From Streptomyces katrae (GTDB lineage Bacteria > Actinomycetota > Actinomycetes > Streptomycetales > Streptomycetaceae), in the NCBI RefSeq assembly GCF_000717655.1, contig NZ_JNZY01000069.1:1-28181 (forward strand): a stretch of DNA of 28,181 nucleotides. Reading direction: 5' to 3'. The notes under the pieces were generated by a model. That model saw only the letters and a program-made list of their open reading frames with translations. It searched no databases and was not told the origin of the DNA. Shown here in pieces: positions 1-28,181 of this stretch (position 1 is the stretch's first letter; the number at the start of each line of letters is the position of its first letter). The position numbers and the translations under genes were made by a program.

Positions 1-1
1 A

Positions 2-1714
2 CCCCCCCGTCCCCGCCGCCGTCCCCACCCCACCCCCCTGGAAGGGAACGGCCCCCTCGCCGTCCTCACCGGCACCGGCCAGGCCCACGCCGCCTCCGGT
101 CTCGTCCTCGACCACCCCACCACCGGCGGCCTCCCCGCCCTCCTCACCTGGGCCCTCGGCCCCGACGCCGACCTCCGCTCCCCCCGCCTCCACCGCAACG
201 GCAAGGACGGCGACCCCCTCCTCGTCCTCACCGCCCCCGCGCTCGAGCGACTCGGCCTCCCCCCCGCCCTCGAGGACCGCCGCGGCCTGCGCCTCCCGGA
301 CAACCACCCGGTCATCAAGCAGCTCACCAAGGCCAAGTGGCAGCTGACCCGCCGCGGCTTCGGTCCCTGGCCCCGCATCTACCGCCCCGCCACCCCCTCC
401 ACCGGCCGCCAGTGCGTCCAGCTCGCGATCCTCCCGTGGGGCGCCCTCGACCCCCGCGCCTGGGGCGAGGACACCCCCGGTCTCCCCGCCCCGGAACTCG
501 CGGAGCTCCTCACCACCTTCGCCTCCCGCGTCCTCACCCCCCGCGGCTCCACCGCCGTCACGGGCCTCGAACTCATGACGGCGCTGCGCCCGCCCACCCG
601 TGCCGCGAGGGACGAAGCGACCAACACCTGGGTCTCGGCCCCGGTCCCCGGCTCGCTCACCCGCCCCGTCGACCCGGCCCCCCCGGAGGCCCCCGACGAG
701 CACCCGGTGGTAGCCGCCCTCTACCCCCGCTCCCACCAGCGCACCCCGGCCGAGGTCCTCGACGAGGAGGCGTACGACTGGATCCGCGACCCGGAGCTCC
801 TCACCGACGCCGAGTGCACCCGCACCCACGCCGTCGGCATCGACGTGAACATGGCCTTCGCCGCGGCGGCCAACCGGCTCCCCGTCGGCCTCGGCCCCGC
901 CACCCACCGCACGGCCCCCCGCTTCGACCCGAAGCTGCCCGGCTGCTGGCTGGCGGACCTCTCCTCCATCGCCCTCGACCCCCGCCTCCCCAGCCCCTTC
1001 ACCCCGCACGGCCGGCCCCCCACCGGCCCCGCCTGGTACGCGACCCCGACCCTCGCCTACGCCCAGGAGCTCGGCCACGACGTCCACCCGGCCGAGGCCT
1101 GGCTCCGCCTCGACCACGGCCCGTACCTCGACGCCTGGTACACCCGCCTCCGCGACGCGTACATGGCCACGATGGCGGACCTCGGCATCACCTCGACGCT
1201 TCCCGAGCCCGAGTTCCTCACGGCGATGGCAGAGCTGCAGCAGCACGCCCACCCGGTCCTGAAGCCGGTCCTCTCCGCCATCAAGTCCACCGTCAAGGGC
1301 GGCATCGGCAAGCTCCGCGAACGCCCCCAGGGCGCCGGCTACCGCCCGGGCGAGCCCTGGCCCGCCCTCGAACGCCCCACCTGGCGCCCCGACATCCGCG
1401 CCGCCGTCATCTCCACGGCCCGCGTCAACATGCACCGCAAGATGAACAAGCTCGCCACGGCCGCCGGCCAGTACCCCATCGCCGTCCTCTCCGACTGCGC
1501 GGTGTACCTCTCCGACGGACCCAGCCCGCTCGACTTCCTCCCCCGCACCCCCGAAGGCAAGCCCCTGCCCGGCGGCTTCCGCCTCGGCGTCAGCCCTGGC
1601 ATGGTCAAGCACGAGGGCACCCAGCCCCTCCTCTGGGCCGTGCAGATGCTCGACGAGAACCACAACCCCGCGCGCCACATCAAGGGCCACGACGCGGCAG
1701 CCGACGGAGAGTAG
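2..1714 (+). CDS. tap: Telomere-associated protein Tap, 3' part (N-terminus outside the window)
   Basis: The reading frame is open from base 2 to the TAG at 1712-1714 and gives 570 residues. Full-length Streptomyces Tap is a little over 700, so roughly the N-terminal fifth to quarter is missing to the left. Tap binds telomere DNA of linear Streptomyces replicons and recruits the terminal protein that primes end patching. Family-typical stretches are visible: AKWQLTRRGFGPW, TPRGSTAVTGLELMTALRPP, VGIDVNMAFAAAANRLPVGL, ERPQGAGYRPGEPWPALERP and NPARHIKGHDA near the end. The aspartate in GIDVNMAF and the later VLSDCAVY recall a polymerase-like fold, but that is inference. The tpg start follows the stop by six bases, the usual tap-tpg operon arrangement. 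No frameshift is seen. An internal ATG at 575 is not the true start, because strong family similarity continues upstream of it. Confidence 0.93.
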   Translation, partial: PPRPRRRPHPTPLEGNGPLAVLTGTGQAHAASGLVLDHPTTGGLPALLTWALGPDADLRSPRLHRNGKDGDPLLVLTAPALERLGLPPALEDRRGLRLPDNHPVIKQLTKAKWQLTRRGFGPWPRIYRPATPSTGRQCVQLAILPWGALDPRAWGEDTPGLPAPELAELLTTFASRVLTPRGSTAVTGLELMTALRPPTRAARDEATNTWVSAPVPGSLTRPVDPAPPEAPDEHPVVAALYPRSHQRTPAEVLDEEAYDWIRDPELLTDAECTRTHAVGIDVNMAFAAAANRLPVGLGPATHRTAPRFDPKLPGCWLADLSSIALDPRLPSPFTPHGRPPTGPAWYATPTLAYAQELGHDVHPAEAWLRLDHGPYLDAWYTRLRDAYMATMADLGITSTLPEPEFLTAMAELQQHAHPVLKPVLSAIKSTVKGGIGKLRERPQGAGYRPGEPWPALERPTWRPDIRAAVISTARVNMHRKMNKLATAAGQYPIAVLSDCAVYLSDGPSPLDFLPRTPEGKPLPGGFRLGVSPGMVKHEGTQPLLWAVQMLDENHNPARHIKGHDAAADGE

Positions 1715-1720
1715 TCCCCC

Positions 1721-2275
1721 ATGACCCAGATCGACGACAGCCTGACCCGCGCGGACGAACCGCACTTCACCCGCCCCGTCCCCAAGTCGGCGGGCGCCCG
1801 GATGCGCTTCCTCGTCAAGCAGCTCAAGTCCACCCGGGAGACGGCCCGCCTGCTCGGCATCTCGCAGCGCACGGTCGAGCGTTACGTCAAGGACCAGATC
1901 AAGCACCCCAAGCCGGCCCTCGCAGGCCGCCTCGAGTCCGAGGTACGCCGCCGCTGGCAGCCCCTGGTCCGCAAGCGCGCCCGCGACAGGGCCGCCTCCA
2001 CCACCGGCCTGGTCATCGAGACCCGCGCCCGCTTCGGCTTCACCGCCGCACCCGGCACCACCGACGACGGCCGCATGCGCCGTATCACCCAGCACCTGCC
2101 CCCGGAGTACGCGGCCCGCCTCTTCAGCGCACAGGCGGCCGGCGCCGCCGAGTCCCGGCTCCAGCAGATCGCGGCCGAAGCCCTCCAGGAGATGTACTTC
2201 AAGGACAACGGTTCGCGCGCCCAGGGCCTCCTGGTCGAGTTCACCGACATCGACTACGTCGACTTCGCCTTCTGA
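1721..2275 (+). CDS. tpg: Terminal protein Tpg of linear replicon telomeres
   Basis: The product has 184 residues, the usual Tpg length. Tpg is covalently attached to the 5' ends of Streptomyces linear chromosomes and plasmids and acts as the primer for end patching, recruited by Tap. The conserved core begins at residue 19 (RPVPKSAGARMRFLVKQLKS), followed by a helix-turn-helix at about 37-57 (TARLLGISQRTVERYVKDQI). A basic segment and the conserved TTGLVIETRARFGFTAAPGT follow. The C-terminus LLVEFTDIDYVDFAF is highly characteristic of the family. The start ATG lies six bases after the tap stop, so the two genes are almost certainly cotranscribed and may be translationally coupled. The gene is intact. 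The downstream non-coding stretch carries 9-bp repeats shared with the putative origin. Recognition is by motif and gene order. Confidence 0.95.
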   Translation: MTQIDDSLTRADEPHFTRPVPKSAGARMRFLVKQLKSTRETARLLGISQRTVERYVKDQIKHPKPALAGRLESEVRRRWQPLVRKRARDRAASTTGLVIETRARFGFTAAPGTTDDGRMRRITQHLPPEYAARLFSAQAAGAAESRLQQIAAEALQEMYFKDNGSRAQGLLVEFTDIDYVDFAF

Positions 2276-2288
2276 AACCCCGGCCGGA

Positions 2289-2423
2289 GGGACCGAAGGG
2301 ACCAGAGGGACTGAATTTCGCCATTACCCGAAGCGCTTTCCAGCCACCACGTCCGAAAGGAACCGGACGGAACGGGAGAAACCGGGACGAACCAAAGGGT
2401 CTGAAGGGACCGGAGGGACCGAA
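2289..2423 (+). repeat. Two triplets of the 9-bp GGGACYGAA repeat
   Basis: Two blocks of three directly repeated 9-mers: GGGACCGAA, GGGACCAGA, GGGACTGAA at 2289-2315 and GGGTCTGAA, GGGACCGGA, GGGACCGAA at 2397-2423, starting 108 bases apart. Between them lie degenerate relatives (gtccgaaagg, ggaacggga). They fill the gap between the convergent tpg and DUF6009-like genes. The same unit recurs in both orientations at 5781-6408, so these are probably iterons or binding sites for a replicon-encoded protein. Confidence 0.8.
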
Positions 2424-2456
2424 TCCGGCAACTGCCGGCTCAGACGGAAGCCGGCA

Positions 2457-2834
2457 TCAGGCAACCGTCGGCGTGGACAGCCCTCGCTGCGACCGCACGG
2501 TCTTCCGGCCGACCTGCCGGGGTTCGATCGTCCGGGGATCCACGGCCTCGCCCGGCGCGCCCTCGCGGTACAGGCCCTCGGGCTCCGCGTCCCGGTCGTG
2601 CGGCAGCAGGTAGAAGACGCGCCGCTTCTGCAGGCCGCTGTCGGGGTCCGCTTCCGCGGTGTCGCCGAGCTCGGTGAAACCGATCATGCGCCCATCGCGG
2701 TGGTAGCGCGGCTTCCCCCGGCGCCGGGGGGTCTTGTCCAGGGCCTGGCGCACGTAATCGAGCTCTTCAGGGTCCTCCAGCCACACCACTTTGTCCTCGT
2801 GGGCGAGATCGCTTGAAGTCAGTAGCGAGCTCAT
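2457..2834 (-). CDS. DUF6009-like small protein next to the replication genes
   Basis: The product is 125 residues, starting MSSLLTSSDLAHEDKVVWLE. The ATG at 2832-2834 was chosen over upstream starts because AGGAAGG lies nine bases before it and the frame upstream lacks family-like sequence. Recognisable pieces are EELDYVRQALDK, KPRYHRDGRMIGF, RRVFYLLPHDRDAEPEGLYR and EAVDPRTIEPRQVG. This pattern matches what I recall of DUF6009, a family found on actinomycete plasmids and chromosome arms; its function is unknown. No membrane segment, signal peptide or known catalytic motif is visible. It lies downstream of the helicase gene on the same strand after a gap of about 180 bases and could be the last gene of the replication operon. 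A role in replication or copy control is only suggested by position. Confidence 0.7.
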   Translation of the reverse strand: MSSLLTSSDLAHEDKVVWLEDPEELDYVRQALDKTPRRRGKPRYHRDGRMIGFTELGDTAEADPDSGLQKRRVFYLLPHDRDAEPEGLYREGAPGEAVDPRTIEPRQVGRKTVRSQRGLSTPTVA

Positions 2835-3014
2835 GGCCTGGATCCTTCCTCGTTCACGTAGGCCCTTCCGGGCCCCTGGTTCCGCCACGCCGCGAGCGGC
2901 GCCGAAGCCGGTATCCGGCAGGCCCCTGCGGACCGCCGTCGGCTGGTGGATCTGTTCATCGTCCTTGTCCATCGTAGGCGTGCCCGCCCCCGGGCGGTGG
3001 CACACGTGGGCCTT

Positions 3015-4613
3015 TCACGGCGCGCTTGCCCTGTTCGCCTCGCGCGGGGTCTGTGCTTCGTCGGCCAGGAGCGCCAGGCCGGGGTAGAACTTCTGCCCGT
3101 TCGAGCGGAGCATCTCATTGGGCGAGGCGACGCCGACTTCGGCTCGAATACGTGTGGCGAACGCGCGGGTCGTGGCGGGACGAAGGCCCTCGCCGTCGAG
3201 ACACCACGCACTGTACGCGCGGTACAGCGCTCCCTGCTCCACCTTCAGATCACGCGGATCGGGCAGCTCCACCCCGGTCGTGCAGCACTCGGCGAGGAAC
3301 CGCCCGATGTGGTCCTCGGTCGTGGCGTACGCCTGCGTGGCAGTACGGACCACGCTCGGCCCGGTCAGGGCCGGCTTGGTGGCGAGATAGGCCTTGGCCC
3401 CTTGGATCATCCAGTGGAGGATGCCCGGACCCTCCTCCTGTACGAGCGCCTCCGCCAGGTTGTCGATCTTCCTGTGGTCGGGGACGACCTTCTCGAAGGG
3501 GATCAGCCGGATCCGGCGCCAGAAGGCATGGCCGCCCGTGCCGACCTCCGGGCGGTGGTTGCCCAGGAGCCACAGCTTGTGCGTCGGCTCGAAGCTGAAG
3601 AAGTCCTGCCGCATCCGCCGCGCCTTGAGCCGGTCACCGCCGGTCAGCAGCTTGACCCGCGCCTCGTCGAACTTGTCGTGCGGCTTGAGCTCGCTGCAGA
3701 CGAACAGGCGCCGGCCGTGCAGTTCCGTCAGCTCGGTCGAGTGCTCGTTGAACTTGCCGCGCTCCATCAGGAACCCGGGCGGGGCCACGTCCGCGTAGTC
3801 CCCGAGGATCTTGATGACGACGTCGAGGAGCGCCGACTTGCCGTTGGCGCCGACGCCGTAGAGGAAGGGCAGCACCTGGCCGCCCACGTCACCGGTGATG
3901 GAGTAGCCGAGCAGGAGATGAAGAAAGTTGATCATCTCCTTGCCCTTTTCGTCATCTCCGAACGTTTGGTTCAGGAAGGCGTGGAACCGGGGCGTGGGCA
4001 TGGCCTCGGGGGCCAGGTAGGTGGCGCGCGAGTGCAGGTCCCGGGTGGGGTCCGGCTTGTGCAGGTCACCGGTGCGCAGGTCGACGACACCTGCGGGGGT
4101 GCACAGCGCATACTTGTCGCCGTCCAGGACGTCCGGGTCCAGGGCGAGTTCGGGGGAGGCCTTGGCCTGCGTGAGCATCGCCTTCACGCCCGAGGTGGAC
4201 ATGGCGCGCTTGCGGTGCTGCGACAGCTCCCGGTCGGTGAAGACACCCCGGGGGTCGTGGGTGGGCAGTTCCTCCGCCATGTCCCCGGCGGCCCAGATCG
4301 CGGCCTTCTCCCCGCCGGTGCGCTTCCACCGGAACTCGTCCCACACGTACCAGCCCAGTCCCTCCACGTGCCGGAAGCGGTTGTGGTGGAGGTGGGCGAA
4401 CAGCTTCGCGTTGCCGCGGTCGCTGAGGTTCTGCAGCAGACCCGTCGCGACGAAATCGGCCCCGCCGCCCCCGGCCGCCGGGGCCGCGCCCTGCTGGGCA
4501 GGCAGGCGCCTGCCGCGCGCGGCAGCAGGGACGTCGGTCTTCTCGGTGGTGAACGCAGCAAGCTGTTCCGCCGCCGCCTGGGCGTTGAACCCCGTGCTTC
4601 CGGCGCTGCTCAT
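3015..4613 (-). CDS. Plasmid/phage-type SF3 helicase (D5/P4 primase-helicase C-terminal type)
   Basis: The product has 532 residues. The N-terminal 50 are low complexity and Ala-rich. About 60-210 resembles the D5 N-terminal region (GWYVWDEFRWKR, CTPAGVVDLRTGDL). The superfamily 3 helicase core follows: Walker A GVGANGKS at 253-260, Walker B RLFVCSE at 302-308, KLLTGGDRLKAR at 321-332, motif C KLWLLGNHRPEV at 346-357, and the arginine pair in FWRRIR at 364-369. The family acts as a hexameric replicative helicase initiating plasmid or phage DNA synthesis. The ATG at 4611-4613 overlaps the TGA of the primase-polymerase gene (ATGA), so translation is probably coupled. The frame stays open upstream to 5504, but that part is the antisense-like shadow of the primase gene. 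This is most likely the replicon's own initiator helicase. Confidence 0.9.
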   Translation of the reverse strand: MSSAGSTGFNAQAAAEQLAAFTTEKTDVPAAARGRRLPAQQGAAPAAGGGGADFVATGLLQNLSDRGNAKLFAHLHHNRFRHVEGLGWYVWDEFRWKRTGGEKAAIWAAGDMAEELPTHDPRGVFTDRELSQHRKRAMSTSGVKAMLTQAKASPELALDPDVLDGDKYALCTPAGVVDLRTGDLHKPDPTRDLHSRATYLAPEAMPTPRFHAFLNQTFGDDEKGKEMINFLHLLLGYSITGDVGGQVLPFLYGVGANGKSALLDVVIKILGDYADVAPPGFLMERGKFNEHSTELTELHGRRLFVCSELKPHDKFDEARVKLLTGGDRLKARRMRQDFFSFEPTHKLWLLGNHRPEVGTGGHAFWRRIRLIPFEKVVPDHRKIDNLAEALVQEEGPGILHWMIQGAKAYLATKPALTGPSVVRTATQAYATTEDHIGRFLAECCTTGVELPDPRDLKVEQGALYRAYSAWCLDGEGLRPATTRAFATRIRAEVGVASPNEMLRSNGQKFYPGLALLADEAQTPREANRASAP

Positions 4614-5698
4614 GGGCGTTCCTCGGGATGGATCGGTCGGTCGCTTCCGGCACGCAGCCCCGCTTCGACGATGAGGACGTTGCGGCGCGTCTGGTGGGGT
4701 CGTGCGTGGTCCGCGGCCTCGAGGAGCAGCCGACGGCATTCCCCGGCGGCGAGGTGGCCCCCCGCGGCCAGTCCACCGGCGGTGAAGGCCGCCCGGTTGA
4801 GCTTCTCGCTGAAGGCCGTTCCGGCCGGACTGGCCCCGCAGGCCCGTACCTCCTCCAGGAGCCCCGCCAGAGCCCGCTGCCCGAGCTGGAGGCCCCCGCG
4901 GCCCCGCGGCCCGCGCACGGGGCCCACAGGGGCCGCTACGGGCTCCACGGCGGCCGTGTCGACGCCGTGGCCGGTCCGTACGAGTTCGGCGGTCAGCCAC
5001 AGCGGCAGGGCCGCGGGCAGGCGCGCGCCGGGCAGCGCCTCGTACACGCCGGCGGCCGTGCGCGTCGTGGGCGCCACGATGTAGCCGCCGACGGCTCGTA
5101 CGTCGACCTGCCAGGCCAGCGCGACCTTCGAGCTCGATCCGCTGGAACACCGCATGCGGGGGCCGCCCTTGGGCACCCGGTACCAGATGTGCATCCCTCC
5201 TGAGGGCGTACGGACCCGCAGGGTCGCCGTGTCCTCGCAGGGGTTGGGCCGGGACCGGTACGCGGCCAGCAGCGCCAAGGTGTCGTAGCCGCTGCCGAGT
5301 CCGGTCAGGTCGACCCGCTCGTCGATGGGGATGCCGGGCAGCAACCGGTCCCTGGCGGGCACGGAGGCGGCATGCGCATCGACATCGATGACCACGAGCC
5401 CGGCGGGCCCGCAGGAGACCCCGATCCCGAAGTCGGGCTCGGCCGCCCACCACTCCCGCAGCGTGGGGAGGTCCGTGGTGGCTGCATGGAACCCGTGGCA
5501 CCAACGTCCCCGGGAACGGCAGGTGCAGTCCTGCGCGGAATGCAGACCGCCCCGGCAGTCGGGGCAGTTCGGAGCCGGCGTCTTGGTCCCTGGGGCCAGG
5601 GGATGGACCGGATACCCGCGCAGGGCCATCCAGGTCGCCACGTCCAGTGCCGTCCCGCCACTCACGCCCTGGGGCAGGTTCTGGGAATAGACGGACAC
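4610..5698 (-). CDS. Bifunctional DNA primase/polymerase (Prim-Pol, archaeo-eukaryotic primase superfamily)
   Basis: The product has 362 residues from GTG 5696-5698, with AAGGAAG six bases upstream (about 5704-5710). The fold is recognised from the N-terminal ALDVATWMALRGYPVHPLAPGTKTP, the acidic VVIDVDAH at 102-109 carrying the predicted metal-binding Asp105 and Asp107, the SGGMHIWYRVPKG block at 166-178 with its histidine, and QVDVRAVGGYIVAP at 197-210. A Cys-rich insert at 45-68 (CPDCRGG, CTCRSRGRWCHGF) looks like a zinc-binding element. The family makes primers and extends DNA at plasmid and phage origins. The downstream helicase gene overlaps by four bases, so primase and helicase are made as a unit. 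The C-terminal 130 residues are Ala/Gly/Pro-rich and not recognised. Repeats begin about 80 bases upstream of the start, so the promoter may lie within the iteron region. Confidence 0.9.
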   Translation of the reverse strand: MSVYSQNLPQGVSGGTALDVATWMALRGYPVHPLAPGTKTPAPNCPDCRGGLHSAQDCTCRSRGRWCHGFHAATTDLPTLREWWAAEPDFGIGVSCGPAGLVVIDVDAHAASVPARDRLLPGIPIDERVDLTGLGSGYDTLALLAAYRSRPNPCEDTATLRVRTPSGGMHIWYRVPKGGPRMRCSSGSSSKVALAWQVDVRAVGGYIVAPTTRTAAGVYEALPGARLPAALPLWLTAELVRTGHGVDTAAVEPVAAPVGPVRGPRGRGGLQLGQRALAGLLEEVRACGASPAGTAFSEKLNRAAFTAGGLAAGGHLAAGECRRLLLEAADHARPHQTRRNVLIVEAGLRAGSDRPIHPEERP

Positions 5699-5780
5699 TG
5701 GCTCTTCCTTGACGCGCGTTCAGGGACGGTTCCTCCTGTCCCGGGCTGCTCTCCGAGGTGCTCGTCCGACCTGCACATCA

Positions 5781-6408
5781 GGGACCAGAGGGACTGAAGA
5801 TTCACTATCGCGGAGCGTACCGCAGACATCGCGCAGGCTCCGCCCGATAGAACCGCTGTATTGAGAGTTCAGTCCCTTCAGTCCCTCAGTCCCTGAAGTT
5901 CTACCCCAGTTCGTCCGCAAAAGTTCCGCGATCCACCCCGGTGAACACCCGGGCGTGTCGCAGCACGACCCCCCGTCGGCAAGCGCCGCTCCACCCCTCC
6001 TCCACCAGGACCCGAGAGTCCCTCGGTATGCCGGTCCTCCCCACTCGGAAGCCGACCGGGGTTCCGAGGCCCCCGCCCCGGCGCCCGCACTCACAGGTAC
6101 TGAACGGTCCCTGCCCTCGTTCAGTCCCTCCGCTTTCAGTCCCTCGACAAACATGCAGGTCAGAGGCTCGGGTTCACAATCTCAGGGACTGAAGGGACTC
6201 AGAATCACCACTTCCAGCCTTTACGTGCGTGTGTGTATGCGCGAGCGCGAGAAAGAGTAGGTAGAGGTACCCATGTTCATATCTGGCTCATAACTAGAAA
6301 GTTGAGTCCCTTCGGTCCCTGTTGCAGCGAGCCCGAGCCCCTGACCTGCAGGTTTACGCAGTGACTGAAGGGACAGGGACCGAAGGGTCCGAACGGCGCT
6401 TCAGCCCC
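5781..6408. repeat. Iteron region, candidate replication origin
   Basis: This non-coding stretch between the primase-polymerase start and the DUF5701 gene holds about sixteen units of a 9-mer, GGGACYGAA or its complement TTCRGTCCC. Direct units lie at 5781-5798 (2), 6185-6202 (2) and 6361-6393 (about 4). Inverted units lie at 5868-5893 (3, the last one base short), 6120-6143 (2), 6302-6319 (2) and 6400-6408 (1). Within blocks the spacing is mostly exactly nine bases. Identical units flank the far side of the replication operon at 2289-2423. Repeats of this kind beside a primase-helicase operon are typical of plasmid origins. Binding by any particular protein is inferred. Confidence 0.75.
6203..6300. 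other. Relatively AT-rich stretch inside the iteron region
   Basis: By hand count this stretch is about 48% GC, against surrounding DNA that is clearly above 65%. It includes gttcatatctggctcataac and a purine-rich run (gagaaagagtaggtagagg). It lies between iteron blocks at 6185-6202 and 6302-6319 and is the most likely site of duplex opening if this is the origin. No reading frame is convincing here. Confidence 0.5.
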
Positions 6409-6615
6409 TGTCCGGGGAGGGGGGTGCGGAGGGAGGGGTGCGGCTCGTCACCAAGTCCGTCATCCGAAAAGCGAAGCACCTTCACCACCGCCTTCCCCCG
6501 CACTCGGGCCACGGCCGAGCCGGTGTTCCCCCGCGCGGCTCCACCCACAGGGAACGTTTCGACGGCCCACCTCGTTGCCGCGGGACCACCACCCCCACGC
6601 GAAGCCAGAGGTCCC

Positions 6616-7275
6616 GTGCCCAACGCCTCGTCCCTCCCCACCCCGTCCCCTCTCCCGCCGCTCGCCACCCAGGCCGAGCGCCTGATCAAGCTCGGGGTGC
6701 ACGAGCTCGCGGCGATTCCCGCCGATACGCTGCGCGCCTTCGCCGCGGAAGCAGGCGGCAGACACGGCGACGTTCTGCTCGCCGTCCACCCCGACCGCGC
6801 CCCCGCCTCCGCCCTCGCCCCGCTGCTCCGCCACGACGCCAAGCCCGGCTTCGTCGTCACCGACATGCCCGACGTCGACCGCTTCGCGCCGCTCGACGGC
6901 ATCGCGCTACCCGACGCCCCGCTGTACCTCCTCACCGGCCTCGATCGCGGCGACCACATGGCCGACTGGAGCCCCGAGGAGGCCCTGCCCGCCCTCACGG
7001 AGCAGGACCGCACCCCGCTGCTGCTCACCGAGGGCCTCCACTGGGTGCTCCAGCAACCGGCAGCCCTGGAACGCAACCACTGCTTCATGACCATCGGGTC
7101 CCGGCTGCGCAAGGCGAACGGCTCCCTGGACGCCCGTACCCCGGCGATCTGGATCAGCAACGGCACGGGCCGGGACGGCCGCGAGCGGCGCAACGCCCCG
7201 AAGGTCGGCTGGTGCTGGTGGGGCAACCGCCACACCTGGCTGGGCTTCGCCTCCGCCACGGCCCGCGAGGCGTAA
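6616..7275 (+). CDS. DUF5701 family protein
   Basis: The product has 219 residues from the GTG at 6616, preceded by AGAGG at a distance of five to six bases. Longer starts in the same frame run into the iteron region and are unlikely. Family-like blocks are AERLIKLGVHELAAI, LLRHDAKPGFVVTDM, APLYLLTGLDRGDHMADWSP, HWVLQQPAALERNHCFMTIG and KVGWCWWGNRHTWLGFASA. DUF5701 is a soluble actinobacterial family of unknown function. No signal peptide, membrane segment or obvious cofactor motif is seen, though the conserved Cys, His and Trp residues near the C-terminus could form a site. The gene is convergent with the VOC gene, with only 28 bases between the stops. It is the first gene right of the putative origin and reads outward from it. 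Confidence 0.75.
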   Translation: MPNASSLPTPSPLPPLATQAERLIKLGVHELAAIPADTLRAFAAEAGGRHGDVLLAVHPDRAPASALAPLLRHDAKPGFVVTDMPDVDRFAPLDGIALPDAPLYLLTGLDRGDHMADWSPEEALPALTEQDRTPLLLTEGLHWVLQQPAALERNHCFMTIGSRLRKANGSLDARTPAIWISNGTGRDGRERRNAPKVGWCWWGNRHTWLGFASATAREA

Positions 7276-7303
7276 GGGGGAGGGCCGGGTACACCGGGCC
7301 GTG

Positions 7304-7675
7304 TCAGCTGCGGCTGGCGTCGATGACGCAGAACCGGTTGCCGTCGGGGTCGGCGAGAACGACGAAGTCGGGGTCCTCCGGGTACAGGTCCCACTCCACC
7401 CGCCGAGCACCCAAGGACACCAGCCGATCCACCTCGGCGGCCTGCTCGGCGGCGTCGTCCGCGTACAGGTCCAGGTGGACCCGCGGATGCTCTTGGACCG
7501 GCGTCCCACTCAGCCCGAGGGCCAGTTGGACCCCGGCCGCCCCCGCTGCCGGCATCAACACCACCCAGTCCTCTTCGATCTCCCCTCGCGGCACATACCT
7601 CAGAGCCTCCGTCCAGAAAGCGGCCGCACGCGGCACGTCCGAAACACCCAGCACCACAGATCGAATCGTCAGCAC
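7304..7675 (-). CDS. VOC-superfamily (glyoxalase/bleomycin-resistance-like) protein
   Basis: The product has 123 residues, starting VLTIRSVVLGVSDVPRAAAF from GTG 7673-7675 with AGGA about eight bases upstream. It has the usual VOC layout: a first half-repeat with VSDVPRAAAFWTEAL, then VHLDLYADD with a possible metal-binding His, and a C-terminal half ending PDFVVLADPDGNRFCVID, the hallmark DPDGN-F motif. Length fits a single two-module domain. Such proteins include glyoxalases, dioxygenases and drug-binding immunity proteins; which of these applies cannot be told here. The frame is open further upstream, but that part (7676-8053) has no family similarity. It is convergent with the DUF5701 gene and stands alone on its strand. 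Confidence 0.85.
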   Translation of the reverse strand: MLTIRSVVLGVSDVPRAAAFWTEALRYVPRGEIEEDWVVLMPAAGAAGVQLALGLSGTPVQEHPRVHLDLYADDAAEQAAEVDRLVSLGARRVEWDLYPEDPDFVVLADPDGNRFCVIDASRS

Positions 7676-8090
7676 GCACCCATCCTGCCGGACGCTCCGA
7701 ACACGTGTCCGGGATCGGGCCGGTGGTGCCGGCCCATGGCGGGGGAGCCGGTCTTCATACCCTCGGTCACGGCGCTTCCAGCACCCACGGACATCAGGTC
7801 CGGGCCACCGGAGGCGATGCTGTCCAGCGACTGCTTGCGCCGCGGCCGCGGGCCGTCGTTGCGTCGCCCGCGGCCCGGTCGCCGAAGCCCTTGCGGTAGA
7901 CGGGCCCGTCCGCTGCGGGTGAGCCCTGCCTCCCGGAAGCATCGGCGGCGCTCTGCGCCCCGGAGAGCACTTCCCGCGCTCGGCGTCGTCCCTGGCACTC
8001 ACGTCCCGGCCGGCCACGGACCTGCCGGTCCACATCGAAGAGCCGGCCGTCATAACGGACTCTCTTTTCAGGACGTGCAGTGCACGAGTG
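7676..8090. other. No gene recognised
   Basis: About 400 bases between the VOC start and the 8091 hairpin. Frames are open on both strands but none gives a recognisable protein, a convincing ribosome binding site or a consistent codon pattern. Arginine- and proline-rich translations suggest non-coding GC-rich DNA or old gene remains. Regulatory sequence for the VOC gene must lie at its left edge. Confidence 0.5.
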
Positions 8091-8131
8091 AGGGCGGCGT
8101 ACGCCGACGTGGTGTCGGGGTACGCCGCCCT
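8091..8131. terminator. Strong hairpin terminator after the ABC-exporter operon
   Basis: A perfect 12-bp inverted repeat, AGGGCGGCGTAC at 8091-8102 and GTACGCCGCCCT at 8120-8131, with a second nested stem CCGAC/GTCGG (8104-8108 and 8114-8118) closing on loop GTGGT. It lies 50 bases after the permease stop, at the end of a minus-strand operon. No T-run is present, as is common in actinomycete terminators. Confidence 0.8.
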
Positions 8132-8180
8132 CGGGGTGGACGGGAGCGGCTGCGGGAGGCAGTCCGCGCGCTCACTTCGC

Positions 8181-8966
8181 CTACTTGGGGTCGCGCTTGA
8201 ACTGTGCCGTCGACCAGCGGTAGCCGAGTGCGATGAGGGCGATGGACCAGCCGAGGGCGAGCCAGCCGTTGTTGCCGATCTCGGTGCCGAGCAGCAGGCC
8301 GCGCAGGGTTTCGATGGCCGGGGTGAAGGGCTGGTACTCGGCGATGGGCTGGAACCAGCCCGGCATCGAGTCGATCGGGGTGAACGCGCTGGAGATGAGC
8401 GGCAGCAGGATCAGCGGCATCGCGCTGTTGCTGGCCGCTTCGGCGTTGGGGCTGGCCATGCCCATCCCGACCGCGATCCAGGTGAGCGCCAGGGCGTAGA
8501 GGGCGATGAGGCCGAAGGCCGCCAGCCATTCCAGGACGGAGGCGTCGGTGGAGCGGAAGCCGATGGCCACGCCGACGAGGCCGACGAGGACCACGCTGGC
8601 GATCGACTGCAGGACGCTGCCGACGACGTGCCCGATGAGTACGGAGCTGCGGTGGATCGCCATCGTGCGGAAGCGGGCGATGATGCCCTCGGACATGTCG
8701 GTGGAGACGGACACCGCGGCGCCGACGACGGTGCTGCCGATGGTCATGAGCAGGATGCCGGGGACGATGTAGGCGATGTACTCGTCGCGGCCGCCGCCGC
8801 CGATGCCGCCGCTCATCGCGCCGCCGAAGATGTAGACGAAGAGCAGCAGCAGCATGACCGGGGTCATCAGCAGGTTCAGCGTCAGCGACGGGTAGCGGCG
8901 CGCGTGCAGGAGGTTGCGGCGCAGCATGGTGGAGGAGTCGCGCAGGGCGAGGGAGAGGGAGCTCAT
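8181..8966 (-). CDS. ABC-2 type transporter permease (DrrB-like)
   Basis: The product has 261 residues, starting MSSLSLALRDSSTMLRRNLL. The ATG at 8964-8966 overlaps the TGA of the ATPase gene (ATGA), so translation is coupled. Six hydrophobic segments are visible: LLMTPVMLLLLFVYIFG, YIVPGILLMTIGSTVVGAAV, IASVVLVGLVGVAIGF, AAFGLIALYALALTWIAVG, AMPLILLPLISSAF and WLALGWSIALIALGY. The PSLTLNLLMTP entry and the FTPIDSMPGWFQPIAEYQPFTP region before the last span are typical of ABC-2 permeases of the daunorubicin-resistance type. With the ATPase it forms an exporter, presumably of a hydrophobic drug-like compound; the substrate cannot be read from sequence. A strong hairpin follows at 8091-8131. 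Confidence 0.92.
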   Translation of the reverse strand: MSSLSLALRDSSTMLRRNLLHARRYPSLTLNLLMTPVMLLLLFVYIFGGAMSGGIGGGGRDEYIAYIVPGILLMTIGSTVVGAAVSVSTDMSEGIIARFRTMAIHRSSVLIGHVVGSVLQSIASVVLVGLVGVAIGFRSTDASVLEWLAAFGLIALYALALTWIAVGMGMASPNAEAASNSAMPLILLPLISSAFTPIDSMPGWFQPIAEYQPFTPAIETLRGLLLGTEIGNNGWLALGWSIALIALGYRWSTAQFKRDPK

Positions 8967-9925
8967 CGGACGGCCTCCTTGGCCTCGTTGGTCTGGCTGG
9001 GCACGGTGGCGCCGGTGAGAGCGAAGAACACGTCGTCGAGGTCGGGGGTGTGCACGGTGAGCTCGTCCGCCTCGACACCGGCGGAGTCCAGCCGGTCGAG
9101 GACGGAGCGCAGGTCGCGCTGGCTGCCGTCGCTGGCGATCTGCAGCGCCAGCGCTTCGTCGTCCCGGGCGACCTCGCCCAGCACGGCGGCGGCGGCCTGG
9201 TAGGCGGCCGGGTCGGAGAACCTCAGCCGGACGTGTCCGCCGGGGATGAGCCGCTTGAGTTCCTCGGCGGTGCCTTCGGCTGCGATCTTGCCGTTGTTGA
9301 GGACGGCGATGCGGTCGGCGAGCTGGTCGGCTTCCTCGAGGTACTGGGTGGTGAGGAAGACGGTGACGCCGCCGGTCACCAGTTCGCGGATGATCTGCCA
9401 CATGTTGTGGCGGGAGCGCGGGTCGAGGCCGGTGGTGGGCTCGTCGAGGAAGATGATCCGCGGGTTGCCGACCAGGGTCATGGCGATGTCGAGACGCCGC
9501 TTCATACCGCCGGAGTAGCTGGCGGCGGGCTTCTTGGCGGCCTCCACCAGGTCGAACCGCTCCAGGAGTTCGGCGGTGACCCGCTGTCCTTCGCTCTTGG
9601 ACAGGTGGTGCAGGTCGGCCATGAGGAGCATGTTCTCCTCACCGGTGATCAGCCCGTCGACCGCGGAGAACTGCCCGGTGACACCGATCGCCGCCCGCAC
9701 CGCCTGCGGATCGGCCGCGAGGTCGTGGCCGGCGACGCGGATTTCACCGGCGTCGGCACCGATGAGAGTGGAGAGGATCTTGACGGCTGTGGTCTTCCCG
9801 GCGCCGTTCGGCCCGAGCAGGGAGAAGATCGTCCCCTCCGGAACGCTCAGGTCGATGCCGTCGAGCACGCTCTTGTCGCCGTAGGACTTGCGCAGCCCGT
9901 TCGCCGCGATGGCCAGGTTGGTCAT
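8963..9925 (-). CDS. ABC transporter ATP-binding protein (DrrA-like, daunorubicin-resistance family)
   Basis: The product has 320 residues. All nucleotide-binding motifs are present: Walker A GPNGAGKT at 38-45, signature SYSGGMKRR at about 136-144, Walker B RIIFLDEP at 156-163 followed by TTGLDPRSR, and the H-loop region TVFLTTQYLEEADQLADRI. The C-terminal 90 residues (GHVRLRFSDPAAY to ELTVHTPDLDDVFFALTG) match the accessory domain seen in DrrA-type ATPases. It powers export through the overlapping permease. The start ATG at 9923-9925 lies 15 bases after the DUF4097 stop, so all three genes form one operon. The operon diverges from the two-HTH regulator at 10749, which probably controls it. 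Confidence 0.94.
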   Translation of the reverse strand: MTNLAIAANGLRKSYGDKSVLDGIDLSVPEGTIFSLLGPNGAGKTTAVKILSTLIGADAGEIRVAGHDLAADPQAVRAAIGVTGQFSAVDGLITGEENMLLMADLHHLSKSEGQRVTAELLERFDLVEAAKKPAASYSGGMKRRLDIAMTLVGNPRIIFLDEPTTGLDPRSRHNMWQIIRELVTGGVTVFLTTQYLEEADQLADRIAVLNNGKIAAEGTAEELKRLIPGGHVRLRFSDPAAYQAAAAVLGEVARDDEALALQIASDGSQRDLRSVLDRLDSAGVEADELTVHTPDLDDVFFALTGATVPSQTNEAKEAVR

Positions 9926-9940
9926 GGTGAGGTGCTCCCT

Positions 9941-10558
9941 TTAGAGGCTGCGGGCGGTGATGTTGCCGTACGAGGTGCTGGCGTGGATGTTCAGGCCGGG
10001 GGTGCCACCGGCGTTCTGGAGCGAGTTGTGCACGCGGCCGTAGGTGGTGCCGGCGTCCAGGGAGGCGGAGACGCCGCGGGCGGCGACGACCGTGATCTCT
10101 CCGGCCTCGGTGCGCAGCGTGACCGTGCCGCGGACGGCCTCGGCGATGTGGAGGTCGCCCTTCTGGGTGCTGATCTGCGCGTCCCCGCCCAGACGGCCGA
10201 CCGAGACGTCGCCGGCCATCAGGGTGAGGCGGGCGCTCGCGGCCTCGTCGATCTTGACCGTGGCCTGCGCGCCCTCGAAGGTGACGTCGCCGAGGCGCCC
10301 GACGCCGCGGAGTTCGGCGCTGGCCGTCTTCGCTTCGACGCGGGAGCCGGCGGGCAGCTGGACGGTGATCTCCACCGACCCGGAAGAGCCGAGGATCCGG
10401 TTCTTGGCCGGAGCGGCCTCGATGCGCAGGACACCGTCGTCGTAGGTGACGGTCGTCTCCTCGGCGGCCTTCACGTCGCGGCTCTTGGAGGCGTCGGCGG
10501 GCAGGATCTCGACGGTGGTGTTGTCCCGGTCGGCGGCGATGAACCGGATACGTTGCAT
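9941..10558 (-). CDS. DUF4097 family beta-strand repeat protein
   Basis: The product has 205 residues, from the ATG at 10556-10558. It has no signal peptide or membrane segment. The body is a run of alternating short beta strands, such as VEITVQLPAGSRVEAKTASA, LRGVGRLGDVTFEGAQATV, VSVGRLGGDAQISTQKGDLH and TVTLRTEAGEITVVAARG. The recurring G-x-G-x-V pattern and the GSVEITVQLPAGS entry are characteristic of DUF4097 (adhesin-like right-handed beta-helix) proteins, which often sit beside exporters or envelope-stress regulators. It is the first gene of the exporter operon, 15 bases before the ATPase. Its role is not established; sensing or scaffolding is a guess. No clear Shine-Dalgarno site is visible. 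Confidence 0.85.
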   Translation of the reverse strand: MQRIRFIAADRDNTTVEILPADASKSRDVKAAEETTVTYDDGVLRIEAAPAKNRILGSSGSVEITVQLPAGSRVEAKTASAELRGVGRLGDVTFEGAQATVKIDEAASARLTLMAGDVSVGRLGGDAQISTQKGDLHIAEAVRGTVTLRTEAGEITVVAARGVSASLDAGTTYGRVHNSLQNAGGTPGLNIHASTSYGNITARSL

Positions 10559-10621
10559 TCACGTATCTGGCAACAGTCTCGTTGCGCAAAAACGCCATCA
10601 GTGCAGGTAGAGGCCCAGAAT

Positions 10622-10698
10622 TCATTGCAATGAGCTGAAATATAACGCAACGTTCCCCACCCCAAACGTTGCAATGGATTGCGGGTGAAGGCTATACT
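10622..10698. promoter_or_regulatory. Divergent control region with palindromes and a plus-strand promoter
   Basis: Between the divergent exporter operon and regulator lie a perfect 12-bp palindrome TCATTGCAATGA (10622-10633) and a perfect 8-bp inverted repeat GCAACGTT (10647-10654) / AACGTTGC (10665-10672) spaced by 10. A plausible promoter toward the regulator is TTGCAA (10669-10674), 18 bases, TATACT (10693-10698). Its -35 box overlaps the right arm, as expected for autorepression. The shared TTGCAA core suggests one binding protein, probably the regulator at 10749. Confidence 0.65.
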
Positions 10699-10748
10699 GG
10701 CGCCCTGGAGACGCCCTTGAGCCACGACAGACCGCGAAGGAGCCCGCG

Positions 10749-11483
10749 ATGCCGGGAGGCAGACTCACCCAGCAGGAACGCCAGCAGATCGCGCTGGGAC
10801 TGGCCGATGGCCTCGCCTACGCGGAGATCGCCCGGCGTCTGGACCGTCCGACGTCGACGGTCACGCGTGAGGTGATGCGCAACGGCGGCCCGGCCGGTTA
10901 CCGCGCGGACCTGGCCCACCGGGCCACCGAACACCGCGCGCACCGCCGCAGGCAGGCCGCGCCCCGCGACCCGAAGGCGCCCGCGCAGACCCACGGCCGC
11001 GATGCCGAGGCGGTGCGCGAGTACGAGGAGACGTTCACCACCGTCCTGATGCAGGCGGGCACGCCCAAGATGATGGCCCGGGTGCTGGCCTGCCTCTACA
11101 TCACCGACGCGGGCAGCCTCACCGCGTCCGAACTCGTCGAGCGCCTCCAGGTCAGCCCGGCGTCCATCTCCAAGGCGATCGCGTTCCTCGAGGGCCAGGG
11201 CCTGGTCCGCCGCGAACGCGACGACCGCCGCCGCGAGCGTTACGTCGTCGACAACGACGTCTGGTACCAGTCCATGATGGCCAGCGCCCGCGGCACCGCC
11301 CAGCTGGCCGAGACCGCACGGCAGGGCGTCGGCATCCTCGGCCCCGGCACCCTGGCCGCCACCCGCCTCGAGAACATCGCCCGCTTCGTCGACTTCGTCT
11401 CCGAGAGCATCGCCCGCGCCGCGGAACAGGCCCGCGACGTCCTCTACACGAAACCCGAAACGCCCTCGGACAGCACCGCCTGA
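10749..11483 (+). CDS. Two-HTH regulator: IS30-type N-terminal helix-turn-helix joined to a MarR/GbsR-like domain
   Basis: The product has 244 residues. AAGGAG sits seven bases before the ATG. Residues 5-55 (RLTQQERQQIALGLADGLAY, EIARRLDRPTSTVTREVMRN, GYRADLAHR) look like the N-terminal helix-turn-helix of IS30-type transposases. After a basic linker, residues from about 90 on carry a winged-helix MarR/GbsR-like domain: KMMARVLACLYITDAGSLTA, LVERLQVSPASISKAIAFLE and GLVRRERDDRRRERYVVDND. No transposase catalytic domain is present and the gene is intact, so this is a regulator and not an insertion element. It is divergent from the DUF4097-exporter operon and probably represses it and itself through the palindromes at 10622-10672. 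The signal is unknown; a substrate of the exporter is the simplest guess. Confidence 0.82.
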   Translation: MPGGRLTQQERQQIALGLADGLAYAEIARRLDRPTSTVTREVMRNGGPAGYRADLAHRATEHRAHRRRQAAPRDPKAPAQTHGRDAEAVREYEETFTTVLMQAGTPKMMARVLACLYITDAGSLTASELVERLQVSPASISKAIAFLEGQGLVRRERDDRRRERYVVDNDVWYQSMMASARGTAQLAETARQGVGILGPGTLAATRLENIARFVDFVSESIARAAEQARDVLYTKPETPSDSTA

Positions 11484-11513
11484 ACCACGCTCGGCGCCGG
11501 TGACGCGACAGCG

Positions 11514-12281
11514 CTAGAGCGGCCCGCGCGGGTGGGGGAGGGCAGTGGGGGTCCGGGACGGCCGGCCGAGTCGTACCGGCACCCCGGGGGAGTACAGGAC
11601 GCTGACCGGGGCCTGCCGTGGCGCCGGGAGGCCGGCCCCATCGAGCAGGTTCTCGTCGCACGCAAGGAGTTCCGCTCGGTACAGCGGCCAGCGCGGGTGG
11701 TCGTTGGGCAGGTACGCCGCTCCGCCGAAGAAGGCGTTGTGCATGCCCCACCGGGCGGTGAGGAAGTGCTCCAGCTCGGTGGGCTCCGCGATCCGCTCGC
11801 CCCTCGCCACCGTGATGCGGCTGTGGGCCCCGCGTGGGCCGGGCCAGCGGCGGGAACTGGCGTAATGGACCGTGTCGCCGTCGGTGCGGACGCTCATCCG
11901 GGACCACAGGTAGGGGAGCCGGAAGCCGAGCCGCCCCATCACGACCGGGATCAGCCGTGACGCATCCATCGACCGGAACACGACACCGCGCCGCCCGTGC
12001 GCGTCGACCGAGTACAGGCGCACGTTGGTCTCGGGGAACGAGCCGAAGTACGGCACTCCGGGCAGCCGGAGCCAGCCGACCCGGTGCATCCGGAAGGCCA
12101 CGAGGCCGACGTAACTGACCCCGTCGTGCGTGTCGGGCACGGTCCCGCTCGGCAGCAGCGGTGCCACGACGCCGGGGTCGACGGCCCAGTGGATGAAGGC
12201 GAGATCGAGCCACTCCTGGGTGAGGAGCGGGTCGTGTATGCGGGCGGGGGCATCCGGTGTCACGGACGAGGCTGGCTGCAC
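11514..12281 (-). CDS. YqjF family protein (DUF2071)
   Basis: The product has 255 residues from the GTG at 12279-12281. The ribosome binding site is weak, so the start is uncertain by some residues. DUF2071-type blocks are DPLLTQEWLDLAFIHWAVDP, VAPLLPSGTVPDTHDGVSYV, VGLVAFRMHRVG, FPETNVRLYSVDAHGRRGVV and FLTARWGMHNAFFGG followed by the aspartate/proline-rich HPRWPLYRAEL. The family is common in actinomycetes and bacilli; its biochemical role is unknown, and the fold is thought to resemble acetoacetate decarboxylase. No membrane segment is present. It is convergent with the two-HTH regulator, 30 bases away. Confidence 0.85.
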   Translation of the reverse strand: MQPASSVTPDAPARIHDPLLTQEWLDLAFIHWAVDPGVVAPLLPSGTVPDTHDGVSYVGLVAFRMHRVGWLRLPGVPYFGSFPETNVRLYSVDAHGRRGVVFRSMDASRLIPVVMGRLGFRLPYLWSRMSVRTDGDTVHYASSRRWPGPRGAHSRITVARGERIAEPTELEHFLTARWGMHNAFFGGAAYLPNDHPRWPLYRAELLACDENLLDGAGLPAPRQAPVSVLYSPGVPVRLGRPSRTPTALPHPRGPL

Positions 12282-12415
12282 GGCTCAAGCATGACAGAGC
12301 GGGTCGCTCTGTTGTTCGAGAGAGCGTCGCGCAGGGGTAGCGGACCGGGGCCGCTTCTTCCCCTTGGGCCCGAGGCCCGGCGTGACGTCATGCCGCTGAA
12401 TGTCGACCTTCTCGC

Positions 12416-12952
12416 TCAGTCCTGCTCCGCGCTGGACAGGGCTTCGGTGATGACGCGGGTGGCGAAGTCGCGGTCGTCGGTGAGCCGGTTGATCTGCTCC
12501 GCGAGCAGCAGGGCCGTGGCTTCCAGGGCGTTCATCTCGTCCCCGGTCCAGTCTCCGTACTGCTTGCGCCACAGGTTGGGGCTCAGGCCGGTGCCGGCCG
12601 CGATGATCAGGCCGGCCATGGTCGGGATGACTTCCGGGCGGATGCTCTTGGGCATCATGCGCATCGAGGCCACGAAACTGGGCACCACGTACTCGATGAC
12701 GTCCCGGTCGCGGTCCTCGTAGGCCATCCGCAGCCACTGCATGAACATGTAGATGAGCGTGCACGCGCCGTCCACCAGCTCCTCGGCTTCCTCGGGGCCC
12801 AGTGAGGCGGTGAACGAGTCGATCAACTGCCGCTGCTGCGGGTCGGTCCCGGCCTTGCCGTCGTAGACGGTCTTGAGCCGAGAGTCGATCAGCATGAGTG
12901 CTGCGCCCACGTTGCCGGCGGGGGCGTACTGGGAGTCGCAGGGCGATGGCAC
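12416..12952 (-). CDS. Conserved-looking hypothetical protein, helical
   Basis: The product has 178 residues from the GTG at 12950-12952, which has an excellent GAGGAGGA site seven bases upstream. I do not recognise the family. The sequence is largely helical and acidic, with ALMLIDSRLKTVYDGKAG, EEAEELVDGACTLIYMFMQW, VIEYVVPSFVASMRMMPKSI and EVIPTMAGLIIAAGTGL. The hydrophobic stretches are too amphipathic to be confident membrane spans. No catalytic motif is evident. It stands alone on the minus strand, back to back with the phosphatase gene at 13175. Good codon use and a strong ribosome site make it a real gene. Confidence 0.7.
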   Translation of the reverse strand: MPSPCDSQYAPAGNVGAALMLIDSRLKTVYDGKAGTDPQQRQLIDSFTASLGPEEAEELVDGACTLIYMFMQWLRMAYEDRDRDVIEYVVPSFVASMRMMPKSIRPEVIPTMAGLIIAAGTGLSPNLWRKQYGDWTGDEMNALEATALLLAEQINRLTDDRDFATRVITEALSSAEQD

Positions 12953-13174
12953 AGTGGATTCCTCCTCGGGTGACCGTGAGCTACGTGACGCGTTCGTACA
13001 GTAGTCCGCTGGGGAGAGGGCGGGCTGCCGAATCCCGAGGGGGAGCTCCCTCGTCCGCTCGCCTCAACCGGCCAGGGGTTCCACCAGCAGGAAGGCGCCG
13101 GCAGGCCCCTGCCCGAGAACCAGACTCCGCCTGTCAGGGCGCTATGCCCCAATTGCACGGATACTCTGGGAAGC

Positions 13175-14266
13175 GTGATCGAGTCTGGACGGCCGCGGCT
13201 CCGTCGGCGCTACGGCCCCGGGAGGCTTGTGCGGCTGTCGCCGGTCATTCTGACCGTCGTGATCGCCAGCCTGGCCTACGCCACTCCGCCGGAAATGGCC
13301 TTCAGCCGCCTCCTGCCCGCCGCGCCGGCCCTGGCCGCCGCCATGTGGCCGGTCCTCCCCACCGTCCTGCTCGGGACGGTCTGCCTCTTCCTGATGATCG
13401 GCCTCAGCTTCGTCTTCCCCGATCTGGGAACGTGGTGGACGTGCGCCGGGATCATCGCGGTCACCGTGGCCGCCGCCTACGGAAGCCATGTCCGGCTCCA
13501 GCGGGAGCGCACCCTCTTTCAGGTACGGCTCGTCGCCGACGCGGCGCAACAGGTGGTGCTGAGCCCCATGCCACGCCGCCTCGGGAACGTCGAGATCGAG
13601 TCGCTGTACGTCGCGGCCGCGGCGGAGGCCCGCATCGGCGGCGACTTCTACGAGGTCGTCGACACGCCGTTCGGGGTCAGGCTGCTCATCGGTGACGTAC
13701 GGGGCAAGGGCCTGCCGGCAGTGGGGGCGGCCGCGGCGATCGTCAATGCCTTCCGGGAGGCGGCCTACGGCGAGCCCGACATGGTCGACGTCGCACGCAG
13801 GCTGGACGCCAGCAGCACCCGCTACAACGCCGCCTTTCCGCCCGACGAGCCGATGGAGCGCTTCGCCACGGCCCTTCTCGCCGAGATCCCGCACGAGGGC
13901 AGACGTATCGACATCCTCAACTGCGGACACCCCCCGCCGCTGCTCCTGAACCGCAGGAAACTCCGTGTACTCGAGCCCGCCACCCCCTCGCCATTGCTCA
14001 GCCTCGCGGAGCTGATCGGCGATCACTACAACGTCGACACCTTCGACTTCGCCCCCGGGGACCTGCTGCTCCTCTACACCGACGGGATCGCCGAGACCCG
14101 CGCCCGCGACGGAGAGTTCTTCCCGCTGGCGGCATGGATGCACCGACAGCCCCCCACGCCGCCCCGCGAACTGCTCACGGCCCTCCACCGCGACCTCCTC
14201 CGCTACAGCAGAGGACGCCTCGACGACGACATCGCGGCCCTCGCCGTACGCCTGTCCGAGCCCTGA
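13175..14266 (+). CDS. Membrane-anchored SpoIIE-type PP2C serine phosphatase
   Basis: The product has 363 residues from the GTG at 13175. Three hydrophobic spans precede the enzyme: about 21-37 (LSPVILTVVIASLAYA), 45-80 (two segments around AAMWPVLPTVLLGTVCLFLM) and 87-102. The cytoplasmic PP2C domain starts near 125 with AQQVVLSPMPRR. It contains the metal-binding GGDFYEV at 155-161 and GDVRGKG at 173-179, then CGHPPPLLL, LLLYTDGIAETR and the final DDDIAALAV. All conserved acidic residues of SpoIIE phosphatases are present. In Streptomyces such proteins dephosphorylate anti-sigma-factor antagonists in partner-switching pathways. No cognate kinase or antagonist gene lies nearby, so the target is unknown. 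No PAS or GAF sensor domain is present. Confidence 0.93.
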   Translation: MIESGRPRLRRRYGPGRLVRLSPVILTVVIASLAYATPPEMAFSRLLPAAPALAAAMWPVLPTVLLGTVCLFLMIGLSFVFPDLGTWWTCAGIIAVTVAAAYGSHVRLQRERTLFQVRLVADAAQQVVLSPMPRRLGNVEIESLYVAAAAEARIGGDFYEVVDTPFGVRLLIGDVRGKGLPAVGAAAAIVNAFREAAYGEPDMVDVARRLDASSTRYNAAFPPDEPMERFATALLAEIPHEGRRIDILNCGHPPPLLLNRRKLRVLEPATPSPLLSLAELIGDHYNVDTFDFAPGDLLLLYTDGIAETRARDGEFFPLAAWMHRQPPTPPRELLTALHRDLLRYSRGRLDDDIAALAVRLSEP

Positions 14267-14667
14267 GGCCGCGCCCCCGGTGAACCGGGTCAACCGGCCC
14301 TCCGCCGACGTGGCGGGCCTGCCCAAGAACCCCTCGACCTCGCCGCCGAGGCGTTCAACGGGGTCGAGCACTACGCCCTGACCCACGACCAGGACGACAA
14401 GCCCCCGATGCACCAGGAACCCGACGACAACCGCTGCCCCCGGCCCGAACCCCTCCGGGGCCCGGGGCAGGACACCAGGAGGAGATCACCCGCGGGCCTG
14501 GACAGCACCGAGGACGGCTCCTGGCCCCACGTGACCCTCGGCCTGGCGCGCAAGGACTTCCCCCCGGCGGAGGCCAAGGCGCTCGAGCCCTCCGGCGCGG
14601 CGATGAGTCTGCGGGCAGCCGCAGGTCTAACCCTTGACGGAGACAACCGACTCATCGGGAGCAAGCC
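14267..14667. other. No intact gene; possible coding remains
   Basis: One plus-strand frame reads AAEAFNGVEHYALTHDQDD and later TLGLARKDFPPAEAKALEP, which look protein-like. It has no proper start and no recognisable family, and it runs out of frame into the next gene. Nothing else is supported here. This is the left edge of a region with several broken genes. Confidence 0.4.
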
Positions 14668-15312
14668 ATGGGCCTCATCCACATCGAGCTGTTCGCGACC
14701 CTCGATCTCGTCGGGCAGGCGCCCGGCGGCCCCGACGAGGACCCGGTCGGGTTCCCGTTCGGCGGCTGGCAGGCGCCCTTGCTGGACGAGGTCGCCGGGG
14801 CACAGGTCGGTGCCGCGTACGAAGGCACGGACGCCCTCCTGCTCGGCCGGCGGACGTACGACATCTTCGCCGCCTACTGGCCTCACCAGGAGGGCGGCGA
14901 GGACAACGAGATCGCCACGCTCTTCAACCGCGTCCCCAAGTACGTGGCCTCTCGCGGCCGGCCCGACCTCTCGTGGGCCGGGTCCGCACAACTCGGCCCG
15001 GACCTGGCCGCCGCGGTGCGCGAGATCCGTGACCGCCACGAGCACGTGAAGGTCGTCGGGAGCCTGAACCTCGTGCAGACCCTCCTGCGCGAGAAGCTCT
15101 TCGACCGCCTCGACCTCTGGGTGCACCCGATCATGCTGGGCGTCGGGAAGAAGGTGTTCGACGAGGGCGCGGTGCCCACCAACGTCACGCTCCTCGCACC
15201 CCCGGCGGCCGGCCCGAAGGGCACCGTGTACCTCCGCTACGGACTCGCCGACGGCACGCCCGCGACGGGGGACATGAGCGCACCCGATCGCGGTGTCGGA
15301 AGCGACGACTGA
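14668..15312 (+). CDS. Dihydrofolate reductase / RibD C-terminal domain family protein
   Basis: The product has 214 residues; the ATG at 14668 has GGGAGC about six bases upstream. Typical RibD_C/DHFR-like blocks are IHIELFATLDLVGQAPGG, DALLLGRRTYDIFAAYWP, FNRVPKYVASRG, HVKVVGSLNLVQTLLREKLF and DRLDLWVHPIMLGVGKKVFD. The fold binds NADPH. Most Streptomyces members of this size are uncharacterised reductases and not the essential folate enzyme. The gene is intact, although DNA on both sides is decayed. A stem-loop terminator follows directly. No operon partner is visible. Confidence 0.9.
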   Translation: MGLIHIELFATLDLVGQAPGGPDEDPVGFPFGGWQAPLLDEVAGAQVGAAYEGTDALLLGRRTYDIFAAYWPHQEGGEDNEIATLFNRVPKYVASRGRPDLSWAGSAQLGPDLAAAVREIRDRHEHVKVVGSLNLVQTLLREKLFDRLDLWVHPIMLGVGKKVFDEGAVPTNVTLLAPPAAGPKGTVYLRYGLADGTPATGDMSAPDRGVGSDD

Positions 15313-15316
15313 GGCC

Positions 15317-15346
15317 GCCCCGCGCCCGGTACCCGGGCGGCGGGGC
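15317..15346 (+). terminator. GC-rich stem-loop after the RibD-like gene
   Basis: GCCCCGCGCCCGG (15317-15329) pairs with CCGGGCGGCGGGGC (15333-15346) with one unpaired base and a three-base loop. It starts five bases after the TGA of the RibD-like gene. No U-tract follows. Confidence 0.7.
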
Positions 15347-15349
15347 AAG

Positions 15350-15600
15350 GCTGCTTCTGCCGCGCGGGGGAGGCCAGGCGGGCGGTGACGGCGCTGACCC
15401 CGAGCAGTCCGAGTCCTGCCCCGGCGGTGAAGGCCGCCACCGTGGTGGCGGAGCGGCGAACCCGGCGAGGCCCCCACCGGCACGAGGCGGGCGGCGAGTG
15501 CCCAGCCGCGCTGTCGGCGCACGGCGAAGTGCCGGGGGAGCAGCAGGAACGGGCTGACCAAGGCCATGTTCACCGGCAGACCACCACACCCCGACAACCG
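15350..15600 (-). pseudogene. C-terminal remnant of an integral membrane protein (possibly DUF998)
   Basis: On the minus strand the frame reads GGLPVNMALVSPFLLLPRHF and RRQRGWALAARLVPVGA. A frame change near 15450 then continues it as VAAFTAGAGLGLLGVSAVTA followed by RLASPARQ. Together these look like the last two transmembrane segments of a membrane protein. The alternation of a basic loop (RHFAVRRQRGW) and hydrophobic helices supports this. The family guess is weak. The N-terminal part is missing upstream of 15600, where the hydrolase remnant begins on the other strand. It is therefore truncated and frameshifted. Confidence 0.45.
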
Positions 15601-15626
15601 ACCGGCCAGACCCGGAAAGAGGCCTC

Positions 15627-16115
15627 ATGGCCTGGTCCGAACGCACCGTGGAACGCGACGGTGTCCGTCCGTCCAGCCGTGACTGGGGCGGCTCGGGCCC
15701 GCTCCTCGTCCTGCCGCACGGGCCATGGGCTTGCCGGACACGCAGGCGAATGGGACGCCCCTCGCCCGGGTTCTGACCCCGGGCCACCGGGTCATCGCCG
15801 TCGACGAGAGCGGCCACGGCGCCGGCGAACGCCAACCGCGCGAGGTGAGCCGCGCCGCCCACGTCGCGGCCGTCGTTGCCGTCCTCGAGCAGTTCGACCG
15901 GCCCGTCCTCGCGGGACAGTCCCTGGGCAGCCACACCGCCATGCTCACCGCGGCCGCGCACCCCCACCCCGTGCGCGCGCTCGTCCTGGCCGAAGCCGGC
16001 CCTGGCGGCCCGAACCCGAACCTGCAAGGCCGAGATCAGCGGATGGCTCGACGCCTGGCCGACACCGTTCCCGTCGCAAGAAGCCCGCCATCCCGTCCAC
16101 GGACGGCCCTGACGT
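15627..16115 (+). pseudogene. Alpha/beta hydrolase, frameshifted and truncated
   Basis: A good ribosome site (AAAGAGG) precedes the ATG at 15627. Translation starts MAWSERTVERDGV and reaches SGPLLVLPHG. The family sequence then continues in a second frame (GLAGHAGEWD, about 15722-15750) and in a third from about 15755 (ARVLTPGHRVIAVDESGHGA, HVAAVVAVLEQFDRPVLAGQ). The nucleophile motif GQSLGSH is intact in that third frame. Near 16020 it shifts again to KAEISGWLDAWPTPFPSQEA and then loses similarity. At least three frame changes in under 500 bases, plus loss of the C-terminal third with the catalytic His, mean no functional hydrolase can be made. A sequencing problem is less likely because neighbouring genes are clean. 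Confidence 0.75.
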
Positions 16116-16283
16116 CCGCACCGTCCGTCTCCGCCATGACGAGCCGCCTTCCCTCCAACCGGCACCAGTTAGGAGGTGTCACGAAACCTATTGCCCCTCA
16201 CCCCCTCCGGTTATAGCCCCTAACAGTCGCTTAACGCTCTGCCGATCGGTAACGCCCGTCCACAGAACCCGAAGGGGAGCCCC

Positions 16284-16541
16284 ATGCCCGGCAGGCAGCA
16301 CTCCTGCATCCGCTGGACGGGCCCCGCGACCGGCGAGGGTCTGCACATCGACGGCGTCCACGTGTGGAACTTCACCCAGACCCCCGGCGGCGTCAGGGTC
16401 AGCACCGAGGAGACCCACACCGGCCCCCAGGTCGACGCCGACGTACCCACCGCAACCGCCATGCTCCGCCAGGGACTCGAAGCATGGCTGGGCGACCTCA
16501 AGGCCACCGCCGAGGCCCGTACCCGCCACCGGCCGAACTGA
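16284..16541 (+). CDS. SRPBCC-like (polyketide cyclase/START) domain, C-terminal part only
   Basis: An 85-residue frame starting MPGRQHSCIRWTGPATGEGL; AGGGGAG lies a few bases before the ATG. The sequence from GPATGEGLHIDGVHVWNFTQ through TPGGVRVSTEETHTGPQVDA to a C-terminal helix MLRQGLEAWLGDLKATAEA is the second half of an SRPBCC domain. A full domain is about 140 residues, so the first strands and helices of the ligand cavity are missing. The good ribosome site means a short protein could still be made, but it would probably not fold into a complete cavity. I regard it as a truncated gene in the decay belt. Confidence 0.6.
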   Translation: MPGRQHSCIRWTGPATGEGLHIDGVHVWNFTQTPGGVRVSTEETHTGPQVDADVPTATAMLRQGLEAWLGDLKATAEARTRHRPN

Positions 16542-16910
16542 CCCGTGTGCGCCAGGACCCAGCCATCACGCACAGATCGCCGGCTCGACGCTCTTCGGTG
16601 ACGAGGGCGTGGTGGGCGTCGGCTACTTCGGGCTGGGCGGCCCGGTGCGATCCCACGTCGAGGCCGCCGCGTTGACCGCCGCGTGGGTGGTGACGGCCGC
16701 CACCGGCCGCTACCGCCGCATCACCGAACAACGCCGCCAGAACCGCACCACCTGAACCGACAGCCCGGCCCGGCTCATCGTGACAGGGCGTCACGGCCCC
16801 GAGGAACCGTGAGACCCTCGACGACGAGACCAGCCAGCACTCCTCAGCTCGCCGCGCACAGTGCGACCGGCGGCGTGATCAGTCGGGTGACCGAGGGCCG
16901 CGCAGGGGCC
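16542..16910. other. Coding remains and no intact gene
   Basis: One plus-strand frame ending at 16755 reads STLFGDEGVVGVGYFGLGGP then VEAAALTAAWVVTAATGRYR and a basic tail. It looks like the end of a real protein whose start is gone; I do not recognise it. A small inverted repeat CGTGAC/GTCACG lies at 16779-16795. Nothing else is supported up to the membrane gene end at 16911. Confidence 0.45.
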
Positions 16911-17177
16911 TCAGCCTCTCTCCTCCGGCGGCGTGGACCGCGATGCACGACGCCCCTGCCACCACACGGTCACAGCGGCGAAGCCACCGGCGGCCACGAA
17001 GAAGCCCACCTTCACCGCAGCCTTGCCGGACAGCCAGGCCGCGCCAACGCCCAGGTTCAGGCCCAACCACCAAAAAATCGCACACACGCCTGCTGCAGCG
17101 AGCAATCCCGCCATGACACCCGCTGCAGCCCGCAGCCATGGGCGTCCGCCGGTACCGTCCCCCGTGTCACTGATCAT
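16911..17177 (-). CDS. Small membrane protein, unknown
   Basis: The product has 88 residues from the ATG at 17175-17177 (MISDTGDGTGGRPWLRAAAG). A GTG three codons earlier is possible; neither has a clear ribosome site. Two hydrophobic segments are visible, VMAGLLAAAGVCAIFWWLGL with the adjoining NLGVGAAWL, and VGFFVAAGGFAAVTVWW, joined by a short loop. A basic tail WQGRRASRSTPPEERG follows. I do not recognise a family. It stands alone between a decayed region and the divergent WYL regulator, so context gives no function. Confidence 0.55.
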   Translation of the reverse strand: MISDTGDGTGGRPWLRAAAGVMAGLLAAAGVCAIFWWLGLNLGVGAAWLSGKAAVKVGFFVAAGGFAAVTVWWQGRRASRSTPPEERG

Positions 17178-17422
17178 GCGGACCACGCTAGGGATCCGTG
17201 GCGCGGTCTTCGTCCGCACGGAGGATGATCGCTCGCGCAACTTTCGTCGCGGAAAGCTCCCGGGCCGCGAGCCGAAAGTTGCTGAGGGCGTATCAGGACG
17301 CCGAGGCCGGCCCGGCTCATTTCGATCTTGCCGTCCAGCCGTGGTCATCACGGAAGCGCGGTCACACTCCTATTCAACGAGCGCCCTCAACGTGCCGCAG
17401 GACTGGGTTACGGTCGTTCCCC

Positions 17423-18151
17423 GTGAACCGAACCGATCGTCTGTACGCCCTGGTGGAAGAACTGCGAGCGGCCTCCCCCCGGCCGCGCAGCGCACGCTGG
17501 CTGGCGGGCCGGTTCGAGGTCAGTACCCGGACCATCGAGCGCGACCTCGCCGCCCTGCAGCAGGCAGGAGTCCCCCTCTACGCCGAGACCGGCCGCACCG
17601 GAGGCTACGTGCTCGCCAAGGACCAGACCCTCCCGCCGCTGACGATCACCTCGGCGGAGGCGACTGCGCTCGCGGTGGCCCTGCATGCCCTGGCCGGCAC
17701 CCCCTTCGCCCGGGACGCCCGGTCCGCCCTGCAGAAAGTCCTCGCCGTCATGCCGCAGCGCGAACGCCACGGCGCGGACGAACTGGCCGGCCGGGTCCGA
17801 CTGGCCGCACCCGCCCGGCAACCCGCCGCCGTGCCCCAAGCCCTGCGCGAGGCGCTCTCGATGCGCCGGGTCCTGCGCCTGTCCTACTCCGACGCGCAGG
17901 GCGCCTCCACCGACCGCTGCGTGGAACCCCACGGGTTCCTCGGCGGCGACCACTGGTACCTCATCGGCTGGTGCCGGCTGCGCTCCGCGGTACGCGGCTT
18001 CCGGCTGGACCGCATCCGGCACGTCGAGGCACTGGCCGAGACGGTCCCGCCGCGCGTGCTGGACCTCGCCGAGCTCGACACGCTGGGTTGGGAGTTCATC
18101 GGCCTCGACGAACTCGTAAAGACCGACAGGGGGTTGTCGCCCGAGGCGTAG
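17423..18151 (+). CDS. YafY/WYL-domain transcriptional regulator (DeoR-type HTH)
   Basis: The product has 242 residues. The N-terminal winged helix-turn-helix starts VNRTDRLYALVEELRAA and includes the recognition segment RFEVSTRTIERDLAALQQAG, followed by the wing ETGRTGGYVLAKD. After the helical linker (ITSAEATALAVALHALAG) comes the WYL-type domain: LRLSYSDAQGASTDRCVEPH, then GDHWYLIGWCRLRSAVRGFR and LDRIRHVEAL. WYL proteins bind small ligands or nucleic acids; many repress the adjacent gene. The GTG at 17423 fits the family start. No ribosome site precedes it, so the message may be leaderless. The NTF2-like gene follows after 38 bases and is probably cotranscribed. Confidence 0.9.
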   Translation: MNRTDRLYALVEELRAASPRPRSARWLAGRFEVSTRTIERDLAALQQAGVPLYAETGRTGGYVLAKDQTLPPLTITSAEATALAVALHALAGTPFARDARSALQKVLAVMPQRERHGADELAGRVRLAAPARQPAAVPQALREALSMRRVLRLSYSDAQGASTDRCVEPHGFLGGDHWYLIGWCRLRSAVRGFRLDRIRHVEALAETVPPRVLDLAELDTLGWEFIGLDELVKTDRGLSPEA

Positions 18152-18189
18152 AGGCTGGTGCCCGACCGACAACAGGAAGGCACTGACCC

Positions 18190-18639
18190 ATGACCCGCAT
18201 GACCACCACTACCGCTCCGACCGGCACCTCGACCGGAACGGAGCCACTGACCCGCGCCCAGGGCACCGCACTGCTGGACGGATGGACGCGGCTCTGGAAC
18301 GGCGACCTCGCCCTCGCCGAGGCACTCATCGCGCCTGCCTTCCGGCTCCGGTTCGCCAACACGGTCCCCGGCACCGGCCCCGACGTCACGCTCGGCCGCC
18401 CGGACCTGACCGCGTTCGTCGGCTCCCACCGAGAGGAACGCCCAGGGCTCACGTACGCGGTCGACGGACCGCCGGTAGTCGACGGCGCCCGTGCGGAAGT
18501 GGCCGCCCGCTGGACCGCCACGTACACCGACGGCTCGGGCGATCGCGTCACCAAGAGCGGCATCGACGTGCTGGCGATCGCAGACGGCCGCATCGCGGCC
18601 GTCTGGTCGCTGACCGGAGACCGCCGCTTCGCGCCGTGA
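18190..18639 (+). CDS. NTF2-like / SnoaL-like protein
   Basis: The product has 149 residues; AGGAAGG lies about eight bases before the ATG. After a Thr-rich leader of about 25 residues, a cone-shaped NTF2-like fold is suggested by LLDGWTRLWNGDLALAEALI, then RLRFANTVPGTGPDVTLGRP and DLTAFVGSHREERPGLTYAV. The final strands WTATYTDGSGDRVTKSGIDV and LAIADGRIAAVWSLTGD follow the usual pattern of this superfamily. Members include cyclases, isomerases and ligand-binding proteins; no catalytic dyad can be assigned. It follows the WYL regulator by 38 bases, and such pairs often respond to a small molecule. A strong hairpin at 18817-18854 ends the unit some 180 bases later. Confidence 0.8.
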   Translation: MTRMTTTTAPTGTSTGTEPLTRAQGTALLDGWTRLWNGDLALAEALIAPAFRLRFANTVPGTGPDVTLGRPDLTAFVGSHREERPGLTYAVDGPPVVDGARAEVAARWTATYTDGSGDRVTKSGIDVLAIADGRIAAVWSLTGDRRFAP

Positions 18640-18816
18640 CGCCCCGACCGCCCCACCGCCATCAGCCGCGGCCGAAGGTGCATACCGTCGCGACGCTGAA
18701 CGCGCGTGGGGGCCGACCGCCCGCCCAGCGGTAGTTGCGGCCCGCCCGCGGGAACCCAGCGCCGGGCGGCCGACGGCCCTCCTCAGCAACCTGGCCCTAC
18801 CGGCCATTGGGAGCCA

Positions 18817-18854
18817 CGAAGGGCTGGCACCTCATTCGAGGTGCCGGCCCTTCG
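18817..18854. terminator. Bidirectional hairpin terminator with a 17-bp stem
   Basis: CGAAGGGCTGGCACCTC (18817-18833) pairs with GAGGTGCCGGCCCTTCG (18838-18854), closed by the tetraloop ATTC; the single irregular pair is a U-G wobble. It lies between the convergent NTF2-like gene and the minus-strand membrane gene and can serve both. Confidence 0.85.
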
Positions 18855-18884
18855 CGCTGTCGCCGCCGCCGGTCGCCGTGGCTC

Positions 18885-19322
18885 CTACTCGCAGTCGCCC
18901 AGGACCGACCCCGATCCGTCGGGGGTGAACGTGGCCCACAGCGTGAACAACTCCAGGAGGATCGCCAGCACGTTGATCCACACCACGATGTAGGCCACGA
19001 GTCCCGGCCAGGTCTCCCAGATCCGGAGGCTGTAGCGCCGACGGAGCCGCCTGGCAAGCAGTACGCACAGGAGTACGGCCGTCACACCAAGGGCCGGCCC
19101 CGTCCATGCGGCGACGTACTCCGTCAGGGGCCGGGCCATGAGGCGGCATGCCGCCTGCTGCCTGTCGACCCAGTCTCCGTGGATGACCTGGACGTACCAG
19201 GAGGTGACGACCCCGAGCGCGGCCACGACCGGGACGAGCAGTGCAGCACACAGCATGCCGGGCGAGACGCGGCGCGCCCGCCCGGTGTCGTGGACCGCGG
19301 CGGGAGAGGGTGAGTGTTCCAT
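18885..19322 (-). CDS. Membrane protein at the end of the WXG/amidase cassette
   Basis: The product has 145 residues from the ATG at 19320-19322, which shares one base with the TGA of the amidase-like gene (TGATG), so translation is coupled. Three hydrophobic segments are seen: MLCAALLVPVVAALGVVTSW, WTGPALGVTAVLLCVLLA followed by RRLRRRYS, and LVAYIVVWINVLAILLELFT. The loop after the first span (IHGDWVDRQQAACRLMARPL) is likely outside. The C-terminus is short and acidic. The family is not recognised. Tight coupling to a secreted-looking effector suggests an immunity or export-accessory role, but that is inference from position only. Confidence 0.7.
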   Translation of the reverse strand: MEHSPSPAAVHDTGRARRVSPGMLCAALLVPVVAALGVVTSWYVQVIHGDWVDRQQAACRLMARPLTEYVAAWTGPALGVTAVLLCVLLARRLRRRYSLRIWETWPGLVAYIVVWINVLAILLELFTLWATFTPDGSGSVLGDCE

Positions 19323-20617
19323 CAGTACCAATTCGGATGCGGTCGGACGATGTGGATGCGCTGCTCACCGTGGTTCTTGGCGGCGATGTGTTCCCGGCTG
19401 TCCAGACTGACGTTCTGGAACGAGCTGGTGTGCTGGCTCAATTTGACGTCGCCGTCAGGGGTCACCGACGTGACCACGGCAGCATGGTAGATCTCGCCCT
19501 GGGGCTCGGCCGGGTCGGGAGCAACCTGCTCGTAGAAGATGACGTCGCCAGGGAGTGCTTCCGCTTTCGTGACCTCGGTGCCGCCATTGCTCACAAGGAA
19601 ACCGTGCAAGCCCTTGGCCAGCGCCCACGAACGGGAGTGGTACACCCGCTGGTCGACATAGGACCACCCCAGGCCGCTTTCCCTGCCCCAGGTGTTCTCA
19701 CCCATGGGTCCCGTCCAGAAGTCGAACTTCTTCTGCATGCCTCCGGCCTCCAGGGCGGACGACACGAAGTTGGCGCAGTTGTTGTCGAACTTCAGGTCGT
19801 CCTTCTTGTCCCAGTGGTCCAGTGCGTACCGCACCATCTCGACCCGGTCGATCTTCCCGTCGGTGCCGCGGAGCTCCCGCCCGACCTCGGGCGGCAGGCC
19901 CTTGAGGTCGGCGAGGGTCACTGGGTCGGCCCGCATGAGGTCCTTCTGCTGCTGCGGCGTCAGGCCGTCCCACCAGGCGCGGACGAGGTGCGGATCCTTC
20001 CCGACGGGAATGTCGGCCCTCAGTATCTCGAATTCGATGTGGGAGGCCTCGACCAGGATCTCGTTGTGTGCCCGTGAGGGGTCGGCGACGTTGATGGTCG
20101 TCGCCAGCTTGTCCAGCTCGGCCGACGCCTTCGCGTCCGCCTGTGAGGCCTCGCGCAGCGCTTCCTCTATCAGCCCGTTGACCTCGGATATGTCGCCCAG
20201 TTCCTTGGTGTAGGCGTCGCGGACGTTCTGCGGGACGTTCGGCCCCGTGGGCGCGGCGCCCGTGTACGCGCCCACGGCGCGACCGTCCTGTATCTGAAGC
20301 CCGCGATCGCCCGCCAGTTCGGCCGCGTGGAAGAGGGTGCGCTGGGCGTACCCCATGGAGTGGGTGAGCGCGTCGAGGACCATGGCGACGCCCTTCATGA
20401 TGTCGCCGCCGGCTTCCAGGCGGTCGGCGAGGTCCTCCAGGCGCTTGCCGGCCGTTTTGCCGGTGACGTCGGCCCAGTGGTCGTCGAGCGGCTTCTTGCC
20501 CTGCGCGCGGATGTCTTCGGAGGCGGAGGAGGAGCGCCGGGCGAGGTCGACCCAGTCGTCCGCGGCCTTCTGCCACTGGTCCACGCGGCAGCCGTGCAGG
20601 TCGTGATACGAGACCAC
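19322..20617 (-). CDS. WXG-type N-terminus joined to an amidase_6/CHAP-like C-terminal domain (putative secreted effector)
   Basis: The product has 431 residues. The GTG at 20615-20617 has GGGAGGAA seven bases upstream, inside the end of the WXG100-like gene. Residues 1-110 are helical, with W15, W22 and W48, and resemble a WXG/LXG-type targeting region. About 205-250 (VRAWWDGLTPQQQKDLMRAD) is a module common in actinobacterial proteins with such N-termini. The C-terminal domain resembles amidase_6: FDNNCANFVSSALEAGG at 277-293 places a candidate nucleophile at Cys281, GDVIFYEQ lies at 357-364, and IYHAAVVTSV at 376-385 offers His378. It probably cleaves an amide bond in peptidoglycan or peptide. 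There is no Sec signal, so export through a type VII-like route is likely. Whether it is a toxin or a housekeeping enzyme is not settled. Confidence 0.75.
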   Translation of the reverse strand: MVSYHDLHGCRVDQWQKAADDWVDLARRSSSASEDIRAQGKKPLDDHWADVTGKTAGKRLEDLADRLEAGGDIMKGVAMVLDALTHSMGYAQRTLFHAAELAGDRGLQIQDGRAVGAYTGAAPTGPNVPQNVRDAYTKELGDISEVNGLIEEALREASQADAKASAELDKLATTINVADPSRAHNEILVEASHIEFEILRADIPVGKDPHLVRAWWDGLTPQQQKDLMRADPVTLADLKGLPPEVGRELRGTDGKIDRVEMVRYALDHWDKKDDLKFDNNCANFVSSALEAGGMQKKFDFWTGPMGENTWGRESGLGWSYVDQRVYHSRSWALAKGLHGFLVSNGGTEVTKAEALPGDVIFYEQVAPDPAEPQGEIYHAAVVTSVTPDGDVKLSQHTSSFQNVSLDSREHIAAKNHGEQRIHIVRPHPNWY

Positions 20618-20620
20618 AGG

Positions 20621-20944
20621 TCAGTTCCTCCCGAAGTCGGCGAGGCCGTGCTGGAGCCGGTTGAAGGCGTCCCTCGCCTGGGTGTCCGTGGTGTCGTAGG
20701 CGTTGGCCGTGGTGTGCAGATTGTCGGCCATGGTGTTCATCTGCTTCCCCAGGTCGACCATGTGGTCCTCCCAGGCGGTCGCGCACCGCTTCAACGCCGC
20801 GGCCGAGGCCCAGCCGTGGTGGCCGTCGGCTGCCGTGTCGCTCGAGTCGAGCGACCGGCGAAGGTTCTCCAGTGCCCCTTCGGCGGCCGAGCGGGCCCCT
20901 CCCGCCCCTTGCCGCACATAGTGCGTCTTTATGTCTATGTCCAT
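20621..20944 (-). CDS. WXG100-like small helical protein
   Basis: The product has 107 residues starting MDIDIKTHYVRQGAGGARSA. The ATG at 20942-20944 has GGGGGA six bases upstream; the frame above it has no family-like sequence. Two long helices are predicted around residues 10-40 and 55-100, with the turn near HHGWASAAALKRCATAWEDH. The W-A-S there stands in for the WXG turn of ESX substrates. It resembles partner proteins encoded before larger WXG/LXG effectors in actinomycetes. It is separated from the effector gene by only three bases, and the two are probably exported or folded together. No type VII secretion ATPase lies in the window, so the secretion machinery must be elsewhere. Confidence 0.7.
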   Translation of the reverse strand: MDIDIKTHYVRQGAGGARSAAEGALENLRRSLDSSDTAADGHHGWASAAALKRCATAWEDHMVDLGKQMNTMADNLHTTANAYDTTDTQARDAFNRLQHGLADFGRN

Positions 20945-21332
20945 GAAATCCCCCGTAAATACCGGAGAACAGCCTAACTGGATCTTGTAGGTGGATCTGA
21001 CAGCTCGCGTGAGGCCGGGGCGTCGGCCGTTCAGAAGACTGCGATGACAGGGAGAAGACGGAGCACCGGCGTACCCCAACACACGCGGCGGGCACTTGAA
21101 ACCCGAGGAGATCGCATTTCAAGCGAGCTGGGTGCAACGAGCACTTGCATGAGGGTGGTCGGAGCTCATTCGATGCCTGACCTGCGGTGTTCCTCGTCCC
21201 GGCTGCAGCTGTGCAGGTGAGATGGGTACCGCGCAGTTCCACGGAGCCGGAAGGACCCGGAGGGGGCGCGGAACGGACCCGCCCGAACGGGCCGGAGGCC
21301 CGGACCCGTGAAAGGGGGCCACCCTAAGGGTT
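20945..21332. other. No gene recognised; upstream region of the WXG cassette
   Basis: About 390 bases with no convincing frame. The left edge must carry the minus-strand promoter of the WXG cassette. Near the right edge is a very GC-rich, repeat-like run (gcccgaacgggccggaggcccgg) that could form a hairpin. Confidence 0.4.
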
Positions 21333-21759
21333 GTGGATGAGGAGCTGCTGCGCGGCCGGGTCTACGGCACGGACCACGACGACCCGAACCCGGGCCTACG
21401 GCCCGGCCGAGACTACGCCGAGCTCGTCGGTGACCCGCTCGACGGGCTGCTGCTCGACATCACCGGCTGGACGGCGGACGAGATCCAGACCGGCATCGCG
21501 CTGACCGAGCTCGGCCGTTCGTGCAGGCGGCCGGGCCCTGTGCGAGGCCCGTGGCGTCGAGCGGGGCCGGCTGCGTACGCTGCGTCGGCCCGGTGTGCCC
21601 GAGCGGATCACTTCGCGGGGAGCGCTACACGGGGGCGAGAGATCGCGTCTGGGTCTCCTTCGGCGATGCCCTTCCCGTCGAGTGCGGGTTCTTCTGGCCG
21701 AAGGCGGCGAGACCGCCTGGATCCGCGTCTTCGTGGATACCGCCCATCTGCCGCATTGA
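21333..21759 (+). pseudogene. Possible frameshifted gene, family unknown
   Basis: From the GTG at 21333 the frame is protein-like for about 58 residues: VDEELLRGRVYGTDHDDPNP, LRPGRDYAELVGDPLDGLLL and ITGWTADEIQTGIALTELG. It then turns into Arg/Pro/Cys-rich nonsense. A neighbouring frame gives DRVWVSFGDALPV near 21635-21680, and yet another gives VLLAEGGETAWIRVFVDTAH before a stop near 21760. The pieces look like one protein broken by two frame changes. No family is recognised and no good ribosome site precedes the start. Confidence is low. Confidence 0.4.
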
Positions 21760-21871
21760 ACGTGTTCAGAAAATCTGACAGCATGGCGTCCGGAAGGGCC
21801 TGCCAGACCGGGGACGTGGATCCGTCTGCCTTCGGCATGAGTTGGCCATGAGATCCGGAGGTCGGTACGAC

Positions 21872-22069
21872 ATGATCATCGCCTTGGTCTTCATCTTGTT
21901 CCTGGGCCTGATAGCGGCCGTCGCGCTGGGCCTGCTCGTCGGGTGCGTCCTGCTGCTGGCGATGTTGCTGTCGTTCCTTGCGAGCCTCGCCTCGGGAGCC
22001 ACGTTCCTCGGGCTAGTGGCCCGCAAGCGGCGCGCACCCCGCCCCGCCCCGGCGGGACAGGGCTGGTAG
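21872..22069 (+). CDS. Very small hydrophobic membrane protein
   Basis: The product has 65 residues from the ATG at 21872, with GGAGG ten bases upstream. An in-frame TTG at 21842 is less likely. Almost the whole N-terminal two thirds is hydrophobic (MIIALVFILFLGLIAAVALG, LLVGCVLLLAMLLSFLASLA), enough for one or two spans, followed by a short basic tail ARKRRAPRPAPAGQGW. No family is recognised. A perfect hairpin terminator begins 29 bases after the stop, which supports a transcribed gene. Confidence 0.6.
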   Translation: MIIALVFILFLGLIAAVALGLLVGCVLLLAMLLSFLASLASGATFLGLVARKRRAPRPAPAGQGW

Positions 22070-22097
22070 CCCCATTTCCGTACACGGTGTGACGAAC

Positions 22098-22128
22098 GAG
22101 CCCGGCCGACCTCCATACGGCCGGGCTC
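22098..22128 (+). terminator. Perfect 11-bp hairpin terminator
   Basis: GAGCCCGGCCG (22098-22108) and CGGCCGGGCTC (22118-22128) pair perfectly around a nine-base loop. It lies 29 bases after the stop of the small membrane protein gene. No T-run follows. Confidence 0.85.
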
Positions 22129-22243
22129 ACACATGAGCCGACCTGCTTCGCCCGGGGGCCCCGGTCACATCCAGCCCAGGCCTACACGCGCGCGGGGCGT
22201 CATGCGTCGCGCGCTGGGGTGTTTGTCATCGTTAGCCTGGCTC

Positions 22244-22273
22244 GTGCAAGCCCTTCCGATCCCGGGCTTGCAC
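22244..22273. repeat. Perfect 10-bp inverted repeat beside the IS remnant
   Basis: GTGCAAGCCC (22244-22253) and GGGCTTGCAC (22264-22273) with a ten-base spacer. It lies just beyond the 3' end of the transposase remnant. It could be a terminator, part of the element's end, or an element-borne hairpin; the sequence does not decide this. Confidence 0.55.
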
Positions 22274-22305
22274 AACCTCGGGCTCGATGAATGAGTCCGA
22301 TGTTC

Positions 22306-22555
22306 TCAGTGGTCGTAGGCGATCAGGGAGCGTTTGATCTTGGCGTTGGTGGTCCAGTTGTGCCAGATGGCGGTGGCGAGGGCGAGGAGTCGTTGGCCGG
22401 TGCGGGCGTAGACCCCTGCTGGGGTTCTGCCGCCGTGCTGGTCGAGGCTGAGCTGGCCCCTGAGGGTGTCGATGACGGCCTCGATCCACTGGCGGACACG
22501 GGCGATCTTCCCGTGCCGGACCGGCTCGTCCTTGCGGTCGGGCCGCACCAGGTGT
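22306..22555 (-). mobile_element. IS982-family transposase, C-terminal remnant
   Basis: The last 80 or so residues of an IS982-type transposase are present: GKIARVRQWIEAVIDTLRGQ, LSLDQHGGRTPAGVYARTGQ, then RLLALATAIWHNWTTNAKIK and RSLIAYDH before the TGA at 22306. The N-terminal two thirds with the first catalytic acidic residues are missing. At about 22552-22558 the sequence switches to the NmrA-like gene, so the element is joined to it head-on. It cannot transpose by itself. No matching left end is visible in the window. Confidence 0.8.
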
Positions 22556-23108
22556 GCTCTCCGGTGAGCAAGTACCTCTGACCGTGGTGCTGCGGGCGGG
22601 TCAGGGCGAGGGCGGCCACCGCGGCGATGTCCCGCTCGTCGACGGTCGAGGTCCTCGGTGCGGGTATGCCCCCCCGTACGGTCCCGGTCGCCTGGATCTG
22701 CCCGGCCCAGGCCAGGGTGTTGGCGGCGAAATCGGCGCAGCGCAGGATCGTCCAGTCCAGGCCGCTCCCCCGGGCGATGTCCTCGACCGCGTGGAACTGC
22801 TGCCGGAAGCGTGCGTGCCCGGCCGGGTACTGCACGGTCACGGCGGACAGTACGACCACTCTCGCCGCGCCCGTTTCGCGGGCGTGGGCCAACAGGTCGA
22901 AAGCGGTTGGACCGGCAGCACGCGGGCTGAGCAGGATGGCATCCACGCCGTCGACGGCGGGAGCCTGCGCGGGATGGACGAGCTGGGTACCCGCGGGGAA
23001 TTCGGCGTGCGGGTCGCGGGTGACAGCGGCGACTTCCGCTCCCCCCTCGACCAGGAGGCGGACGGTTTCCCGGCCGACGACGCCGGTGGCCCCGGTGATC
23101 AGGATCAT
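22556..23108 (-). pseudogene. NmrA-like NAD(P)-binding epimerase/dehydratase, 3' end lost to an IS remnant
   Basis: From the ATG at 23106-23108 the product reads MILITGATGVVGRETVRLLV with the Rossmann GATGVVG motif. It continues through VDGVDAILLSPRAAGP and AARVVVLSAVTVQYP to SGLDWTILRCADFAANTLAW and VDERDIAAVAALAL. It stays in frame to about residue 184 (GQRYLLTGEH) and then runs into IS982-type transposase sequence in another frame. Family members are about 280 residues, so the substrate-binding C-terminal third is missing. An epimerase/NmrA gene is a regular companion of ECF41 sigma factors, which fits the sigma factor 155 bases upstream. The truncated protein could still bind NAD(P) but is probably inactive. 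Confidence 0.8.
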
Positions 23109-23263
23109 GACTGAACCCCCAGTGGGTGTGTCGATAATCGATCTTGCGCGGTGGATGATCACGGTTCGTATCGCGGGAGAACGTCATGGGCGAGCCGTGC
23201 GCCAGGATCATCGGCATGCGGCACGGAAACCTCCGGTCCTGCCCTGTCAGGCTGGTCGGGAGA

Positions 23264-24184
23264 TCACTGGGTTCTACGGGCCTGCTTCACTTCCTGGTCC
23301 ACGGCCCAGGCGTCGGCGACCGGGCCGAGGTGGCTGAGCTTGTCGGGGTTGATGACCGCGCGGATCGTCTGGATCCGCCCGTCGAGTGTGTCGAGGGCGA
23401 GGATGTGGAGGATCTTGCCGTCGCGGTCGCGGAAGAGCGCGCCCGGCTGCCCGTTGACCTCGTGCGGTTCGAACGTGATGTCGATCCGGGCCATGAGCGG
23501 GTAGACGGCGGCGAGCAGCCTGGCCACGTTCTCGGCGCCGGCGACGGCCCTGGCCAGCTGCGGTGCCTTGCCACCACCGTCCCCGATGAGCTGGACGTCG
23601 GCGGACAGCAGATTCTGCAGTCCGTCCACGTCTCCCTGTGTCAGTGCCTCGAAGAACCGCCTGGCCAGCTCCTGCCGCTCCTGGCGGTCCGCTTCGAACC
23701 GGGGCCGTCCCTCGTGCATGTGGCGGCGTGCCCGTACGAGCAGCTGCCGGCACGCCGCCTCTGAGCGCCCCACCGCGGCGGCGATCTCGTCGAAGCCGAA
23801 GGCGAAGACCTCCCGCAGCACGAACACCGACCGCTCCAGCGGACTGAGGCGCTCCAGGAGCAGCAGCGCCGCCATTGACACCGAGTCGGCCAGCTCCGCC
23901 GCGCGGGCCGGGTCCTGGTACGGATCGTCCAGCAGCGGCTCGGGGAGCCACGGTCCGACGTACTCCTCTCGCCGCACCCGGGCGGAGCGCAGCACGTCGA
24001 TGGCAATCCGGGTCACCGTGGCTGACAAGAACGCCTTGGCCGACACGGGCCGGGTGGTCGAGGCGTCGTAGCGGAGCCAGGTCTCCTGCACCGCGTCCTC
24101 CGCCTCGCCCACGCTGCCCAGGATCCGGTACGCGATCGAGAACAGCAGCGGCCGCAGTTTTTCGAACTCCTCGACCTTGCCCAC
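23264..24184 (-). CDS. sigJ: ECF41-type RNA polymerase sigma factor (SigJ-like)
   Basis: The product has 306 residues. The GTG at 24182-24184 has GGGGGAG about six bases upstream. Sigma region 2 is at about 8-72 (LLFSIAYRILGSVGEAEDAV, QETWLRYD) and region 4 at 105-155 (ERLSPLERSVFVLREVFAFG, IAAAVGRSEAACRQLLVRAR). A C-terminal SnoaL-like domain follows at about 165-300. Signature motifs of group ECF41 are all present: YVGPWLPEPLL at 75-85, DGGGK at 202-206 and NPDKL at 279-283. In this group the C-terminal extension itself modulates activity in place of an anti-sigma factor. Typical ECF41 partners, namely a carboxymuconolactone decarboxylase, a DoxX-like protein and an epimerase, surround the gene, and ECF41-type promoters lie at 24875-24972. 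Confidence 0.94.
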   Translation of the reverse strand: MGKVEEFEKLRPLLFSIAYRILGSVGEAEDAVQETWLRYDASTTRPVSAKAFLSATVTRIAIDVLRSARVRREEYVGPWLPEPLLDDPYQDPARAAELADSVSMAALLLLERLSPLERSVFVLREVFAFGFDEIAAAVGRSEAACRQLLVRARRHMHEGRPRFEADRQERQELARRFFEALTQGDVDGLQNLLSADVQLIGDGGGKAPQLARAVAGAENVARLLAAVYPLMARIDITFEPHEVNGQPGALFRDRDGKILHILALDTLDGRIQTIRAVINPDKLSHLGPVADAWAVDQEVKQARRTQ

Positions 24185-24361
24185 GGCGACTCCCCCTTTG
24201 CGGTCTGTGTGCCCGGCCGGACCCCGCCGGCGAGGCATCCTTCGAAGATCATCCGATGTGTGGGCGGAGCAGACAACGCTCGTGCCGCGACCGCCCTGCC
24301 CGCCTTGCCCACGACGTCCTGGCCCCGGCGGGCCTGACCTGGGCCAGGGTGCGGTGGTGGT

Positions 24362-24835
24362 TCAGTGGAACTGGCGAACCTGGTAGTCGCCGGCCGGCTG
24401 CTGGGTGATGATGTTCAGCCGGTTCACCGTGTTCATGAACGAGACCAGCAGCACGAGGGCCGTGAGCTGCTCCTCGTCGTAGTGCTGAGCGGCGCGGGCC
24501 CACACGTCGTCGCTGACCCCGGTGGCCGCGTCCGCGACCCGGGTTCCCTGCTCCGCCAGCTCCAGTGCGGCGCGCTCGGCCTCGGTGAAGACCGTCGCTT
24601 CCCGCCAGGCCGCGATCAGGTTCAGCCGCACCGGGCTCTCGCCGGCCGCGGCGGCTTCCTTGGTGTGCATGTCGATGCAGACCGCGCAGCCATTGATCTG
24701 GCTCACGCGCAGCGCCACCAACTCCTGCGTCGTGGCCGGCAGCGGCGATTCCTTCAGCTCCCGGCCAGCCGACATCAAGTACTTGAGGGCCTTGCCGGCG
24801 GCCGGGTTGGCGAAGTAGTTCAATCGCGCGTCCAT
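24362..24835 (-). CDS. Carboxymuconolactone decarboxylase / AhpD-like protein, ECF41 partner
   Basis: The product has 157 residues starting MDARLNYFANPAAGKALKYL. The ATG at 24833-24835 has GGAGGAG about six bases upstream; an ATG five codons earlier overlaps that site. The AhpD-type redox centre is clear: CAVCIDMH at 50-57, with Cys50, Cys53 and His57 in the C-x-x-C-x-x-x-H spacing. It is followed by the helical hairpin LIAAWREATVFTEAERAALE and the C-terminal LTALVLLVSFMNTVNRLNII. Members are peroxidase-like or decarboxylase enzymes, and members beside ECF41 genes are their usual targets. It diverges from the DoxX-like gene, and its promoter matches the ECF41 consensus. It lies upstream of the sigma gene on the same strand, 177 bases apart. 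Confidence 0.93.
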   Translation of the reverse strand: MDARLNYFANPAAGKALKYLMSAGRELKESPLPATTQELVALRVSQINGCAVCIDMHTKEAAAAGESPVRLNLIAAWREATVFTEAERAALELAEQGTRVADAATGVSDDVWARAAQHYDEEQLTALVLLVSFMNTVNRLNIITQQPAGDYQVRQFH

Positions 24836-24874
24836 CGTGTGCTCCTCCATGTTCGTCGATGCCTTCACCCCCAA

Positions 24875-24901
24875 GACGAGGCAGCCCCCACTCCTGTGAC
24901 A
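24875..24901 (-). promoter_or_regulatory. ECF41-type promoter for the decarboxylase gene
   Basis: On the minus strand TGTCACA (24895-24901) is followed after exactly 16 bases by CGTC (24875-24878), the consensus known for ECF41 sigma factors. It lies 40 bases upstream of the start codon of the AhpD-like gene. Recognition by the SigJ-like protein encoded nearby is inferred. Confidence 0.8.
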
Positions 24902-24945
24902 CGCAACGGTGTGACCCACGTCTCTCCGCTGTCTGGGTTCGGGCA

Positions 24946-24972
24946 TGTCACAGGCCGAGTCGCTGCCTCGTC
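24946..24972 (+). promoter_or_regulatory. ECF41-type promoter for the DoxX-like gene
   Basis: TGTCACA (24946-24952), 16 bases, CGTC (24969-24972), the same consensus and spacing as the divergent promoter at 24875-24901. The spacer ends GCTGCCT in both copies. It lies 34 bases upstream of the DoxX-like start. Confidence 0.8.
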
Positions 24973-25006
24973 TCGGGTACGGAAGTCCTCGACCAGGGAG
25001 TTGATG

Positions 25007-25390
25007 ATGAACGTCGCGCTGTGGATCATCGCTGGGGTGCTCGCCGCTGTCTGCCTGGTGGGCAGCTCCAAGATGTTCGTGCCGCAGGAGAAGCTGGCCG
25101 CGATGGGCTCCCCTGCGCAGTGGATCCTGGAGTTCAGCCCCGGGCCTCTCAAGGCCATCGGCGCCGTCGAGCTGCTGGCTGCGGTCGGCCTGATTCTGCC
25201 CGCGGTGCTCGACATCGCGCCGGTGCTGGTGCCGCTGGCCGCCACCGGACTCGTTCTGCTGTTCGCCTGCGCGGTCACCATGCGTCTGCGCCGTGGCGAG
25301 AAGGCCACGATCGCCGGCGACCTGATCTACCTCGCCCTGGCTGCCTTCGTCGCATGCGGCCGTTTCGGCCCCGAGTCCTTCACCGACTGA
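25007..25390 (+). CDS. DoxX-like membrane protein, ECF41 partner
   Basis: The product has 127 residues. AGGGAG ends six bases before the ATG at 25007; a second ATG sits directly before it at 25004. Four hydrophobic segments fit a DoxX-like four-helix membrane protein: NVALWIIAGVLAAVCLVGSS, AIGAVELLAAVGLILPAVLD, APVLVPLAATGLVLLFACAV and GDLIYLALAAFVACGRFG. The KMFVPQEKL and PAQWILEFSPGPLKAIGAVE loops are typical of this family in Streptomyces. The function is not firmly known; some relatives help in thiol or oxidative stress. Its promoter matches that of the decarboxylase gene, so both should be switched on together by the sigma factor. Confidence 0.88.
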   Translation: MNVALWIIAGVLAAVCLVGSSKMFVPQEKLAAMGSPAQWILEFSPGPLKAIGAVELLAAVGLILPAVLDIAPVLVPLAATGLVLLFACAVTMRLRRGEKATIAGDLIYLALAAFVACGRFGPESFTD

Positions 25391-25567
25391 CCACCGGCGC
25401 ATATCAGTCGAGCGCCGCAGTGCCAGGCACACTCCAGGTCGTACCGATACACCAACCACCCGACGGAGTTGGCTACGACGTCACTCTCTTCAGCAATGAA
25501 CACCCGCTTACTACAACAGCTTCGTCGCTATTGAACCTGCGCCGCGCCGCACAAAGAACACAGCCGC

Positions 25568-26050
25568 GTGCTGTGGCTTCCGGGGGCCGAACCGGACCTC
25601 ACGGTCGGCCCGACCTTGCTGACCGGAGGCCGCGTGCTCGCCGTGGCCGCAGACCATCCGCTGGCCGAGCGCGGCACCGCGCCGCTGGAAGACCTCGGCG
25701 ACAACCATGTCGTCGACTTCGGCCCCCACGCCCCCGAGTACTGGGTCACGGCTGTGGTCCCCACGCGTACGCCGCTCGGCCGCCGTATCCCGCGCGGGCC
25801 CGCCGCTCGGACGTTGCACGAGGTTTTCTCGCTGGTCGCCTCCGGACAGTGTGTCCACCCGCTGGGCGAGATCGCCGCCCGCTACAACCGTCCCCCCGAC
25901 ATCGTCTTCCTCCTCATTGACGACGCCCCGACCATCCACTGGGCCCTTACCTGGCGATCCACCGCCGACGGCCCCACCCTCGGCGCACTGGCCCAGACCG
26001 CCGCTGACGTCGCTCCCCTCTCCCTGCGGCAGCGGATGACGGGCAGTTGA
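25568..26050 (+). pseudogene. LysR-family regulator, C-terminal fragment without its DNA-binding domain
   Basis: From the GTG at 25568 the frame reads LWLPGAEPDLTVGPTLLTGG, then RVLAVAADHPLAERGTAPLE, DHP being a typical LysR effector-domain motif. It continues PHAPEYWVTAVVPTRTPLGR, ARTLHEVFSLVASGQCVHPL and LTWRSTADGPTLGALAQTAA. This is the second half of a LysR substrate-binding domain; the helix-turn-helix and first subdomain are absent. The frame carries a stop just upstream near 25530, and 25391-25567 holds nothing recognisable. No ribosome site is seen. It was probably deleted together with a neighbouring target gene. Expression of the fragment cannot be excluded, but it could not bind DNA. 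Confidence 0.75.
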
Positions 26051-26102
26051 TCGGGCGCCGGCCGGGCTTGGCGATGGGGTGGCGTTCGCGCCACGTCAGC
26101 GC

Positions 26103-26573
26103 CTACCTGACGGTGTTACCCCGAGGCACCCCCGGGCCGCGCAACGGGAGCGTCCGGCTGAGGACGAGGTTGGTGGTGGTGCTCCCGAACTCGGCCAGCT
26201 CGTCGACGATCTCCTCCAGGTGGGCCATCGACGTGGCCACCACCTTCATGACGTAGCAGTCGTCTCCGGTGGTGCGCAGGCACTCCAGGATCTCCGGGCG
26301 CTCTTCCAGCAGCCGGCGCAGCGGCTGGTGCCGGGTTCCCGGCCCCGGGTACTTGAGCCGGACCACCGCCATCACCGGGTAACCGGTCCGCTCCGGGTTC
26401 ACCTCCGCCCGGTACCCCGTGATCACCTCGGCCTCCTCGAGCCGGCGCACCCGCTCCTTGGTCGCCGACGCACTCAGGTTCACCCGCCGCGCCAGCTCGG
26501 TGAACGGGATCCGGCCGTCTCGTTGGACTTCTGCCAGGATCGCCCAGTCCGTCACGTCGAGACTCTCGGTCAT
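26103..26573 (-). CDS. Lrp/AsnC family transcriptional regulator
   Basis: The product has 156 residues. The N-terminal helix-turn-helix spans about 8-55 (DWAILAEVQRDGRIPFTELA, RRVNLSASATKERVRRLEEA), followed by the hinge VITGYRAEVNPERTGYPVMA. The RAM effector domain includes RLLEERPEILECLRTTGDDC, YVMKVVATSMAHLEEIVDEL and the final TTTNLVLSRTLPLRG. Such regulators respond to amino acids or related metabolites. A TAGAAT sequence only a few bases upstream of the ATG, and no ribosome site, hint at a leaderless message. It is divergent from the luciferase-like oxidoreductase gene, 94 bases apart, and probably regulates it; a small inverted repeat lies in the gap at 26606-26623. Confidence 0.92.
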   Translation of the reverse strand: MTESLDVTDWAILAEVQRDGRIPFTELARRVNLSASATKERVRRLEEAEVITGYRAEVNPERTGYPVMAVVRLKYPGPGTRHQPLRRLLEERPEILECLRTTGDDCYVMKVVATSMAHLEEIVDELAEFGSTTTNLVLSRTLPLRGPGVPRGNTVR

Positions 26574-26605
26574 ACGCCCATTCTACCGGCGGATCCACGG
26601 CTGAA

Positions 26606-26623
26606 CCGCCTCTGAACAGGCGG
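26606..26623. promoter_or_regulatory. Inverted repeat between the Lrp gene and the oxidoreductase operon
   Basis: CCGCCT (26606-26611) and AGGCGG (26618-26623) around CTGAAC, in the divergent intergenic region. It is a candidate operator for the Lrp-like regulator, but Lrp sites are degenerate, so this is tentative. A possible promoter for the plus-strand operon is TAGGGT at 26655-26660, eight bases before the ATG, suggesting a leaderless message. Confidence 0.4.
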
Positions 26624-26667
26624 GAATCCCTTCTGGCAACCCATACGCCCTGCCTAGGGTTTGGCCT

Positions 26668-27543
26668 ATGAAGATCGGAGTGAACGTCCCCAATTTCGGC
26701 CCGGGCACTGACCCCGGAGTGTTGCGAAGCTGGGCCCAGACCGTGGAGGACCTGGGCTTCGACCTACTGATGATCTCGGACCACATAGCCATTACGCCGG
26801 ATGTCGCCGAGCGCTACCCGGCACCCTTCTACGAGCCCTTCACCACCTTGTCCTGGCTGGCCGGCCTCACCACCCGTATCCAGCTCGGCACGACAGTCCT
26901 CATCGCTCCCTACCGGCACCCGCTGCTCACCGCCCGAATGACGGCCAATCTGAATGAGCTGAGCGGCGGCCGGCTGATCCTCGGCGTGGGAGTGGGCTGG
27001 GCGCGGCAGGAGTTCACCGCCCTCGGCATCCCGTTCTCACAGCGCGGACAGCTGACTGACAGCCACCTGCGGGACCTCCGGGCCGCCTGGAAGGACACCG
27101 CCTCATACGGAGACCGCCGGATCCCTGTCTGGGTCGGCGGCAACAGCGACGCGGGGCTGCGCCGGGCCGTACGACTCGCAGACGCATGGCATCCGCTGCG
27201 CCCCACCCTGCCGTGGCTGCGCGAAGCCGCAGGCAGGCTGCAGACGTACGCGGACGAGCAACACTTGCCCGTGCCCGCCCTGGCTCCCCGCATCGCCCTG
27301 CGACTCACCAAGGAACCGGTCGACGGAGCGGGACGGCTCGCCGGTGAGGGCACCATCGACCAGATCATGGACGACCTCGACCAACTGCGGCTGCTGGGCG
27401 CCAAGTCCGTCGTCCTCGACACCTACCAGGGCGCCCCCCACGCGACATGTCACCCGCAGGCGGCCTGGCAGGCCCTCGCCACCGTGGCCGCGCACCTTCT
27501 CCCGCCCAACACCCCACCCCGCACCACGAGGGAGCAGTCATGA
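26668..27543 (+). CDS. LLM-class (luciferase-like) F420-dependent oxidoreductase
   Basis: The product has 291 residues. The TIM-barrel entry MKIGVNVPNFGPGTDPGVLR, then WAQTVEDLGFDLLMISDHIA, TRIQLGTTVLIAPYRHPLLT and ELSGGRLILGVGVGWARQEF are typical of the F420-dependent branch. RRIPVWVGGNSDAGLRRAVR with LADAWHPLRP completes the barrel. The cofactor is likely F420, which actinomycetes make, but FMN cannot be excluded. The gene diverges from the Lrp regulator. Its stop overlaps the next start (ATGA at 27540-27543), so it forms an operon with the deaminase. The substrate is unknown; the pairing with a deaminase hints at a nitrogen heterocycle. Confidence 0.92.
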   Translation: MKIGVNVPNFGPGTDPGVLRSWAQTVEDLGFDLLMISDHIAITPDVAERYPAPFYEPFTTLSWLAGLTTRIQLGTTVLIAPYRHPLLTARMTANLNELSGGRLILGVGVGWARQEFTALGIPFSQRGQLTDSHLRDLRAAWKDTASYGDRRIPVWVGGNSDAGLRRAVRLADAWHPLRPTLPWLREAAGRLQTYADEQHLPVPALAPRIALRLTKEPVDGAGRLAGEGTIDQIMDDLDQLRLLGAKSVVLDTYQGAPHATCHPQAAWQALATVAAHLLPPNTPPRTTREQS

Positions 27544-27968
27544 CCACACCCGACGACCACACCCTCCTCCGGCAGGCCATCTCTCTCGCGGCCAAGGCAC
27601 GCGCGAGCGGCAACCCGCCCTTTGGATCTCTGTTGGCAGGACCGGACGGGACGATCCTGGCCGAGGAGCACAACACCACCCTCACCGACAACGACGTCAC
27701 TGCACACCCGGAACTCAAATTGGCGAGGTGGGCCGCAAGAGAACTCGACGCGCAGACGGCGGCAGGCACCACGATGTACACCAGCTGCCAGCCTTGCGGG
27801 ATGTGCGAGGCCGTCATCCAATGGGCAGGACTGCGGCGAGTGGTGTTCGCCCTGTCCAGCGAACAGCTCCTGGACATCAGGCCTGGCAGCAGCCGGCCGC
27901 CCGTGCCACAGGACGGCCCCGCGCTGCTCGACGAGGTACGGGCCGCGGTCGAGCCCTACTACCGTTGA
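27540..27968 (+). CDS. Zinc-dependent nucleoside/cytidine deaminase-like protein
   Basis: The product has 142 residues. The ATG at 27540-27542 overlaps the oxidoreductase stop and has GAGGGAG about five bases upstream. The deaminase core is clear: the zinc and proton-shuttle motif AHPELKLARWA with His56 and Glu58, and TSCQPCGMCEAVIQWAGLRR with Cys86 and Cys89 as zinc ligands. The usual H-A-E is H-P-E here, which also occurs in guanine-deaminase-like and tRNA-deaminase-like relatives. ASGNPPFGSLLAGPDGTILA near the N-terminus is the typical substrate-side strand. It hydrolyses an amino group from a base or related heterocycle; the exact substrate is unknown. Coupling to an F420-type oxidoreductase suggests a two-step modification or breakdown pathway. 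Confidence 0.9.
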   Translation: MTTPDDHTLLRQAISLAAKARASGNPPFGSLLAGPDGTILAEEHNTTLTDNDVTAHPELKLARWAARELDAQTAAGTTMYTSCQPCGMCEAVIQWAGLRRVVFALSSEQLLDIRPGSSRPPVPQDGPALLDEVRAAVEPYYR

Positions 27969-28030
27969 CCGCCGGGCCCAGGGCAGAGCCCGCCACCAGC
28001 GGAACGCACCTGGGTACGCTCGCCCCTCCA

Positions 28031-28181
28031 AAGGAGCCACACCCATGTGACTTAGTGCAGAGAAGGTTGGGTACTGCGCAGTTGCGACACCGCGGGTGAT
28101 TGTCCCTGGGGCGCTGCGGTAGTTGTTATCGCGGGTGGGGGTGTCGTTCGTACTGGTCAGGGTGGGTTGGGTCCTGGTGGT
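28031..28181 (+). other. Ribosome site and ATG interrupted at codon two, probable insertion edge
   Basis: AAGGAG (28031-28036) and an ATG at 28045-28047 eight bases later look like the start of the next gene of the operon, but the second codon is TGA. From about 28047 the DNA changes character: lower GC, with stretches such as cttagtgcagagaaggttgg and tagttgttatcg unlike any neighbouring gene. The simplest reading is that an insertion element or other break joins here, though no terminal repeat or transposase can be identified before the window ends. Confidence 0.45.

Follow-up and report, generated by a model that had tools for sequence, protein, structure and literature searches.

The repeats GGGACYGAA beside a primase–helicase operon of Streptomyces katrae are, with a probability that we put at roughly 0.8, the initiator-binding iterons of a replicon of the Prim-Pol/D5-helicase kind, carried on a linear Streptomyces plasmid, with positions 6120–6394 as the origin. 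The window analysed is the whole 28 181 nt stretch of contig NZ_JNZY01000069.1. An iteron origin belonging to this operon is well supported by sequence comparison, because array and operon occur together and have evolved together in the Streptomycetaceae. Close relatives of this Prim-Pol are found in 93 of the 392 sampled Streptomyces genomes, its own included, i.e. in about a quarter (E ≤ 1e-60).

Gene layout and repeat array of the locus

The window opens with tap (2–1714, + strand; NCBIfam NF047542, 906 bits), coding for a telomere-associated protein. Its 5′ end is lost at the contig end, and a tblastn search with the full Tap of NZ_CP107984 places residues 287–857 in the window. Next comes tpg, for the telomere terminal protein (1721–2275, + strand; NF047541, 299 bits). 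The rep operon, on the − strand, consists of the genes for the bifunctional primase/polymerase Prim-Pol (gene 1, 4610–5698; PF09250, 112 bits), a D5/P4-family SF3 helicase (3015–4613; PF08706, TIGR01613) and a DUF6009 protein (gene 3, 2457–2834; PF19472, 210 bits). A DUF6009 gene lies behind the D5 gene in 105 of the 108 typed modules having more than 3.6 kb of DNA downstream; a fold search with the DUF6009 protein gave no match. As in P4- and SaPI-like systems, the SF3 helicase carries a C-terminal winged helix (about residues 460–515) in the AlphaFold2 model, whose ATPase core is of low confidence; its Foldseek matches are AsfvPrimPol and mpox E5. Since tap–tpg adjoins the operon and complete linear plasmids of relatives share the layout, the locus looks like a linear-plasmid maintenance region. 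The adjacent tap–tpg, the linear complete relatives and the pSCL4 homologue suggest that the plasmid of the window is itself linear. The earlier note mentioned neither the adjacent tap–tpg nor the sister module, and it also lacked the mirror symmetry and the second conserved box of the right block.

The repeat family is real: the two gaps beside the operon hold 11 exact units, against 0.07 expected from shuffles. Nineteen units have at most one mismatch (1.2 expected) and 26 at most two, so that the earlier count of about 22 was fair. With 1000 dinucleotide shuffles of each gap, the left gap (2276–2456) has three exact units (shuffle mean 0.03) and five with at most one mismatch (0.37), and the right gap (5699–6614) has eight (0.04) and 14 (0.83). 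Steps of 9 bp between units with up to two mismatches occur at 2289/2298/2307 and 2397/2406/2415, the two triplets of a downstream auxiliary block (2289–2423, + strand), and at 5781/5790, 5868/5877, 6185/6194, 6302/6311 and 6376/6385. The nine-base spacing first described as exact thus holds for several pairs, but steps of 8 and 15 bases are also present. Likewise, the units were first described as lying only in the gaps, but a single exact unit lies inside tap (359–367). The entire window contains 28 units with at most one mismatch against 16.1 expected, a mild excess reached by one of 100 shuffles; the telling feature of the repeat is its clustering, not its total number. Genome-wide scattering, the outcome that would have spoken against the idea, was looked for with the 14-mer GGGACYGAAGGGAC and is not seen: with up to one mismatch, it occurs at 16 places in the 8.58 Mb genome, eight of them at this locus, and its exact form at five places, four of them here. 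The pattern read backwards is found at 17 places.

The right block holds two groups of repeats. The promoter-proximal group (5781–5893; units at 5781+, 5790+, 5868−, 5877− and 5885−) is a candidate operator. The putative dyad origin core (6120–6394) has arms at 6120–6201 and 6303–6384 that form a 76 per cent inverted repeat. In each arm, iterons are followed by a CAGGTCA box and then by an iteron doublet, mirrored about a centre of 48 per cent GC (6203–6302), the low-GC stretch already noticed in this flank. This centre contains a GTGTGTGTATGCGCG run and is a candidate unwinding element. The boxes, delimited by 7-mer conservation and the core consensus, lie at 6156–6162 (+) and, as the mirror image TGACCTG on the + strand, at 6342–6348 (−). 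Of 119 relatives, 105 have the 7-mer on one strand or the other; the strict pair of boxes is found in 39 of 50 modules carrying GGGACYGAA (type A, see below) but only 30 of 69 of the other type, B. The dyad and its low-GC centre are conserved among relatives, mean GC dipping to 0.45–0.46 in 39 A and 30 B cores. The locus thus has clustered short repeats adjoining a rep gene and an AT-richer region in or beside the array, as iteron origins do.

The arrangement with blocks on both sides of the operon is not the general rule. Among A modules, the window, its near kin L077–L081 and L104 carry at least two exact units downstream of DUF6009; L082 is without such a block, and the remaining compared A modules have one unit or none. 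Among B modules, L124, L130, L131, L133, L160 and L167 have at least two, and in L124 and pSCL4 (both B) the origin-like core itself is located downstream of the operon. The 2289–2423 block is mainly a lineage feature, with an origin-like core on that side in some relatives.

Two iteron types among relatives

The search for repeat clusters beside Prim-Pol genes, proposed earlier, showed that the array adjoins the operon across the Streptomycetaceae. The modules are of two types, GGGACYGAA (A) and GCGACYGAA (B); only one of 115 reading frames has both and six have neither (L115, a broken B gene, being entered as two frames). Upstream of Prim-Pol, in 148 kb, GNGACYGAA occurs with N = G 375 times, C 389, T 16 and A 12; the counts in 294 kb of coding DNA are G 2, C 23, A 4 and T 3. 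On four plasmid contigs, the shares of A sites located at modules are 10/10, 8/12, 8/17 and 13/14. B sites are less clustered (3/7, 5/8 and 3/5 in the module's kilobase). Exact iterons are absent from some relatives (L134, L178 and the second copy of L104), and four B modules were typed from one site each.

The starting set comprised 135 Prim-Pol frames: 50 A, 71 B, two ‘A?’ (too few sites or a distant protein) and 12 untyped. Typed frames of 330–420 residues, with no stop, more than 47 per cent identity and no duplicates, gave a tree of 111 rows, on which iteron type coincides with Prim-Pol clade and changes once. This tree includes L186r1708, a shifted frame that forms a long branch and was retained in the promoter-proximal GNGACYSA, D5-loop and DnaA-box counts and dropped from the dyad, box and core, two-module, pairing, G378-variant, extended-tree and DUF6009 counts and from the protein comparison. 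L193, a second reading of L129, was dropped from the protein comparison and the pairing, extended-tree and A-variant analyses. Forty-one further loci were typed; L237, L239 and L249 were already known and L277 duplicates L134. The extended tree (115 typed rows, including 34 new loci, with about half of the B rows used) still has one type change. With an outgroup, type B as a group takes two changes, and B is therefore possibly paraphyletic to A. The new locus L269 has A iterons and is nearer to B by BLAST; the tree and its D5 loop place it in A. The D5 loop motif is HST in 48 of 48 A modules and HP in 57 of 59 B modules, the motif not being found in the other two. Repeat specificity thus co-evolves with the replication proteins, as expected of an iteron and its initiator.

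The earlier proposal that the primase–polymerase or the DUF6009-like protein binds the repeats is not favoured: the data hint, weakly, at the winged-helix C-terminus of the D5 helicase as the likeliest reader. Of 20 D5 changes fixed in A-prime (the subclade with C before the unit, as in one of the two A modules of G378), eight fall in the winged helix (P = 0.0004); the A-versus-B differences are not concentrated there (3/32, P = 0.68). Control of copy number by the repeats, also suggested earlier, is plausible because, in 116 of 121 modules, an iteron-like GNGACYSA is present no more than 130 bp from where Prim-Pol is estimated to start.

In every one of the 26 genomes with exactly two typed modules, one is A and the other B, against 12.8 such genomes expected by chance (modules of at least 47 per cent identity only), and the same holds for all three newly added two-module genomes. 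Near-identical copies of one type may be collapsed in draft assemblies, which could bias this count. In the genome of the window, a B module lies about 23 kb from the A module on the same replicon.

Proposed mechanism and alternative explanations

The repeats, their architecture and conservation, the agreement of iteron type with protein clade and the joint presence of A and B are observed; we infer origin activity, the binding protein, autoregulation and compatibility as the reason for A + B pairs. In the proposed mechanism, the initiator would bind the GGGACYGAA iterons. Each half-origin would comprise outer iterons, the CAGGTCA box and the iteron doublet facing the low-GC centre. This would allow two helicase rings to be loaded in back-to-back orientation and to give bidirectional forks; Tap and Tpg would complete the plasmid ends. 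Bound at the 5781–5893 group beside the Prim-Pol promoter, the initiator may repress its own operon, and 2289–2423 would be an extra binding block, chiefly of this lineage. Sister modules would be distinguished by the iteron's second base (GG or GC), which would permit A and B origins on one plasmid without cross-talk. A phage origin and host DnaA as the initiator were rejected: phage records gave 17 weak Prim-Pol matches, none over 80 per cent of the query, and the exact DnaA box TTRTCCACA occurs once in 121 upstream regions and not in the gap of the window.

The repeats might be only operators of the rep operon (or of tpg), with the origin elsewhere, for example in a rep gene or the B module. 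The promoter-proximal units of the 116 modules fit this explanation, and GC skew marks the array inconsistently: the cumulative maximum is near the module on G057:C2 (51 versus 56.5 kb; last 509 bases excluded) and G218:C2 (134 versus 131 kb) and away from it on G318:C2, G004:C4 (100 kb covered of 109) and G107:C3 (73.5 kb covered of 90). However, a dyad with its boxes in mirror image about a low-GC centre exceeds the needs of an operator, and in pSCL4 and L124 it lies on the downstream side of the operon, well away from the promoter; we consider this explanation improbable. Less probable still is a centromere (parS) read by a plasmid ParB encoded beyond tap. Clustered direct and inverted repeats would suit a centromere, and parA/parB adjoin tap on close complete plasmids, the counterpart stretch of the own genome being on the neighbouring contig C47. 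Yet iteron type tracks the Prim-Pol/D5/DUF6009 clade, the B module has its own variant array, and arrays stay at the rep module where the A/B pair is rearranged. The partition site that the earlier note offered as an alternative is thus unlikely, since the repeat follows the rep genes.

The A + B pairs may simply descend from one old composite plasmid, the one-base difference having arisen by drift in two old lineages and not encoding specificity. Among 25 of the 26 A + B genomes, the histories of the two modules agree to some extent (Mantel r = 0.17, p = 0.026), and a tandem A to B order is frequent (10/25). Against this, both modules have their nearest relative in one and the same genome in only five of 25 pairs, divergent, convergent and B-to-A layouts exist, and A + B pairs occur in two other genus codes. 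Moreover, the only genome with two A modules (G378, A + A + B) distinguishes them by the base preceding the unit, C versus A. We regard descent and drift as a minority possibility, rather unlikely but less so than the two explanations above. The odds seem about even for a compatibility code AGGGACYGAA, CGGGACYGAM, AGCGACYGAA and perhaps GGGGCTGAA within one fixed symmetric origin: replicons with different letters would coexist in a cell and could even serve as two working origins paired on a single plasmid, and same-letter copies would be excluded or lose their iterons.

Relation to known replicons and significance

The minimal origin of SCP1 consists of two genes and non-coding DNA. SCP1-type plasmids (SCP1, pSCL4) resemble the present locus: they are linear plasmids of Streptomyces in which a primase and a helicase gene lie next to non-coding DNA. 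Here too such rep genes accompany telomere genes, linearity being deduced from relatives. The likeness to SCP1 is drawn through pSCL4: the replication system of pSCL4 is called similar to that of SCP1 (PMC13152386), and pSCL4 has a relative of our Prim-Pol (55% identity) with B iterons in a dyad. As for a central position of the origin, the pSCL4 module is at 947 kb of 1796 kb, about halfway along, and a close relative lies near the record end (6 kb of 430 kb); the plasmid of the window is incomplete.

Plasmid pWTY27 has repA/repB, a predicted primase/polymerase, and direct and inverted repeats with an iteron bound by RepA, and pFP1 and pFP11 have rep and an iteron (PMC3583192). The pWTY27 repeat, GTGGGAAC, differs from GGGACYGAA; its binder RepA has 522 residues, and the Y27 plasmid Prim-Pol is 33 per cent identical to ours over 42 per cent of the query. 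SaPI Rep and SCCmec Cch2 have short iterons downstream of their own helicase gene, with two hexamers proposed; the C-terminal domain of Cch2 binds the iterons, SaPI Rep being cited as doing likewise (PMC7581432). SCCmec shares a primase partner within the helicase operon, but these are staphylococcal islands and the SCCmec primase is the A-family CCPol-MP, not a Prim-Pol (PMC7581432). P4 alpha and pRN1 ORF904 also combine primase, SF3 helicase and winged helix, in one polypeptide; the winged helix of P4 alpha binds origin repeats, and the proposed pRN1 origin is downstream of the rep gene (PMC4234260). However, P4 has a Toprim primase and pRN1 a stem-loop, not iterons (PMC4234260).

Our literature search found no account of a two-letter iteron code, the SCP1 origin paper being known only through citation; for that reason we make no claim that the repeat as such is new to the literature. 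Biosynthetic clusters may be borne on linear plasmids of this kind (PMC5331497), and a linear chromosome may depend on plasmid-borne tap–tpg (PMC8743545). The paired A/B rep modules find a parallel in SCP1, for which dual ParABS systems have been reported (PMC13245405). If true, a readable origin with a one-base code would allow the coexistence of plasmids to be predicted, account for the presence of two rep modules on many of them and provide matched origins for Streptomyces vectors.

Iterons of the window and of its relatives

On either side of the DUF6009/D5-helicase/Prim-Pol operon is a gap; together the two contain 11 exact copies of GGGACYGAA, against a mean of 0.07 in their dinucleotide-shuffled versions, and 19 units with at most one mismatch (shuffled mean 1.2). 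The count over the whole window is only mildly high (28 versus 16), so clustering, not total number, is what matters. The clustering described in the earlier note is confirmed; its statement that the repeats lie only in the gaps has to be relaxed, one exact unit being located within tap at 359–367. A single exact unit is also present within tap in the collinear record NZ_CP107984 (L284, 23908), probably as a coding coincidence. The possibility that the repeat is scattered genome-wide does not agree with the distribution of the double unit in the 8.58 Mb draft genome: half of its places with at most one mismatch (8/16), and four of the five exact ones, fall in the window. A longer pattern, GGGACYGAAGGGACYGAAGGG, is absent from the window; it occurs in 19 stretches across 84,980 species genomes, 12 of them Streptomycetaceae by title, and the Prim-Pol is visible in the fetched DNA of six of the 19.

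The modules were typed by the number of exact GNGACYGAA sites within 1300 bp upstream of 115 Prim-Pol frames (less DNA was available for two). The second base is G in 375 sites, C in 389, T in 16 and A in 12; coding DNA, of which twice as much was counted, gives 2, 23, 3 and 4, respectively. Forty-seven frames have G only (type A), 61 have C only (type B), one has both and six have neither; the typing rests on one site in four B modules and on two sites in five A modules. A branch with full (100%) support separates the 50 A rows from all others in a tree built from 111 Prim-Pol proteins. A loop of D5 reads HST in 48/48 A modules and HP in 57/59 B modules, and was not found in the other two.

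The analysis was extended to 200 family genomes, of which 37 gave a match. The 37 new places comprise 29 B (two with one stray G site each), six A and two untyped modules. The D5 loop was recovered from five A and 29 B loci, among them three plasmid records, and is consistent with the type in all; it was not covered in two A and two B loci. A single A/B change suffices over the 115 typed rows of the tree that includes 34 new loci. Adding an outgroup leaves A, but not B, as a single group (94% support for A).

Some loci carry other repeats. L134 (G224:C7), a long-branched Prim-Pol module close to the A clade, has the unit GGGGCTGAA, possibly a fourth iteron letter. The upstream regions of L047, L051, L054 and L109 contain several copies of a different repeat (CGTGATAG, CGTAATAG, CGTGATAA, CGTAATCA). 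Extra Prim-Pol copies in genomes with other modules (the second copy of L104, L178 and L190) have no exact iteron upstream.

Architecture of the putative origin

The repeat block upstream of Prim-Pol (5781–6408) includes an inverted repeat with 82-nt arms around about 100 nt of 48% GC, which corresponds to the low-GC stretch noticed earlier. Among 842 exact sites in 119 upstream regions, the commonest spacing is 9 bp for same-strand units and 50–52, 59–66 or 73 bp for divergent pairs. A second element, CAGGTCA, is present in 105 of these regions, and both of its boxes are found in 39/50 A and 30/69 B modules. Aligned, these 39 A and 30 B cores follow a single plan. Outer iterons come first, then AAA..GCAGGTCAGAG and a doublet of inner iterons; the low-GC centre, which includes an alternating GTGTGCG-like run, is followed by the mirror image. 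In 116/121 modules, an iteron-like GNGACYSA is no more than 130 bp away from where Prim-Pol is estimated to start.

Repeats at both operon ends, as the earlier note reported, do occur in the window (2289–2423 downstream of DUF6009), and are shared by only some relatives. Among A modules, at least two exact units downstream of DUF6009 are found in the window, its close kin L077–L081 and L104; L082 lacks them, and the remaining A modules have one or none. Six B modules have at least two. In L124 the dyad and both boxes are on the DUF6009 side, downstream of that gene, and the Prim-Pol upstream region has a single exact unit; the linear plasmid pSCL4 is alike, one of its boxes being exact and the other imperfect. 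Partial sets occur there in L130, L133 and L167, and L131 and L160 have arrays at both sides of the operon. Given these arrangements, the putative origin can apparently occupy either operon end, and for the downstream block of the window the best reading is an array that is auxiliary or a remnant.

Paired modules and their plasmid setting

Exactly two typed modules are present in 26 of 92 genomes, and all 26 combine A with B; shuffling gives a mean of 12.8, and 26 was never reached in 20,000 shuffles. The extended search gave three more genomes with two modules of typed iterons, two of them from other genus codes, and these are also A + B (3/3). G420 has A and B modules (L267 and L252). Other genomes pair a B with an untyped module (G149 and G224) or with a distant untyped one (G447), or an A with a truncated module that lacks any exact site (G502). 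G179 has a third copy, placed closest to B in the tree, for which no iteron was seen even when one mismatch was allowed. The genome G378 is A + A + B. One of its A modules belongs to a supported five-member subclade in which C precedes the GGGACY core in 66/72 sites and the other has A there in 17/19; each of the three modules of G378 thus has an iteron of its own.

Of 25 pairs, ten are in tandem from A to B, three divergent, two convergent, one B to A and nine on different contigs. The same nearest relative is found for both modules in 5/25 pairs, so reshuffling of the pairing has been frequent but incomplete (Mantel r 0.17, p 0.026).

The window is the entire contig C69 (28,181 bp). Streptomyces accounts for 335 of the 360 plasmid records with relatives of its Prim-Pol. 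The two genes to the left of the operon are tpg and tap, whose products are telomere proteins of linear replicons. Two complete linear plasmids have the order Prim-Pol, D5, DUF6009, Tpg, Tap, ParB, ParA; their Tpg and Tap, annotated as regulators, were identified by position, and Tap also by tblastn. The left edge of the window cuts Tap, leaving residues 287–857 inside (1–1714), and residues 1–229 match the right end of contig C47 (L281). Both contigs are collinear, with gaps, with NZ_CP107984, on which their ends are 84 bases apart; judged by this collinearity, they are neighbours on one plasmid. On C47 lies another Prim-Pol module, with six GCGACYGAA units. A single plasmid of the S. katrae genome therefore very probably contains both replication modules, separated by about 23 kb; NZ_CP107984 likewise has two, at 235.1 and 210.3 kb.

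Candidate iteron reader

Three proteins accompany the iteron, and DUF6009 (2457–2834), the third gene in nearly every A and B module, turned up in 105 of the 108 typed modules whose downstream DNA was long enough; it gave no solved-structure match by sequence or fold. Residues separating A from B at a level of at least 80% number 3/362 in Prim-Pol (4610–5698), 32/532 in the D5/P4-family helicase (3015–4613) and 10/125 in DUF6009. Changes fixed in the C-preceded subclade (five rows) number one, 20 and five, respectively. In the D5 model, whose ATPase core is of poor quality (mean pLDDT 66.6), residues from about 460 to 515 form a C-terminal winged helix, and 8 of these 20 changes fall within it (P 0.0004); the A/B differences are not focused on it (3/32, P 0.68). 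SaPI Rep, Cch2 and P4 alpha serve as analogues, and on this comparison D5 is favoured with moderate confidence as the protein that would read the iteron.

No description of the iteron code and paired modules was found in the papers searched. Origin function, binding and incompatibility of the modules are what we infer from these patterns, and the module of the window is a well-supported new member of the SCP1-like linear plasmid replicons.
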